Below the pieces are notes generated by a model, which worked only from the letters and a program-made list of their open reading frames with translations, had not been told where the DNA came from and did not search any database. Both the position numbers and the translations under genes were made by a program. A stretch of DNA of 64,000 nt from Pedosphaera sp. GTDB taxonomy: Bacteria > Verrucomicrobiota > Verrucomicrobiia > Limisphaerales > Pedosphaeraceae. Location: the NCBI GenBank assembly GCA_028293325.1, contig JAQGPA010000014.1, forward strand, positions 1 to 64,000. Reading direction: 5' to 3'. Each line of letters starts with the position of its first letter. The first letter of the stretch is position 1. Positions 1 to 64,000 of this stretch are shown one piece after another.

Positions 1-1095
1 CCGCCTGACAGACTGAAGCAGAAAAAGCCGGCTTCTGCTTCCGCCGTCGAATCCGGCCCAGGTTTCAGAACAGGCGATGGGAAGAATCATAAGGATAAGG
101 CCTGGGTGGCGAAGGCGGCGAAACAGCCGATGGTGCTCGAAACCGTTGATCTCGGACGGCTCGGGGCCGAGGAAGTTGAAGTCTTTGTCGAGCATTGCGG
201 TTTGTGTCACTCCGATCTTTCCGTCTTTAACAATGACTGGGGCATTTCGCAGTTCCCCGCGATTCTCGGCCACGAGGTCATCGGCCGGGTCACGGCGGTA
301 GGTCCAAATACCAAGGGAGTCAAGGTCGGACAGCGCGTCGGCATCGGCTGGTTCTCGGGTAGCGACATGTACTGTCGCCAGTGCATGTCGGGAAACCATC
401 ACCTTTGCCCGCAGGCGCAAGCGACGATCATCGGCCATCGCGGCGGGTTCGCTTCGCACGTCCGCGCGCACTGGGCGTGGACCTTCCCGTTGCCGGAGAA
501 GCTGAACTTCGCCGACGCCGGGCCGCTGCTCTGCGGCGGCATCACCGTCTTTAACCCGCTGGCGATGTACGCCAAGCCGACCGACCGGGTAGGCATCGTT
601 GGCATCGGCGGATTGGGACACATGGCGGTGAAGTTTGCCGCCGCCTACGGCTGTGACGTGACAGCGTTCACGTCGAGCGAAAAGAAGTTCGATGAAGCGA
701 AAGGTTTCGGGGCGAACCACGTCGTCTCCAGCAAAGACTCGGCAGCAATCAAGAAACTCGCCGGCAGCTTCGACCTGTTGATCAGCACGGTCAGCGTGCC
801 GCTTGATTGGGACGCAATGATCGGCGCGCTTGCTCCGAATGGCCGGTTCCATGACGTCGGGGTCGTGCCGGAACCGATCTCGGTCGCGGCATTCCCGCTC
901 ATCTCGCAGCAGCGCAGCATCTCAGGCTCGCCGGGCGGCCCCCCGGTGGCGATCGAGACGATGCTGGAGTTTGCTTCAAGGCACAATATCCTGCCGGAGA
1001 CCGAGCACTTCCCGATGAGCAAGATCAACGAGGCCTTCGCCCGGCTTGAATCAGGGAAGGCCCATTACCGCATCGTGCTGGACGCGGATTTCTGA
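1..1095 (+). CDS. Zinc-dependent NAD(P) alcohol dehydrogenase (YahK/AdhC type), 5' end missing
   Basis: Medium-chain zinc alcohol dehydrogenase that would reduce aldehydes or oxidise alcohols with NAD(P)H in the cytoplasm. The catalytic-zinc motif GLCHSD and the GHE motif (ILGHEVIGRV) are near the N-terminus, followed by a structural-zinc Cys cluster (Cys residues in DMYCRQCMSGNHHLC). The Rossmann motif GIGGLGHMAVKFAA follows, and the protein ends at the normal family C-terminus. The first in-frame start inside the window is a GTG at 106, but the frame is open back to base 1. The residues encoded just before it (KAWVAKAAKQPM) look like the family's normal N-terminus, so the true start probably lies outside the window. 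Family identity is firm; the substrate cannot be read from sequence. Confidence 0.9.
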   Translation, partial: PPDRLKQKKPASASAVESGPGFRTGDGKNHKDKAWVAKAAKQPMVLETVDLGRLGAEEVEVFVEHCGLCHSDLSVFNNDWGISQFPAILGHEVIGRVTAVGPNTKGVKVGQRVGIGWFSGSDMYCRQCMSGNHHLCPQAQATIIGHRGGFASHVRAHWAWTFPLPEKLNFADAGPLLCGGITVFNPLAMYAKPTDRVGIVGIGGLGHMAVKFAAAYGCDVTAFTSSEKKFDEAKGFGANHVVSSKDSAAIKKLAGSFDLLISTVSVPLDWDAMIGALAPNGRFHDVGVVPEPISVAAFPLISQQRSISGSPGGPPVAIETMLEFASRHNILPETEHFPMSKINEAFARLESGKAHYRIVLDADF

Positions 1096-1277
1096 GCCGC
1101 GTGGCTTTGGACTTTGCCAAACAATAAAACGTTACGGCAAATACAACCAATGAAAGCAGGAGATAGAACATGAAAATACTTATGGTGCTGCTCCCCAATG
1201 CCGCAGCTGGACCTGGCAGCCATGTTGATGGCCACGGGCGTCCAAGGGTTTGAGGTGGGAACCAGCAAGCAGAAACA
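1096..1277 (+). other. Intergenic stretch with possible gene remnants
   Basis: No intact gene. An ATG at 1170 begins MKILMVL, which resembles the start of DJ-1/PfpI-family proteins, but the frame then runs into unrelated residues and stops near 1250. A second frame reads LAAMLMATGVQGFEVGT and stops over the start codon of the next gene. This looks like decayed coding DNA; the DJ-1/PfpI reading rests on seven residues only. Confidence 0.25.
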
Positions 1278-1691
1278 ATGAATTCTATGGAAACCGGAAC
1301 GACAGCGGCTAAAACCGCCGAAGAGCAGCAGATCCGTGCGGCACTGAACCGGCATTGGACTGCGTCCGCAACGGGCGACCTGGAAGCGGAGCATGATATC
1401 TATCAAACGGACATGATCTGCGATTATCCCCAGTCGGGTGAACGAATTCATGGACGGCGCAATTTGCAGGCGCTTCGAGGCCACCACCCGGCAAAACCGG
1501 CCGGGTTTGAGGTGCTGCGGCTGCTTGGGTGTGGCGCTCTCTGGGTCACTGAATACATCATCACCTACACCGATGGACCGGTTTATACCTTGAGCATCAT
1601 GGAATTCCGGGACGGCAAGGTGGCGCATGAGACCCAATATTTTGCCGAGCCATTCAAAGCGCCCGCCTGGCGGGCGCAATGGGTCGAGTAG
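1278..1691 (+). CDS. SnoaL/NTF2-like domain protein
   Basis: A 137-residue protein with the pattern of the SnoaL/nuclear-transport-factor-2 superfamily. It has an N-terminal helix (EEQQIRAALNRHWTASATGDLEAEHDIY), a short strand with a PQSGERIHGR motif, and a C-terminal sheet with VTEYIITYTDGPVYTLSIMEF and a final FRDGKVAHETQYFAEPF. This single-domain cone fold is used by polyketide cyclases, limonene epoxide hydrolases and many small binding proteins, so no reaction can be assigned. The ATG at 1278 is preceded by decayed sequence. The gene stands alone between the alcohol dehydrogenase and a patch of mobile-element debris. Confidence 0.7.
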   Translation: MNSMETGTTAAKTAEEQQIRAALNRHWTASATGDLEAEHDIYQTDMICDYPQSGERIHGRRNLQALRGHHPAKPAGFEVLRLLGCGALWVTEYIITYTDGPVYTLSIMEFRDGKVAHETQYFAEPFKAPAWRAQWVE

Positions 1692-1698
1692 ACCAGGA

Positions 1699-1735
1699 GG
1701 TGAAAGCTGTCCGCGCCCCCTGCCACTGTAAATCA
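1699..1735 (+). promoter_or_regulatory. Cobalamin-riboswitch-like fragment (probably a remnant)
   Basis: The bases GGTGAAA, then CCGCGCCCCC and GCCACTGTAAA, occur in the order and spacing of the conserved core of cobalamin riboswitches. The upstream GGGAA element and a convincing downstream arm are missing, and no cobalamin gene follows: the next sequence is a transposase remnant and then the end of an opposing gene. I read it as a truncated, probably non-functional copy. Confidence 0.3.
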
Positions 1736-1829
1736 ACTCACGCAGGCTTGAGCTCGCCAAGCGTCGTCAAGGGGTCGGTCCCACCTTTTGACAGTGGATA
1801 TCTTTAGTGAGCTTGTTCATGCTTTCCCC

Positions 1830-1919
1830 ATGCCCCGCAAACTACACCTCCAATACCCTGGTGCGATGTATCACGTCCTCAATCACGGAGACCGGCGGAA
1901 ATCTATCCTCCAAAACGAG
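1830..1919 (+). pseudogene. N-terminal remnant of a REP-associated tyrosine transposase (RAYT, Y1_Tnp)
   Basis: The first codons encode MPRKLHLQYPGAMYHVLNHG followed by DRRKSIL, a close match to the conserved start of RAYT transposases (MPR-L--QYPGA-YHV-NRGDRR). After about 28 residues the similarity stops. The frame continues only as antisense of the phosphoketolase gene, so the catalytic Tyr and HUH-like parts are gone. The preceding bases (GGGTCGGTCCCACC) resemble the hairpin arms such elements use. Only a broken 5' end is left. Confidence 0.6.
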
Positions 1920-1964
1920 TCATCCATGAGGACGTCAGGGCAACAGAAAAACTTGTCACCCCAA

Positions 1965-4490
1965 TCATCTCCTGCTGGACTCACGATCTCCGAGAGTCGC
2001 CTTCCACTTCCAATTCCTAATCTCCGGCATATCCTCGCCGTGCTCATTGACGTAAATTTTGTGCTCGATGAGTTTTCCGATGAGCGCCTGCTTCGCGTAC
2101 GCGGCCTTCGGCCCCAATGCCGGCACCCGGTCGATGACATCCATCACCAGATGGAATCGGTCGAGCTCATTCAGCACGGTCATGTCGAATGGCGTGGTGG
2201 TCGTCCCTTCCTCCTTGTAACCGTGCACATGAATATTTTTGTGATTGGTGCGGCGATAGGTCAGGCGGTGAATCGTCCAGGGATAACCGTGAAAGGCGAA
2301 GATGACCGGCTTGTCCTTGGTGAAGAGAATGTCAAAATCAGTGTCCGACAACCCATGCGGATGCTCGCTGGTGGGTTGCAGCCGCATCAAATCGACAACG
2401 TTCACCACGCGCACTTTCAATTGCGGAAAGTGCTCGCGCAAAATGGCCACCGCCGCGAGGGTCTCCAGCGTCGGCACATCGCCCGCGCAAGCCAGCACCA
2501 CGTCTGGATCGCCCCCCCGGTCATTGCTGGCCCATTCCCAGATGCTGATGCCCATCGTGCAATGCTTGATCGCCGCTTCCATGTCCAGCCATTGCGGGGC
2601 CGGCTGCTTGCCCACCACGATCACGTTGACGTAGTTGCGGCTCCGCAAACAATGGTCCGTGACGGAGAGCAGCGTGTTGGCATCCGGCGGCAGATAAATG
2701 CGCACCACCTCCGCCTTTTTGTTCGCCACATGGTCAATGAATCCCGGGTCCTGATGACTAAAGCCATTGTGATCCTGCCGCCAGACATGCGAGGTGAGCA
2801 GATAATTCAATGAAGCGATGGCCCGCCGCCACGGGATGTGCCGCGTGACTTTCAACCACTTGGCGTGCTGGTTGAACATGGAATCGACAATGTGAATGAA
2901 AGCCTCGTAACAGTTGAAAAACCCATGCCGCCCCGTGAGCAGATAACCTTCCAGCCAGCCCTGGCACATGTGCTCGCTCAACACCTCCATCACCCTGCCG
3001 TCGGGCGACACGTGCTCGTCGCTGCTGATGATCTCACCCGTGAAACAGCGGTCGGTGGCTTCAAACACCGCGTTCCAACGATTGGATGCCGTTTCATCCG
3101 GGCTGACCACACGGAAGTTGCGCTGGTCCGCGTTGAGTTTGAAAACATCACGGATGAACTGGCCCTGGACGCGTGTGGCCTCGGCCTCCACCCGCCCGGG
3201 CTGCGACACCTTGACGGCGTAATGGGCAAAGTCCGGCAGACGCAAATCGCGCAGGAGGATGCCGCCATTCGCATGAGGATTGGCGCCCATGCGACGCGTT
3301 CCCACCGGGGCCAACTCGGCCAACTCCGCCATCAACCGTCCAGTTTTGTCAAAAAGTTCCCGGGGTTTATAACTCTTCATCCAGCGCTCGAGGATTTGTA
3401 TGTGACTCGGTTTGTCCATGTCGCCCATCGGCACCTGATGCGCGCGGAAGGTTCCTTCGATTTGCTTGCCATCCACGACTTTCGGTCCCGTCCAGCCTTT
3501 GGGCGAACGCAGCACGATCATGGGCCAGGTCGGCCGTTGTGTGAATCCGTTCATCCGCGCCGCGCGTTGGATGGTTTTGATTTCGGCAATCACGGTATCC
3601 AATGTGTCGGCCATCAGTTGATGCATGACGGCGGGTTCATCTCCTTCCACAAAATGGGGCTTATAACCGTAGCCGCGGAACAACTCCTTCAATTCCGATT
3701 CCGGGATGCGCGCCAGCACCGTGGGTCCGGCAATTTTGTAACCGTTCAGGTGCAAAATCGGCAGCACCGCGCCATCCCGGACCGGATTGAGAAATTTATT
3801 GGAATGCCAGCTCGCCGCCAGCGGCCCGGTTTCGGCTTCGCCATCCCCCACCACACACGCGGCAATCAAATCCGGATTGTCAAAGACTGCGCCATAGGCA
3901 TGCACCAACGAATAACCAAGCTCACCGCCCTCATGAATGGAACCGGGTGTTTCCGGCGCCACATGACTCGGGATGCCGCCCGGAAAGGAGAACTGCTTGA
4001 AGAGCCGTTGCATTCCTGCTTCGTCCTGCGAGATACTGGGATAAATCTCGCTGTAAGTCCCTTCGAGATACGTGTTGGCCACCAAACCCGGACCGCCATG
4101 ACCAGGACCGGCGATGTAAATCATGTCGAGGTTTCGCTCCTTGATAAGACGGTTCAGGTGGACGTAGATGAAATTCAGTCCCGGCGTGGTGCCCCAATGG
4201 CCGAGCAGCCTCGGTTTGATGTCCGCGTGCTTGAGCGGTCTGCGGAGCAATGGATTGTTCAACAGATAAATCTGGCCGACCGACAGATAATTTGCCGCTC
4301 GCCAATAGGCATCCATTTTGCGGAGCAATTCCGGATCCAACGCGGCGCTCCCCTTGCCATCCACGGCCCGCCGTTTTTTTGGTTGCCCCCAGGCAATGGA
4401 CACCGGCGCATTGCGCTTCGTGCCGGACCGCGCGGCAAAGTCCTTTAACATGCGACGCGAAATACGACCTGCTTTATCGTTCGTTTTCAT
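1965..4490 (-). CDS. xfp: Phosphoketolase (xylulose-5-P/fructose-6-P)
   Basis: Thiamine-diphosphate enzyme that splits xylulose 5-phosphate and/or fructose 6-phosphate with phosphate into acetyl phosphate plus glyceraldehyde 3-phosphate or erythrose 4-phosphate. Visible hallmarks are [49 protein letters not shown] and the ThDP-binding [19 protein letters not shown]; the C-terminal half contains the Pyr and transketolase-C domains. At 841 residues it is slightly longer than usual because of a basic N-terminal extension of about 45 residues before the conserved [17 protein letters not shown]. Its ATG overlaps the acetate kinase stop (ATGA at 4487-4490), so the two are translationally coupled and the acetyl phosphate formed can be turned directly into acetate and ATP. 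Whether it prefers the C5 or C6 sugar phosphate cannot be decided here. Confidence 0.97.
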
Positions 4491-5722
4491 AAAGTTGCTT
4501 TCAAAGGTGATGGCTTGGTTGCGGGTTCATTGAAAACCGACTCCACGAGAGCGAGCGCCAATTCCGCAATGAGTAATTCCTCATCGGTGCAGATGACGCG
4601 CAGGGTGACTTTGCTGTCAGGCCGGCTGATGATCGCAACGTTGGCTGTGTTGGCACTGATGTCGAGTTCGAGACCGAGAAAATCCAGGCCGGTGCAGATG
4701 CGCGCGCGCAAGATGGTCGAATTCTCACCGATGCCACCGGTAAAAACCAGCGTGTCCAATCCGTTCAGTGCCGCCGCCATCGCGCCTATCCATTTTTTTG
4801 CCTGGTAACAAAACAGGGCCAGCGCTTCCGCCGCGCGCACGTCCTGACTTTCCCGCTCCAACAGATCCCGCACATCGGAACTCGTCTCGGAAATACCGAG
4901 CAGCCCGGATTGTTTATTCACCAGTTCGTTGAATTGCTGCGCGGACATTCCTTCGGCCCGCGCGAGATAAACAAACACTCCGGGATCCAGATCCCCGGTG
5001 CGGGTGCTCATCACCAAACCCGCTGTGGGCGTAAACCCCATCGTGGTGTCGATGCTCCTGCCATCGCGGACCGCAGCCAGGCTGGCCCCGTTGCCAAGAT
5101 GGGCGAGAATAATGCGGCCCTGTGCCGCTTTCCCGCCGTCAATTCCCTCGAGCTGCCGCATGAGATAGGTATAGGACAAACCATGGAATCCATAACGTTG
5201 AATCCCCTTGGCGTCGTAACGCCGCGGCAACGGCAGCAATCTGGCCACGCGCGGCATCTCGCGGTGAAACGCCGTATCAAAGCAGGCGACCTGTGGAACC
5301 TCCGGAAAATGCCGACCGAATTCTTCAATCAACTCAATCGCTGCCGGCAAATGATCCGGGTCAATGGAGCTAAGTTGGCGTAATTCCGCCAGCAGTTCGC
5401 TCGTGACCCATTGCGGTTTGGCATAATGCGGCCCGCCATGAACCACTCGATGGCCGATCACGTTGAATTCCGCCGCATGTGATTTCAGCAATTGCAGGAG
5501 CGGCGGCACACAAGCCGCATGATTGGCGAGCGATAACTTCTGACGCTGCGGCTTGCCGGTGATTCCATCAGTCACGGTCAACTCGGCATCCGGCAAACCA
5601 ATCCTTTCAAATTTACCCGAGAGCGACCGGGCCAACGGCTCCTCCTCCGGAAAGAGCGCGAATTTCAGGCTCGAAGAGCCGGCGTTTAAGGTCAAAACCG
5701 TGTTATGGGATTGGGTTGCCAC
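4487..5722 (-). CDS. ackA: Acetate kinase
   Basis: Converts acetyl phosphate and ADP to acetate and ATP. Signatures are [16 protein letters not shown] at the N-terminus, [61 protein letters not shown] and [10 protein letters not shown]. The frame is open from an ATG at 5764, but the family normally begins only a few residues before the LNAGSSS motif. The GTG at 5722 has a GGGGAG ribosome site about 11 bases upstream, so I prefer it (411 residues); the ATG at 5743 lies over that ribosome site. It is first in an operon with the phosphoketolase gene. Together they form the acetate and ATP branch of a phosphoketolase shunt; no phosphotransacetylase is needed for that route. Confidence 0.96.
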
Positions 5723-5820
5723 GCAATTATACTCTCCCCTCATCCCGGCAACCTTGCACTTCACCCGCCATTAATCAAACGATTCTCAACTTATTCCAGC
5801 CCCCCGAAAAGTGGCCATTC

Positions 5821-8800
5821 CTAGTTTGCCTGGCGAACGCGCTCAAGTTGTTCATCGAGGCGTTTGGTGGAAACCGGCTGGGCAGTGCCGAGTTCCTGGG
5901 CAAAGAGCGAGACTTTGAATTCCTCCACCATCCAACGCAACTCCTCTAGCCGCTCGCGGCCCGCCGTGGATTTGGGCGGCGTCGCCTGGAGTTTCCGCAC
6001 GGCTTCCTGATAAGGCGCGAGCTGCTGCGCGCGTTCCTGGTCCTTGGTTGGATTCATCGCCGCGCGCTCGCCACGAATGAGCAAGGCCTTAAGATAACGG
6101 GCCAGGTGCGGAAGTTGGGCGAAGGGCGTAACCGCGAGAAAGTTTTTCGGCAACAATGTTTCCAACTCGCGGCCGACCAGACTGACTTTGCTTGCGGGCG
6201 CAGGTTTGGCGCCGAGTTGTTTTAAATCCGACAAGGTCTTTTTTCCGGCTGCAACGGGCGCGGTCACTGGCCCAAAGCGGCGCAAGATGTCCTGACGCAA
6301 TTGGAGAACGGCCCCGACGCGATCGCTGAGTTGCAGCGCAAGACCGGGGATGCGCAGACGGGCCTGTTCCACGGCGGCGTGGAAATGCTTTTCCGTCAGC
6401 GCGGGAAACGGTTCGCCGGGCAGCACATAACGCTTCAGATTTTCAAACGCGGTGGCTTGCAATTCCTCCGTTGAATCCGGAGCCAGCAGCGGCGCAAATT
6501 TCACCAGGGCGCGCAAATCCTTCTGCAACCAGGCGAGATCCTTTTGCGCCGCGAGCTCAACGAGCCGCTGGCAACCCACCAAACTCGCGCGCCGGGCCGC
6601 GTCCTCGCCGTGGAAAAGGCGGAGGCTGACACTGTCCTCTTCCACCTGCAAGCCGGGCCACGCATGGAACGGGATGCCGTCGATTTCCCCCACGGTGATG
6701 CGTTCGGGGAGATCGCCAAAATTCCAGCCGGTCAGGCCAAAGCGTTCCCATTGTTGGGCGGCGCGCGTCCACGCGGGAGGGTCGCCCGCCGGTTGCGCCT
6801 TTACTTTTTCCAGGCGTTCCCGGAGTTGATTCAGGTCGCGCCCGGTGCCGAGTGTCTTCTGGTCGTTGCCCACCACCTCGATGCGCGGACGGAGATGCTG
6901 CGGCAGCGCCTCAGCCGGCCACGCGGAGGGCGACACCTCCACGCCATAGCGTTGATGAATGAATCGCGCCAGATCGTGCTGAAGCGAATGGCCCGTCGGA
7001 CGCAAGTCGCGGACAATCTCCGCCACCTTGGGCGGAAACGGCATCAACTCGCGGCGGATGGCTTTGGGCAGCGCGCGCAGCAACTCGCTGATTTGTCCCT
7101 CCCGCAAACCCGGCACGGCCCATTCCACACTGGCTGCGGAAACGCTCTGCGCCAGCGTGAACGACAGCTTGAGCGTCACGCCATCCGGTTCCTCACCTGG
7201 CACGTAGGCATAGGAAAGCGCCACCGGTTGGCCGCCCACCGGCACCGCGTTCGGAAAGGCGTCCGCGTTGAAACTCAACTCCTGGCCGCCGGTCAAGTCC
7301 GCTTCGTTGATGCACAGCAACGCCGGATCCGGTTGCTCGCGCAGCCAGCGGTTCAACTCGTGAATGGAGGAAACGTTCTCCAGGCGTTGGGCATAAAAAT
7401 CAAACAGCGCCTGATCCAGATCAGCCAGGTCATGACGCCGCACCCGCGTTTGCCAGGTCTCAATTTTTTGCCGAATCTGCTGATTGTGTTCGAGGAATGG
7501 ATAACGCGCTGGACGAGCATCCTCGTCGCTGGACACAGAGGCGAGCAGGCTTTGACTGTTGAGCGCGGTCGCCGGATTATTTTCCCGCGCATGGCGTGAC
7601 GGCGTCGGAAACAAATTCTCCTCGACCAGCGCCGAGCGGATGAAGATTTCCGTGGCTTTCTTTGGGTCGATGTTCCCATAAGCCACTTTACGACTGACCA
7701 ATTCCAGCCCGTAGAGCGTAATTTTTTCCTCCACCAGGACACGGCCGGATTCCGCGCTCCAATGCGGGTTGAGATGCGCAAACTTGCAGATATGCGGAGC
7801 GAGTTGGACGACCCACAGCGGATCAATCCCCGCCACCGTACGCGCAAAAAGCTGTGACGTTTCGACAATTTCTCCGGCCATCATCCACGCCGGTTGCGCT
7901 GAGGCAGCCGGTTTGGGTGGTGACTTGGCTTGCGGCGACCGCGTCTTCTTCGACCTCTCGGTGCGATCATAAATCACTGAGCCGGGAAAAATCGTCACCT
8001 GCCGGTTGCCGGCCCCTTTGTAGAGATTGCGTTCCTCCTTGCAAGCGACGTGACCCAGCAGTCCGGTAAGAATGGAGCGATGAATCGCCACGTAAGCCGC
8101 GTTGCTCTCATTGAGCCGCACCGTGCCCAAATCTTCCAGGGCATTGTGGAGTTGGGTATGCAAATCCTGCCATTCGCGCATCCGCGTGTAGGAAAGAAAC
8201 TGGGCTTTGCAGAATTTGCGCCGCTGATTCTGCGTCCGCAACGTCTCCCATTGGTCATGCACGGCTTTCCAGATATTGAGCAGCGTCAGGAAATCCGACT
8301 GCGGATCGAGAAAACGTTTGTGCGCTGCGGCGGCGGCATCCTTCTGTTCCAGCGGACGCTCACGCGGATCCTGAATGCTCAACCCAGCAGCGATGATCAA
8401 CAACTCTCGTGTGGCGTGCTCTTGTTGGGATTGCAGCAACATGCGGCCCAAGGTTGGGTCAATGGGCAGGCGGGCAAGATCGCGGCCCAGTGGAGTTAAT
8501 TCGCGGGACTCATCGAGTGCGCCAAGTTCCTGCAACAGCGAATAGCCGCCTTGAATTGCCGCCGGCGGCGGTGGATTAACGAAAGGAAAGTTTTCAATGT
8601 CCCCCAGCCGATACGCCTTCATCCGCAGGATGACTTCAGCGAGGTTGGCGCGTTGAATCTCCGGCTGGGTATAGGGCGGTCGCTCGGAAAAATCCTCTTC
8701 CGAAAAGAGCCGGATGCAAACCCCGTCCTGCACGCGACCGCTGCGGCCCTTCCGTTGATTGGCGCTGCTCTGGGAAACCGGTTCCACCGGCAGCCGCTTG

Positions 8801-9939
8801 GTGCGCGTGCGCGGATTGTAACGGCTGATGCGTGCCAGGCCGGAATCAATCACAAATCGAATGCCAGGAATGGTCAGGGAGGTCTCGGCAATGTTGGTGG
8901 CGACAATTATTTTGCGCCGGTACGATGGCGCAAATACTCGTTGCTGATCGCCCGAGCTTAATCGTCCGAAGAGCGGAATAATTTCCGCCTCGCCGCCATA
9001 GCGGCCTTCCAGCAAATCGCCCGTCTCACGAATGTCCCGTTCGCTGGGCATGAAAATTAAAACATCCCCCTGCCCCGGCTCGCAAAGCACCCGCTCCGCC
9101 GCGCGCACGGCGGCATCGATGTAAGTCATCTCCCCGCTCTCCTCGGAGTCCGCGTCCAACGGGGCATAAATCACCTCCACTGGATAAAGTCGGCCGGAGA
9201 CTTCGATGATCGGCGCATTGTTGAACGCGCGGGAAAAGGCCTCAGTGTCAATCGTGGCCGAAGTAATGATGAGCTTCAGCTCGGGACGCTTTACGAGCAG
9301 GCCCTTCAGATAGCCGAGCAAAAAATCAATGTTCAGACTGCGCTCATGGGCTTCATCGATGATGATCGCGTTGTATTCGGACAGGAGCGGATCACCCTGT
9401 GTTTCCGCCAGCAGGATGCCATCGGTCATCAATTTGATATACGTCTCCGGGCTGGAACGGTCATCAAAGCGAATTTTGCAACCGACCTCGCGACCCCAAC
9501 TGACATTCAACTCCTCCGCGATGCGCCGGGAAATCGAAAGCGCCGCCACACGCCGCGGTTGGGTGCAACCTATCTTGGCTTCAATGCCCAACCCGGCCTC
9601 CAGGCACATTTTGGGAATTTGTGTGGTTTTGCCGGAACCCGTTTCACCGGCGATAACCACCACTTGATGCGCCCGGATCGCCGCCACGATGTCATTCTTT
9701 CGGGCCGTAATCGGCAACTCCGGCGGATAGTTGACGCGGGGAACCTCCGAGCGCCGCCGGGCACAGAGTTCGGCCGAGGCCCGGGCTTGCGCCAGCAACC
9801 GGTTCAAAATGGCGTCGTGCGCGTCTGGATGATGATGGTCGCGCAAAAGCCGCACGAGCCGCGAACCCAGCCGAACCCAATCGGGCAGCAGGCATTGCGG
9901 CAACAGCGTTTTTATTTCTTCAATGCGGACATCCACCAT
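5821..9939 (-). CDS. hrpA: DEAH-box ATP-dependent RNA helicase, HrpA type
   Basis: Large superfamily-2 helicase of the HrpA/HrpB group, acting on RNA or ribonucleoprotein, with ribosome rescue and mRNA processing proposed for HrpA. Motif I is GETGSGKTTQIPK, motif II DEAHERS and motif III SATI; motif VI lies in the QRKGRSGR region (usually QRxGRxGR). The HA2/OB-fold domains and the long DUF3418 C-terminal part typical of HrpA follow. The frame is open to 10116, but the ATG at 9939 (MVDVRIEEIKTLLP) fits the family start; upstream residues have no family character. The result is 1372 residues, a normal HrpA length. It stands alone, divergent from the ABC-F gene. Confidence 0.95.
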   Translation of the reverse strand: MVDVRIEEIKTLLPQCLLPDWVRLGSRLVRLLRDHHHPDAHDAILNRLLAQARASAELCARRRSEVPRVNYPPELPITARKNDIVAAIRAHQVVVIAGETGSGKTTQIPKMCLEAGLGIEAKIGCTQPRRVAALSISRRIAEELNVSWGREVGCKIRFDDRSSPETYIKLMTDGILLAETQGDPLLSEYNAIIIDEAHERSLNIDFLLGYLKGLLVKRPELKLIITSATIDTEAFSRAFNNAPIIEVSGRLYPVEVIYAPLDADSEESGEMTYIDAAVRAAERVLCEPGQGDVLIFMPSERDIRETGDLLEGRYGGEAEIIPLFGRLSSGDQQRVFAPSYRRKIIVATNIAETSLTIPGIRFVIDSGLARISRYNPRTRTKRLPVEPVSQSSANQRKGRSGRVQDGVCIRLFSEEDFSERPPYTQPEIQRANLAEVILRMKAYRLGDIENFPFVNPPPPAAIQGGYSLLQELGALDESRELTPLGRDLARLPIDPTLGRMLLQSQQEHATRELLIIAAGLSIQDPRERPLEQKDAAAAAHKRFLDPQSDFLTLLNIWKAVHDQWETLRTQNQRRKFCKAQFLSYTRMREWQDLHTQLHNALEDLGTVRLNESNAAYVAIHRSILTGLLGHVACKEERNLYKGAGNRQVTIFPGSVIYDRTERSKKTRSPQAKSPPKPAASAQPAWMMAGEIVETSQLFARTVAGIDPLWVVQLAPHICKFAHLNPHWSAESGRVLVEEKITLYGLELVSRKVAYGNIDPKKATEIFIRSALVEENLFPTPSRHARENNPATALNSQSLLASVSSDEDARPARYPFLEHNQQIRQKIETWQTRVRRHDLADLDQALFDFYAQRLENVSSIHELNRWLREQPDPALLCINEADLTGGQELSFNADAFPNAVPVGGQPVALSYAYVPGEEPDGVTLKLSFTLAQSVSAASVEWAVPGLREGQISELLRALPKAIRRELMPFPPKVAEIVRDLRPTGHSLQHDLARFIHQRYGVEVSPSAWPAEALPQHLRPRIEVVGNDQKTLGTGRDLNQLRERLEKVKAQPAGDPPAWTRAAQQWERFGLTGWNFGDLPERITVGEIDGIPFHAWPGLQVEEDSVSLRLFHGEDAARRASLVGCQRLVELAAQKDLAWLQKDLRALVKFAPLLAPDSTEELQATAFENLKRYVLPGEPFPALTEKHFHAAVEQARLRIPGLALQLSDRVGAVLQLRQDILRRFGPVTAPVAAGKKTLSDLKQLGAKPAPASKVSLVGRELETLLPKNFLAVTPFAQLPHLARYLKALLIRGERAAMNPTKDQERAQQLAPYQEAVRKLQATPPKSTAGRERLEELRWMVEEFKVSLFAQELGTAQPVSTKRLDEQLERVRQAN

Positions 9940-10178
9940 AACAGAGACGCGTAATGTAGCCTGAAAAGGAGAGGCTGGAAATGCGCAAATCGCAGGCGCT
10001 GGAACCGCCATCGTCCCCAAAACACCATCTTTTGACTGGCATTTACGCTGCATTGCGTCCATGTTCATTGCTCGGTCGCCTGCAACGCGAGGGTGGTCCG
10101 CTCCACAAACATTCAATGACTTTGTGGCCGGAACCCAAGCTCCCCTTAATGATTAAGTGGCTGGTGGCTATTGATTTA

Positions 10179-11789
10179 ATGCTCACAATTCGCGATTTAA
10201 AGATGTCCATCGGCGCTCGAATCCTGTTCGAGAACGCCGCCCTGCAGGTCAATTACGGCGACCGCGTGGCGCTCGTCGGCCCCAATGGCGCCGGCAAGTC
10301 CACCCTGTTTTCCATCATCCTCAAGCGCACCGAGCCGGACGAAGGCACCATTCAGCGCGACGAGTGGACGATGGTCGGCTATCTCCCGCAGGAAGGTGAA
10401 GCCGTGGGCGATGAAAGCGTCATGGATGTGGCCACCGGCCGGGTGCGCGAATTGCCGCGGTTGGAAAAACGACTGCATGAACTGGAAGCGGCGGGTGACG
10501 TGGCCGGGCCGGAATACCTCGAAGCCCACGCCAAGCACGACGCACTCAACGATCCGCAGGTTGCCGCCAAAGCCAAGAAGATGTTGACGGGCTTGGGCTA
10601 TCGCGAAGCGGACTTCGACCGGCCCGCGCGCGAAATGAGCGGCGGCTGGATCATGCGCGCGCATCTTGCCCGCCTGCTGGTCATGGAGCCAGACCTGCTG
10701 CTGCTCGACGAACCAACGAATCATCTCGACCTGCTCGCCCTGCTCTGGCTGCAGAATTATCTGAAGAATTATTCCGGCGCCCTGCTCATGATTTCCCACG
10801 ACCGCCAGTTCATGGACGAGATCGTGACGCAGGTCTATGACATCGCGGAGAAAAAAATCGTCTCCTACGCCGGCAACTACTCGGAATTTCTGCGGCAGCG
10901 CGAGGCGAACTACGAGAACCAGGTGGCCGCCTACAAGAACCAGCAGAAGGAAATCTCGGCGCTCCAGGAATTCGCCGACCGTTTCCGCGCCATCCCGTCC
11001 AAGGCCTCGCAGGCCATGAGCAAACTCAAACAGATTGAGCGATTGGAGTTAATCGAGAAGCCGACACCGCCGCGCAAGCCGTTCAGATTCCAAATTCCGC
11101 CGCCGCCCCGTGGCGGGCAGCGCGCCGTCACGCTCGAAGGCATCCACATGGCCTATGGCGCGAACAAAGTTTACTCCGGTCTGGACCTCATTATCGAACG
11201 CGCTGAACGAACCGTGTTGGTCGGCCCGAACGGCGCGGGCAAATCCACGTTGCTCAAGATCCTGGCGGGCGCGGTGGAATTTCAGCAGGGCGAGCGCAAG
11301 CTCGGGCATAATGCGAAACTCGGCTACTTCAGCCAGCATCGCGCCGATACGCTCGACATGAACAAGACCGTGCTCGATGAAGTGCTCAGCAGTGCGCCAG
11401 CGTTGCGCGAGGACGAGGCGCGGGGAATTCTCGGTTCCTTCATGTTTCGCAAGGAAGAGATTTACAAGTTGACTGGCGTGCTCAGCGGCGGCGAAAAAAG
11501 CCGGCTGAACCTGGTCAAATTCCTGGTGGACCCGCCGAACCTGCTCCTCATGGATGAGCCCACCACACATCTCGACATTACCACCGTGGAGTCGCTCACG
11601 CTGGCCTTGGAACGTTACGAAGGTTCACTGGTTTTCATCTCCCACGACGTCCATTTCATCCGCCATCTCGCCACCAAGGTGCTGCATGTGAATGCCGGCC
11701 AGGTGAAATCCTATCCCGGAAATTATGATTACTTCCTGGAAAAAACCGGCGCCGGTGACGATGCCCGCGCGGCGCTCACCGCAGTTTGA
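10179..11789 (+). CDS. ABC-F family ATPase (ribosome-associated)
   Basis: Soluble protein with two ABC cassettes and no membrane segment, the ABC-F architecture (EttA, Uup, YheS, YbiT). Cassette 1 has [14 protein letters not shown] and LLLLDEPTNHLD. Cassette 2 has [18 protein letters not shown] and LLLMDEPTTHLD. Between them is the charged helical linker (about residues 235-310) that contacts tRNA in family members. The frame is open from 9981, but the ATG at 10179 starts MLTIRDLKMSIG, which matches the first strand of the cassette, giving 536 residues. An alternative ATG is at 10149. The likely role is translation-factor activity; which ABC-F subgroup, and whether antibiotic protection is involved, cannot be said. 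Its last 14 bases overlap the convergent ATPase gene. Confidence 0.93.
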   Translation: MLTIRDLKMSIGARILFENAALQVNYGDRVALVGPNGAGKSTLFSIILKRTEPDEGTIQRDEWTMVGYLPQEGEAVGDESVMDVATGRVRELPRLEKRLHELEAAGDVAGPEYLEAHAKHDALNDPQVAAKAKKMLTGLGYREADFDRPAREMSGGWIMRAHLARLLVMEPDLLLLDEPTNHLDLLALLWLQNYLKNYSGALLMISHDRQFMDEIVTQVYDIAEKKIVSYAGNYSEFLRQREANYENQVAAYKNQQKEISALQEFADRFRAIPSKASQAMSKLKQIERLELIEKPTPPRKPFRFQIPPPPRGGQRAVTLEGIHMAYGANKVYSGLDLIIERAERTVLVGPNGAGKSTLLKILAGAVEFQQGERKLGHNAKLGYFSQHRADTLDMNKTVLDEVLSSAPALREDEARGILGSFMFRKEEIYKLTGVLSGGEKSRLNLVKFLVDPPNLLLMDEPTTHLDITTVESLTLALERYEGSLVFISHDVHFIRHLATKVLHVNAGQVKSYPGNYDYFLEKTGAGDDARAALTAV

Positions 11790-12363
11790 TGGTCTTATCA
11801 CTGGCGAGGTCGTACCATTCCCGCAAGGCGTCGCGCAGATTGCCGTGATGTTTTCTGAATAGAACATTGACGCGCTCGTGAAGGGTTTCGCTCTTAACCT
11901 CCAATAAATCGGCCGCAATACCCGCCAGCAAATCCGGCGACGTGCGACATTCCCAAAGCGTGGGCAGGCGTCCGGTTCGATGTGTGGTGATGATCAAGCC
12001 ACCTGCGTGGCGCGTCCGCCATTGAAACCAGCGCCAGGCGAGCGGGTTCAATTGTTCCGCGCCGTCGAACAGGAGGATGTCGTTGGCAGTAAGTCCGGCG
12101 CACAATGTCTTGAGAAATCCGGGCTCAAATGCGCGCTCTTCTTCACTCAACCGGATAAAATGAGTGTCAAATCCCCGCTCGCGCAGGCGCGGTTCCAAAT
12201 CCTCCAAGAGCGTCGTTTTGCCGGAGCCATGCAGGCCAACCAGCGCCGCGCGATAACGCAGAGCTTCGCACCGCGTCAGCAACTCCGCCCACGTAACGTT
12301 CTGCAACCGGTAACGCATTTGCAGAATCCGCTCGGTGCGGAATGGATTATCGCGTGCTCTCAT
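11776..12363 (-). CDS. Small P-loop ATPase (AAA-like)
   Basis: A 195-residue nucleotide-binding protein. Walker A is GLHGSGKTT, a hydrophobic DILLFDG acts as Walker B, and a sensor-like LIITTHRTG follows. The C-terminal helices are short, so this is a minimal P-loop domain with no effector domain. The frame is open to 12477, but the ATG at 12363 lies just after the preceding gene's stop and starts MRARDNPFRT. It is the last gene of a three-gene set with an arrestin-like protein and a DUF3592 membrane protein, all on the same strand with overlaps or gaps under 20 bases, so a shared function at the membrane is plausible. No specific family name is recognised. Confidence 0.75.
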   Translation of the reverse strand: MRARDNPFRTERILQMRYRLQNVTWAELLTRCEALRYRAALVGLHGSGKTTLLEDLEPRLRERGFDTHFIRLSEEERAFEPGFLKTLCAGLTANDILLFDGAEQLNPLAWRWFQWRTRHAGGLIITTHRTGRLPTLWECRTSPDLLAGIAADLLEVKSETLHERVNVLFRKHHGNLRDALREWYDLASDKTIKLR

Positions 12364-12379
12364 TTTCCAAACACGCCCG

Positions 12380-12793
12380 TCAACGGGTGCCCCATGACAT
12401 GGCAATTTTCCCGGTTTCGCTTTCGGGCACGCTGTCCAGCCGCACCTCCTGCCCATCCGGCGCGACGACAATTTCAACCCGCGCCACGGCCTTGGACGGT
12501 TCCGCCACGAGTTCCAGCGCCCAGATAAGCGAAATCAGTGTGCCGGAAAAGCTGTAGGGAGCGTCGGGGAGCTTGAAACGGAAAGGACGCATTTCCTGCG
12601 ACGCCGGGCGATCAAACCGCACGGTCTCCACCATGCCGGCGTCCTCCGTCCCCTTCCCGCGTGTAAACCAAAACAGGCGTAACTCGACCGCGCGCGGCGG
12701 CTGGTCCAGTTTCCAACTGGCGGTGCCCATGAGTTCCTCGCCGGGCTGAAAAGCCGTGCGAACCTGGCTGATGTCTATTTTTAATTCGCTCAT
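12380..12793 (-). CDS. Arrestin-like beta-sandwich protein
   Basis: A 137-residue soluble protein starting MSELKIDISQVRTAFQPGEE. The layout of a charged strand, a GTASWKL turn, a RAVELRLFWFTRGKG strand pair, then FRFKLPDAPYSFSGTLISL and a closing WALELV strand is that of an arrestin/Spo0M-like N-terminal domain. The chosen ATG at 12793 overlaps the upstream stop as ATGA and replaces a longer reading to 12865. The C-terminal part of the upstream DUF3592 protein has a similar pattern, so the two may form or extend one sheet assembly. The fold assignment is an inference from pattern; no catalytic residues are seen. Confidence 0.6.
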   Translation of the reverse strand: MSELKIDISQVRTAFQPGEELMGTASWKLDQPPRAVELRLFWFTRGKGTEDAGMVETVRFDRPASQEMRPFRFKLPDAPYSFSGTLISLIWALELVAEPSKAVARVEIVVAPDGQEVRLDSVPESETGKIAMSWGTR

Positions 12794-14511
12794 GTTTGGG
12801 TGCGCGCGGTTGTTCGCACGGTGGGCAACACGGTGAGGGGAAATTCCTCTTTCACATCCGGCCACCGCGATATTTCTCCGTGGACGAAGATGGACCAGAA
12901 TATTTTATTATTTTTGCTCGCAAACGAATGCATCAGATGCGCGGGGATATTCACGGTCCGGGTGCCCGACTGCATTTCCGCGAGTGCTGTGACCTTCGCA
13001 ATTTCCAAATCAAGAAACACACTTTTGTCCGTGACCGTGTTCGTGCCCCGGCGATAGGTTGCCTCTTCCCGTCCTTGCAGGCTCACGCGCAAACCTTTCA
13101 GCACGCTGGTGCGGCCCTTCAACTCCCATTGCACCCGTAGCGCACCACCCAACGCAACCGCGCCCGGCGTCACCTTGAGCCGCGGACGTGGATTCCAGAG
13201 CGCCAGAAACTGATAAATAATTCCGGCCATCAAGCCCAAGCCAATGAGCACAAAGGGAACAAGAAACAAGGTCAGGAACCACTCCGCATGGCCGGACCGC
13301 CAACCGCGGACCACTTCGGCCACAAACACGGACACAATTCCATTCCAAAAGAGCGCGACCGCAATAATGACGAACAGTTTTGCAAAAGGCGGCATTTTCG
13401 GCTTCAACACGAGTGTATTGGGGAGCCCGCCTATTCCCACCGGACGATACGTGCTGGCGGGGATTGCTCCGCCGGTCACCAAACTGTTGCGCCGCTGACG
13501 AGCCGTGAAATATATTCCTCCGGCCCCCACCAGCACAAATATCAACGGGAAAAGTCCGCCCCACATCACCGGCGTAAACCCGCGTTCCAAAACGGCCTCC
13601 GTGGGTTCATCGGGATTGACGTAACAAATCGCCTGCCGACCGGGAGGGTATTTATTTACGACGGCCTGTTTACCGGCATAACCGCTCGAGGAACCGCCCA
13701 TGAAATCGTAACGGTTGGCTTTGAACTCGCGCCCGTTGAATTCATAGCGGTAAAGGATGTTGATGCTGTAAGTGGTGCCCTTGTCACCGCTGTGGCTCTG
13801 CACCTCGCTGGAAATGACTACGCACGGCACGACCGGCCATTGCTTCGCGCGCTGAATGCTCCAAACGGGTCGGATAAAAATTCCGTAAAAAGCTCCGCAA
13901 CCCACGAGCAGGAAAATCATGAAAAATACGAACATGAATCGCTGGCCATTGGATGCAATTGCGCGGTTGGAAATCGGCTGAGGGGCTGCCACGCTGGCGG
14001 ATTGGGGCCGCCACATTAAGAAGATCCCACCGGCGCCAATCAGCACAAAGACCAAGGGAAACAACAGCGCCAGAGGGGACAACAAACTATCCCGGTGCAG
14101 CACCGCGTCCGTGGGCGCCGACGGATTTACGTAACAGACCGCGCTGGAGCCGGGCTGGTATTGTCCGGCCAAGCGCGCGGCTTTGCCGTAGTCCGTGAAT
14201 GATTTGGGTTTAAGCTGGTATTTGTCCGCCGTTAGTTTCTGCCCGTCAAATGTGTAGCGATACTCCACCTGAACGTAGAAACTGCCCGTATGCCGTCCGT
14301 GTGGGCCCGTTTCACTTACCCGGCTGGCAACAATTTCGCAGTCGGTCTTTTTCCAGGCCCACGTTTTCAGCCCTGCGGCCACGTCGCGCACGATCAGCCA
14401 GGCAAAGAGCAAGCCCATGCCGAGAAAAAAGAGAAAGAAGAGGCTGAAGAACAACTTACCGACCACCCCGGTGGGTGCGTTTGATTTATAATTCAGGTTG
14501 AAACCGGCCAT
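12790..14511 (-). CDS. Membrane protein with two DUF3592 repeats and an arrestin-like tail
   Basis: A 573-residue multi-pass membrane protein. Two DUF3592 units lie in tandem: the first contains YVQVEYRYTFDGQKL and CYVNPSAPTDAVL, the second INILYRYEFNGREF and CYVNPDEPTEAVLERG, each followed by a hydrophobic helix. A further pair of helices around residues 370-440 leads to a soluble C-terminal domain (LKVTPGAVALGGALRVQWEL onward) that resembles the arrestin-like protein encoded next. The internal duplication is clear from the repeated YRY-F-G and CYVNP motifs. It is the first gene of the three-gene set, and the next gene starts within its stop codon. DUF3592 has no known function. Confidence 0.8.
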   Translation of the reverse strand: MAGFNLNYKSNAPTGVVGKLFFSLFFLFFLGMGLLFAWLIVRDVAAGLKTWAWKKTDCEIVASRVSETGPHGRHTGSFYVQVEYRYTFDGQKLTADKYQLKPKSFTDYGKAARLAGQYQPGSSAVCYVNPSAPTDAVLHRDSLLSPLALLFPLVFVLIGAGGIFLMWRPQSASVAAPQPISNRAIASNGQRFMFVFFMIFLLVGCGAFYGIFIRPVWSIQRAKQWPVVPCVVISSEVQSHSGDKGTTYSINILYRYEFNGREFKANRYDFMGGSSSGYAGKQAVVNKYPPGRQAICYVNPDEPTEAVLERGFTPVMWGGLFPLIFVLVGAGGIYFTARQRRNSLVTGGAIPASTYRPVGIGGLPNTLVLKPKMPPFAKLFVIIAVALFWNGIVSVFVAEVVRGWRSGHAEWFLTLFLVPFVLIGLGLMAGIIYQFLALWNPRPRLKVTPGAVALGGALRVQWELKGRTSVLKGLRVSLQGREEATYRRGTNTVTDKSVFLDLEIAKVTALAEMQSGTRTVNIPAHLMHSFASKNNKIFWSIFVHGEISRWPDVKEEFPLTVLPTVRTTARTQT

Positions 14512-14740
14512 TGCGCCGTCCTTATCCTAAATGCCGCCATCATTGACAAGATGGAACTCGCAAGCAGGCTTTGACCAAAGCCCGGGTTTAATTTTTGTGT
14601 TCGGTTTTGGCATTCTCCCGGCGCAATGGGCTGGAATTAGCGCCAGTGCGCCAGAAACGCGCCTGCCATCCGTAGTTTTCCCATCCTAACTGCCAAAAAA
14701 ATAAGTGGAAAGTAACTCAATTATTGGGAAGATTAGGGGC

Positions 14741-16495
14741 ATGACACCAGTAGAGAACGCGTCCGAGACAGTAGCCCCGGTGGAAACAGTGCAAAAAGGT
14801 TGGCATGAGCTCGCGTTGAGGGTGGGCCAATTGGAGGCGGACCGCACCGCGCTGGAGTCGGAAAACAAATCACTGCGGTTCCTGCTGGAGCGGGTCATTG
14901 AGCATCGGCAAAAATCCCACTCGGAACTGGTGATCCTGCTCACCACGCTGGTGAGCAAGCTCCCGATCAATGATGTGGGAGTGGTGGTTTCGCGGTTGGT
15001 GGAACATAACGCGCACGTCAGCGAGATCTGCGCCGCGTTGGTCAAGGGCAAGGTCGATGCCGCCTTGTCCCAGCCGGCAATTTTGCGGGCGCTGGACCAG
15101 ACGAAGCGCGATCTGATGGCGGCCGTAAAACCAGCCGTGGAGGAATTAATCAAACTGGATACGCCATTGGAAACCGACATGCTCCAATCGCTCATCGCCG
15201 ATCCGAATTTGTTTTTTTCACCGCCGGTGGTGCGGGCCAATCGCTGTTTCGCCAAGGGCCAGGTGCCGCGCGAGCGGGTCATCCGGGAATTCGGCGAGGA
15301 AGCCATGCTCTTTTTCAACGACCTGACCACCGATCCCAAGCTGAATCCCCGGCCGAAACCGGAGGAGATTGTCCTGGGCTTCAAGCCGGAATTTGAAGCG
15401 TTGTTCCAGGAACACGCCGCCCTGCTCCCCGACAAACGGCAGGAATTGCTGGCCTTGCACCAAAAGGTCCAGCGCAGCAAGGCGCACACGGAACAGGCGC
15501 GGGCGCAGAAAATCGCGTTTCAAAAACTGTCGTTCGTCGTCGAACTGATTCATTATTATGAAAATCAGAGCACCGAAGCGCCGGATGTAATTTTTGCCCA
15601 ACGATTGCCCGCGCTGGTTGAACAGTTGGTCCTGACCGCGTCGGGGGACAATCTGGATGAAAAGGCATTGGCGCAGGCGGAAAGCCTGCTGGCCTTTATC
15701 ATCAACCATGACCATCGGATGATGGTCATCAACAATTCGGGCAAAGGCGGCGGCACCGGCAGAACCATGAAGTATGTGCTCCGTCTGCGCGCCGAAAAGA
15801 CGGGCGACCGGACGGAAGTCATCAATGAATTTGTTCGGCATCTGCTGACGCTCCCCTCGCAGACACCGATACAACCCCAGGGCTTGCTGACGGTTTTACG
15901 GCTATTGGACAGCGATACCCAGGCCCAGGTAGTACGGGCCATCATGGGCTATGAAAAGTTGCGGCGGGACGAGGCCGAGGCTCTGGGCAGATTGCTCGGC
16001 AAACAATTGGGTTTGAGTTCGCTGGCAGAAGCGCCGCGGCAACAAGCGATCATCTCACCGGAGATGGAACGGCAAATGGCCTGGGAAAAAATCAAGCAAC
16101 TCATCACGCCGCGTGGCAACCCCACCGCCATCGCCGGGGCGTTTCGCGAAAGATTGCACGTCAAATATGATGCGGATGAAATCAAACAGAGTTGGCTGAC
16201 CCTGACCGAGGCGGACCCGATGTCTTTGATACGAATTTTTTGCCAGTTGCCCTACCTGCCGGACGGAAAAACCGATTCGATTGCCCGGCCCATCATGGAA
16301 ACGTACGTCAGCCGGCTAACGCATGAGAAATATGCGGGCACTTACACCAAGGTGGCGAATAGTCTGAAAAACATGTTCAGAGCCAAGGCGGACAGCCCGA
16401 CGCTGGTGAATTTTTTGGCGCTTGTCCGTTGGGTGGATCCAGCCGCTGCGGACAAACTAAGCGCGGACATCGGGATGCTGGCACACGCCGGTTAA
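14741..16495 (+). CDS. Large hypothetical protein, helical
   Basis: A 584-residue soluble protein I do not recognise. Residues about 25-60 form a heptad-rich coiled coil (LALRVGQLEADRTALESENK and following). The rest looks almost wholly alpha-helical, with many KLAQ/LLAL-type helices and no signal peptide, membrane segment or catalytic motif. A glycine-rich turn (NNSGKGGGTGR) interrupts it near residue 345. The frame is also open from a GTG at 14705, but the ATG at 14741 has GGGAAG nine bases upstream and is preferred. It is followed by a convergent LysR gene. Scaffold or repeat-protein roles are possible; none is supported. Confidence 0.7.
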   Translation: MTPVENASETVAPVETVQKGWHELALRVGQLEADRTALESENKSLRFLLERVIEHRQKSHSELVILLTTLVSKLPINDVGVVVSRLVEHNAHVSEICAALVKGKVDAALSQPAILRALDQTKRDLMAAVKPAVEELIKLDTPLETDMLQSLIADPNLFFSPPVVRANRCFAKGQVPRERVIREFGEEAMLFFNDLTTDPKLNPRPKPEEIVLGFKPEFEALFQEHAALLPDKRQELLALHQKVQRSKAHTEQARAQKIAFQKLSFVVELIHYYENQSTEAPDVIFAQRLPALVEQLVLTASGDNLDEKALAQAESLLAFIINHDHRMMVINNSGKGGGTGRTMKYVLRLRAEKTGDRTEVINEFVRHLLTLPSQTPIQPQGLLTVLRLLDSDTQAQVVRAIMGYEKLRRDEAEALGRLLGKQLGLSSLAEAPRQQAIISPEMERQMAWEKIKQLITPRGNPTAIAGAFRERLHVKYDADEIKQSWLTLTEADPMSLIRIFCQLPYLPDGKTDSIARPIMETYVSRLTHEKYAGTYTKVANSLKNMFRAKADSPTLVNFLALVRWVDPAAADKLSADIGMLAHAG

Positions 16496-16569
16496 TTTGT
16501 TCGCGAGGTCGCGGCGACATAATGGCGATTACGGAAAGCCGCGCCCTATCGTTTCAATGGCCGGAGCAT

Positions 16570-17475
16570 TTAGTCGATTACCGGCAGGCCTTTCCGGCAC
16601 AGTTTCATCAAGGTTGATTCCGCATGATTGAGCGGGTGGCTGCGCCAGTGCACGCAACCCCAGGTTTGTTGCAGTGATTTGCGCCCCAACGAGAGTGCCA
16701 CCAATGAACCTTCCTTCAGTTCCCGCCAGACCGCCCAGGTGGGCAGCATGGTCATGGCAATCCCCTGTTTCACGAACTCCTTGACGGTGGTCAAATTGTC
16801 AATTTCTCCCACGACATTGAGCACGACTTTATCCTTGGCGAAATATTCCTCCAACACGCGTCCGGTCTGATTGGCAGCGCGATAAAAAATGCAGGGCTGT
16901 TTGGAGAGTTCATCACGCGGGACAATGCCTTTGGCCACCCACGGATGGGTGGCGTTCACCACGAGATGAAACTTGTCGCCAAACAAGGGCACGAACTCAA
17001 ACCGGTCATCGGCGGGCGGGTGCCCGGTCAGCACCATATCCACGCGATTGGTTTCCAGCAACGTGAGCGCATCATTGCCCCCGAGCAGCTCGGCACTCAT
17101 TAAAACCTTGGGAAAATCCTGATGAAACCCGACCAGCGCCTCCGTCAGAAAATGGGGAAAAAGGGCGGCTTCAGCCGCGAGCCGCAACCGGCGAAAACCC
17201 CATTTATTGAGCCCGTTAAGGGTCAGCCGGGCTTGGCGCATTTCCTGAAGAATTTGATCGGCATGGTGGAGCAACGCCTCCCCCGCATCCGTCAGAATGA
17301 CTTTTTTACCCACCCTGCTCAAGAGGCGACAGCCTGCATTGCTCTCCAGCGCACGCATGGAATGGCTAATTGCCGAGTGCGTGACGTAAAGTTGCTTCGC
17401 CGTCTCCGTATAACTGCCCGTTTTGGCCAAAGCCACAAACGCCTTTAGCTGCCTGCTATCCAGCGGTTCATTCAT
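16570..17475 (-). CDS. LysR-family transcription regulator
   Basis: A 301-residue LysR regulator. The winged helix-turn-helix is at residues 5-60 (LDSRQLKAFVALAKTGSYTE, then QLYVTHSAISHSMRALE), and the effector-binding domain follows with the usual two-lobed pattern. The ATG at 17475 (MNEPLDSRQ) is preferred over the longer frame to 17514. It is transcribed away from the porin and urea-transport genes, the standard arrangement for a LysR controlling its divergent neighbour, so regulation of the urea cluster is the simplest inference. The intergenic space holds a TTATCGATAA palindrome (17495-17504) that could be part of its operator. The co-inducer is unknown; nothing shows that it is Nac, CysB or another named member. 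Confidence 0.9.
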   Translation of the reverse strand: MNEPLDSRQLKAFVALAKTGSYTETAKQLYVTHSAISHSMRALESNAGCRLLSRVGKKVILTDAGEALLHHADQILQEMRQARLTLNGLNKWGFRRLRLAAEAALFPHFLTEALVGFHQDFPKVLMSAELLGGNDALTLLETNRVDMVLTGHPPADDRFEFVPLFGDKFHLVVNATHPWVAKGIVPRDELSKQPCIFYRAANQTGRVLEEYFAKDKVVLNVVGEIDNLTTVKEFVKQGIAMTMLPTWAVWRELKEGSLVALSLGRKSLQQTWGCVHWRSHPLNHAESTLMKLCRKGLPVID

Positions 17476-17540
17476 GTGTGAAATGCATTCAATATTATCG
17501 ATAAAACGTTTCAAACGATCAGCACGCGAACTGCTCCGCC

Positions 17541-17558
17541 TTGGTATCCCGGCTGCTT
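17541..17558 (+). promoter_or_regulatory. Possible sigma-54 promoter upstream of the urea porin
   Basis: TTGGTAT, then five bases, then CTGCTT: the GG and GC dinucleotides are exactly ten bases apart, as sigma-54 (-24/-12) promoters require, and the -12 part differs from TTGCTT by one base. The -24 part differs from TTGGCAC at two positions. It lies 151 bases before the porin ATG. A similar site sits 153 bases before the second outer-membrane gene at 30059. This is a pattern match by eye only. Confidence 0.35.
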
Positions 17559-17691
17559 TTGGCGAAAGAAGCGGCAGTGCTCCGGTCGCTTCCTCTCAGC
17601 AATAAGCAACCGGCGAGCCAACTGCCGCAACTTGGCGTATGCGTGGATCATGCGCCGCGCGGTGAAGTGATAAAACCTAACGACTAAATCA

Positions 17692-18963
17692 ATGAAGAAA
17701 CGACTCAAGAATCGAAATCATCTAAAAACGGTTGGGGCCTGTTGTGGTGTGGTGGTCGGCAGCATCGGAGCCGTACATGCGGACACCATGCCCACAATGG
17801 AAGAACTCCAAAAAGAAAACCTGGAGATGCATCGCCGGCTGGACACCTTGGAAGCCTTGGCCCAGAAAGAGGGGCTCCTTCCCAGTGGCACCGCGCCGAA
17901 AATGGTTTCAGCGTTGTCCGATCTTAGTATCAGCGGCTTCGTGCAGGCATCCTACTTCTACAATTTGAACCGGCCGGCCGATAATAAATCCGACGGTTAC
18001 CTGTGGAACACCACCCACAATTCCTTTTCAATCAACAAAATCAAGCTGACCCTCGCCAGTCCGCCGGTGGAGCACAGCGGTGAAAATTGGAGTGCCGGTT
18101 ACCGCTTCTCCATGATTTGGGGCGAGGATTCTCCGGTGTTGAACACGGGCAGTCCAAGCCCGGGATTCGAGGCATTGCGCGAAGCCTATGTGGAGCTCAA
18201 CGTTCCCATCGGGACCGGTTTGGATGTCAAAGCGGGGCAGCTGATCTCGCTGTTGAATTTTGAATCCGGCGACGGTGGCGCGGCGAATCCCAATTTTTCG
18301 CAGGGCTTCCAATGGTTTTACACCGGCAACGGCCCCTCGGCGGGCGTGCAACTGGCTTATACCTTTACCGACAAGGTGGACGCCAAAGTTCGGGTGCAGA
18401 ACGGCCTCTACGGCGGCCCGGTGGATGTGAACAGCGCCAAGACGGTCATGGGCAGCCTTGACCTCAAGCCGGACGATAAAACCTGGATCAATTTGATCGG
18501 CTTCGGCGGCGACGGCGTGCCGGTCAGCAAGACTTTGATCGGCGGCTCGATCCTGGCCGGACGGAAGTTCACCGACAAAATCGGCACGGGCTTCGAATTC
18601 GACTACTTCCACTTCGACAACAAACCGGCACCGAATGCCGACTTGTGGTCCATTGGCGGATGGATTTGGTACGACTTCACGCCCAAGGTCGGGGTCGCGT
18701 TCCGCGCTGAATTCCTCGATGATCCGGACGGTTTCGGGATCAAGGGTGTCGGATTGCCCGGGGCCAGCCGTGCCGGCAGCGCAATTCTTTCGCCGGATGC
18801 CAATGGCAATCTCTCCAGTTTCACTGTCACGCTGAACCTGAAACCCACGCCGAACATCAAAATCCAGCCGGAAGTGCGGTATGACCATACCTCCTACACC
18901 GGCGGATTCGATGGCAAGAAGGACCGTGTGACCATAGGTGCCGGTGTCTCTTATCTCTTTTAA
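17692..18963 (+). CDS. Outer-membrane beta-barrel porin (BBP2/OmpL-like)
   Basis: A 423-residue exported barrel. The N-terminus has a basic, hydrophobic signal peptide ending near VHA-DT, followed by a short coiled coil (MEELQKENLEMHRRLDTLEA) typical of trimeric porins. Amphipathic strands follow through to a C-terminal aromatic strand (VTIGAGVSYLF), the usual signal for barrel insertion. It is the first gene of the urea operon and most likely lets urea or short amides cross the outer membrane. Specificity is inferred from position alone. The closest description is the putative beta-barrel porin-2 group. Confidence 0.85.
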   Translation: MKKRLKNRNHLKTVGACCGVVVGSIGAVHADTMPTMEELQKENLEMHRRLDTLEALAQKEGLLPSGTAPKMVSALSDLSISGFVQASYFYNLNRPADNKSDGYLWNTTHNSFSINKIKLTLASPPVEHSGENWSAGYRFSMIWGEDSPVLNTGSPSPGFEALREAYVELNVPIGTGLDVKAGQLISLLNFESGDGGAANPNFSQGFQWFYTGNGPSAGVQLAYTFTDKVDAKVRVQNGLYGGPVDVNSAKTVMGSLDLKPDDKTWINLIGFGGDGVPVSKTLIGGSILAGRKFTDKIGTGFEFDYFHFDNKPAPNADLWSIGGWIWYDFTPKVGVAFRAEFLDDPDGFGIKGVGLPGASRAGSAILSPDANGNLSSFTVTLNLKPTPNIKIQPEVRYDHTSYTGGFDGKKDRVTIGAGVSYLF

Positions 18964-19012
18964 CCAACCCTCAATTCAAAATTCATCCACAAATTAAACC
19001 AAAAATAAAACC

Positions 19013-20221
19013 ATGAAAAAATATCTGATTACTCTCGCTGTCTGCGCCACCACCCTGGCCGGAAGCCTGATTGGCCGCGCAGAGGACACCGTCAAAGTCG
19101 GCATTCTGCATTCACTCAGCGGCACGATGGCCATCAGCGAAACGTCGCTCAAGGACGTGCTGCTGTTTACCTTCGATGAAATCAACGCCAAGGGCGGCGT
19201 GTTAGGCAAGAAAATCGAACCGGTCATTGTGGATCCTGCATCCAATTGGCCGTTGTTCGCGGAGAAAGCCGAGCAATTGCTGGTCAAGGACAAGGTGGCG
19301 GTGGTGTTCGGCTGCTGGACTTCGGTCAGCCGGAAATCGGTCCTGCCGGTGTTCGAGAAATACAACGGGATGCTGTTCTATCCCGTGCAGTATGAGGGCG
19401 AGGAATTGTCGAAGAACATCTTCTACACCGCCGAAGCAGTCAACCAGCAGGCCATTCCGGCAGTGGATTACATGCTTGCCGACGGGAAGAAGAAATTCTA
19501 CCTGCTCGGCTCGGATTACGTCTATCCGCGAACGACCAACAAGATTCTCAAGAAATATTTGAAGTCCAAGGGCATTCCGGACGCGGATATTGTGGAGATC
19601 TACACGCCGTTCGGACATACGGATTACCAGACCATTGTGTCGGAAATCAAAAAGTTCTCCGCCGGCGGCAGCGCCTGTGTCATCAGCACCCTGAATGGCG
19701 ACACCAATGTGCCGTTCTTCAAGGAATTCGCCAATGCCGGCCTCACCTCGGAAAATTGCCCGGTGGTTTCCTTCAGCTTGTCGGAAGACGAATTCCGCAG
19801 CCTGCCGACGAAGGACCTCGTCGGTCACCTCGGCTGCTGGACCTATTTCATGTCCTTGGACACGGCGGAAAACAAGGTGTTCGTGGCTGATTTCAAGAAG
19901 TGGCTGGTGACCGCTCCGTCCGGCGTGGAAAAGAAAAACCGCGTGACCTGCAGCCCGATGAACCTCTCGCGGACGGGAGTTTATCTCTGGAAACAAGCGG
20001 TCGAGAAGGCCGGTTCCTTTGACGTGGACAAGGTGCGCGAAGCTCTCTACGGACAGAAATTCAAGGCGCCGGAAGGTGAAGTGACGATGCAGGAGAACCA
20101 TCACCTCATCAACCCGGTGTTCATCGGCGAGACCCAGGCTAATGGCCAGTTCAAAATCATCAAGTCGCTCGGACCGGTCGCGGGTGAACCGTTCAGCGAT
20201 AAATTCCTCGGCAAGGATTAA
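19013..20221 (+). CDS. urtA: Urea ABC transporter, substrate-binding protein
   Basis: Periplasmic urea-binding protein of the branched-chain amino-acid/urea (HAAT) family. The signal peptide ([20 protein letters not shown]) is followed by the family start [17 protein letters not shown]. Diagnostic stretches are [47 protein letters not shown] and the C-terminal [16 protein letters not shown]. It lacks a lipobox Cys, so it should be free in the periplasm. It lies between the porin and the permease gene, and is separated from the permease by a strong hairpin that probably allows more binding protein than membrane subunits. Confidence 0.97.
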
Positions 20222-20249
20222 ACATCTTCCTCTGGTCGTTACTGCAAAA

Positions 20250-20284
20250 CAGGGGACGGAGGTTGTGCATTCCTCCGTCCCCTG
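20250..20284 (+). terminator. Strong intercistronic hairpin after urtA
   Basis: CAGGGGACGGAGG pairs perfectly with CCTCCGTCCCCTG across a nine-base loop (13-bp stem). There is no T-run after it, so it is better seen as a 3'-end-stabilising or partial-termination hairpin inside the operon than as a full terminator. Confidence 0.7.
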
Positions 20285-20312
20285 ACTGATTAAACAGCCT
20301 TTTGTGAATTAA

Positions 20313-22028
20313 ATGATGATTACCGATGGCTTTGGATTCTTGAAAAGGCTGACTGCTGTCTTTGGACGGCAGTTTTGTTTATGGCTGGCGATGAGCTGCA
20401 TGGTTCCCAACGCCCAGGGCGCCGAACCCCGCGCCTTGCTCGTCGAGGCGATGACCACCAATGACCTCAGCGCCCAGATCGCGTTGATTCAAAAACTGAC
20501 CGATTCCCCGGATCCGCTCATCGCGCAGGCGCTCGCAGCGTGGCGTCAAGGTGGTGTTTATTTATATGATGCCGGAGATAATCTAAAAGTTCCCTTTCTA
20601 TTGGATGCCAACGCCGACGCATCCGGTAAAAGCCGCGGCATCCAGATTGCCACCGGCGAATCGATTAAAGATGCCGCCGGCCAGCCCCTGCTGTTTCTGC
20701 CCTCGGATTTGACGGCGGTGGATACCACCTCGAAATTGCGCAAAGCCATCAAGACAACCCTCGACGTGCTGGCGCTCTCCAGTCCGAATTCCAATTTCCG
20801 GCGTGATGCCGCCTCCAAGCTCGGCCAGGCTCAAAATGCGGAATATCTTCCCCATTTCGAGGCGCGCCTGGCCTCGGAAAAAATACCCGACGTCCGCAAA
20901 GCCTTGGAGGAAGCCATCGCCATCACGCAACTGGCCTCCGACAAACCCGAAGTCCGCCTGGCCGCGGTGAAAAAACTGGGGGAACTCCGCTCCATCCCCG
21001 CTTTGGATTTGATTATCAAGCTGGAAGCGGCAGCTAAAGCGGATGAGAAAGCGTATCCGTCGGGCATGGCTGCCGCGGCAGCGGGCGCCAGAAAGATCAT
21101 CGAGCAACACATCGCGTTCGGCACTTTCATCGGCACCTGTTTTCGCGGACTAAGCCTGAGCGCCGTGCTGCTCGTGGCGGCCATTGGCCTGGCCATCACT
21201 TTCGGCCTGATGGGTATCATCAACATGGCGCACGGGGAGATGATCATGATTGGGGCCTATAGCGCCTATATCGCGCAAAACATTTTTGTGAAATGGTTCG
21301 GAGAGGGCACGTCCGGTTTCAATTGGTATTTTGTGGCGGCGCTGCCACTGTCGTTTATCACCGCCGGGCTCGTTGGTGTGCTGCTGGAACGCGGCATTAT
21401 TCGTTTTCTCTACAAGCGTCCGCTGGAATCGTTGCTCGCCACCTGGGGCGTGAGCCTCGTGTTGCAACAAGCGATGCGCGCCATTTTCGGCGCGGCGAAC
21501 GTGCAGGTTTATTCGCCGAGCTGGCTCAGCGGCAACATTACTTATGCGGACGTCACGTTCGCTTACAACCGGATTTTTGTGATCGGGTTTGCCGTGGCCA
21601 TCGTGGTGTTCACCTGGCTCCTGTTGACGAAGACCTCGCTTGGCCTGCAAGTGCGCGCGCTCATGCAAAACCGCCAGATGGCGGCCTGCATGGGGGTGCG
21701 CACGGACCGCGTAAACATGGCCACCTTTGCGTTTGGTTCGGGACTGGCGGGCATGGCGGGCGCGTGTCTCTCGCAGATTGGCAACATCGGTCCCAGCCTG
21801 GGCCAAAGCCACATCGTGGATTGCTTCATGGTGGTGGTGCTCGGCGGTGTGGGGAATTTATTTGGCACGGTTTCGGCCGCGTTGGGGATTGGGGTCACGG
21901 ACCAGGTGCTGCAACCACATTTCGGCGCGGTGCTCGGCAAAATCATCGTGCTGTCCGCCATCATCCTCTTTTTGCAATGGCGACCGGCCGGTTTATTTGC
22001 CACGCGCGGACGGGGGTTGGAAGGATGA
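20313..22028 (+). CDS. urtB: Urea ABC transporter permease with periplasmic extension
   Basis: First permease of the urea importer. The C-terminal ~300 residues are a HAAT permease ([56 protein letters not shown]). The N-terminal ~270 residues carry a hydrophobic signal-like segment and a helical, HEAT-like region ([40 protein letters not shown]), an extension seen in many UrtB proteins. The start ATG at 20313 is the first of two adjacent Met codons. Its stop overlaps the urtC start (ATGA). Function is clear; the role of the extension is not known to me. Confidence 0.96.
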
Positions 22029-23218
22029 GCATAAAACGCCTGCTGTCCAAAACGGAAACCATCAGCCTGTGTATTGGCTTTTTCGTCATCCTGGTGGTCC
22101 TGCCTTTTCTCAATGCTTTTTTTCCGGAGAATCATCCACTGCATGTCAGCGCCTTTACGCTCACTCTGCTCAGCAAATATCTCTGCTATGCCGTGCTGGC
22201 GTTGAGCGTGGATTTGCTGTGGGGTTACACCGGTCTTTTAAGCCTCGGCCAATGCCTTTTCTTCTCGCTGGGCGGTTACGCGCTGGGCATGTATTTGATG
22301 CTGAAAATCGGACCGCGCGGCCAATACCACACCAACCTGCCGGATTTCATGGTCTTTCTGGAATTCCCCAAGCGCTTTCCGGAAACTGGTGGTTTGCCGC
22401 CGCATTGGATCCCGTTCCAACATTTCTGGTTCGCCGCCGCCGCCGTGGTCTGGGTGCCGGCGCTGGTGGCCCTGATCTTTGGGTTCCTGGCGTTTCGTTC
22501 ACGCATCAAAGGGGTTTACTTTTCCATCCTGACCCAGGCATTGACGTATGCCGCCTGCCTGATGTTCTTCCGCAATGACTTCACCTTCGGCGGCAACAAC
22601 GGTCTGACGGACTTCAAGGAAATCCTCGGCTGCGAGTTGAATGCGCCAAGTACACGCCGCGCGCTGTTCATCGCCACCGGCCTGTTGTTGCTCGGTTCGT
22701 ACCTGCTGTGCCGCTGGCTCACGATCACGCGCTTTGGCAAAATCCAGCGCGCCATCCGTGACAGCGAAAACCGCGTGCTTTTTTCCGGTTATGCGACCGC
22801 CAATTTCAAGTTGTTCGTGTTTGTGCTGGCGGCAGTCATCGCCTCGCTCGGCGGCGCGTTATTTGTGCCGCAGGTCGGTATCATTAATCCAAGCGAAATG
22901 GGGACCGATAAATCACTTGAAGCAGTCGTATGGGTGGCGGTCGGCGGGCGCGGCACGCTAATCGGCCCAATCCTTGGGGCGATTGGCGTGAACTGGCTGA
23001 AGAGTTACGCCACGCATTCCATGCCGGAATATTGGAACTATATTCTCGGCGGATTATTCATTGTGATGACCGTGTTTTTTCCGAAGGGCATTGTGGGAAT
23101 ACCGGGTCAGGTGCGCGCCCTGCACCAGCGCTGGGCGGCAACGCACGAGACAGAGCCGGCGATTGAAACCGGCATGGTTGCGCCGGTGATTGTGGCCAAC
23201 CCGGAGGAAAAACCATGA
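22025..23218 (+). CDS. urtC: Urea ABC transporter permease
   Basis: Second permease of the urea importer, 397 residues. It begins [15 protein letters not shown] and contains [51 protein letters not shown] and [19 protein letters not shown], all UrtC/LivM features, with about nine membrane helices. The reading frame is open far upstream (to 21293), but that part is only urtB read in another frame; the ATG at 22025 overlaps the urtB stop and is the true start. Its stop overlaps urtD in the same ATGA manner. Confidence 0.96.
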
Positions 23219-24009
23219 TTGAGCGCACCAACCTGAACCCGCAGCACAAGGAATTCATTCTTACCCTGGAGGGCGTCAATAAGACGTTCGACGGCTTCAA
23301 GGCCATCTCCGCCCTCAATTTCTACATGGATACGGGGGAATTGCGCACGATCATCGGCCCCAACGGCGCGGGCAAGAGCACCATGATGGATCTCATCACC
23401 GGCCGGACGCAGCCGGACAGCGGCCGGATTGAGTTTGGCAAGAATACCGACCTGACCCGGCTCAATGAATATCAGATTAACCGGCTCGGCATCGGGCGTA
23501 AATTTCAGACGCCCTCGGTTTACATTGACCATACCGTATTCGAAAACATTCTACTTTCGCTGCCGGGTACGCGCAGTGTTTGGGAAGCGTTGTTCTCGCG
23601 TGTCACTCCGGCGCAGCGCGACCGCATCCAGCAGATTCTGACCACCATCCGCTTGCAGGATAAGGGGGAAGTAAAAGCCGGAACACTCGCGCACGGGCAA
23701 AAGCAATGGCTGGAGATCGGCATGTTGCTGGCGCAGGATGCCAAGCTGTTGCTCGTCGATGAACCGGCGGCCGGGATGACGGATGAGGAAACGGCCCGCA
23801 CCGGCGAACTCCTGCTCAGCCTCGCCGGCCAGCATAGCATTATTGTCATCGAGCACGACATGGCCTTTGTGCGGCAAATAGCCAGCAAGGTCACCGTGTT
23901 GCACCAGGGAACGGTGCTTTGCGAAGGAACGGTCGATGAAGTGCAGAGCAATGAAAGAGTCATTGAAGTTTATCTGGGCCGGAAACATGAGCCGAAAAAA
24001 ACATTGTGA
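23215..24009 (+). CDS. urtD: Urea ABC transporter ATP-binding protein
   Basis: First ATPase of the urea importer (264 residues). Walker A is GPNGAGKST, the signature region is [19 protein letters not shown] (UrtD-type HGQKQWLEI), Walker B is [12 protein letters not shown] and the switch His is in [19 protein letters not shown] in place of LSGGQ is normal for this subfamily. It is joined to urtC by an ATGA overlap and to urtE by a GTGA overlap, so the five transporter genes form one transcription unit. Confidence 0.97.
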
Positions 24010-24719
24010 CGAACACGACCAACATGCTGACGGTTTCCAAGTTGAATGCGGCTTACGACGGCTCGCAAATTTTACGCAATGTCTCCATCACCGTGCCGGA
24101 GCGGCAGGTGGTCACGCTGATGGGCCGCAATGGGGTCGGCAAGACGACCACGCTGAAGTGCATTGTCGGACTGGTCAAGCCGGTGAGCGGAGACATCGGA
24201 CTGGCGGGTTCGTCGCTCAACGGGTTTCGGACGGATGAGCGCGCCCGCAGCGGCATTGGCTATGTGCCGCAGGGGCGGGATATTTTCCCCAACCTGACGG
24301 TGTGGGAAAATTTGCAAATCAGCCTGGTGGTGCATGGCCGCAAACCCAATGGCCAGGTCGATCGTGTGCTCGAGCTTTTTCCAGTGCTCAAGGAAATGCT
24401 CAAACGCAAGGGCGGCGTGCTGAGCGGCGGCCAGCAGCAGCAACTGGCCATTGCACGCGCCATGTTGACGGACCCAAAAATTTTGATCCTCGACGAACCG
24501 ACGGAAGGCATTCAACCGAACATCATCGACCAAATTGGCGATACCCTTTTGAAGATCCGGAAGGAAGGCAAGGTCAGCATCCTGCTCGTCGAACAGTATC
24601 TCGATTTCTGCCTGGGCGTGGCGGACAGCTTTTACGTCATGGACCGTGGCGCGATTGTGGCGGAGGGGCCGATTGCCAACCTGAACGAAGGCATCGTCAG
24701 GAAATACTTGACGGTATGA
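24006..24719 (+). CDS. urtE: Urea ABC transporter ATP-binding protein
   Basis: Second ATPase of the urea importer (237 residues). Walker A is GRNGVGKTT, signature LSGGQQQQLAIARAML, Walker B ILILDEPTEGIQPNII, and the switch region is ILLVEQYLDFCL, the UrtE/LivF pattern. Translation starts at a GTG (24006) whose last two bases and the following A form the urtD stop. It pairs with UrtD beneath the UrtBC membrane channel. The urease genes begin 57 bases later. Confidence 0.97.
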   Translation: MTNTTNMLTVSKLNAAYDGSQILRNVSITVPERQVVTLMGRNGVGKTTTLKCIVGLVKPVSGDIGLAGSSLNGFRTDERARSGIGYVPQGRDIFPNLTVWENLQISLVVHGRKPNGQVDRVLELFPVLKEMLKRKGGVLSGGQQQQLAIARAMLTDPKILILDEPTEGIQPNIIDQIGDTLLKIRKEGKVSILLVEQYLDFCLGVADSFYVMDRGAIVAEGPIANLNEGIVRKYLTV

Positions 24720-24776
24720 CCCCGGCGGCGAAACCATTCATACGCGCCTCGCATTGATGGTGAAGAGGCTGAGCTT

Positions 24777-25628
24777 ATGAGTTTGCTGGCCACCAAAACG
24801 GAGACGCCGCGAGTCCGTGCCGGACGCGGCCATCTGGAAGTCAAAGTCGTTTCCGGCCAGAGCGCGGCAACCTCGGCTGGCGCGACCAGCCCGTTAAAAC
24901 TGCTGATTCCACGTCCCCGCGGACCAAGCGTTTGGGCCTACCTGAGCAGCTTTGGCGGCGGACTCGTCGCAGGAGATGAAATCAGCCTTAATATTGATTT
25001 GGGTGAGCAGGCGCGTTGTTTTGTCAGCACGCAGGCTTCGACCAAGGTGTATCGCAACCCTGATTCCCTGCCCTGCGGTCATCAACTCAAGGCGAATCTG
25101 GGCGGTGGTTCACTGCTGGTGCTCGCGCCCGACCCGGTGCAGGCCTATGCCGGTTCCCGTTACACGCAACGGCAGGAGTTTCATTTGCAAAGCGGCAGCG
25201 GACTGGTCCTGGTGGATTGGTTCTGTTCCGGTCGCGCCGCCTGCGGGGAGCGTTGGGCATTTAACCACTTTCAAAGCCGCAACGATGTATTCGTGGAAGG
25301 CAAACGCACCTTTATTGATTCGCTGTTGATTGATCCGACCGATGGGTCGCTCGAAAATTCCCAGCGCATGGGACGCTTTAATTGTCTGGCGCTCGTCTTG
25401 CTCATCGGCGAGCCGTTGCGGGCCGCCGCCGCCCGCATGCTGGAGGATGTGTCGGCCCAGAAGGTGGCGCGGCGGCCGTCACTCGTTTGCAGCGCCAGCC
25501 CCGTGGCGGGTGGCGTGTTGGTTCGATTTGCGGGTGAGCAGGTGGAAGCGGTGGGGCGGGAAATTCACCGGCATCTTGCCTTCCTCACCGAACTCTTGCA
25601 CGATGATCCCTGGTCCCGGAAATGGTAA
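24777..25628 (+). CDS. ureD: Urease accessory protein UreD
   Basis: Scaffold for nickel delivery to apo-urease, acting with UreF and UreG. The sequence has the UreD landmarks SSFGGGLVAGDEISL, CFVSTQASTKVYR and SGSGLVLVDWFCSGRAACGERW. 283 residues is normal. It is the first urease gene, as in many ureDABC operons, and follows urtE closely, so transport and hydrolysis genes are probably co-transcribed. Confidence 0.95.
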   Translation: MSLLATKTETPRVRAGRGHLEVKVVSGQSAATSAGATSPLKLLIPRPRGPSVWAYLSSFGGGLVAGDEISLNIDLGEQARCFVSTQASTKVYRNPDSLPCGHQLKANLGGGSLLVLAPDPVQAYAGSRYTQRQEFHLQSGSGLVLVDWFCSGRAACGERWAFNHFQSRNDVFVEGKRTFIDSLLIDPTDGSLENSQRMGRFNCLALVLLIGEPLRAAAARMLEDVSAQKVARRPSLVCSASPVAGGVLVRFAGEQVEAVGREIHRHLAFLTELLHDDPWSRKW

Positions 25629-25657
25629 CCACTGACAAATTAAAATCATAAATTTCC

Positions 25658-26422
25658 ATGCATCTCTCTCCTCGTGAAATTGACAAGCTCCTGCTGCACA
25701 ACGCCGGTTTTCTCGCCCAGAAACGGCTCGCGCGCGGCGTGCGGCTGAATTATCCTGAAGCCGTGGCGCTCATCGCCACGCAACTGCTGGAATTTATCCG
25801 CGACGGCCGCCGGGTGGCCGAACTCATGAATTTGGGCCGCCAATTCCTGGGCCGGAATCAAGTCATGTCCGGCGTGCCGGAAATGATTGCCGAGGTGCAG
25901 GTGGAAGGCACATTTCCCGACGGCACAAAACTGGTCACGGTGTATCATCCGGTCGCCTCCGAAAACGGTAATTTAACCCTGGCGCTGTATGGCAGTTTTC
26001 TGCCGGTGCCGGATGTTTCCGTTTTCAAACCGGATGCCGACGCAACCGAAGGCGAACCCGGCGCTTACCAGGTGCAGGAGGGTGAACTGGAATTGAATGG
26101 CGGTCGGGAAAGCATTTCCCTCGCGGTGACAAACCTTGGCGACCGGCCGGTGCAGGTCGGCAGTCATTATCATTTTATTGAAACCAACGCCCAGTTGCGA
26201 TTCGACCGGGAAGCGGCCTACGGGAAGCGGCTCGATATTCCCGCGGGCACGGCAGTGCGCTTTGAGCCCGGTGAGACGAAAACCGTGCGGCTGGTCGATA
26301 TTGCCGGCCAGCGGGTCATTCGTGGCGGCAATAACCTGGCCGATGGACCGGTTACTCCCGAAAATAAAAAAGCCACAATGGCGCGGGTCAAAGCGGCGGG
26401 TTTCGCCCATCAAAAGGATTAG
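25658..26422 (+). CDS. ureAB: Fused urease gamma-beta subunit
   Basis: A single 254-residue chain combining UreA and UreB. Residues 1-100 are the gamma subunit ([55 protein letters not shown]). After a linker of about 30 residues the beta subunit starts at [20 protein letters not shown] and includes [19 protein letters not shown] and a closing [12 protein letters not shown]. Fusion of these two subunits is known in Helicobacter and several other lineages. The gene ends two bases before ureC. Confidence 0.96.
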
Positions 26423-26424
26423 TC

Positions 26425-28140
26425 ATGGCACACAAAATGAAACGCTCCCACTACGCCGAGATGTTCGGACCCACAACCGGGGACCGGGTGAAGCTCGGCG
26501 ACACCTCACTCACGCTGGAAGTGGAGCATGACCACACGGTTTACGGCGATGAATGCAAATTCGGCGGCGGCAAGGTGCTGCGCGAAGGGATGGGCCAGGC
26601 GGCGGGCGTGGGCCAGGCCGAAGCGCTGGATTGCGTGATTACCAACGCGCTGGTGGTGGACCATACCGGAATTTACAAGGCGGATATTGGCATCAAGGAT
26701 GGATTGATTGCGGGCATCGGCAAGGCCGGCAATCCGGATGTGATGGCGGGAGTTACACCGGGAATGATTGTGGGTGTGACCACCGAAGTCATCGCTGGCG
26801 AGGGACAGATTTTAACGGCGGGCGGCATCGACACCCATATCCATTTCATTTGTCCGCAGCAGGCATTCGAAGCCATCGCGGCGGGCCTCACCACGATGGT
26901 CGGCGGCGGAACGGGACCGGCGACCGGCACCTGTGCGACGACCTGCACGCCAGGCGCGAATCATATTCGCATGATGTTGCAGGCGACGGATGCCTTGCCG
27001 CTGAATTTTGGTTTCACCGGCAAGGGCAACACGGCGTTGCCGGAAGGTTTGCCGGAACAAATTCTTGGCGGCGCCATTGGCCTCAAACTCCATGAAGATT
27101 GGGGCACGACACCCGCCGCGATTGATTGCTGCCTGCGCATTGCCGACGAATACGATGTGCAGGTGACCATTCACACGGACACGCTGAATGAATCGGGTTT
27201 TGTGGATGCCACCATCGCCGCGCTTAAGGGTCGCACCATCCACACGTATCATTCCGAGGGCGCGGGCGGCGGTCATGCGCCGGACATCATCCGCATTTGC
27301 AGTGAGCCAAATGTGCTGCCAAGTTCCACGAATCCGACGCGGCCGTACACGGTCAACACCATCGACGAACATCTGGACATGCTGATGGTCTGCCATCATC
27401 TCGATGCCAGTCTGCCCGAGGATGTGGCGTTCGCCGAAAGCCGCATTCGCGGTGAGACCATCGCGGCGGAGGATATTTTGCACGACCTTGGTGCAATCAG
27501 CATGATGAGCTCCGACTCGCAGGCGATGGGGCGCATCGGTGAAGTCATCACGCGGACCTGGCAGACGGCGGACAAGATGCGCCGCCAGCGGGGTGCTTTG
27601 CCGGGTGAGCAGCGCGGCAACGATAACTTGCGCATCAAGCGTTACATTTCCAAATACACCATCAATCCGGCCATTTCGCATGGGATGTCGCATCTAATCG
27701 GCTCGGTGGAAGTGGGGAAACTTGCCGATCTGGTGCTGTGGAAGCCGGCGTTTTTTGGAGCCAAACCGGAAATGGTGATTAAGGGCGGCATCATTGCGTG
27801 GTCACAGATGGGCGATCCCAATGCCTCGATCCCGACGCCGCAACCAGTGTTCATGCGGCCAATGTTTGGGGCTTTTGGCGGCGCGGCGGGGCCCATTTCC
27901 ATCAGCTTCGTGAGCCAGCTCTGCAAGGAGAAGGGAACTGTGGCGGGTTATGGATTGACCAAGCGCATCGAGGCGGTGCGCGGTTGCCGCAACATCGGCA
28001 AAAAGGACATGAAATGGAACGATGCCACGCCGGGCATCACAGTGGATCCCGAGACTTATGAAGTGAAAGCCGACGGCGAATTGCTGGTTTGCGAACCGGC
28101 CAAGGTGCTGCCGCTCGCGCAACGCTATTCACTTTTCTAA
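26425..28140 (+). CDS. ureC: Urease alpha (catalytic) subunit
   Basis: Nickel metalloenzyme subunit hydrolysing urea to ammonia and carbamate. All active-site signatures are present: nickel His138 and His140 in [10 protein letters not shown], the carbamylated lysine Lys221 in [11 protein letters not shown], the [10 protein letters not shown] and [14 protein letters not shown] His-bearing loops, and the flap motif MVCHHLD with its mobile Cys. 571 residues is standard length. It is the central gene of the ureD-AB-C-F-G cluster; the next start codon is five bases after its stop. Confidence 0.98.
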
Positions 28141-28144
28141 CGCT

Positions 28145-28879
28145 GTGTTTGCGCGCCTTCAAAATTTGTCTTCGGTCCCGCCGTTTGCCGGTGCGGCAAA
28201 TGCCGAAGCAGGAACAAAAGAGGGATGGCTGCTGTGGCAATTGGCGGATTCGGCGTTTCCAACGGGAGGTTTCGCGCACTCAGGCGGAGTTGAGGCCGCG
28301 TGGCAGCATGGTGAATTGCGGAGCAGCGCGGAATTGGAAGCCTTCACCGAAGCCAGCCTGGATCAGTTTGGACACAGTTCCCTGCCCTTCATGCTGGCGA
28401 CGCATGAGAGTCCGGAAAAGCTCACTGAGTTGGACGAGCTGTGCGAAGCCTTTACCACCAACCATGTGGCGAATCGCGCCAGCCGACTCCAGGGACAAGC
28501 ATTGCTGTCATCGGCGGAGCGCATTTTTTCTTTGCCCTCACTCAAAGAGTTAAGGCACTCCGCCGGGCATCAACCGCCTTACAGCCATCTGGCGCCGGTT
28601 TTTGGCGTGGTAACCCGCGCGCTTGAAATCAGCCGCGAACCGGCGTCCCGCTTATTTTTCTTTTTACATTTACGGGGATTACTGGCGAGCGCGGTGCGAC
28701 TGGGCATTGTGGGGCCAATGGAGGCGCAGACAATGCAACAGCGACTGGGAACGCGGGCGGAAGCCGTGTTGGTTCGCTGCCGCGAATTGTCAATCGACGA
28801 AATCGCGCAGACGGCGCCGCTGCTCGAAATTTGGCAGGGGGCGCAGGACCGGTTGTATTCCCGGTTATTTCAAAGCTGA
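28145..28879 (+). CDS. ureF: Urease accessory protein UreF
   Basis: Accessory protein that regulates the UreG GTPase during urease activation. The family start [20 protein letters not shown] appears after a 27-residue leader, because translation is taken from a GTG at 28145; an internal start closer to that motif is possible but no in-frame ATG is available. [14 protein letters not shown] and [20 protein letters not shown] are further UreF landmarks. 244 residues. Confidence 0.93.
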
Positions 28880-28893
28880 AAACGAAAGAGACT

Positions 28894-29625
28894 ATGAGCA
28901 TGGGTCATCATCACGAGCATGGGGCCAACGGCCACACGCACGAACACCTGGATCATCCCGGACATTTTCAAGATCGCGAAAAAGCCTTGTCGCGCGACTT
29001 CAGCCAGCGCGCGTTCACCGTGGGCGTGGGCGGTCCCGTGGGCAGCGGCAAAACCGCGCTCATGCTGGCCTTGTGCCAGAAACTGCGGCACCAGCGGAAC
29101 ATCGCCGCAGTGACCAATGACATTTTTACGAAGGAAGATGGGGAATTCCTTATCCGACATGAGGCCTTGGCAGCGGAGCGAATCCGCGCGGTAGAAACCG
29201 GCGGTTGCCCGCATGCGGCGATACGCGAGGATATTTCGGCGAATTTGCTGGCCTTGGAGGAACTGCACCGCCGATTTAACACAGAGTTGCTGCTGATTGA
29301 GTCAGGGGGCGACAACCTTGCTGCGCATTTCAGCCGGGAACTGGCGGACTTTACCATTTACGTGATTGATGTTGCCGGCGGGGACAAGGTGCCGCGCAAA
29401 GGCGGCCCGGGCATCACGCAATCCGATCTCCTGGTGATCAACAAAACCGACTTGGCCGAGGCGGTAGGCGCGGACCTAAGCGTGATGGAGCGCGATGCCC
29501 ATGCCATGCGCGGCGATGGACCAGTCATCTTCGCACAAGTACGGCATGGCAAAGGTGTGGACGCCATCCTGGACCAGGTCATTCACGCCTGGCAACACGC
29601 CACGGCAAAACCGCACGCACACTGA
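28894..29625 (+). CDS. ureG: Urease accessory GTPase UreG with His-rich N-terminus
   Basis: SIMIBI-class GTPase that hands nickel to urease. The P-loop is [33 protein letters not shown] carries the Cys-Pro-His metal site, and [15 protein letters not shown] carries the NKxD base-recognition motif. The ATG at 28894 ([18 protein letters not shown]) is preferred over the longer frame from 28831. It opens with a histidine-rich tail of about 25 residues, containing eight His, that UreG of enteric bacteria lacks. Because no ureE is present, this tail may hold nickel in its place. It is the last urease gene of the cluster. Confidence 0.96.
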
Positions 29626-30058
29626 CTTCTTTTGATAATCCGCCTTTGCCCCGACAAGGGAAAGTTGCTTTTTATCCACCTTGCCTAGGAGTTGACGGCT
29701 GGCGGCTGGCGAATTACCGCATTAGCCGGCCTAAGAGGCATGGCCCACAATAAAGTTCCCTCTCGTTTGCACCATTCGGAGCCCTTTTTTCCGGAACGAT
29801 GACGTGCGTTTGGTTTTCCCCTGTCGCGCAATAATTGGTGGTGTGAATTTTTTTGACGCTTGCGCGGAAGCAATTTCAAAGGCCAGAAACGCTGAACCCG
29901 CGTGCTTGGCACAAGGCAAGCTGAAAGGCGGGAGAACATGACTTCAGCAACGCAATCGATGCAGGCTGTATTGGGATGCAATCGGGAACCCGCTTGATTT
30001 GCAAGAGAGGTTTGAGCGCCAGCGTGAAGCAGTAACAAGACCATAACCACACCTGACC
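29626..30058 (+). other. 433-base intergenic region between the urease and second transporter blocks
   Basis: No supported gene. It contains a sigma-54-like site (29906-29922), a TGCACCA half-site (29768-29774) resembling an NtrC box about 135 bases further upstream, and a 19-codon open frame (29938-29997) after GGCGGGAG that could be a leader peptide. No riboswitch class was recognised. Confidence 0.4.
29906..29922 (+). promoter_or_regulatory. Possible sigma-54 promoter for the biuret-type operon
   Basis: TTGGCAC followed by five bases and AAGCT. The -24 element is a perfect TTGGCAC, and GG and GC are ten bases apart; the -12 element has two mismatches from TTGCT. Predicted transcription would start near 29933, leaving a leader of about 125 bases. 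It parallels the site before the urea porin at 17541. Confidence 0.4.
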
Positions 30059-31027
30059 ATGACGACTAAAACAACTAACAAGCATTTGAAATTAAACTCC
30101 CCCTTGAAACTGGGATTGAACTGGGCCTTGGCGGCCACTGCCATTTTTTCGGCAGCGGCCTTGCCAGTGATGGCCGAAGATGCCCCGCCACCCAAGGTGC
30201 ACATTTTAGCCGACCTGGAATTTGCCAATGAATACCTGACCCCGCGCGGTCTCATTGTGGTGAATCAGGGGTTGACCATCCAACCGCTGGTGCTGGGCCT
30301 GGTGAATGTTTACAAGGGCGATTCTTTTATCAATGACGTGACGCTGGTACCCGGCGTCTGGGCCGATCTGGCGACCGCAATCAATGGACCGCGTCCGGGC
30401 TTTGCCTATTCCGTGCCGGTGACCGGCCAGAACTCCAAAGGCTACCTGAATGAAATTGATCCCATTCTTGGCGTCAGCACCACGTTCGCGAAGGATTACA
30501 CGCTGAGCTTCACGTACACGGCCTTCATCAGCCAGCTTGGGGAATATCCCACCTCGCAACATCTGGAAACCAAGTTTACCTACAACGACAGCGGCATTTT
30601 GAAAGCGTTTGCGTTGCATCCCACGGTCATTTACTGGCAGGAACTGCGCAACAAAGCCACGGTGGGTCCCATCGCCGGGAACCGCACCGGTGGTTACTTT
30701 GATCTGGGCATTTCACCCGGTTACACCTTTGAGAAGGCCGGCCATCTGAAGGTGGAACTGCCCATCCGCACTTTAATTCCCGTCGATGACCGGTTTTACG
30801 GCCGTTCCGGCATTGGATTGTACGAAGTGGGAATCAAGGGAACCCTGCCCCTCGACTTTATGCCAAAGGGCTATGGCGGCTGGAGTTTCCATGCGGGCGT
30901 CAAGTATATGCGCTTTCTGAACGACAACCTGATCACCATGAATAATTCCGGATTCCTGGCCGAGCCGCCCGGCAGCCACAAGAAGGATACGGTGCAGGTC
31001 TATGCAGGCATCTCCACCTTCTTTTGA
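30059..31027 (+). CDS. Predicted outer-membrane beta-barrel protein
   Basis: A 322-residue exported protein. A long basic N-terminus and hydrophobic stretch (LGLNWALAATAIFSAAALPV) form a signal peptide cleaved near MAEDA. The mature part alternates short amphipathic strands (HILADLEFANEYLTPRG, YTLSFTYTAFISQLGEY, GYFDLGISPGYTFEKAG) and ends VQVYAGISTFF, a barrel-closing strand with terminal Phe. It has no N-terminal coiled coil and is not similar to the urea porin. It heads the BMP-type transporter operon, so it probably serves as that system's outer-membrane channel. Family name not recognised. Confidence 0.75.
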   Translation: MTTKTTNKHLKLNSPLKLGLNWALAATAIFSAAALPVMAEDAPPPKVHILADLEFANEYLTPRGLIVVNQGLTIQPLVLGLVNVYKGDSFINDVTLVPGVWADLATAINGPRPGFAYSVPVTGQNSKGYLNEIDPILGVSTTFAKDYTLSFTYTAFISQLGEYPTSQHLETKFTYNDSGILKAFALHPTVIYWQELRNKATVGPIAGNRTGGYFDLGISPGYTFEKAGHLKVELPIRTLIPVDDRFYGRSGIGLYEVGIKGTLPLDFMPKGYGGWSFHAGVKYMRFLNDNLITMNNSGFLAEPPGSHKKDTVQVYAGISTFF

Positions 31028-31058
31028 TCCGCTGTTAAGACCAATTAATTTCTAATTC

Positions 31059-32171
31059 ATGAAAACCATTTTACGTTCATTTTTCATCACCGTGGCGGGC
31101 TTCGCGGTGGCCGCGAATCTGCTCGCGGAAGATGCCAAAGTTGTCGCCGGGTTCATTTATGTCGGCCCCAAGGACGACTACGGCTACAACCAGGCGCACG
31201 CGGAAGGCAAAATCGGCGTTTCCAAACTCGCCTGGGTCAAGAGCGTTGAGGAAGCCAGCGTGCCGGAAACGACCGCCGTGCAGGAAACCATGCGCAACAT
31301 GATCAACCTCGACGGGGCGACCATGCTGTTCCCGACTTCGTTTGGATATTTCAACCCCCACATTCTGAAAGTGGCCAAGCAATATCCCAAAGTGCAGTTC
31401 TTCCATTGCGGTGGTCTTTACACCGAAGGCAAGGACCCGAAAAACGTGGGCAGTTACTTTGGTTACATCGACGAAGCCGAATATCTCTGCGGCATTGTGG
31501 CGGCCTACACCTCGAAATCCGGCAAACTGGGATTCATTGCGGCCAAGCCGATTCCCCAGGTCTTGCGCAACATCAACAGCTTCGCCCTTGGCGCGCTGAG
31601 CGTGAAATCAAATATCACCGTGCAAGTCGTGTTTACGGGTGATTGGTCCATGCCGGTGAAGGAGGCGGAATCCGCCACCAGCCTGATTGATCAGGGCATC
31701 GATGTGCTCACCTGCCATGTGGACAGTCCCAAGGTGATTATCGAGACGGCGGAACGGCGCGGGATTTATGTCTGCGGTTACCACGCCAACGGCGCGGCGC
31801 TCGCGCCCAAGGGCTATCTCACCGGCGCGGAATGGGATTGGACCAAGGTCTATTCCGATTACGCCACCTGGGTGAAAGAGGGCAAGAGCCTGTCCGCCGG
31901 CACGATTCCGCACCTGATTCGCGGTGGTTTGAAGGATGGCTTCGTGAAATTGTCGCCCTACGGACCTGCGGTCAGTGACGAGGCAAAGAAGGATGCCGAA
32001 GCTGCCAAAGCCAAGTTCATGGATGGCACCATGGTCGTTTACAAGGGGCCGCTCAAGGACAACACCGGCAAAGTGGTGATCCCCGAGGGCACGGAAATGA
32101 AACAGCAGGACATCAACCTGGAAAAGATGGACTGGCTGGTTGAAGGAGTTTTGGGCAGCACCAAGAGTTGA
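31059..32171 (+). CDS. BMP-family ABC transporter substrate-binding protein
   Basis: Periplasmic binding protein of the basic membrane protein (BMP, PnrA-like) family, which normally binds nucleosides and related ring or ureido compounds. The signal peptide is at residues 1-23 with no lipobox Cys, so the protein is soluble. Family features are VAGFIYVGPKDDYGYNQAHA, FPTSFGYFNPHILKVAKQYP, NVGSYFGYIDEAEYLCGIVA, GKLGFIAAKPIPQVLRNINS and YVCGYHANGAALAPKGYLTG. It is followed by a large hairpin and the permease genes. The ligand is inferred from the operon to be a biuret-like or ureido compound; this is not shown by sequence. Confidence 0.93.
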   Translation: MKTILRSFFITVAGFAVAANLLAEDAKVVAGFIYVGPKDDYGYNQAHAEGKIGVSKLAWVKSVEEASVPETTAVQETMRNMINLDGATMLFPTSFGYFNPHILKVAKQYPKVQFFHCGGLYTEGKDPKNVGSYFGYIDEAEYLCGIVAAYTSKSGKLGFIAAKPIPQVLRNINSFALGALSVKSNITVQVVFTGDWSMPVKEAESATSLIDQGIDVLTCHVDSPKVIIETAERRGIYVCGYHANGAALAPKGYLTGAEWDWTKVYSDYATWVKEGKSLSAGTIPHLIRGGLKDGFVKLSPYGPAVSDEAKKDAEAAKAKFMDGTMVVYKGPLKDNTGKVVIPEGTEMKQQDINLEKMDWLVEGVLGSTKS

Positions 32172-32179
32172 AGTATTTG

Positions 32180-32233
32180 GCCGCAGGACTGGCTTCCCCG
32201 GCGGGAGATGCGCCAGGGAACCAGTTCTGCGGC
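32180..32233 (+). terminator. Large intercistronic hairpin after the BMP binding-protein gene
   Basis: The arm 32180-32198 (GCCGCAGGACTGGCTTCCC) pairs with 32216-32233 (GGGAACCAGTTCTGCGGC), giving 18 pairs with one G-U and one bulged C around a 17-base loop. There is no T-run. It has the same position relative to its binding-protein gene as the urtA hairpin. Confidence 0.7.
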
Positions 32234-32280
32234 GCGGCTGGAGGGACAAAGTATCGAATTCAAGACTGCGCAACTAGAAT

Positions 32281-33405
32281 ATGCCCGTTGAAACCGAACA
32301 AACCACCGCCGCCGTCCAATCGGTCGCATTGCCTGCCGCCAAGCGAGGGTTCAAACTCCCCGCCAACTGGCGCAACGGTGCGGAAGCGATAGTAATGCCG
32401 GTTGCGGCGGTGACTGTGGCTCTGGCATTGTTCGGCGTGTTCTGCACGCTGCAGGGCGCGAATGCATTTTCGGTTTATGCCGCCATCAACCGCGCGGCGT
32501 TTGGCAGTTGGTATTCCTTTCAAAACACATTATTGCGCGCTGCGCCGCTGATGTTGGCGGCGCTCTGCACCGCCTTGCCCGCGCGGTTGGGGTATGTGGT
32601 GATCGGGAACGAAGGGGCGCTGGTTGTGGGCGGGCTTGGCGCAGTTGCCGCCGGCTTGCTGGTGGCCACTTGGCCGCCGTTGCTGGTGCTTACCGCGATG
32701 GCCGTAACCGGGATGATTTGCGGAGGACTTTGGATCGCGACGGTGGGCGCGTTGAAATATTATCGCGGCGTCAACGAAACCATCAGCAGCCTGCTGATGA
32801 ATTACATCGGCATCGCCTTGCTGAAATATCTCGTCAATGGCCCGATGAAAGACCCGAGCAGCCTGAACAAACCTTCGAGCTACCCGATTGCCGATGAAAA
32901 CATGTTGCAGCCGATTCCCGGCACGAACATTCACTGGGGTCTCGCATATGGAATCGTTGCCTGCCTGATTGCGTGGTTTCTCATGGAGCACACCACCTTT
33001 GGATTTAAAGCCAAGGTGATTGGCGGCAACATCCGCGCGGCGCGCATCGCCGGATTGTCCGTGGGCGCCATCAGCTTGATCACCTGTTTTCTGGGCGGCG
33101 CGGCGGCGGGCCTGGCCGGCATGGTTGAAGTGGCGGCGGTGCATGGACGCGCCAATGAATCGCTCAACGCATTTTACGGTTACAGCAGCATTCTGGTGGC
33201 GTTCGTCGCGCGTCAGCACGGGTTCGCCACCATCCTGGTGGCGACATTGCTGGGCGGCATCCTGGCCAGCGGCGGCATTTTACAACGCAACTTTCAACTG
33301 CCGGACGCGACGATCCTGGTTTTTCAGGGCCTGGTGTTCCTGGTGATTCTGTTCAGTGATTCGTTGTACGGAAAGTTCCGCATTTTTCAGGAGCAAAAAG
33401 CATGA
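32281..33405 (+). CDS. ABC transporter permease, nucleoside/ureido (BMP) type, subunit 1
   Basis: A 374-residue membrane protein with about nine or ten helices. YYRGVNETISSLLMNYIGIALLKY, GFKAKVIGGNIRAARIAGLS and FYGYSSILVAFVARQHGFAT are typical of the BMP-associated permease family (NupP/YufP type). A cytoplasmic N-terminus of about 35 residues precedes the first helix. Its TGA overlaps the ATG of the 57-codon gene that follows. Confidence 0.92.
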   Translation: MPVETEQTTAAVQSVALPAAKRGFKLPANWRNGAEAIVMPVAAVTVALALFGVFCTLQGANAFSVYAAINRAAFGSWYSFQNTLLRAAPLMLAALCTALPARLGYVVIGNEGALVVGGLGAVAAGLLVATWPPLLVLTAMAVTGMICGGLWIATVGALKYYRGVNETISSLLMNYIGIALLKYLVNGPMKDPSSLNKPSSYPIADENMLQPIPGTNIHWGLAYGIVACLIAWFLMEHTTFGFKAKVIGGNIRAARIAGLSVGAISLITCFLGGAAAGLAGMVEVAAVHGRANESLNAFYGYSSILVAFVARQHGFATILVATLLGGILASGGILQRNFQLPDATILVFQGLVFLVILFSDSLYGKFRIFQEQKA

Positions 33406-33575
33406 AAACAACCACTGCCAGTTACGTGGACTTCAATAAATTTTGCCGGAGTGGACAAAACCGCGATTTGCTGACCAATCATGACTGGCAACGCAACGTG
33501 CAGTTTTTAACTGCGGCGTGCGAAGCAAACCAGTTGCGCGCGGGCCGCGCGACCAAACCGGTGAGGCGTCGATGA
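33402..33575 (+). CDS. 57-residue protein of unknown function, coupled to both permease genes
   Basis: A complete small frame, MKTTTASYVDFNKFCRSGQN... ending ...RATKPVRRR. Its ATG overlaps the stop of the first permease gene (ATGA at 33402-33405), and its TGA overlaps the start of the second permease gene (ATGA at 33572-33575). It fills the space between them exactly, which is hard to explain unless it is translated. The protein is basic, soluble, has two Cys (15 and 40) and no membrane helix. No family is recognised. It may be a small subunit, assembly factor or regulator of the transporter, or simply a coupling device. Confidence reflects the geometry only. Confidence 0.6.
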   Translation: MKTTTASYVDFNKFCRSGQNRDLLTNHDWQRNVQFLTAACEANQLRAGRATKPVRRR

Positions 33576-34498
33576 TTACGGAATCGATTGGCTGGTGGGG
33601 CGTGACGCTGGCGGTCTTGGCCGGGGCAGTTCGTGGCGGAACACCTTTTCTGCTCGTCAGCCTGGGGGAATGTCTTACCGAAAAAAGCGGCAAGATCAAT
33701 CTCGGCCTCGAAGGCACGCTACTGCTCGGCGCTATGAGCGCCTACGCGGTTTCCTACAAGACCGGCAGTCCGTGGCTTGGAGTGTTGGCGTCCGCCATGG
33801 CGGGCATGCTCCTGGGCTGCATTCACGCCTGGCTGGTGCAGAAACCGAAGGTGAACGACGTCGCCGTGGGTATTGCCATGATGTTGTTCGGCAGTGGTCT
33901 GGCATTTTACTTTGGCAAACCATACATCAACCCCAGCGCCCCGCAATTGCCTGCGCTACAACTCGGCGGTTGGAGCGGCGTGCCGCAAATCAAAGCCGCC
34001 CTGAAGATCAGCCCTCTGTTCATTCTCGGTGTCGGCCTCGCCTTCGCGCTGAACTGGTTTTTTAAATCGACGCGCTGGGGATTGCAGATTCGCGCGGTCG
34101 GCGATTCGCCCGCGTCGGCGCGCGCGATGGGCATTTCGGTTGTGCGGACGCGCTTTATCGCCATTGTAGCGGGGAGCTCCCTTGCCGGGCTGGGTGGGGC
34201 GCATCTCTCGCTGTTTTACCCCGGCGCCTGGACGGAGCTGATTTCCAGCGGCCAGGGATTGATGGCGGTGGCGCTTGTCATTTTCGCGCGCTGGAACCCG
34301 CTGCACTGTCTCTATGCCTCGCTGCTGTTTGGCGGCGCGCAGGCCATCGGCCCCGCGCTGCAAGCTGTCGGTGTCACGGGCGGCTATTATCTTTGGAACG
34401 CCTCGCCCTATTTTCTGACGCTCGTCGTGATGGTGCTCACCTGTTCGCGCAAGCGAACGTTGGTGGGAGCGCCGGGGTCGCTGGGAGCAACAGGTTAA
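33572..34498 (+). CDS. ABC transporter permease, nucleoside/ureido (BMP) type, subunit 2
   Basis: A 308-residue membrane protein with about eight to ten helices. GGTPFLLVSLGECLTEKSGK, INLGLEGTLLLGAMSAYAVS and GLQIRAVGDSPASARAMGIS are the usual marks of the second BMP-type permease (NupQ/YufQ type). The ATG at 33572 overlaps the stop of the preceding small gene; a longer frame back to 33518 would only reuse that gene's bases. It is followed 49 bases later by the cysteine hydrolase gene. Confidence 0.93.
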   Translation: MITESIGWWGVTLAVLAGAVRGGTPFLLVSLGECLTEKSGKINLGLEGTLLLGAMSAYAVSYKTGSPWLGVLASAMAGMLLGCIHAWLVQKPKVNDVAVGIAMMLFGSGLAFYFGKPYINPSAPQLPALQLGGWSGVPQIKAALKISPLFILGVGLAFALNWFFKSTRWGLQIRAVGDSPASARAMGISVVRTRFIAIVAGSSLAGLGGAHLSLFYPGAWTELISSGQGLMAVALVIFARWNPLHCLYASLLFGGAQAIGPALQAVGVTGGYYLWNASPYFLTLVVMVLTCSRKRTLVGAPGSLGATG

Positions 34499-34547
34499 TT
34501 ATGAGCATCATGATAATTACCCGCATCAATCACGCAATCTGTAAAAC

Positions 34548-35231
34548 ATGACCACACGTTTTGTTAAATCCGATCCCTACCCTTACCCTTTCAACGGCGA
34601 CCTCCGGCCCGATAACACGGTGCTGCTCATCATCGACATGCAGACCGATTTTTGCGGTTACGGCGGTTACGTGGACAAAATGGGCTACGACCTCTCGCTC
34701 ACCCGCGCGCCCATCGAGCCGATTAAACGCGTGCTGACGGCCGCGCGCGCCAAGGGTTATCACGTTTTCCATACGCGCGAGGGGCATCGGCCGGACCTCG
34801 CCGATTTGCCGGAGAACAAGCGTTGGCGCAGCGCGCGCATCGGCGCGGGCATTGGCGAGAAAGGACCGTGCGGACGCATTCTAATTCGCGGCGAGGCGGG
34901 TTGGGACATCATTCCCGAACTCGCGCCGTTGCCGAATGAACCGGTCATCGACAAGCCTGGCAAGGGCTCGTTCTACGCCACTGATCTGAATTTGTTGCTC
35001 CAGCGACGCGGCATTCGGAACATTGTGCTTACCGGGATCACCACCGATGTGTGCGTGCACACGACGATGCGCGATGCCAATGATCGCGGTTATGAATGTC
35101 TCCTGCTCTCCGACTGCACCGGCGCGACCGATTACGGAAACTATCTCGCCGCATTGAAAATGATCCAGATGCAGGGCGGCGTGTTTGGCACGGTCACGGA
35201 ATCAAAGCATTTTATTGAAGCCATCCAATGA
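34548..35231 (+). CDS. biuH: Biuret amidohydrolase-like cysteine hydrolase (isochorismatase fold)
   Basis: Isochorismatase-fold amidohydrolase, 227 residues. From memory it resembles the biuret hydrolase BiuH/TrzI group closely through most of its length ([72 protein letters not shown]). The catalytic triad is visible as Asp30, Lys136 and Cys169; these gaps (106 and 33 residues) match those I recall for BiuH. The expected reaction is biuret to allophanate plus ammonia. The gene lies inside the transporter operon, between a permease and the ATPase, and its stop overlaps the ATPase start. A related ureido or carbamoyl substrate (as for RutB) is the main alternative. Confidence 0.85.
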
Positions 35232-36775
35232 TCATCAGTGACATTGAAAATTCGGCGCAGCGGCTGGGTCCGCCGTCGCTGGAATTGGTGAACATCACCA
35301 AGCGATTTGGCACGTTCACCGCGGTGGACAAGGTGTCGCTGAAAATTCCGCCCGGCACGTTCCACGCATTGCTGGGCGAGAATGGGGCGGGCAAGAGCAC
35401 TCTCGTGAAGTGCATCATGGGTTTCCATGCCGCGGATGAAGGGGACATCATCGTCAACCAGCATTCCCGGGAAATCCGCAGTCCGTATGATGCGTATAAA
35501 CTCCGCATCGGAATGGTCTATCAGCATTTCACATTGGTGCCTTCGATGACGGCGGCGGAAAACCTGGTGCTTTCGCGTTCGGATACGCCGGCCGTGATTA
35601 ATTGGAAGACGGAATACGCGCGGCTGGACGAGTTTATGCGGACCGCGCCGTTCCAGGTCGATTTGCACACACCTGCCGCACAACTGGCCGCCGGGCAAAA
35701 GCAAAAGGTGGAGATTCTCAAGCAGCTTTATCTCAAGAGCCGGTTGCTCATCCTGGATGAACCCACCTCTGTGTTGACGCCCGTGGAAGCGGATGAAGTG
35801 CTGGGATTGCTCAAGCAGATGGTGAAGGAGGGCAACCTGAGCGTGCTGCATATCACGCATAAATTCAAAGAGGTGATGGCTTTTGCGGATGAAATCACAG
35901 TTTTGCGGCGCGGCAAATTCGCGGGACGCGGCGCGGTGAAGGACCTCACGCCCGACGACATGGCAACCATGATGATGGGTGAACAACGCACGGCCAAAAC
36001 CGTCGAGCGCGCTTCGCAGAGCAAGGGCAAGGCGGTGATTGAGGTCAAAGGAATTCGGGCGGATCGCGACAATGGCCTGGAAGCAGTGCGCGGAGTGAAC
36101 CTGACAGTGCATGCGGGTGAGATTGTGGGCATCGCCGGCGTCTCGGGCAACGGGCAGCGGGAATTGGTGGAGGTACTCGCCGGACAGCGCGAGGCGACGG
36201 CGGGCGAGGTGGTGTTGCACGGGGAAGTTTATTGGGGCACACGCGGGGAGATGTTCGAACACCAGATTTTTTCACTGCCGGAAGAACCGTTGCGCAATGC
36301 CTGCGTGCCGCAAATGAGCGTGGCGGAGAACCTGGCCTTGCGAAACTTCGACCGGGCGCCGATGACCCGCGCCAAATGGGTTTTGAACCGGCGCGCCATG
36401 CGGGTGGCGGCGGACCAGTCCATCGCGCGGTTCAACATCAAGACCCGTTCGGCAGACACACCGATTGGCGATCTTTCCGGCGGCAACGTGCAACGCGCCG
36501 TGTTGGCGCGCGAACTCTCCTCCGGCACAGCCAAGGCGCTCATCGTGGCCAATCCCTGTTTTGGATTGGATTTTGTAGCGGTCGATTTCATTCACTCCCA
36601 AATTCTCGCGGCACGAAATCGCGGCGTGGCGGTGTTGTTGATTTGCGAGGATCTGGACGAGTTGCTGGAGCTCGCCGACCGGCTGGTCGTGATTTCCAAC
36701 GGTTCCTTTGTCTTTGAGGGGCCGGCGGCCAATGCGGATATCAAGATGCTCGGCCAACATATGGCCGGACATTAA
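35228..36775 (+). CDS. ABC transporter ATP-binding protein (two cassettes, BMP type)
   Basis: A 515-residue ATPase with two ABC cassettes in one chain, as in nucleoside/BMP importers (NupO type). Cassette 1 has [33 protein letters not shown] and [19 protein letters not shown]. Cassette 2 has [33 protein letters not shown] and a degenerate Walker B ([13 protein letters not shown]), the usual asymmetry in this group. It starts within the hydrolase stop codon, so transport and hydrolysis are translationally coupled. Confidence 0.95.
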
Positions 36776-36900
36776 ACCTGCCCATCAACCCGCTTGAGTC
36801 CCCTGCTTCATCATTTCCAATTTTCCGGCAAGTCCCGGGGAGACAATCCCAAATCACAATCTGCCTTGCAGCCGCGCCAGGAAATGGGTGCAATGGCCGG

Positions 36901-37311
36901 ATGAACACTGACGCATCAAAGCCCGGCAACAGTGCGGTCCCACCGCCCATGCGCATTGGGGCGCTGCCGCCGATTGTGATAAATGATTTCATTGCCCTGG
37001 CTGGGCGCGCGGAAGGATTGCGCTGGGAGCCGTTTCTGGATGGGGTGGATCGGCATTGGATTTACCGCGCGGATGAGGATGGGCCGGCTTGCGTGTTGAT
37101 TCGCTTTCAACCGGGCTCGCGCGTGCCGCTGCATGAGCATGTGGGGTATGAGCACATTTTTGTTTTGAGCGGTTCACAGTCGGACAAGAACGGCACCCTC
37201 AAGGCCGGGAGCATGGTCATTAACCTGCCCGGCACGCGACACAGCATTGTGAGCGAAGAAGGCTGTTTCGTGCTGGCCATTTATGAAAAGAAGGTTCGCT
37301 TTCTGGAGTAG
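36901..37311 (+). CDS. Cupin-domain protein (ChrR-like)
   Basis: A 136-residue single-domain cupin. Motif 1 is GSRVPLHEHVGYEHIFVLSG (two His and a Glu for metal) and motif 2 is LPGTRHSIVSEEGC with its His. The N-terminal 20 residues are flexible. Cupins of this kind sit in many catabolic operons as metal-dependent enzymes or substrate sensors. It lies 125 bases after the ATPase gene and 17 bases before the allophanate-hydrolase-like gene, so it belongs to the same unit. Its activity is unknown. Confidence 0.85.
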   Translation: MNTDASKPGNSAVPPPMRIGALPPIVINDFIALAGRAEGLRWEPFLDGVDRHWIYRADEDGPACVLIRFQPGSRVPLHEHVGYEHIFVLSGSQSDKNGTLKAGSMVINLPGTRHSIVSEEGCFVLAIYEKKVRFLE

Positions 37312-37328
37312 CACCAAGGACTGAAATT

Positions 37329-37727
37329 ATGATCAAGGAAACGGGCATGGTTTTGCTGGCGGTTAACGGAACACTGATGCGCGGTTTGGAACTGAATCCG
37401 AATTTGCTGAATGTGGGCGCGAACTTCGTGGAGGAAACCAGCACGGAACCGGCCTATCGCATCTGGTCAATTGCCGACCGGCATCCGGCCATGCAACGAT
37501 TTGCGACGGGAGGCGTTTCAGTGGCGGTGGAAATATGGGCAGTGCCGCCAGCAGGATTGGCCACGATTTTACAGCAGGAACCGCCGGGTTTGAGCATCGG
37601 CAAGGTAAAACTCGCCGACGGGCGGGAAGTGCTGGGCGTGTTGGGAGAAGCCATTCTGTGCGAAGGGCGGACAGAAATCACGCGCTGCGGGGGCTGGCGG
37701 GCTTACATTGCGGATAAGCCAAAGTAG
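37329..37727 (+). CDS. Stand-alone allophanate hydrolase C-terminal domain protein
   Basis: A 132-residue protein that matches the C-terminal domain of allophanate hydrolases (AtzF/DUR1,2 type), including the LAVNGTLMRGLELNPNLLNV start, a YRIWSI turn, GGVSVAVEIWAVPPAGLATI, and a GGWRAYI end. In the full enzyme this domain acts after the amidase, decarboxylating the N-carboxycarbamate intermediate. Here the amidase domain is absent and no amidase gene is in the window. It ends the operon that contains the biuret hydrolase-like enzyme. It could decarboxylate a product of that enzyme, or work with an amidase encoded elsewhere. Confidence 0.8.
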   Translation: MIKETGMVLLAVNGTLMRGLELNPNLLNVGANFVEETSTEPAYRIWSIADRHPAMQRFATGGVSVAVEIWAVPPAGLATILQQEPPGLSIGKVKLADGREVLGVLGEAILCEGRTEITRCGGWRAYIADKPK

Positions 37728-37745
37728 GAGTTTTCCATTTGTGAA

Positions 37746-37774
37746 TTGCACGAAAGCGGGAAAATGCATATATT
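37746..37774 (+). promoter_or_regulatory. Sigma-70-type promoter
   Basis: TTGCAC (37746-37751), a 17-base spacer and TATATT (37769-37774). It should drive the exported protein gene at 37869 with a leader of about 90 bases. Confidence 0.5.
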
Positions 37775-37868
37775 GCAGCATCCGGTGGGTCACGGGATCC
37801 ACATTTAAGGCGTTCGGAAATCGTGTGAGCAGGATGGCGCAAATCGAAACCTTCAAATCTTATCCTAT

Positions 37869-38594
37869 ATGAGAGGGAAAGCTCTTTTGTCTATTTTGGC
37901 TGGTGCGAGCTGGCTCGTGGCAGGCAGCGCGTATGCGGAGAACCAACCCCAAGGCAGTCTTATTGAACTTCACTCCTGCGAAGTGTATGCCGGCGGCTGC
38001 ACGGTTTCCAGCGAAGCCCAGCAGGATTCTCGCTACATGCTTCAGGTCTGGGATTTTACGGGCGGTTCCTGGCAAGGCGTGGAGTTGAATGGGCTTAAAG
38101 TGGCGGTATTGGAGACCACTTCCACTGGAAATCTGGCTGACGCCGGTGCGCGGCCGGATCATTCGGTGGTTTACCTGCCGGACTCGGCCAATGCCGCGCA
38201 ACAAGCCGCGCTTTTGGAATGGCTGAAGTCCAGGGATGCGCAGTTGGCGGCTTCGTCAATTCAAACGCATGTGGTGCCGGTCGCGGTGACCAGTTCTGAT
38301 AGCGGGGTGAAGGTTACCGCCGGACAATTTGTCTCCCTACAGACGACGGCGATGGGCGAGTGCAAGGATCGCGTTTGCGGCGAGGAACTTTGGTATGAGC
38401 CGAGCATCAAGACTTCCCGCTTCACCGTGGCGCTGAATGGCGGATCGCAAGTCAACGAGCCACTTTTGCAATTAAAGTGGAGCGACCACGGCAAACGGAG
38501 CGTGTTTGTGGCGCGTTTCGGCGAGAGTGGGCTCGCCAAAAATACTTTTGTTAGTTCCTTGGAATGGTGCGGCCCTATTAAGGGTTTGTTCTGA
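37869..38594 (+). CDS. Exported protein resembling DUF1326
   Basis: A 241-residue protein with a signal peptide (residues 1-23, cleaved after AYA). The mature start has a Cys-bearing motif (IELHSCEVYAGGCTVSSEA) and SRYMLQVWDFTGGSWQGVEL, which recall DUF1326 proteins. Two further Cys sit in MGECKDRVCGEELWYEP and one near the C-terminus (SLEWCGPIKG), so disulphides or metal binding are possible. It has its own promoter-like sequence and a hairpin after its stop, so it is likely monocistronic. Function unknown. Confidence 0.6.
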   Translation: MRGKALLSILAGASWLVAGSAYAENQPQGSLIELHSCEVYAGGCTVSSEAQQDSRYMLQVWDFTGGSWQGVELNGLKVAVLETTSTGNLADAGARPDHSVVYLPDSANAAQQAALLEWLKSRDAQLAASSIQTHVVPVAVTSSDSGVKVTAGQFVSLQTTAMGECKDRVCGEELWYEPSIKTSRFTVALNGGSQVNEPLLQLKWSDHGKRSVFVARFGESGLAKNTFVSSLEWCGPIKGLF

Positions 38595-38643
38595 GCATCA
38601 ACTGGTTCCTTCTGCTGCAATTTTAGACCGATCTTACCCTGAG

Positions 38644-38663
38644 CACGGGACGAAGGTCCCGTG
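38644..38663. repeat. Hairpin, REP-like or terminator
   Basis: CACGGGAC and GTCCCGTG form a perfect 8-bp stem around GAAG, 50 bases after the preceding stop and just upstream of the next promoter. Similar GGGAC/GTCCC or TCCCGC/GCGGGA hairpins occur at 49407 and 50369, so it may belong to a dispersed repeat family as well as ending transcription. Confidence 0.5.
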
Positions 38664-38687
38664 TGCGCAGTTATTCCTGACTGGTTC

Positions 38688-38716
38688 TTGACTTGAATAA
38701 GTTCGAGAGCTATGAA
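38688..38716 (+). promoter_or_regulatory. Sigma-70-type promoter of the molybdenum hydroxylase operon
   Basis: TTGACT (38688-38693), a 17-base spacer and TATGAA (38711-38716), about 30 bases before the ATG at 38747. Confidence 0.5.
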
Positions 38717-38746
38717 GGTAACCATCAACTTCCTTATACGCGTTGT

Positions 38747-39403
38747 ATGAATGAATCAGAGCCTGCAAAGATCGGTCCCTTTTCCCGCCGCACATTTCTC
38801 AAGAGCTTGGGCACGACTGCGGTCGCTACCGCCGCAGTGCAAGCCCAAACCATGGCGGCGGAATTAGAGAAGGTTAACGCCGAAAAAACCATTGGTCCGG
38901 GCACGGTACCCGTCACGCTGAAAGTGAACGGGGAAATGCTCAAACTGCAACTGGAGCCACGCGTCACCCTGCTGGATGCATTGCGCAATTATTCAAGCCT
39001 GACCGGTTCGAAGGAAGGTTGCGATCGCGGCACCTGCGGCGCCTGCACGGTCATGATCAACGACGTGCCGGTTTACTCGTGCATGAAACTGGCCATTGAG
39101 GCGCAGGGACAGGCGATCACCACGGTTGAAGGCTTGGCAAAGAACGGCAAATTGACCAAGGTGCAACAGGCTTTTCTCAATCGGGACGCATTAATGTGCG
39201 GCTATTGCACGCCGGGATTTGTGATGAGCGTGACGGCGTTATTGAGGAAGAACCCGCATCCTACGGCAGATGATGTGCGCCACGCCTGTTCCGGGAATCT
39301 TTGCCGGTGCGGCACATATCCGCGCATCATGGAGGCCGCCTTTGAAGCTTCCGGCGTGGCGAAAGTGGCAATCAACAAGACGGAGGTAATTCCTTATGCC
39401 TGA
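38747..39403 (+). CDS. Periplasmic molybdenum hydroxylase, 2Fe-2S subunit (PaoA-like)
   Basis: Small iron-sulfur subunit of a xanthine-oxidase-family enzyme, 218 residues. A twin-arginine signal (SRRTFLKSLG, residues 13-22) directs the folded complex to the periplasm, as in E. coli PaoA. The first 2Fe-2S cluster is held by Cys92, Cys97, Cys100 and Cys112 (GCDRGTCGACTVM...YSC), the second by MCGYCTPGF and CSGNLCRCGTY. The frame is also open from 38693, but the ATG at 38747 gives a proper Tat signal and follows the promoter. The gene overlaps the large-subunit gene by eight bases. Confidence 0.93.
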   Translation: MNESEPAKIGPFSRRTFLKSLGTTAVATAAVQAQTMAAELEKVNAEKTIGPGTVPVTLKVNGEMLKLQLEPRVTLLDALRNYSSLTGSKEGCDRGTCGACTVMINDVPVYSCMKLAIEAQGQAITTVEGLAKNGKLTKVQQAFLNRDALMCGYCTPGFVMSVTALLRKNPHPTADDVRHACSGNLCRCGTYPRIMEAAFEASGVAKVAINKTEVIPYA

Positions 39404-41495
39404 TCCAGCAAATCTCAGTTGGCCGAAGGAAACGAAGTATATCAGCAAAAGCACGCATCGTGTCGATGCGGCGCAAAAATTGACGGGTAAGGCGCGGTAT
39501 TCCTCGGATATCCAGGCCGAAGGCTGGCTTTATGGCATGATTTTGCGGTCGAAATGGCCGGCGGCAAAAATCACGAACATTAATTTGGAGAAAGCGCTGC
39601 AGATTCCTGGAATCAAGGCCGCCATTCTGATCAAGGGCAACGAGCGGACCGTCCGTTATTACGGAGACGAAATCGCGGCGGTGGCGGGCACGACCAAGAT
39701 TGCCTGCCTGGATGCCTTGAAGGCCATTGAAGTGACGGCGGAACCGCTGCCATATGTCGTCCACGAGGATGAGGCCAAAAAGCCTGACGCCCCCAAGGTT
39801 TGGGACGATGCGCCCAATCTTTCGAAGCCGAAGGTCACGGAGAAGGGCGAAGTGGACAAGGCGTTCAGCGAATGCGCGACGGTTGTGGAGGGATTTTACA
39901 CGACACAGGTGCAATTGCATCATCCGATGGAGACGCACGGCAACACGGTGTCGTGGACGGACGAAGGCCTGACCGCCTACGCTTCGACACAGGGAATTAC
40001 CAGTGTGAAGGATGGTTTTGCTGGCAGCCTTCAGTTGGAACAAAGCAAGGTGCGGGTCATCACCGAGTACATGGGCGGTGGATTCGGCGCCAAGTTTGGC
40101 TCGGGTGTTGAAGGCAAGGCGGCGGCGGAGTTGTCGAAGGCGGCGAAAGCACCGGTGCGTTTGATGCTGACGCGCTTTGACCAGGGACTAGCTGTGGGAA
40201 ATCGTCCCTCCAGTTTTCAGAAAATAAAATTGGGCGCGAGCGCGGACGGAACTTTGCTCGCGTATCAATTGGATGCCTACGGCACAGCCGGTATCGGTGG
40301 CGGCGGTTCGTCCGAAGGCGGTGGTGGCGGGGCTAATTTTCCCGCGCCTTACATTTACCAGATTCCCAATACCCGCGTGAGCCAGGCTACAGTGGCCATT
40401 AATGCGGGTTCAGCACGGGCTTTTCGCGCGCCGGGAAATCCACCGGCGTCGTTTGGCATGGAATCGATCATGGACGATCTCGCGGTGAAGATGGGGATGG
40501 ACCCGTTGGAATTGCGGGTGAAGAATGATCCCAATCCAGTGCGCCAGAAGGAATATGAAGTGGGCGGCAAGCGCGTGGGTTGGAAGGAGAAATATAAGAA
40601 GCCTGGCAGTTCGCCCGGCGTCATCAAGACCGGCATCGGCTGCGCGAGCGGCTCCTGGGGCGGCGGCGGCAGCAAGAAAACACAGGGTGAAGCCCAGATC
40701 AACCCGGACGGCAGCGTGGAAATACGCATGGGGGTGCAGGATTTGGGAACGGGCACCCGCACGGTTTTGGCGGTGGTTGCCGCGGAAGTTTTTGGGCTCA
40801 AGCCGGAGCAAATCACGGTCAAGGTCGGCGATACGAATTATCCGCCGGGCCCGGGCAGCGGCGGCAGCACGACCTGCGCGTCCATTTCACCGACGGCACT
40901 GGACACCTGCACCAACGCTTTGAACGAATTACAAAAGCAGACCGGCGTGGCGGATGCGCGTGGCGAGAATTGGTTTGCCGCGTGCAAGAAGCTGGGCGTC
41001 ACCCCGTTGGTGGTGCAGGGCAAGTTCCAGGATGGCCTTTCCTCGCGCGGCGCGGGTGGTGTGCAATTTGCCGAGGTGGAGGTGGATACCGAGACCGGCC
41101 GGGTGACGGTGAAAAAGATGACCTGCATCCATGATTGCGGTTTAATCATGAATACGCTCACGCTGGAGAGCCAGATTTACGGCGGCACCATCATGGGGAT
41201 GGGGTACGCGCTTTACGAAGAACGCGTGATGGACAAGCTCTCGGGCGCGTTGCTGAACCCGAATTTTGAGACTTACAAATTGACCGGCTTGTCCGACATG
41301 CCGGAGTTCGACATCGTGCTGATCAACATGCCCGAACGCGGGGTGATCGGCATCGGTGAACCGTCAGTGATCCCCTCGGCATCAGCCATCGCCAACGCCG
41401 TGGCCAACGCCCTGGGCGTGCGCATCAACAGTCTGCCCATTACGCCGGCGAAAGTGCTGGCCGCGCTGGGCAAAATACCTGCTCCTGTATCATGA
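39396..41495 (+). CDS. Molybdenum hydroxylase, molybdopterin-binding subunit (PaoC-like)
   Basis: Catalytic subunit, 699 residues, of the xanthine dehydrogenase/aldehyde oxidase family. The N-terminal a/b hammerhead domain (VDAAQKLTGKARYSSDIQAE) is followed by the molybdopterin domains with EYMGGGFGAKFGSGVEGKAA, SARAFRAPGNPPASFGMESI, VQDLGTGTRTVLAVVAAEVF and the catalytic Glu in GIGEPSVIPSASAIANAVAN. The length and the organisation with a separate FAD subunit match PaoC rather than eukaryotic xanthine dehydrogenase. It probably oxidises aldehydes or heterocycles in the periplasm, and a molybdopterin-cytosine-dinucleotide cofactor is expected. The substrate is not determined. The next gene starts within its stop (ATGA). 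Confidence 0.93.
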   Translation: MPDPANLSWPKETKYISKSTHRVDAAQKLTGKARYSSDIQAEGWLYGMILRSKWPAAKITNINLEKALQIPGIKAAILIKGNERTVRYYGDEIAAVAGTTKIACLDALKAIEVTAEPLPYVVHEDEAKKPDAPKVWDDAPNLSKPKVTEKGEVDKAFSECATVVEGFYTTQVQLHHPMETHGNTVSWTDEGLTAYASTQGITSVKDGFAGSLQLEQSKVRVITEYMGGGFGAKFGSGVEGKAAAELSKAAKAPVRLMLTRFDQGLAVGNRPSSFQKIKLGASADGTLLAYQLDAYGTAGIGGGGSSEGGGGGANFPAPYIYQIPNTRVSQATVAINAGSARAFRAPGNPPASFGMESIMDDLAVKMGMDPLELRVKNDPNPVRQKEYEVGGKRVGWKEKYKKPGSSPGVIKTGIGCASGSWGGGGSKKTQGEAQINPDGSVEIRMGVQDLGTGTRTVLAVVAAEVFGLKPEQITVKVGDTNYPPGPGSGGSTTCASISPTALDTCTNALNELQKQTGVADARGENWFAACKKLGVTPLVVQGKFQDGLSSRGAGGVQFAEVEVDTETGRVTVKKMTCIHDCGLIMNTLTLESQIYGGTIMGMGYALYEERVMDKLSGALLNPNFETYKLTGLSDMPEFDIVLINMPERGVIGIGEPSVIPSASAIANAVANALGVRINSLPITPAKVLAALGKIPAPVS

Positions 41496-42454
41496 AGGCA
41501 TTTGAATACGCAACCGCACACTCCGTAAACTCCGCCCAGGAAATGGTGGCGGACAACGGCCAATACATCGCGGGCGGCAACGATCTCCTTGGCCTCCTCA
41601 AAGAATATATCGTTGACCCGAAAATCCTGGTCAGCGTCAAATCGCTGCCTGGACTGGACCGCGTGGAAACCGGTTCCAAGGTCTGGACCATCGGCACCAA
41701 TGTGACGGTGGCGCAGATTGAGGACCATTCAGCCATCCGGAAGACCTTTCCCGGACTGGCGCAAGCCGCGGCGGAGGTGGGCTCGCAACAGATTCGCAAC
41801 GTGGCCACGGTGGGTGGAAACATTTCGCAACATTCCCGCTGCTGGTATTTCCGGCATCGCGACGTGCTTTGCCTGAAGAAGGAAGGCGATATGTGTTATG
41901 CGCGGCATGGCGAGAATAAATATCACAGCCTGTTCACGGGGAACACGTGCATCAGCCCGGTGGTGTCGAATCTGGCGATTGCGTTTGCGGCGTTGGATGC
42001 CACGGCGGTCGTGCAGCGCGCGGGCAAGCCGGTGCGCATGAGCATGGCGGAGTTTTACGCGAAGGCGTTTGAGAATCCGACGGCGCACAATTCGCTAAAC
42101 CCGGGGGATTTGGTGTTAAAGGTTGAGATTCCGACGACGCGGACCCACAGCGCCTACATGCAGACGAGCGAGAAGCATGAATTTGACTGGGCCCTGGTCA
42201 GTTGCGCCGCGGCGGCGAACATTACGAATGGCAAGCTCAGCAATGCGCGCGTGGCGTTGGGAAGCATTTCACCGGTGCCGCACCAGGTGGATGCCGCAAA
42301 TGAATATCTGGAGGGCAAGACGCTGGACGAGGCAACGGTGACGCACGCAGCGGACATGATTTTGCATGGCGCAAAACCACATGAACACAACGGCTATAAA
42401 GTGCCGATGGCACATGCGCTGATCCGGCGCACGCTTCTTAAGCTGAACGCGTGA
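41492..42454 (+). CDS. Molybdenum hydroxylase, FAD/4Fe-4S subunit (PaoB-like)
   Basis: FAD-binding subunit, 320 residues. FAD motifs are YIAGGNDLLGLLKEY and IRNVATVGGNISQ. An inserted loop carries Cys117, Cys127, Cys135 and Cys153, the four-Cys pattern that holds an additional 4Fe-4S cluster in PaoB and 4-hydroxybenzoyl-CoA reductase. A C-terminal CO-dehydrogenase-type domain follows. It should pass electrons from the 2Fe-2S subunit to an acceptor. It has no signal of its own, consistent with export piggy-backed on the Tat-bearing small subunit. Confidence 0.92.
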   Translation: MKAFEYATAHSVNSAQEMVADNGQYIAGGNDLLGLLKEYIVDPKILVSVKSLPGLDRVETGSKVWTIGTNVTVAQIEDHSAIRKTFPGLAQAAAEVGSQQIRNVATVGGNISQHSRCWYFRHRDVLCLKKEGDMCYARHGENKYHSLFTGNTCISPVVSNLAIAFAALDATAVVQRAGKPVRMSMAEFYAKAFENPTAHNSLNPGDLVLKVEIPTTRTHSAYMQTSEKHEFDWALVSCAAAANITNGKLSNARVALGSISPVPHQVDAANEYLEGKTLDEATVTHAADMILHGAKPHEHNGYKVPMAHALIRRTLLKLNA

Positions 42455-42458
42455 ACCC

Positions 42459-42662
42459 ATGAAACCGAACCTTTGCAAACATCTTCGGACGAAGGCCATG
42501 TATATGGACTCGATTGCCGACCAGGCTTTTGACGAGAAGGCAGCCGAGCACGCCTCGCCCTGCCATTTTTGGTGCAACCTGACGCAAACCGTCGTGGGCC
42601 AGGATGACCGTCCGGCGCATAAGGAGAGTTGTAATTCTTCGCGGCGCTGTTTTGAGGACTAA
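42459..42662 (+). CDS. Small Cys-rich conserved hypothetical protein
   Basis: A 67-residue protein starting MKPNLCKHLRTKAMYMDS and ending CNSSRRCFED. The pattern C-x(2)-L-x(2)-K-x-MY, then CHFWCN-T-T--G-DD-P, then C-x(5)-C is one I recall from small hypothetical proteins of Verrucomicrobia and Planctomycetes. Five Cys and several His could form a zinc or iron-sulfur site. It starts five bases after the FAD subunit stop, so it is probably co-transcribed with the molybdenum hydroxylase. Function unknown. Confidence 0.65.
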   Translation: MKPNLCKHLRTKAMYMDSIADQAFDEKAAEHASPCHFWCNLTQTVVGQDDRPAHKESCNSSRRCFED

Positions 42663-42777
42663 GTTGACGGTTACTCTCTTGAGCACTTCCGGTCGGACTG
42701 GCTGAGCTTTTGCGAGCCAACTTAAACTTCCGATCGCTCTTCTCATAGCTCTTCCCTGCCCGTAGAGTAGAATACAC

Positions 42778-45330
42778 ATGGGTATGACGCTTTATGAACT
42801 GATTCCGAAGAATGAACGTCCCGGCAATGATTTGTTGCTGGGGCGGTTTCTGGAGTATGTGGAGGGACGGAAACTGGAGCTTTATCCGGCGCAGGAGTCG
42901 GCCATCCTGGAGTTATACGAGGAGAAGAACGTCATTCTGAACACGCCGACGGGGTCGGGAAAGTCGTTGGTGGCGTCGGCGCTGCATTTCAAGGCCCTGG
43001 CACAGGGGCATCGCTCCATCTACACCTGCCCCATCAAAGCGCTGGTAAATGAGAAGTGGATGAGTCTCTGCCGCGATTTTGGGCCGGAGAATGTAGGGCT
43101 AAGCACGGGCGATGCCTCGGTGAACCAGAATGCGCCGATTTTATGCTGCACGGCGGAAATTTTGGCGAACATCGCCCTCCGCGAAGGCGCGCTGGCGAAT
43201 GTGCAGGACGTGGTGATGGATGAGTTTCATTATTACGCCGACCGCGAACGAGGCGTGGCGTGGCAGGTGCCATTGTTGACGCTGTCACAAACACGGTTTC
43301 TGCTGATGTCCGCCACGCTGGGGGAAACGACATTTTTCGAGGAGGAACTGACGCGGTTGAATGGACGCCCGACGGTAACCGTGGCGTCAAAAGACCGTCC
43401 GGTGCCTTTGGATTATGGCTATTCGGAACTGCCATTGGCAGCAACGCTGGAAAGTTTGGTGGCGGAACACAAAAGCCCGGTGTATGTGGTGCACTTCACG
43501 CAACTGGAGGCGGCACAGAGCGCGCAGGATTTCACGAGCGTGAATGTCTGCACCAAAGAGGAGAAGAATGCGATTGCCAGCGCCATCGAGGGCTTTCAGT
43601 TTCGCAGTCCCTACGGGCCGGACATCAAGAAATGGTTGCGGCACGGCATCGGGCTGCATCATGCGGGGCTGTTGCCGAAGTATCGCGTGCTCGTGGAACA
43701 ACTGGCCCAAAAGGGATTGCTCAAGATTATTTGCGGCACGGATACGCTGGGTGTGGGAATCAATATACCAATCCGGACGGTGTTGTTCAGCAAACTGTGC
43801 AAGTTTGACGGGCAGAAGACGGGGATACTCAGCGCGCGGGATTTTCATCAAATCGGCGGGCGGGCGGGGCGCAAAGGCTTTGATGATAAAGGCTGGGTGG
43901 TGGCGCAGGCGCCGGAACATGTGGTGGAAAATTTGAAGCTGGAGGGAAAGGCGGCGAAGGGCGGGAAGAAATTTGTCAAACGACAGCCGCCGGAAAAGAA
44001 TTTCGTCAATTGGGACAAGAATACTTTTACGCGATTGATTTCTGCGGTGCCGGAGCGGTTGACGTCGCGGTTTCAGGTGACGCACGGGATGTTGTTGAAT
44101 GTGCTGAGTCGCAAGGGCGATGGATGCGCGGCGATGCAACAGTTGATTGCGCGAAGCCATGAATCGCCCAAGGGCAAAAAGGCGCATGTGAAACGGGCGT
44201 GGCAGTTGTTCCGCTCGCTGGTGGAACGGAAGATTGTGGAGTTCATTCCCAAGACCGAGACGGGCGCTTATCTGCGGGTGAACGTTGATTTGCAGGAGGA
44301 TTTCTCGATGGACCAGGTATTGTCGCTCTACTTGCTGGAGACGATTCCGCTGGTGGATCCGCAATCGCCCGATTACGCGCTGGACTTAATTACGTTGGTG
44401 GAATCGATTCTGGAGAATCCGGAAATCATCCTGCGCAAGCAGCTCGACCGGGTCAAAGACGCGAAGATGGCGGAGATGAAGATGCAGGGCATCGAATACG
44501 ACGAGCGGATGGCGGAATTGGAGAAACTCGAATATCCGAAGCCGTTGCGCGAGTTTATCTATTCCACGTTCAACGCGTTTGCCGACCGGCATCCTTGGGT
44601 GGGCCAGGAAAATATCCGACCCAAATCCATCGCCCGGGAGATGTTCGAGCAGTTCCGCTCATTCGCCGATTACATTAAGGATTACGAACTGCAACGGGCC
44701 GAAGGGCTGTTGCTGCGCCATTTGTCGCGCGTCCACAAAGTGTTGACGCAAACTGTCCCTGACGCGGCGAAGAATGACGCAGTGCGCGAAATGGAAATTT
44801 ACCTGAGCACGATGATTCGGCAGGTGGATTCCAGCTTGATTGATGAATGGGAAAAGATGCGCGATCCGAATTACCAGGCCGGTCCGGCAAAAGCCGAAGT
44901 GCGGCCACCGGGCGCAGAGGAGGCGGCTTTGGATGTGACGCGCGACACGAAAGCATTCACGGCGGCGATTCGCAATCGCGTCTTCACATTCCTGCGCGGA
45001 TTGGTCATTGGCGATTACGAGCAGGCGATTGCCAGTCTTACTTCGCCCGGCCAACCCGAGGGTGAACCGTGGACGCCCGAGCGGCTGCATCAACTCATCG
45101 AAGCCTATCACGCCGAGCATGAATACATTTGCCTGGACCCGAACGCGCGGAATGCGCGGCATACTTATGTGGTCGTGTCCGAGGACAAGCGTTCGTGGAA
45201 AGTGCAGCAGATGTTGGTTGATCCGGAGGAGTCGAATGACTGGGTGGCGGAATTTGAGGTGGATCTGGCGGAATCACGAGCGGCACGGGAGCCGTGCATT
45301 CGGTTAAGGCGGATCGGGAGTTTGACTTGA
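42778..45330 (+). CDS. Superfamily II helicase with DUF3516 domain (Ski2-like)
   Basis: An 850-residue helicase. Motif I is [11 protein letters not shown] and motif III is LMSATLG; motif II is DEFH ([15 protein letters not shown]), an unusual DExH variant. Motifs IV-VI include [28 protein letters not shown] and [14 protein letters not shown]. The C-terminal ~350 residues are the DUF3516 region. Its resemblance to Ski2/Mtr4 and archaeal Hel308-type enzymes suggests RNA or DNA unwinding, but the bacterial DUF3516 proteins are uncharacterised as far as I know. The ATG at 42778 is the first in frame. Confidence 0.9.
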
Positions 45331-45371
45331 GAGGCGAGGCCAATTTGCCGCATTCACAGTTCACCGAGTAA

Positions 45372-46249
45372 TCAGTCTCCTTCAATCGTCATCAAACATA
45401 TTTTGGCCGGAATCTTGGGCAGTTTATCAGTATTGCGCTGGATCAGCTTCAAGGTAATTTCCAGCTTGCCATCCTGCATCACCATGTGACCCCACCGGTT
45501 AAAGGAAATCTTAAACGTTTCTTTTTTGTCCAACCCCGCGGTGATTGAGTCCTTGGTGACCGCATATTTCGATCGCTCTAGCAGCTCTTCAGTGTCATCC
45601 GGCCCGTTATGAAAAAACTTTTGATCTTTCGTGAATATGGACATCGAGTTTGGGAATCCATAGGGGGAACATCCGGGCCGGGAACATTTTTGTAACTGAG
45701 TTCCTCCCAGATGCCAATGCATCTCTCTTTCAACGCCAATTTTGAGTAGTCGTTGGTGTCGTAATGAATGTCGGAACAGCTGAGCTGATTGGTTGGATTC
45801 ATTGCCCGCAGGCAAACCACGCTTCTTGGTTCGATGGGAATGTTATACGCCTCTTTTTGCGCCATGCGCCGGTAAGTCCACACCTGATTGCCGTCCTTAT
45901 TACGGTTTACCTTCATGGTGTTCTCATCCGGGAACACAGGCGTTAAAATAACATCAGGTTCACCATTCGGTGGCGTCCCAGTCAGCTTGCCGTCCTTAAA
46001 GGTATATTTAAAAGAGATAGTCTTTGGGGTAAGCTTTGCCTCGGGTTCGATAAAGAACCACTTGCCATCAGCGGAAAAATATTCCTTGCGGGCAGAAAGT
46101 CCGCGCGGCGGACTATCCATGACGGTGAATGAGGTAATATCCACCAACTCCCAGGTGCCGATTATTAAAGGCGAATTCGTCTTTTCCGCCGCCGACAGGT
46201 TGGTGGCAAGAAAGGCGATGAAAAATGCGATTATGACCCTGGTATTCAT
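45372..46249 (-). pseudogene. Exported two-repeat protein interrupted by a frameshift
   Basis: Two overlapping frames together make one protein of about 290 residues. The first (from 46249) has a signal peptide (IIAFFIAFLATNLSA) and a lipocalin-like repeat beginning IIGTWELVDITSFTV; it enters a second repeat (CIGIWEELSYKNVPGPDVP) and then loses sense. The other frame resumes exactly there with YGFPNSMSIFTKDQKFF and runs on through KKETFKISFNRWGHMVMQDG to a normal stop at 45372. The switch falls in a run of five G on the + strand (45663-45667); one extra base there would restore the frame. It is either a sequencing slip or a recent mutation. Function unknown. Confidence 0.7.
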
Positions 46250-46414
46250 TGTTTGATGTACGGACGTTGGCTTCGTTCAGGAGATTCAATCGTTGCGGGT
46301 CAAACAAGTCAATCAGGCAGATGAGGCGAACACAATAAGCTGAACTTGGTAGAATGTGGCCGTGGAGGATTGAAAGTTTGATCTAAAGGACGGGGTGGTG
46401 TGGGCAAATTCGTC

Positions 46415-47761
46415 TCAGCAAGAAAATGGGAGTTTTTCTTTTGCGGCGCGCCAGTCTGGCGGGATGCCTTCCAAGCCGGTTACCATGGCCACGATGCCGC
46501 CGACGATTGCGGCGTTGGTGTCGCAGTCGCCGTCGCCGGAGATGGCGCAACTGAGCGCTGCCACGTAGTCGTCGAGGTGTTGGGCGGCGCACCACAATGC
46601 AAACGGCACAGTATCGGGTGCCGTGACGAGCGAGCCGTTGCCGAGGGCTTTGGCAACAGCATCCACGGGCACGGTTGATGGCGTTTGAGCCGCGAGCGTG
46701 ATTCCGCGACGGACCTGGCTTTCGGGAGTGAGTCGCAAAACCTCGTCGAACAGGCGTCGAACGCGATGTTCGGGCGATGCTGAGCGCACCTGCCACGCCA
46801 CGGCAGCGGCCACAGCAACTGCAATAGTGCCGGCCACGCCTTCCGGATGAGTGTGAGTGACGAGCGATGAAACGCGAGCCTCGGCCACTAAGCGGTCCAA
46901 ATCATCGGCGAAGTAAGCGCCAAGCGGGGGAACGCGCATGGCACCTCCGTTGCCCATGCTGCCTTGGCCACTAAAAGCCGATGTGGCAGTTTGCCGCCAA
47001 TCAGCGCCAGCCAGAATTTCAGTCATTTGAATGCGCGTCATCTTGCCGTAGCCGCGGTCGGGGTCGCGCTCGAAGCGCCAGGCAAACCGACGGGCGAGAG
47101 CCGCCTGATTGATGTGGCCGTAGAGTTTGAGGATATCAACAATCGAAAGGGCCATTTCGGTATCGTCCGTGTGGAACCAAGGGCCTGCCGGCAATCCGGC
47201 CTGGATGATGCGCGGCGCCTCGGCATTGCGGCAAGCCAACATTTCACCGACGGCATCTCCGATGGCGAGACCCTCGAGGGAAATGAAGGTGCGGTGCAGA
47301 CGTTCCGTATGATCAGCCGGTTTTCTAAAAATGTTTTCGCTTTTGTGCTCAGCCAACATTGCCCGGGCTTTGGGCAGCCAGAATTTGGGAATCCAATCAT
47401 CGCCAATTGGCCCGACCCGGTCCACCGGCCAACCGGCAAAGCGAAATTCGTTGTGCATGGACCAGGCGCGATCCGTATTCGAAGAATGGATAATGATGGG
47501 ACAAGGCGGAAGATGGCCGGCGAGAAACTTGGCGACTTCAAGCCCCGTGCCCGGGTCTGCGGTCACACCGGGTTGAGGATTGAGATCGTGGTCGAGTGTG
47601 ATGAGGGCGGCGTGTTCCAGGCAGTCTTCACATTCCGCCAACATGGTGGGCGCATCGTACCAGACTTTAAGCACCCAATCCTCTCCCAACGCGGACACAG
47701 CAGCACGAAAAGCGGCGATTCGCTCCGCGTTATCTTCGAGCAGGAGCAGGTTCTTTTTCAT
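46415..47761 (-). CDS. cREC domain fused to ADP-ribosylglycohydrolase
   Basis: A 448-residue two-domain protein. Residues 1-115 form a cyclic-phosphate-processing receiver (cREC) domain, with LLLEDNAERIAAFRAAVSAL and ALITLDHDLNPQPG. Residues about 155-440 form an ADP-ribosylglycohydrolase, with GLAIGDAVGEMLA, the magnesium-binding HTDDTEMALSI, and the second acidic set SGDGDCDTNAAIVGGIVAMV. ADP-ribosylglycohydrolases remove ADP-ribose from proteins, nucleic acids or small metabolites. cREC domains have been proposed to work in RNA-end or ADP-ribose processing. The fusion therefore suggests a repair or defence-related hydrolase. It has no operon partner here; the divergent neighbour is a DUF3455 lipoprotein. 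Confidence 0.85.
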   Translation of the reverse strand: MKKNLLLLEDNAERIAAFRAAVSALGEDWVLKVWYDAPTMLAECEDCLEHAALITLDHDLNPQPGVTADPGTGLEVAKFLAGHLPPCPIIIHSSNTDRAWSMHNEFRFAGWPVDRVGPIGDDWIPKFWLPKARAMLAEHKSENIFRKPADHTERLHRTFISLEGLAIGDAVGEMLACRNAEAPRIIQAGLPAGPWFHTDDTEMALSIVDILKLYGHINQAALARRFAWRFERDPDRGYGKMTRIQMTEILAGADWRQTATSAFSGQGSMGNGGAMRVPPLGAYFADDLDRLVAEARVSSLVTHTHPEGVAGTIAVAVAAAVAWQVRSASPEHRVRRLFDEVLRLTPESQVRRGITLAAQTPSTVPVDAVAKALGNGSLVTAPDTVPFALWCAAQHLDDYVAALSCAISGDGDCDTNAAIVGGIVAMVTGLEGIPPDWRAAKEKLPFSC

Positions 47762-47977
47762 CGATTAAAGATGCCTCCATTGCATGGCCTGAGTTTTGTC
47801 CCAGGGCAGATTCGGCGGCAAGCTTTATTCGGAGGAGAGACGTCGCTTGACCAGAGACAAAGGGAGGCATACCGTGCCAGCAATGCGGAGGAGTAATTTG
47901 GAACAATGCCGCCATCCAGAGGCTCAGTCTAATGACGCTATCGCGGTTTTAAGCGCGATTAGCTCAAAGCCAATATT

Positions 47978-48523
47978 ATGAAAAACAACCTTCCAGCAGT
48001 GATAGTTTGCGGGTGGCTCGCGCTCTTCATGACCGGCTGCGCCACCGATTCGCGCCAGAGACTTTCAGTTCCCGTTGTCCCGGACGCCATCAAAGTCTCC
48101 GATACGCCGGCTTTCGCAGCATACGCAAAGGGCGTTCAGATTTACGAGTGCCGGGCCAGGAAGAATGATGCCACTCAGTATGAGTGGGTTCTCAAGGCAC
48201 CGGAGGCGGATTTGTTTGACAGGCGAGGAAAAAAGATGGGTCATCATTACGGCGGACCGACGTGGGAGTCGAGCGACGGCAGCAAAGTCGTCGGCGAGGT
48301 GAAGGGCCGCGAGCCCTCAAAGGACGCGAATGCAATTCCCTGGTTGCTGCTCAGCGCCAAGCAACACGGAGGGAACGGAATGTTCAGTCGAGTGCACAGT
48401 ATCCAACGACTGGAGACCGCGGGAGGGAAGGCACCTGCGGGAGGTTGTGACCAGTTGAGCATAGGCAAGGAACTGCGAGTGCCCTATAGTGCCGTGTATT
48501 ATTTTTACGTATCCAAGCCATGA
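47978..48523 (+). CDS. DUF3455 lipoprotein
   Basis: A 181-residue lipoprotein. The lipobox LFMTGC puts the mature N-terminal Cys at residue 21. GVQIYECRARKNDATQYEWVL, FDRRGKKMGHHYGGPTWESS, DANAIPWLLLSA and VHSIQRLETAGGKAPAGGCD are DUF3455 features. The family is common in soil bacteria and fungi and has no assigned function. It stands alone. Confidence 0.85.
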   Translation: MKNNLPAVIVCGWLALFMTGCATDSRQRLSVPVVPDAIKVSDTPAFAAYAKGVQIYECRARKNDATQYEWVLKAPEADLFDRRGKKMGHHYGGPTWESSDGSKVVGEVKGREPSKDANAIPWLLLSAKQHGGNGMFSRVHSIQRLETAGGKAPAGGCDQLSIGKELRVPYSAVYYFYVSKP

Positions 48524-48587
48524 CCGCGCCGCGTAACCGCGCGCCATCGCTGTGATTTCCGCTGTTGCGATTCGAAGCGGACGTTTC

Positions 48588-49274
48588 TTAGCGCTTCGGA
48601 GCGGGGCGGAGTTGTTTGACGGGTTCAGGGGTTTTGTAGTGGCGTTTGAGGCCGACTTCGTTGAGCAGGCCGCCAGGGGCGCGGGCGATGAATTCGGGGA
48701 AGCTTTTATCCACGCGGTCGCGGATCAGCTTTTGGCCGGTCTTGGAGGCCCAGAATTCCGTTTCCAGCTTGGAGAGGGCGATGCCGGCTTCCTCGGGGGA
48801 CATGTTTTCGCGCTTGGCGAGCAGCCAGATTAATTCGGGGTCGCCGGGGAGGCAGACGGGGAATGGCACGAACTTGAGCGTGATCTCCTGTTCATCGCTG
48901 CCGGCGTCGGCAACGGCCCCGACCTTGATGGCACTGGTAAACTGGCCGTCCGGCAACGAGACTTCCACGACAAGCTGATTTTCCTTTTTATCGGCCTTCA
49001 CGGTGACGTCGCCATCGCCAAAGGAAGCGGCGAGTTGCTGTTTTACGTCGGCAATGGTCTTGGGTTCGAGGTCGGGGAGCTCGACCTTGCTGCAAAATTT
49101 CTCGAAGGCCATGACGCGGGCCTTGGCTTTGAGTTCGTGTTCAATGGCGGCGTAAATTTTCCCGGCGAGTTCCGGGTCGTGGGTGGCCTTGGGCAGGACG
49201 CGTTTCAACAATTCCAGGAGTTGGGCTTCATTCCCTTTGGCCGCTTTAGGGGCTTTGGCAGTTACTTTTTTCAT
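48588..49274 (-). CDS. Hypothetical cytoplasmic protein
   Basis: A 228-residue protein I do not recognise. It starts with a Lys/Ala-rich tail (MKKVTAKAPKAAKGNEAQLL), then a helical region (LKRVLPKATHDPELAGKIYA) and a middle beta section (VTVKADKKENQLVVEVSLPD). The end is basic (RHYKTPEPVKQLRPAPKR). There is no signal, membrane helix or catalytic motif. The repeated ELLKRVLP and ELAGKIYAAIEHELK helices suggest a small all-helical domain joined to a beta domain. Confidence 0.65.
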   Translation of the reverse strand: MKKVTAKAPKAAKGNEAQLLELLKRVLPKATHDPELAGKIYAAIEHELKAKARVMAFEKFCSKVELPDLEPKTIADVKQQLAASFGDGDVTVKADKKENQLVVEVSLPDGQFTSAIKVGAVADAGSDEQEITLKFVPFPVCLPGDPELIWLLAKRENMSPEEAGIALSKLETEFWASKTGQKLIRDRVDKSFPEFIARAPGGLLNEVGLKRHYKTPEPVKQLRPAPKR

Positions 49275-49406
49275 AAATTAAAAAATGGACTTCCGTTGTG
49301 CCGGATTTCGCGGCGGAGCGCAATGGTTGAGGGAGGAAAATAAAAAATAGATGGGTTGACAACGATGGGTGGGGAAATAGCAGAAGTGGATGAGGGCGGG
49401 AAGGGA

Positions 49407-49428
49407 GCGGTCCCGCATGCGGGACCGC
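49407..49428. repeat. Perfect 22-base palindrome, REP-like
   Basis: GCGGTCCCGCA followed directly by its reverse complement TGCGGGACCGC, in the 290-base gap between two genes transcribed in the same direction. The rest of that gap shows no gene. It shares TCCCGC/GCGGGA arms with the hairpin at 50369 and GGGAC arms with that at 38644. Confidence 0.6.
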
Positions 49429-49564
49429 GATCCGTTGGGCGTGGGGCTTCATGGTCTGGCTCTGCGGGGCTTTTCCAACGGTGATGTGCTCGCCGCGGGT
49501 ATAGTACGCCGCGCGATTTAAGAATTGAAAGCAGTAATGTTGAACTCCGAATCAGGATCGGGAG

Positions 49565-50155
49565 TTACTTGATCAATTCGAAGTGGCCGATGAGGGGGAG
49601 CGGTTTGTATTGGCCGGTGGCAGCGTTGATGATGCCGAGGATCATCAGGACGAACGAACCAACGCCGACGACCACAGGAAGCAATACGGCGAAGCAGCCG
49701 ACGAACGGGACCATCATCAGAACGAATGAGCCCGCGCCGCCAATGATGGACGCGAGGAAGAGTACAATGCCCTGGTTAGTGTGAAAGCGGGCGAACCGGG
49801 AATTGGGCGCGGCCAACAGAGGGACGAGGAAAAGAATTCCGATATATGCCAGCACGGCGAAAACTTTGTTCTGCTCGATGTCGGCGGTGTCGGAAACGAT
49901 CGCGGGCGGGGCGATGGGTGGCGGCGCTGAACCGGGCCCGCCGACCGGTGGCACGCCTGCGGCAGGGCTGGATGAAACAGGCGGCGTGGTCCCGCCCAGT
50001 TCGGGAATGGTGTTGGCTGGCACCCAGTTGGGCATACCTTCCGTCCAGACAAGAGTATCGCGGGAAATAGTGCCGTTGTTGAGGATGGTTTGCAGGGCGG
50101 AGATTTCGAGGGGGCCGCAGTTCTGACCGTTTTGGACGTAGCGCCAGGTGCTCAT
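49565..50155 (-). CDS. GYF_2-domain and DUF4870 membrane protein
   Basis: A 196-residue protein. Residues 1-50 form a GYF_2 domain (WRYVQNGQNCGPLEISALQ, TLVWTEGMPNWVPA), a small adaptor-like fold common in Verrucomicrobia and Planctomycetes. A Pro/Ser/Gly-rich linker (about residues 52-85) leads to a DUF4870-like membrane domain with three or four helices (VFAVLAYIGILFLVPLL, FHTNQGIVLFL, GVGSFVLMILGIINAA). It stands alone; function unknown. Confidence 0.85.
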   Translation of the reverse strand: MSTWRYVQNGQNCGPLEISALQTILNNGTISRDTLVWTEGMPNWVPANTIPELGGTTPPVSSSPAAGVPPVGGPGSAPPPIAPPAIVSDTADIEQNKVFAVLAYIGILFLVPLLAAPNSRFARFHTNQGIVLFLASIIGGAGSFVLMMVPFVGCFAVLLPVVVGVGSFVLMILGIINAATGQYKPLPLIGHFELIK

Positions 50156-50481
50156 ATTTTTACGAATGGGCGGTAATGGTCAATCGTATTGCTCCGGTGA
50201 AACCGGGGCTAATTTGGTGCAAGTGGGATGGGGTGGCAAGAGTTTTCGATTTTGGATTGGGAAATGAAGAAACTACCCCTCACCCCGACTCTCTCCCGTC
50301 CGAGTGCTTCCGCACGTGTCATTCAAATTCGGATTGCGGATTGCGGAATTGGGGAGATGGGATGGGGACAATCCCGCTGGCGGGATTGAACTCCGAACTT
50401 GGAGTGGATTGGTGCGGGGCGTTTTTATGGTGCTGTGCTGTTTTTGCACGCGTTCAGTTTCGGGGAGGAGACAGCGCGGGC
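50156..50481 (+). other. Intergenic stretch with short repeats
   Basis: No supported gene. It contains CCCCTCACCCCGACTCTCTC (50276-50295), close to a short element frequent between genes of such genomes, a duplicated GGATTGC (around 50332-50346), and the hairpin at 50369. Confidence 0.4.
50369..50388. repeat. Hairpin repeat
   Basis: CAATCCCGC and GCGGGATTG pair over 9 bp with a TG loop. It is similar in design to the hairpins at 38644 and 49407. Confidence 0.5.
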
Positions 50482-50510
50482 TTGACATATTTAGACGTTT
50501 GGCTAAATGT
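50482..50510 (+). promoter_or_regulatory. sdpR promoter with embedded operator
   Basis: A consensus -35 TTGACA (50482-50487) is followed 16 bases later by TAAATG as a likely -10. Across the spacer and -10 lies the inverted repeat ATTTAG-N8-CTAAAT (50489-50508), a typical ArsR/SdpR operator. Binding there would block RNA polymerase, so autorepression is expected. Transcription would begin within a few bases of the ATG at 50519. Confidence 0.65.
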
Positions 50511-50518
50511 TGAAGTAT

Positions 50519-50872
50519 ATGGACCGGTTATTCAAGGCTTTGAACGATCCGACGCGGCGGCGTATTTTGGAGTTGTTGCGGGTGCGGGAGATGGCGGCGG
50601 GGGAGATTGCGGATGAATTCAACATCAGCAAGCCGAGCATATCGCATCATCTGGATTTGTTGAAGCAGGCGGACCTGGTGCTGGCGGAGAAGCGGGGACA
50701 GTTCGTGGTGTATTCGCTGAACACGAGCGTGCTGGATGATTGCCTGGTCTGGCTGCTGAATCTGTCGAAGAAAAAGAGGAAGGGAATGAATCATGAAACT
50801 GTTGAAAAAAGAGTGGCCGCAACTGGTGCTGCTGGCCGTGCCGTTTTGCGCCGCCGCGCTGCTGTGGAATAA
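50519..50872 (+). CDS. sdpR: ArsR-family autorepressor (SdpR-like)
   Basis: A 117-residue winged-helix repressor of the SdpR subgroup. LFKALNDPTRRRILELLRVR, MAAGEIADEFNISKPSISHH (recognition helix) and LLKQADLVLAEKRGQFVVYSLN are diagnostic. No metal-binding ELCVC motif is present, so it is not an arsenic sensor. The ATG at 50519 is preferred over that at 50507, which lies in the -10. The domain is complete by about residue 93; the last ~25 residues (MNHETVEKRVAATGAAGRAV...) are read from bases that also encode the start of the next gene, an unusual 80-base overlap. In the known pair, SdpR represses its own operon and is relieved by SdpI at the membrane. Confidence 0.88.
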   Translation: MDRLFKALNDPTRRRILELLRVREMAAGEIADEFNISKPSISHHLDLLKQADLVLAEKRGQFVVYSLNTSVLDDCLVWLLNLSKKKRKGMNHETVEKRVAATGAAGRAVLRRRAAVE

Positions 50873-51461
50873 GCTGCCGGAGCGGATGCCAGTTCATTGG
50901 GATGTGCACTGGCAGGTAAATGGTTACGCGGGCAAGACCATGGCGACGTTGCTGCTGCCGTGCCTGAACATCGGGTTGGCGCTGTTGCTGGGGCTGGTTC
51001 CGCTGATGGATCCGATGCTCAAGCAGTATGACCCGGAAACGCGGGCAAGCTTGTGGCGAACAATGCGGGCGATGCGGCTGGCAGTGAGCTTGTTCCTGTG
51101 CGTTATCGCGCTGGGGATTCTGGCGGTGGGCTTGAAAGCGCCGGTCAACATGGCGACGCTGATGCAAGTTGGACTGGGCGTGCTTTTCATATTGATTGGA
51201 AATTTGCTGACCAAATTGCGGCCGAACCATTTCTTTGGCGTCCGCACGCCATGGACGCTGAAATCACGCGAGGTGTGGATGCGAACGCATCGATTGGCCG
51301 GACATATCATGGTTGCGGGCGGGTTGGGCCTGGCGGTGCTCAGTTTGGTGGTGCCACCGGCGTATTATTTCTACTGCGTATTCATCCCGGTGTTTGCGGT
51401 GATGGCAATTGTGCCGGTGGCGTACTCGTATTTGATCTATCCTGCGCAAAATCGGGTGTGA
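50793..51461 (+). CDS. sdpI: SdpI-family membrane protein (DUF1648/SdpI)
   Basis: A 222-residue protein with six predicted helices. The DUF1648 start (LLWNKLPERMPVHWDVHWQV) is followed by the SdpI domain with LRPNHFFGVRTPWTLKSREV and WMRTHRLAGHIMVAGGLGLA. In Bacillus, SdpI gives immunity to the SdpC toxin and also senses it to sequester SdpR. No toxin gene is visible here, so this two-gene version more likely senses another stress. It starts inside the sdpR coding region. Confidence 0.9.
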   Translation: MKLLKKEWPQLVLLAVPFCAAALLWNKLPERMPVHWDVHWQVNGYAGKTMATLLLPCLNIGLALLLGLVPLMDPMLKQYDPETRASLWRTMRAMRLAVSLFLCVIALGILAVGLKAPVNMATLMQVGLGVLFILIGNLLTKLRPNHFFGVRTPWTLKSREVWMRTHRLAGHIMVAGGLGLAVLSLVVPPAYYFYCVFIPVFAVMAIVPVAYSYLIYPAQNRV

Positions 51462-51549
51462 CCGCGGAGTCAGGAATATCCTTTCAAGAAATAGCTCTCT
51501 AAAGGGGAAAATTGTGGGTATGTTGAGGTGGTCGCTAAGACATTATTAC

Positions 51550-53520
51550 ATGACAACGAAATTATTTACTGAACTGGGGATTTCTGCGGAACTGCTGAAA
51601 GCCATTGATAAGCTGGGGTTTGAGCAGGCATCGCCGATCCAGGCGGAGGCCATTCCGGTGCTGCTGGCCGGGCATGACGTGGTGGGGCAATCGCAGACCG
51701 GTTCAGGCAAAACGGCGGCTTTTGCCGTGCCGGCGGTGGAATTGGTGGATCCGCAATTGCGCGCGGTGCAGGTGCTGATGCTCTGCCCGACGCGGGAGCT
51801 GGCGGTGCAGGTATCGGAGGAAGTCCACAAGCTGGCGCTCTTCAAGCGGGGGATTCACGCACTACCGATTTACGGCGGGCAATCGTATGAGCGGCAGTTC
51901 ATGGGGTTGAAAGCGGGGGCACAAATTGTCATCGGCACACCGGGACGGGTGATGGACCATATGCGGCGCGGGACGTTGCGACTGGACAAGGTGAAGATGG
52001 TGATCCTGGACGAGGCGGACGTGATGCTGGACATGGGCTTCCGCGATGACATTGAATTCATTCTTCAGGCGGTGCCCAAGGAACGGCAGACGGTGTTTTT
52101 CTCGGCGACCATGCCGCGGCCAATCCAGGAATTGATTCAAAAATATGCGCGCGAGCCGAAGAATGTGCGGATCGAGCAAAAGGAAATGACGGTGCCGACG
52201 GTGGAGCAGGTATATTATGAAGTGGACCGCCGTTTCAAGATCGAGCTGCTGACGCGGCTGATTGACATTCACGATTTGAAGCTCGGCATTATTTTTTGCA
52301 ATACGAAGCGGATGGTGGATGACCTGGTGGACCATTTGAACGCGCAGGGATATTCCGCAGACCGATTGCACGGGGACATGAGCCAGGCAATGCGCGATCG
52401 CGTGATGAACAAGTTCCGCAAATCGGGCCTGGAATTCCTGGTGGCCACGGACGTGGCGGCGCGGGGCATCGACGTGGAGGATGTGCAGGTGGTGTTCAAC
52501 TATGATTTGCCCTACGACGTGGAGGATTATTTGCATCGCATCGGACGGACCGGCCGCGCGGGCCGAAGCGGGCGGGCGATTTCGTTCGTGGCGGGCCGCG
52601 AGCTGTTCCAGATTTATAACATCGAGCGTTACACCAAGGTGAAGATGCATCATGGCCGGCCACCGAGCGCGGGCGAGGTGGAGGAGGCGCGCGCCAATGT
52701 GTTCCTGGATAAACTGCGCATAACTTTGAAGAGCGGTGAATTCAAGCGGCAGGACCATATGATTGAGCGATTGCTGGAGGAAGGTTTCAACAGCGCGGAT
52801 ATTGTATCGGCATTGCTGCATCAATTGCAGGGGAGCCAGGCGGCGCCGGTGGCCAAAGCAACCTGGGAAGAACCGCGACCGGAGCGCGCATCATTTCGCG
52901 AAGGACGTGACAGCCGTCGCGAGGGACCGCCGGAACGGATGGGCCGCCAACGCGAAGAGCGCCCGGCACGGCGGGATTTTTCGAGTGAACGTTCCACGCC
53001 GGCATCGCGCAAGCCGTGGCGTTCGGAAGGTGACACCGCAGCCCGCCCAGCGCAACCGCGGCGGGAGACAGGCCCTGCAGATCGCGGAGCGCGTCCGGCC
53101 AAAATCGTGACGACGCCGGTGATCTCCCCTGCCCCAACCGCGCCGGCAGCGGCAGCCAAACCGGTCGCGCCCGCAGCACCGGCACCCGCCAAGGTAGAAG
53201 CCAAGGTGCCGCCGGGATTTCCGGAACGCCGTGAGATGAAGGAACCGGAACTGGTGCGTTCACCGAAGCACAGCCGAAAGACGCCAGATGAGCAGACGCG
53301 ACTTTACATGAACATCGGCGAGGCCATGGGCGTGGCAGCGGGTGACGTGGTGGGAGCAATTTTGGGCGAGACGGGTTTGCCCGCGAAAGTGGTCGGGACG
53401 GTGGATATTCGCGAGCGGCACCTGTTCGTGGATGTGTCCGCCGAGCATGCGAACGGAATCATTGCCAAGCTGAATCGTACCCGGATCAAGAATCAGAAAT
53501 TAAAGGTGAAACTGGCTTAA
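51550..53520 (+). CDS. DEAD-box RNA helicase with DbpA RNA-binding domain
   Basis: A 656-residue DEAD-box helicase. The Q motif is FEQASPIQAEAIPVL, motif I QTGSGKTAA and motif III SAT; motif II is written DEAD (MVILDEADVMLDMGF), and motif VI is HRIGRTGRAGRSG. A long Arg/Pro/Ala-rich disordered segment (about residues 435-575) precedes a DbpA-type RNA-binding domain (LYMNIGEAMGVAAGDVVGAI, RHLFVDVSAEHANGIIAKLN). This is the CsdA/DeaD-like plan, expected in ribosome assembly or mRNA decay. The ATG at 51550 (MTTKLFTELGIS) replaces a longer frame from 51514. Confidence 0.95.
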   Translation: MTTKLFTELGISAELLKAIDKLGFEQASPIQAEAIPVLLAGHDVVGQSQTGSGKTAAFAVPAVELVDPQLRAVQVLMLCPTRELAVQVSEEVHKLALFKRGIHALPIYGGQSYERQFMGLKAGAQIVIGTPGRVMDHMRRGTLRLDKVKMVILDEADVMLDMGFRDDIEFILQAVPKERQTVFFSATMPRPIQELIQKYAREPKNVRIEQKEMTVPTVEQVYYEVDRRFKIELLTRLIDIHDLKLGIIFCNTKRMVDDLVDHLNAQGYSADRLHGDMSQAMRDRVMNKFRKSGLEFLVATDVAARGIDVEDVQVVFNYDLPYDVEDYLHRIGRTGRAGRSGRAISFVAGRELFQIYNIERYTKVKMHHGRPPSAGEVEEARANVFLDKLRITLKSGEFKRQDHMIERLLEEGFNSADIVSALLHQLQGSQAAPVAKATWEEPRPERASFREGRDSRREGPPERMGRQREERPARRDFSSERSTPASRKPWRSEGDTAARPAQPRRETGPADRGARPAKIVTTPVISPAPTAPAAAAKPVAPAAPAPAKVEAKVPPGFPERREMKEPELVRSPKHSRKTPDEQTRLYMNIGEAMGVAAGDVVGAILGETGLPAKVVGTVDIRERHLFVDVSAEHANGIIAKLNRTRIKNQKLKVKLA

Positions 53521-53537
53521 GTCGAAGCGCCGTCGAA

Positions 53538-54284
53538 TCAGGGCTTGTAAATGACGGCGTTGAGGACAATGCGGGAATAAGTGGGGTCGAGAAAATCCAC
53601 CGCATTATGGCCGGGCATGAGGTAAATGATCTGGCCTTTGCCGGCAGGCTTGATCCAACCGGTGCGATCCTGCATGTAAGTGACACCGGAGGCGGGTTCG
53701 AGATATTTGGTGCCCAGCAGAATGGTGCGCGGCCCGATGAGAACATGGTTCAGATAAACCTCGGAATGGATGAGGGTAAATCCAGGGAGGGTGGCATCGA
53801 CGGCCGGGGCATTGGTTTTGACGAAAGGAATATGGAGGGGATAGACAACCTTGTTGGTGGTGATGAAATGGTTGGGATTGAGACTCACGACGGTGAGGTC
53901 AACGCCTTCAATCCATTTGTAGTCCACCGGGGGCAGGTCAACACCAAGGAAGGAAAACCAGGCGTCGTTGGTGCGCTTGCCGGAGCTGATGGAATGGTGG
54001 AGCACGAGGAGCTTGCCGCCGGCCTTGGTGTAATCAATGAAGGCATGCTCGACCTTGGCATCGAGGACACGATGAATGTAAATGATGATGGCCTCGTATT
54101 GGACCAGGTTGTCGGGCAAATCCTTCTGGCCAATGATCTTGCTGTTGATGTGCTCCTCGCTTTTCAACTTGCCGGCCAAATTTTGCATGGCGGGAAATTC
54201 ATCCGCCACCATGAGGACATCCGCCCGGGCGGCCTGAACCAGGCCAACCAGACAGAGACACAGCGCGACGAGGTATTTGATCAT
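53538..54284 (-). CDS. Exported ThuA-like domain protein
   Basis: A 248-residue protein with a signal peptide (MIKYLVALCLCLVGLVQAAR). It has a ThuA/glutamine-amidotransferase-like fold: VLMVADEFPAMQNLAGKL, YEAIIIYIHRVLDAKVEHAF, GGKLLVLHHSISSGKRTNDA with the conserved HH, and a late QIIYLMPGHNAVDFLDPTYS. ThuA-like proteins are abundant in Verrucomicrobia and linked to sugar use, though this copy has no sugar gene next to it. The ATG at 54284 is preferred over 54302. It converges with the helicase gene. Confidence 0.85.
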   Translation of the reverse strand: MIKYLVALCLCLVGLVQAARADVLMVADEFPAMQNLAGKLKSEEHINSKIIGQKDLPDNLVQYEAIIIYIHRVLDAKVEHAFIDYTKAGGKLLVLHHSISSGKRTNDAWFSFLGVDLPPVDYKWIEGVDLTVVSLNPNHFITTNKVVYPLHIPFVKTNAPAVDATLPGFTLIHSEVYLNHVLIGPRTILLGTKYLEPASGVTYMQDRTGWIKPAGKGQIIYLMPGHNAVDFLDPTYSRIVLNAVIYKP

Positions 54285-54408
54285 GGAGAGAGCATGTTTC
54301 AACCGGCGATGCCGGCAAGCAAAAATGGCGCTGCCATTAACCGTGCGGCCAATTCAATGCGAATAATTTAGGTTTCCAAATGGACGGGATGGATTAACTT
54401 GTCCGCTA

Positions 54409-55056
54409 ATGGCCATGGTTGCAAATCCTGCGTTAAAGCGGTTCGTCGCCCAGATGAGGGACGAGTTGGTGATGGCGCAGGTACTCATCCGGCGCAACGG
54501 AGCAGGCTATGAGTTGCGGCAGTTGGCGGATCGGGGGCTGGCGCCGGAGTCATTGCGACTGGTCAAGGCAGGTGACGCACGGACGCTGGCGCAACATACG
54601 GCGACCGGAGTATTTCGTCCGTTGAAATCAGCGCCGACTTTGCAAAACGGCTGGCGGATATCGGCGTCAAGTGATGGCGAATTGGAATTGGCGCTCAATC
54701 AACTTTATCCGGGTGCCATTGCGGACTGGGCGGCAGCGCAAACGGTGAATCCGCCGGTCACAAATTACCGGGAGTTTACGCAACGGCAGTCCGGAATGTA
54801 CCGGATTACGACGATGCTCGACGACGCGCAGGCGGCACAGGTGATACGGGCGGGTTGCGACCAACAATTTTGTTTGAAACGCCGGCTTTGGACAGTGGCG
54901 GGTTTGGAGCCGGATGACATGGCGGCAAAGAGCCTGATCCCATGCCTGGAACCGTGCGCGGTGTTGATGGAACTTGCGCGCAAGGCGGTGCGGATCGGGC
55001 AGGAGGAGAAGGCGGGGCTGGTTATGAAACTTGCCGGGGAATCAAAATCTGAATAA
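54409..55056 (+). CDS. DR2241-like iron-sulfur protein
   Basis: A 215-residue protein whose C-terminal half matches DR2241-type proteins (TNYREFTQRQSGMYRITTML, AGCDQQFCLKRRLWTVAGLE, SLIPCLEPCAVLMELARKAV). Cys150, Cys155, Cys179 and Cys183 (C-x4-C-x23-C-x3-C) would hold a 4Fe-4S cluster. The N-terminal half is an unassigned alpha/beta region. In some relatives the C-terminal domain is joined to a CbiX-like chelatase; no chelatase part is visible here. It is 24 bases upstream of the TlpA-like gene, so a joint redox role is possible. Confidence 0.65.
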   Translation: MAMVANPALKRFVAQMRDELVMAQVLIRRNGAGYELRQLADRGLAPESLRLVKAGDARTLAQHTATGVFRPLKSAPTLQNGWRISASSDGELELALNQLYPGAIADWAAAQTVNPPVTNYREFTQRQSGMYRITTMLDDAQAAQVIRAGCDQQFCLKRRLWTVAGLEPDDMAAKSLIPCLEPCAVLMELARKAVRIGQEEKAGLVMKLAGESKSE

Positions 55057-55079
55057 TCATCAATCCAAATCAACTGCTT

Positions 55080-56189
55080 ATGAAATTAATATCACGTGGT
55101 GTTCGTCGGGGCGCCGCATTTGCCGGCCTGCTGGTTTTTTTAGGCGTGCTGGCTGCCAACTGCTTCAGTGCACGGGCGGCGGAAGAAAGCCTGGTGTCCA
55201 CGAATAAGGACGCGGAGGCGGACAAGGCATGGCGGGCAACACAAAAGGCGCTGCAACCGCCATTGCCACCGGCGGAATGGCATACCAATCAGCCATCGCG
55301 TGAAGAGGTGGCGGAGTTTTACCGGCCGTTGCTGCGGAAAGCGGCGGATGCGGCCAAGGATTTTTACACACGCTATCCCAATCATGCGAAAGCTGCGGAC
55401 GCGCACCGGGCGGAGTTGCAAATGTTGACGCTGGGGGTGCAGCGTTTTGACGACACGAATGGGACGGCGCGATTGGAAGCGTTGGAGGGGGAACGGCTGA
55501 AGGATCCGAACCTGGGCGAAGACGAGCGGTTACAACTGCGCATGGCAGCGATACAAAACCTGATGAAGGGCCTGCCCGAAACGCTGGGTGAACTGGAGAA
55601 AGCGGCGCGAAGTTTGCAAAAGGATTTTCCAAAACGGGACGAACCGTATCAGTTATTGATGATGGTGGCGGAGGAAAGCGGCGAGAAGGGACGGACGCTG
55701 GCAAAGGAACTTGCGGAGGGTGACGCCCCGGAGCAGATCAAGCAGTCAGCCCAGGGATTGTTGAAGCGGATGGACGCGCTGGGGAAACCGGTGACGATAC
55801 AATTCACGGCGCTGGACGGCCGGGAAGTGGATGTGGCCAAGATGAAAGGCAAGGTGGTGTTGATCGATTTCTGGGCGACCTGGTGCGGCCCGTGCGTGGG
55901 GGAATTGCCAAACGTGAAGGCGGCGTACGACAAACTGCATCCGAAGGGGTTTGAGATTGTTAGCATCAGCTTTGACGAGAGCAAGGAGACACTGGAAAAA
56001 TTCGTGGCGAAAGAAAAAATGGAATGGCCGCAATACTTTGACGGCAAAGGCTGGGAAAATAAGTACGGCAAGGAATTCGGGATTCATGGCATCCCCACGA
56101 TGTGGCTGGTGGATAAGCAGGGCAACCTGTGCGACGTCAACGCACGGGGCGCATTGGAGGAGAAGGTCAGCAAACTGCTCGCGGAATAA
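55080..56189 (+). CDS. TlpA-like thioredoxin-fold exported protein
   Basis: A 369-residue protein. A signal peptide (residues 1-36, cleaved near ARA-AE) is followed by a helical region of about 200 residues with TPR-like content (DAAKDFYTRYPNHAKAADAH, GLPETLGELEKAARSLQKDF). Then comes a TlpA/AhpC-TSA domain with the redox motif WCGPC in VLIDFWATWCGPCVGELPNV and the cis-Pro in GIHGIPTMWLVDKQGNL. It should reduce disulphides in the periplasm or outside the cell. The helical part may bind a partner protein. Confidence 0.9.
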   Translation: MKLISRGVRRGAAFAGLLVFLGVLAANCFSARAAEESLVSTNKDAEADKAWRATQKALQPPLPPAEWHTNQPSREEVAEFYRPLLRKAADAAKDFYTRYPNHAKAADAHRAELQMLTLGVQRFDDTNGTARLEALEGERLKDPNLGEDERLQLRMAAIQNLMKGLPETLGELEKAARSLQKDFPKRDEPYQLLMMVAEESGEKGRTLAKELAEGDAPEQIKQSAQGLLKRMDALGKPVTIQFTALDGREVDVAKMKGKVVLIDFWATWCGPCVGELPNVKAAYDKLHPKGFEIVSISFDESKETLEKFVAKEKMEWPQYFDGKGWENKYGKEFGIHGIPTMWLVDKQGNLCDVNARGALEEKVSKLLAE

Positions 56190-56284
56190 GGCGCGGCGAA
56201 AGGCTGACGACTCCGAGTGATAAGGCCGGAAGCCGGTGAATTAGTTTGTCAGCCCATCCAGGCTGCGGCTTAATGTAGGGCAGT

Positions 56285-56713
56285 ATGGATTGGCTGCATC
56301 AATTACTCTGGCACAAAGATCACTTCCTGGGCATCCAGTGGGGTTGGTGGAAAATCATCGGCTGGCTGGGAAACGTTATTTTCTTCAGCCGGTTTGTGGT
56401 GCAATGGCATGCCACGGAGAAACGCAAACAGGTGGTGGTGCCGCAGGCTTTTTGGTGGCTCAGCCTGACCGGCTCATTGGTGCTGCTCGCTTACGCGGCT
56501 TGCTACCAACATGACTCCGTGTTCATTTTTGCTTACGCGTTGACTTGGATTCCCTACACCCGCAACCTGATCATTCACCGACGACATACTGAGGCGCATT
56601 TGACCTGTCCCGAATGCAAGACGATTTGCCCGCCGGAGTCGAAATTTTGCTTCAGTTGTGGCACGAGACTGACACCGGTTGTCTTGAGCGGTGCCACGAA
56701 TGACGCGGCCTGA
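56285..56713 (+). CDS. LAB_N (lipid A biosynthesis N-terminal) domain protein with C-terminal zinc ribbon
   Basis: A 142-residue membrane protein with three helices and the LAB_N pattern: GWLGNVIFFSRFVVQWHATE, VVPQAFWWLSLTGSLVLLAY, FIFAYALTWIPYTRNLIIHR. LAB_N proteins are small helpers linked to lipid A or glycosyl-lipid synthesis. Unlike the usual stand-alone form it adds a C-terminal ~30-residue zinc ribbon, CPECKTICPPESKFCFSCG, facing the cytoplasm if the topology is normal. It is a single gene. Confidence 0.85.
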   Translation: MDWLHQLLWHKDHFLGIQWGWWKIIGWLGNVIFFSRFVVQWHATEKRKQVVVPQAFWWLSLTGSLVLLAYAACYQHDSVFIFAYALTWIPYTRNLIIHRRHTEAHLTCPECKTICPPESKFCFSCGTRLTPVVLSGATNDAA

Positions 56714-56752
56714 GGGGGGCGTCCTTCCAGCTTAAAACTGCGGTGCCCGCTG

Positions 56753-57112
56753 CTATTTCTTTGGCGCCGGGGCGGCGTTGGGCGGAGGCGTGGTTACGAT
56801 GAACTGGTTGTACTTGGCAATGATGGGATTGAAGTCAGGATGAGTCTTGGAATATTCAACCAACCGGAGCCAGAAGTCACGTGAGACGGGCGTAAGCTTG
56901 GTGTCAAATTCCTCAGCAATTTTCTGGCTCTCCTTCATCTGGGTGTGAACCAGGATATATTGGCGCAGCAGGAATATATTCACGGAACCGCTCAACAGGA
57001 TGACCACGACCAGCACGCTCAGGAGCAAAGTCCGAAGGGATCTCAGTTCTGCCTGCAAAGTCTCCACCGTGGTGTCGGGCGCGATGTCCAGATTAGTCTC
57101 GGATTCGTTCAT
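56753..57112 (-). CDS. Small membrane-anchored hypothetical protein
   Basis: A 119-residue protein with one central helix (LLLSVLVVVILLSGSVNIFL), a short acidic N-terminus that looks coiled-coil-forming (TTVETLQAELRSLRTL) and a C-terminal outside domain ending in a Pro/Ala/Lys tail. It is the second of two adjacent, similarly built genes: both have a helix followed by an L--EYSK--P pattern and a proline-rich end, so they look like diverged duplicates. Confidence 0.6.
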   Translation of the reverse strand: MNESETNLDIAPDTTVETLQAELRSLRTLLLSVLVVVILLSGSVNIFLLRQYILVHTQMKESQKIAEEFDTKLTPVSRDFWLRLVEYSKTHPDFNPIIAKYNQFIVTTPPPNAAPAPKK

Positions 57113-57115
57113 AAA

Positions 57116-57385
57116 TTATTTATTGGTGGTGGGCCGGGCCGCCGGAGCGGGTGTCATCACCGTTTGCAAAACAGGAATGATGGCGGGGTTTTTCTTGCTG
57201 TATTCCGTGGCATCGTTGAACAGCGCCTGCATGAGACTGCGGGTATTGGTGGCGGCAGCAACTTTGGGCTGCAACTGCTGCAACTTGCGGAGAGATAAAT
57301 TGTAACTTACCGCGAGCCAGGCGGTGAACAGGGTGCTGAGGAACAGCACTAAAACAAGCATGAGTGCCAGCGGATTGTTTTTCAT
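57116..57385 (-). CDS. Small membrane-anchored hypothetical protein, paralogue of the next gene
   Basis: An 89-residue protein. The ATG at 57385 (MKNNPLALMLVLVLFLSTLF) starts it with a single N-terminal membrane helix. The outside domain contains SLRKLQQLQPKVAAATNT and the motif ATEYSKKNPAIIPVLQTVMT, echoing VEYSKTHPDFNPIIAKYNQF in its neighbour three bases downstream. A heteromeric pair is a reasonable guess. Family unknown. Confidence 0.6.
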   Translation of the reverse strand: MKNNPLALMLVLVLFLSTLFTAWLAVSYNLSLRKLQQLQPKVAAATNTRSLMQALFNDATEYSKKNPAIIPVLQTVMTPAPAARPTTNK

Positions 57386-57503
57386 AAATATGTCCACTGA
57401 CTTTAACTGCTCGCCATGGGTTGTCCAATGCGTTTTTTAGTCCCAAAACCAGGGTGACGGGAGAGGATGGCGGCGCGATCGGCGGCTATTTTATGAAAGA
57501 CGG

Positions 57504-57920
57504 CTAATCCCCCGGTTGGTGGGAAACGCCGCCGGACGGCACCCGCATCTCAAAGCGCGGGATACGCGCGATGACCCGCCGGCCTTGGGCGTCCAAGCCC
57601 AGATAACTCCCCTCCGCCACCGCCACGGTCGTATCCAGCAAGTGAAAGCTATTATAGCTGAATGAATTTCCGGGCGGAATCATCGGCGTCTGCCCCACCA
57701 CCCCTTCGCCTTCCACGGCGGTGATTTCCCCATGCTCGTTGGTCACCACCCATTTGCGCGCCCGGATCGTCACCGCCGACTCCGTGCCGTTATGAATGGT
57801 GATAAAATAAACGAAGCAATGCGGCCGCCCGGGCGACACCTCCGTCTGCGGATGATAAACCACTTTATCAACGGTGACGCGCAAACCGGATGGTTCCAAA
57901 AATTTGGGGCTTCTATTCAC
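57504..57920 (-). CDS. apaG: ApaG-family protein
   Basis: A 138-residue protein of the ApaG/DUF525 family with a fibronectin-III-like fold: FVYFITIHNGTESAVTIRAR, WVVTNEHGEITAVEGEGVVG, and MIPPGNSFSYNSFHLLDTTV followed by GSYLGLDAQGRRVIARIPRF. In E. coli apaG is near apaH and ksgA; here it is unlinked and lies 20 bases from yceI. Function is unclear; the human FBXO3 and PDIP38 versions use the domain for protein contacts. Confidence 0.92.
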   Translation of the reverse strand: MNRSPKFLEPSGLRVTVDKVVYHPQTEVSPGRPHCFVYFITIHNGTESAVTIRARKWVVTNEHGEITAVEGEGVVGQTPMIPPGNSFSYNSFHLLDTTVAVAEGSYLGLDAQGRRVIARIPRFEMRVPSGGVSHQPGD

Positions 57921-57939
57921 ACAAGCAACTGCCCATCCA

Positions 57940-58548
57940 TTAACGAGGCGATTGTCCCGCGAGACTCAGGTTCAGTTCGATATCATCCGCCACCTTATCC
58001 TCAAAGCTCCCCTTGTTGATGCCGTAATCGCTTCGTTTGACGATGAAGCTGGCGCGCAACACGAGCAAATCCCCGTCCAAATTCGGAAACCGCGCCTTGA
58101 GCTTGTCCTTCAAGTAAGTCAGTTTCACGGGGATGGTCACCTTTTGCGAAACTCCGTGCAGGGTCATCGTGCCGGTCACGTCCGCCGTCGTTATATTATC
58201 CGCCGTCTTCACGTTATCAGCGCTGAGGACCTCGAACGTAATCGCCGGATACTTGGCCACGTCGAGCCATTTATCACTCTGCAAATGACCTTGCATCGTC
58301 GTGTTGGGGACACGCAATGAAGCGGCGTCCACCACGATCTTCCCTTTCACCGCGCCCGGCGCCGCCGTGTCGAAAGTCACCATGCCGGAAACACCCGTGG
58401 CCGTGCCGTTGATCGATTCCAGCGGGGCGTCCGTTTTGAACACCACGTTGTTGACCCCTTTGGGATCTTTGAAATCAAACGACTGTGGCGCTGCGAATGC
58501 CGCCACACTCACGCCAACACCAGCCAGTACTAGAGCAATCTTTTTCAT
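57940..58548 (-). CDS. YceI-family periplasmic protein
   Basis: A 202-residue exported lipid-binding-type protein. A signal peptide (MKKIALVLAGVGVSVAAFA) precedes a single YceI domain, with SFDFKDPKGVNNVVFKTDAP, MQGHLQSDKWLDVAKYPAIT and a C-terminal SDYGINKGSFEDKVADDIEL. YceI proteins form a beta-barrel that binds isoprenoid chains. The ATG at 58548 is taken as start, because the longer frame to 58617 would place residues before the signal. Confidence 0.92.
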   Translation of the reverse strand: MKKIALVLAGVGVSVAAFAAPQSFDFKDPKGVNNVVFKTDAPLESINGTATGVSGMVTFDTAAPGAVKGKIVVDAASLRVPNTTMQGHLQSDKWLDVAKYPAITFEVLSADNVKTADNITTADVTGTMTLHGVSQKVTIPVKLTYLKDKLKARFPNLDGDLLVLRASFIVKRSDYGINKGSFEDKVADDIELNLSLAGQSPR

Positions 58549-58688
58549 GACGCCCAAAGTGCCAGTAACCGCCAAAAATGCAAATCCCATTATCTCAATT
58601 CCAGCCGCCTTCCCCAATCGCGCCTTTGGAGGTTTGACTTTGCAGCTGACTCAATGAATCATTGGCCACAACAAAGCCGAGATTTCCT

Positions 58689-59708
58689 ATGAAACGTCTA
58701 ATGATTACCCTGCTAAGTTCCGTTGGCCTGAGTGCCGCCCTCCACCTCAACGCCGCCGAGTCCGCCGACAAGCAAGCCCACGGCTGGCTGCTCGTTGCCA
58801 ACAAGGGCGACCATACCTTAACCATTGTTGATCCTTTTGCCGGACGTTCGGTTGCCGTGGTGCCGGAGGATGGGGTGACGGGTCATGAGGTGGTGGCGTC
58901 GCCTGATGGCCGGCGCGCTTTTGTTCCCATCTACGGCAATTCCGGCGTGGGCAAACCGGGCAGCGACGGCAGCCTCCTGCGCGTCATTGATCTGGCGAAA
59001 CACGAGGTCGTCGGCACGGTCGATTTCGGCAAGCCTTTGCGCCCCCACTGTGCCGTAATGGGGCCCAAGAATGGCCTGCTCTATGTGACGACGGAATTGG
59101 AGAACTCGGTGACGGTGATAGATCCGGGCACCTTGAAAATTGTGGGCACCATTCCCACCGGACAGGCCGAGTCCCACATGTTGGCCATTACGCGCGATGG
59201 CCGCCGCGGCTACACCGCCAACGTCGGACCGGGAACGATGTCCGTGCTGGATCTCGAGGAAAAAAAGGTCATCACCATCATTCCCATTTCCCGCCAGGTG
59301 CAACGCATTTCGCTCTCGGTGGATGACCATTGGGTCTTCACCTCCGACCAGGCCAAGCCGCAGCTCGCCGTCATCGACACCGCCACCAACGGCGTGCGCT
59401 CCTGGGTGGAATTACCCAGCACCGGTTATGGCACCGTACCCACTCCAGACGGTCATTATCTATTGGTCGCGCTCAACAAGATTAACAAAGTTGGGGTAAT
59501 TGATCTTAGTGCCATGAGACTGGTCCGCACGGTGGATGTTCCCAAAGCGCCGCAGGAAGTGCTCGTCCAACCCGATGGCGCCACCGCCTATGTTTCGTGC
59601 GACGCCAGCAAACAAGTCGCAGTCATTGACCTGAAGAACTGGAAAGTCGAGAAGCTCATCGAAACCGGTCCCGGCACCGACGGTCTGGCGTGGGCCAAGG
59701 GAAATTGA
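58689..59708 (+). CDS. YncE-like beta-propeller protein, exported
   Basis: A 339-residue exported protein. The signal peptide (MKRLMITLLSSVGLSAALHL) is followed by a seven-bladed propeller of YVTN type. Recurring blades have the forms DHTLTIVDPFAGRSVAVVPE, ENSVTVIDPGTLKIVGTIPT and KQVAVIDLKNWKVEKLIETG. Such proteins bind nucleic acid, metals or partner proteins in the periplasm; no catalytic motif is seen. The ATG at 58689 replaces a longer frame from 58662. It diverges from yceI. Confidence 0.85.
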   Translation: MKRLMITLLSSVGLSAALHLNAAESADKQAHGWLLVANKGDHTLTIVDPFAGRSVAVVPEDGVTGHEVVASPDGRRAFVPIYGNSGVGKPGSDGSLLRVIDLAKHEVVGTVDFGKPLRPHCAVMGPKNGLLYVTTELENSVTVIDPGTLKIVGTIPTGQAESHMLAITRDGRRGYTANVGPGTMSVLDLEEKKVITIIPISRQVQRISLSVDDHWVFTSDQAKPQLAVIDTATNGVRSWVELPSTGYGTVPTPDGHYLLVALNKINKVGVIDLSAMRLVRTVDVPKAPQEVLVQPDGATAYVSCDASKQVAVIDLKNWKVEKLIETGPGTDGLAWAKGN

Positions 59709-59724
59709 TTCAGCTCCACCTCAA

Positions 59725-59744
59725 GGCCGGCCCTTTAACCGGCC
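59725..59744. terminator. Short convergent hairpin
   Basis: GGCCGG and CCGGCC pair around CCCTTTAA at the meeting point of two convergent genes, partly inside the end of the UPF0303 gene. A weak candidate for a shared terminator. Confidence 0.3.
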
Positions 59745-60238
59745 GACTGCGGGAGTGCCAGCGAATGGTAATCACGGCCAAGATGGCCGCATAGCGCTTC
59801 CACCACGAGTTCATGATCCAGGCGTTGCGGCAGGCCGGATACCGTGACGCAGCCAACGATCCCGGCATCCGCCACCACCAACGGAAAAGCTCCCCCGTGC
59901 GAGGCATATTCCGCCGCCGGCAGGGCATATTTTTCGGTCAGGTTTGTGTTGGCCAGTTTTAACTCTAACCCCACGGCGTAGGAACTTTTGTGCAGGTGAG
60001 CCACCACATTGCTTTTGCGGCGAACCCAATTCGCGTTGTTCGGACTCGTGCCGGGCAGCGCGGTGTAAAAAAGCGCCTGGTCGAACCGGCGCACATCAAT
60101 CACCACTGCCAACTTGCGGGCCACCGCCAACTCCCGCAAGTGCACGCCCAGTTGCCACGCCATCGCCATGTCAAATCGCGGCAGCACCAATTCCTGTTCC
60201 TGCCGGGCAACGATTTCAAGATCGCGGGTCAGTTCCAT
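59735..60238 (-). CDS. UPF0303 (heme-degrading-domain-like) protein
   Basis: A 167-residue protein starting MELTRDLEIVARQEQELVLP. LAVVIDVRRFDQALFYTALP, NANWVRRKSNVVAHLHKSSY and a late AAEYASHGGAFPLVVADAGI are UPF0303/GlcG-HbpS-like features. Family members are annotated as heme-degrading-domain proteins, but no activity has been proven for most. The ATG at 60238 is chosen over 60295. It stands alone. Confidence 0.85.
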   Translation of the reverse strand: MELTRDLEIVARQEQELVLPRFDMAMAWQLGVHLRELAVARKLAVVIDVRRFDQALFYTALPGTSPNNANWVRRKSNVVAHLHKSSYAVGLELKLANTNLTEKYALPAAEYASHGGAFPLVVADAGIVGCVTVSGLPQRLDHELVVEALCGHLGRDYHSLALPQSAG

Positions 60239-60384
60239 GAAACTCCTTCCAATGATATGCAGTTGGCGGACATGGGCTGAGCCTGCATGGACCAACCGAA
60301 TCCTGTCAATGCCATTGCGCAGTCCGTTTACCGTCTGGTGCCATTCGCTTGGCAGGCGCGGGGTGAGGCGTTAAGGTATCGGTT

Positions 60385-60660
60385 ATGCGAACGAAGTTGA
60401 GATGGATGGCGTTGATTGCGGCGCTGGTGATCGTGGCGCTTTGGTTTTTTGGCGGACCCAATTTGGGGTTTACGAAGAATTTTGTGTGGCAGGTGGAAAA
60501 AGATCCTGTAACAGAACTGGAAGTGAAGCGCCAGGTGTCGCGCTGGGTGCCGGGCGTTGATTTCCTGGCCGGTGGCCTGGCCGTGGCGGGCGTAGTAGCA
60601 GGAAGTTCGTTTTTCTTCGGGCGCAAAAAGGGAATGAACAGTCATGGGAGGGAGAATTAA
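60385..60660 (+). CDS. Small membrane hypothetical protein
   Basis: A 91-residue protein with an N-terminal helix (WMALIAALVIVALWFFGG) and a second hydrophobic, glycine-rich stretch (FLAGGLAVAGVVAGSSFFFG) before a basic tail. It has no known family. It is followed after 36 bases by another membrane-anchored gene and may be co-transcribed with it. Confidence 0.6.
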   Translation: MRTKLRWMALIAALVIVALWFFGGPNLGFTKNFVWQVEKDPVTELEVKRQVSRWVPGVDFLAGGLAVAGVVAGSSFFFGRKKGMNSHGREN

Positions 60661-60696
60661 CTCGCACTGGGTTCGCCACACGTCCAGGGTGGCGTT

Positions 60697-61326
60697 ATGA
60701 AGAAGGGCTGGCTGATCCCGTTGGCGAACCGGCGTATTTTTGGCGTGGGGATGCTGCTGCTGCTGACGCTGGTGATGGTTACGTGGTTGCTGGTGTTGCA
60801 TGCGCCACGCGAGAAGCCGGTGCCGCCCCTCTCGTTCGATACCAACGCCTTCATTGCCTCGAAGATTTCCATTCCTGCTGGCGGCGCTTTCCCGCTCCCG
60901 ACAAATCCTTCGTTGGGTGCGCGCTTCCGCCATTTCCTGTATGAAGCAGAAGTCAGGTTGTCCGGACCATCCACCTGGTCTTTTCCCGCCAGCGCCCAAA
61001 CGGGCTGCAGCGTCCAGGGATTGCTCGACGAATGCACGAGTGTTTCCGGCACGCGCTATCTGATGCCGATCGGAGTCGCCGCCGGATCGGTCCAATTCGG
61101 CAATACGAACACACTCGATGGCCCGCACTGGGTGGCGGCGTTTGAAGAGGCCTTGCGCAAGGGTCCCGTGAATTGCTGGGATCCAGAAACGAAAACAGTG
61201 CGCCCGGAACAACTGGTTTTGCTGCGTTTCCCGGCGCAAAAAACGGTGGTGGTGCTGCCGGTAAAATCGGCGCTGGAATTTCAACGGACCAATGGACTGC
61301 CCATGCCCGGCGAAAAAACGAAGTGA
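60697..61326 (+). CDS. Membrane-anchored hypothetical protein
   Basis: A 209-residue protein with one N-terminal helix (IFGVGMLLLLTLVMVTWLLV) and an outside domain of about 170 residues. The domain includes a Cys pair region (SAQTGCSVQGLLDECTSVSG) and a mixed alpha/beta sequence (WVAAFEEALRKGPVNCWDPE, TVVVLPVKSALEFQRTNGLP). Family not recognised. Confidence 0.6.
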   Translation: MKKGWLIPLANRRIFGVGMLLLLTLVMVTWLLVLHAPREKPVPPLSFDTNAFIASKISIPAGGAFPLPTNPSLGARFRHFLYEAEVRLSGPSTWSFPASAQTGCSVQGLLDECTSVSGTRYLMPIGVAAGSVQFGNTNTLDGPHWVAAFEEALRKGPVNCWDPETKTVRPEQLVLLRFPAQKTVVVLPVKSALEFQRTNGLPMPGEKTK

Positions 61327-61356
61327 AGAGCGCGTTGATGAACAGAAGCCAAACGC

Positions 61357-62772
61357 TCAGATTTTATTCTGTGCGGCGGCCGGCGCCCTGCCGTTGATGG
61401 GGAGGCGAACTTTGAATCGTGTCTCGCCGGGCCGCGATTCAAATTCAATTTCACCACCATGACGGTCCCCCACGATGCGGTTGCTGATGACCAGGCCAAG
61501 ACCCGTGCCGGCGCCGACGCCCTTGGTGGTGAAAAATGGCTCGAACATGCGCGACTGAACATCCACGGGAATACCAGAACCGTTATCCACGATTTCGACG
61601 ACTAATTGATCGTCTTCCAAGCCGGTGCCGATGCAGATTTTGCCGGTCCCCTTTACCGCATCGATGGCGTTATCAAGGAGATTTGTCCATACCTGATTCA
61701 GTTCACTGCCATAAGCCATGATGCGCGGCACCGAACGATCAAAGGCCCGAACGACGGTCACGTTTTTTAATTTGTGACCCAACATCGTCAAAGTGCTCTC
61801 AATCCCTTCATGGATGTCCACCTCCTGCATCGGCGACTGATCCATGTACGAGTAGGATTTAACGGCTTTAACCAACTCCGCAATCCGCCCGGTGCTCTGC
61901 TCCATCTGGTTGAGTAACGACTTAAGATCCAGCCGCGCTTCCAGCCAGCCAAAGGCATCCACCAGGCTCGCCGCCGGCAGCTTGGCCGCCAATTCTCCGA
62001 GCCAGGCGGTGTCCAATCCGGCATTGACGAAGGTGGGCGCCAGATCCCAGGCATCCGCCACGCCGTGTGTGCTCAACCAGGTGCCAATCGTTTCCGCCCG
62101 GTCGCTCCGCTCGAGGTGGTCCAGCACCGGCCCCTTGGCCAGCCGTTCCGTCGCCTCTTGCGACGCATCCAGCAGATGTTGCCAATCTTCCGGCTCCAGC
62201 GCTTTGCCGAGTTTGCACAGCAGCGGTTGCACTTTGTCCGTGGTCTGTTGCAAGTGCGACGCCGCTCGACGCGCCGCCGTCGCCGGATTATTCAATTCAT
62301 GCGCCAAACCCGCCGCCATGGCGCCAAGCGAAACAAGCTTTTCCCGTTGCTGCGAATAACCTTCCATGTTCCGCATCCGGTTTGCGGCAGCGCGAAAAAT
62401 TTCCCGGGTGACCGATGGACAAGCGGTCAGCATCCGCCAAAAATCTTCTTCCTTCAGCCGGAATAATCGGACCGGCTTCGAGACCCGGGCCGTCGCAAGC
62501 CAGGGAATATCCAACAACAGCATGGTCTCACCCATGTAGTTTCCCGCTTTGGTCACAGCCATCAGGATTGACTGGCGATCGTACGTTCGCGTGATACGAA
62601 TTTCGCCTTCGAGCAGCACATTGAAAACACCCGTGCGCTCTCCCTCTGCCGCCAGCACGGTGCCGACCGGCGCTTCAATTATTTCACCGGGTTCCAGGCA
62701 ACCTAATTGCGTATCCTTCAGCTCGGCAAAAAGTGGGGAGGCACGGACTTGCTGGAGTTCGGTCGGGTTCAT
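61357..62772 (-). CDS. Cyclic-nucleotide-binding-domain histidine kinase
   Basis: A 471-residue soluble sensor kinase. Residues 10-125 form a Crp-like cNMP-binding domain (LGCLEPGEIIEAPVGTVLAA, GEIRITRTYDRQSILMAVTK). A dimerisation and phosphoacceptor helix has His in GAMAAGLAHELNNPATAARR. The HATPase domain has its N-box in VWTNLLDNAIDAVKGTGKIC and its G-boxes in VEIVDNGSGIPVDVQ and GTGLGLVISNRIVGDRHGGE. No membrane helix and no receiver are present. It starts two bases after the stop of the flavoprotein gene, a pairing seen repeatedly for this kinase type, so redox sensing linked to that reductase is likely. Confidence 0.92.
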   Translation of the reverse strand: MNPTELQQVRASPLFAELKDTQLGCLEPGEIIEAPVGTVLAAEGERTGVFNVLLEGEIRITRTYDRQSILMAVTKAGNYMGETMLLLDIPWLATARVSKPVRLFRLKEEDFWRMLTACPSVTREIFRAAANRMRNMEGYSQQREKLVSLGAMAAGLAHELNNPATAARRAASHLQQTTDKVQPLLCKLGKALEPEDWQHLLDASQEATERLAKGPVLDHLERSDRAETIGTWLSTHGVADAWDLAPTFVNAGLDTAWLGELAAKLPAASLVDAFGWLEARLDLKSLLNQMEQSTGRIAELVKAVKSYSYMDQSPMQEVDIHEGIESTLTMLGHKLKNVTVVRAFDRSVPRIMAYGSELNQVWTNLLDNAIDAVKGTGKICIGTGLEDDQLVVEIVDNGSGIPVDVQSRMFEPFFTTKGVGAGTGLGLVISNRIVGDRHGGEIEFESRPGETRFKVRLPINGRAPAAAQNKI

Positions 62773-62774
62773 GA

Positions 62775-64000
62775 CTATAAAAGGCCAAGGTACTGGTGCA
62801 CAAGTTTCACCGCCATCGCCCCTTCACCCACACCGGAGGTGACCCCTTTGGCCGATCGATGACGGACATCTCCCGCTACGAATATTCCCGGAACGCTGGT
62901 CTCCAGGTAAAACGGATCGCGATCCACCGTCCAGCCGGTCGGACGCTTTCCCTCCAGCATCAGGTGCTGGCCGGAAATCAGGTAACCTTGCGCATCGCGC
63001 TCGACCATCCCGGCCAGCCATTCGGTCCGGGGCACGGCACCCGCGTAAATCAATAGCGCACTGGCGGAAACGTTTTCCGTTGCGCGAGTCTTGTTGTTCT
63101 GAATCGTAATCGTCTCGCACCGGTCCACGCCCTCAACTCCAATCACACTGGAATTGAGCTTCACCTCAATATTCTTCGTGGCCGCAATCTGCTTTTCCAA
63201 ATATTGCGACATGGAATCGGACAACGAATTACCGCGCACCAGCATCGTGACCTGACGCGCAAATTTGGAAAAATACATGGCGGCTTGGCCCGCGGAATTT
63301 GCCCCGCCCACAATGTAAATATTGCCGTCCCGATACGAAAACGCCTCGGACATCGGCGCGTAGTAGTACACGCCCGCGCCGCTGAACCGGTCCAGCCCCG
63401 GCACGTCCAATTTTCGGAACGCAATGCCGGTGGCAATCAGCAGCGCCCGACACCCGACCTCCACGCCATCCGCCAGCGTCAGCACGCGGCTTGGGCCTTC
63501 AATACGCACGCTCCTGACCTCCTGGGGTGTCAATATTTCCACCCCGAAGCGCCGGGCCTGGGCCACCGCACGCCGCGCCAGATCATTGCCGCTGAGCCCC
63601 ATTGGAAAACCAAGGTAGTTTTCGATGCGGGAACTTCGCCCGGCCTGCCCGCCGGGAGCCTCTCGTTCCACGAGCAGCGTGTGCAAACCATCCGCTGCCC
63701 CATATACCGCCGCCGCCAATCCGGCCGGGCCAGCGCCGACGACCACCAAATCGTAAAACGGAAATTCCGCCTTTGTTTTCAACCCTAACTTGCGGGCGAC
63801 CTCAACAGTCGGCGGATTTTTCAAAAATGAACCATCCGGAAATACAACAAGCGGTAGCGTCGAAGCATCGGCTCCCGTCGTGCTGAGCAGTTGCTTCGCC
63901 TCCTCATCCGTTTCGACATTCAGCCATTGGTGCGGCACAAAATTGCGCCCCAAAAAATCGCGCACCTCACTGGAATGAGGCGACCACTGGTTCCCGATCA
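62775..64000 (-). CDS. Thioredoxin reductase-like FAD/NAD(P) oxidoreductase, 5' end missing
   Basis: C-terminal ~400 residues of a thioredoxin-reductase-like flavoprotein. After part of a thioredoxin-like N-terminal region (FLGRNFVPHQWLNVETDEEA), the FAD motif is LVVVGAGPAGLAAAVYGA, the NAD(P) motif IYIVGGANSAGQAAMYF, and the closing motif IFVAGDVRHRSAKGVTSGVG. The redox CxxC of true thioredoxin reductases is absent in this part (LTLADGVEVGCRALLIATGI has one Cys). A GTG at 63965 could start it, but the frame stays open to base 64000 and encodes family-like residues (IGNQWSPHSSE), so the true start is beyond the right edge. It is coupled to the kinase gene downstream. Confidence 0.9.
   Translation of the reverse strand, partial: IGNQWSPHSSEVRDFLGRNFVPHQWLNVETDEEAKQLLSTTGADASTLPLVVFPDGSFLKNPPTVEVARKLGLKTKAEFPFYDLVVVGAGPAGLAAAVYGAADGLHTLLVEREAPGGQAGRSSRIENYLGFPMGLSGNDLARRAVAQARRFGVEILTPQEVRSVRIEGPSRVLTLADGVEVGCRALLIATGIAFRKLDVPGLDRFSGAGVYYYAPMSEAFSYRDGNIYIVGGANSAGQAAMYFSKFARQVTMLVRGNSLSDSMSQYLEKQIAATKNIEVKLNSSVIGVEGVDRCETITIQNNKTRATENVSASALLIYAGAVPRTEWLAGMVERDAQGYLISGQHLMLEGKRPTGWTVDRDPFYLETSVPGIFVAGDVRHRSAKGVTSGVGEGAMAVKLVHQYLGLL

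Follow-up and report, generated by a model that had tools for sequence, protein, structure and literature searches.

What is a 57-codon frame doing between the two permease genes of a BMP-type ABC transporter, and is it a gene at all? The frame lies in a stretch of 64,000 nucleotides from Pedosphaera sp. (hereafter the window). Small genes in operons are easily overlooked by annotation, and we analyzed this one by its junctions, its homologues and the gene cluster that surrounds it.

Results

The small gene is coupled to both permease genes and encodes a protein

A first-pass annotation had placed the frame between the permeases by ATGA overlaps on both sides, and the coordinates bear this out (Table 1). 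The frame runs from an ATG at 33402-33404 to a TGA at 33573-33575 and comprises 57 codons; permease 1 ends with the TGA at 33403-33405, and permease 2 begins with the ATG at 33572. We prefer this permease-2 start to the mechanically assigned GTG at 33518, because the orthologues align from residue 1. The sequence AGGAG is found 8 nt upstream of the small-gene ATG, and a GAGG resembling a ribosome-binding site is located 5 nt upstream of the permease-2 ATG, within the last codons of the small gene. The region overlaps with no Rfam family, and a search for an origin of the small gene as a piece of another cluster gene found none.

Table 1. Features of the small gene and the surrounding cluster (positions in the window)
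Feature	Position	Strand	Remarks
Urease genes	24777..29625	+	ureD by Pfam; ureAB, ureC, ureF, ureG from sequence
322-aa protein, no Pfam match, probably exported	30059..31027	+	cluster member in relatives
BMP/PnrA-like substrate-binding protein	31059..32171	+	PF02608, E 4e-41
BMP-type ABC permease 1, 374 aa	32281..33405	+	PF02653, E 1.5e-29
ATGA overlap, permease-1 stop / small-gene start	33402..33405	+	same overlap in RYN_620
Small gene, 57 aa, unknown family	33402..33575	+	pI 10.85
ATGA overlap, small-gene stop / permease-2 start	33572..33575	+	same overlap in RYN_620
BMP-type ABC permease 2, 308 aa	33572..34498	+	PF02653, E 1.2e-38
Biuret amidohydrolase BiuH	34548..35231	+	NF050097, 407 bits, cut-off 370
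ABC ATPase of BMP-type transporter; ATGA overlap with biuH	35228..36775	+	
Cupin	36901..37311	+	PF12973; cluster member in relatives
Stand-alone allophanate-hydrolase C-terminal domain	37329..37727	+	PF21986; cluster member in relatives

Among random 166-nt inserts of the same composition, ∼7% would be expected to form an open frame in the right length class, and the fit to both junctions in one genome alone is therefore weak evidence. The earlier argument that a chance frame would hardly fit both junctions carries little weight for a single genome, but it does carry once a second genome is considered. In Pedosphaera sp. RYN_620 (G001; contig shared with L046/L157), the sole other genome of the genus compared, this permease junction likewise holds a homologue of 57 codons, again with both ATGA overlaps. 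The two small genes share 49% protein and 59% nucleotide identity, and because frame and overlaps have been kept at this nucleotide divergence we regard the small gene as real.

The pattern of substitutions between the two genomes is that of a coding sequence. The dN/dS ratio of ∼0.34-0.43 (0.48/1.13 by NG86, 0.47/1.35 by maximum likelihood) lies below 1, as the first-pass annotation had anticipated for a real gene, and indicates purifying selection. Amino-acid identity exceeds a null with the same substitutions placed on random sites (P 0.0002), and under a per-site neutral model the observed score without a stop was reached in 15 of 5000 trials. The sense frame is the best conserved of the six, its interior included, and none of the other five is open in both genomes. 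By these measures the small gene is a genuine protein-coding gene under purifying selection. Constraint on the permeases is much stronger (dN 0.06-0.10, dN/dS about 0.04-0.13), and we thus consider the small protein fast-evolving; its codon usage is also weaker than that of its neighbors (0.05 versus 0.18-0.36). The initial observation, a 57-codon protein-coding frame joined to both permease genes, is confirmed.

The small gene resides in a biuret/triuret-urease cluster

A urea-type ABC transporter and urease genes are located just upstream of the BMP transporter genes (ureAB, ureC, ureF and ureG were named from sequence and are matched in RYN_620 and in G160, a genome from another family of the order). 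The hydrolase 3′ of permease 2 belongs to BiuH by the NCBIfam model, above its cut-off, and with this curated-level neighbor the probable substrate of the transporter is biuret, triuret or something related to them rather than a nucleoside. Relatives show the order OMP-BMP-p1-p2-biuH-ABC-second hydrolase-permease-cupin-AH_C. The second hydrolase of these clusters is a BiuH relative that scores below the NCBIfam cut-off and shows about 50% identity, the level reported for TrtA (PMC7948467). It adjoins the transporter ATPase or biuH in RYN_620 and most relatives, whereas in the genome of the window a second BiuH-like hydrolase (275 bits, possibly TrtA) is found on another contig (G000 contig C90, about 18814-19455, L159).

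Clusters of biuH and trtA with a BMP-type (bmpA-nupABC) transporter and urease are already known (PMC12625717, PMC7948467), among others in nitrifiers (PMC12625717). As in these, BiuH, a second isochorismatase-family hydrolase, a BMP transporter and urease share one neighborhood, although the second hydrolase, inside the cluster in most relatives, is encoded elsewhere in the genome here. The cluster is of the known biuret/triuret-urease type. It differs from the known biuH/trtA clusters in the extra 57-codon gene, the cupin and the stand-alone AH_C domain, with no full AtzF seen in the cluster. The stand-alone PF21986 domain adjoins the cupin in the clusters of relatives as well, where no AtzF amidase was seen beside it, and is possibly a decarboxylase of the pathway. 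The 322-aa protein (30059-31027) is conserved upstream of the relatives' clusters at 42-73% identity.

Most relatives join the permease genes directly

Twelve Pedosphaerales clusters with this transporter were compared. The small gene is found between the permeases in two (the window and RYN_620); ten lack it there, and in nine it is missing from the whole stretch read, which argues that the gene is not essential to the pathway. In the ten others the permeases are adjacent, often via a single ATGA, as in G283 and G160. Direct adjacency in related genomes had been named beforehand as an outcome speaking against the gene; it is seen in these ten clusters but not in RYN_620. A core subunit of a BMP-type ABC transporter would be present throughout the family, and the small gene is not; with the permeases of close relatives directly adjacent, the idea that BMP-type transporters generally include its product has to be abandoned.

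Since relatives join the permeases by one ATGA, the small gene gives the impression of an exact insertion into this junction, but its absence from relatives may instead reflect loss. In permease trees the window and RYN_620 form the sister group to the other Pedosphaerales clusters, a placement compatible with loss in most lineages as well as with two separate gains.

Wider searches returned no second copy in the own genome, no convincing copy in 388 draws from the phylum or 360 draws from the class, and no homologue in 80 permease loci, plasmids or viral contigs. The weak matches inspected, to the two-row profile (G154, G241, G313) and to the three-row profile (G826), run antisense or out of frame over larger frames and were judged to be chance; a further profile match lies in G791 (E 0.007 in one of 360 genomes). 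Cyanobacterial open reading frames located in longer gaps between the permease genes are unrelated to the small gene.

A third homologue precedes biuH

Searching 320 genomes of the order with the two-row profile, we located a single further credible match (G160, E 6e-5, corresponding to about 0.02 over the 320 genomes). The G160 homologue has 34% identity, and when it was compared with either of the other two members none of 5000 shuffles scored as high. It resides directly 5′ of biuH rather than between the permeases and has no obvious ribosome-binding site; in its TGATG overlap with biuH, stop and start codon have one base in common. The gene order is urt-ure-OMP-small-biuH-second hydrolase-permease-BMP-p1-p2-ABC-cupin-AH_C-ureG, and a chance match is unlikely given that the same kind of cluster surrounds the homologue. 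Because this copy precedes biuH, we associate the small gene with the biuret/triuret-urease cluster as a whole. The cluster is complete in the window and in G160; in RYN_620 it is split over two contigs, and biuH, absent from the contig with the small gene, would fall in the gap between them.

Comparison of the three sequences revealed 16 invariant columns. The small protein has the motif YVDFxxFxxxxQNxDLxxxxxWxxxV...RAxKP, of which the core YVDxxxFxxxxQNxDLxxxxxWxxxV is common to the homologues; the G160 protein keeps Y-V-D, Q-N-x-D-L and the tryptophan. The C-terminus is very basic, with the RAxKP tail conserved and a pI of 10.9-11.4 in all three members. The initial description as a basic, soluble protein of no recognized family stands (GRAVY -0.93, pI 10.85), whereas the two cysteines it mentioned are present but not conserved (Cys-15 and Cys-40 are both Ile in RYN_620). 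No family match was obtained in Pfam, NCBIfam, PHROGs or the PDB; hits to HutF_N (Pfam, E 0.14) and to a lysine aminotransferase (PDB, E 1.9) are at chance level. The structure predicted from inputs other than the G160 homologue is helical with modest confidence (pLDDT 67.7) and matches no PDB structure. The small protein is thus predicted to be basic, soluble and mostly helical, and by these comparisons represents a rare, previously undescribed family, known from three sequences, inside a known kind of operon.

Discussion

Our preferred, tentative reading is that of a lineage-specific small gene of the Pedosphaerales biuret/triuret-urea cluster, encoding a cytosolic accessory protein of uptake and hydrolysis. 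The gene would be translated in coupling with its neighbors, and its product would act in the cytosol as an accessory factor that binds a cluster protein, putatively BiuH or the BMP-type transporter at its cytoplasmic face; such binding could adjust or couple uptake and hydrolysis. The small gene is tied to a single kind of cluster, in which it occupies two different sites (three genomes, two families); this argues for a function in common with the cluster, and recurrence at two different coupled junctions favors a pathway helper rather than a purely structural part of the transporter. The small protein is therefore probably a helper of the biuret pathway and not a standard transporter part. 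That it belongs to an undescribed family which physically links or regulates BMP transporter and biuret hydrolase, has moved between coupled junctions and coordinates uptake with breakdown is a bolder proposal that we consider unlikely.

The high pI in all three members, the conserved RAxKP tail and the confinement to this cluster in three of three genomes would also suit a nucleic acid-binding regulator that controls cluster expression without contacting enzymes or transporter. This, too, seems an unlikely role: the protein matches no family known to bind DNA or RNA, a location inside transporter genes would be unusual for a regulator, and in two of the members the Arg/Gly codons may be imposed by the permease-2 ribosome-binding site that the last codons carry.

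AtzG is a small partner of the AtzE amidase in the s-triazine pathway, and the small protein resembles it in being small, soluble and encoded in an operon for biuret-type nitrogen compounds. The operon, atzDGEHF, has been described (PMC6219798). By analogy, and with one member (G160) directly coupled to biuH, the small protein could be an obligatory assembly partner of a pathway enzyme, with lineages lacking it using a self-sufficient enzyme; in size and operon setting the small protein and AtzG are alike. Neither Pfam nor NCBIfam holds a curated AtzG/GatC model that matches the protein, and no AtzE-like amidase is present among the cluster genes examined. The BiuH of the window is above the curated cut-off, as it is in genomes without the small gene, and since it scores alike there, BiuH gives no sign of needing a partner. 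We judge this possibility quite unlikely.

Since the frame is joined to both neighbors by exact ATGA overlaps and contains the ribosome-binding site of permease 2, it could be taken for a translated spacer along which ribosomes pass from the first permease gene to the second, the product having little function of its own. The single ATGA at the permease junction of several relatives and the fast divergence of the small gene when compared with the permeases would agree with this. Purifying selection on the small protein and the retention of its core by the G160 homologue at the unrelated junction before biuH make such a spacer improbable. A chance frame or functionless insertion remnant, to which the proportion of open random inserts and the lack of the gene in most relatives could be held to point, is already largely refuted, and most improbable, given the intact 57-codon frame in two diverged species and the third homologue in a cluster of this kind.

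Some transporters have small membrane partners, of the AcrZ and KdpF type. Our small gene is likewise tiny and translationally coupled to transporter genes. Such membrane regulators have a hydrophobic transmembrane helix; the small protein, in contrast, is hydrophilic and basic (GRAVY -0.93, pI 10.85), and no transmembrane segment is expected. If the small protein indeed binds the transporter, it would be the first partner of a BMP-type system known to us that is both small and soluble. Biuret and triuret are fertilizer-related nitrogen compounds. Selection on the gene, together with its reappearance at another junction in this kind of cluster, suggests that their use involves an accessory factor that has gone unnoticed, the general weight of which is limited by its rarity.

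Two further observations concern the neighborhood. Xanthine dehydrogenase-type genes (2Fe-2S-like, molybdopterin and FAD subunits; 38693-42454) lie 3′ of the cluster and may link it to purine breakdown. Orthologous BMP permease pairs with about 60-71% identity are present in many filamentous cyanobacteria (L046-L125), which suggests transfer of the transporter between cyanobacteria and Verrucomicrobiota.
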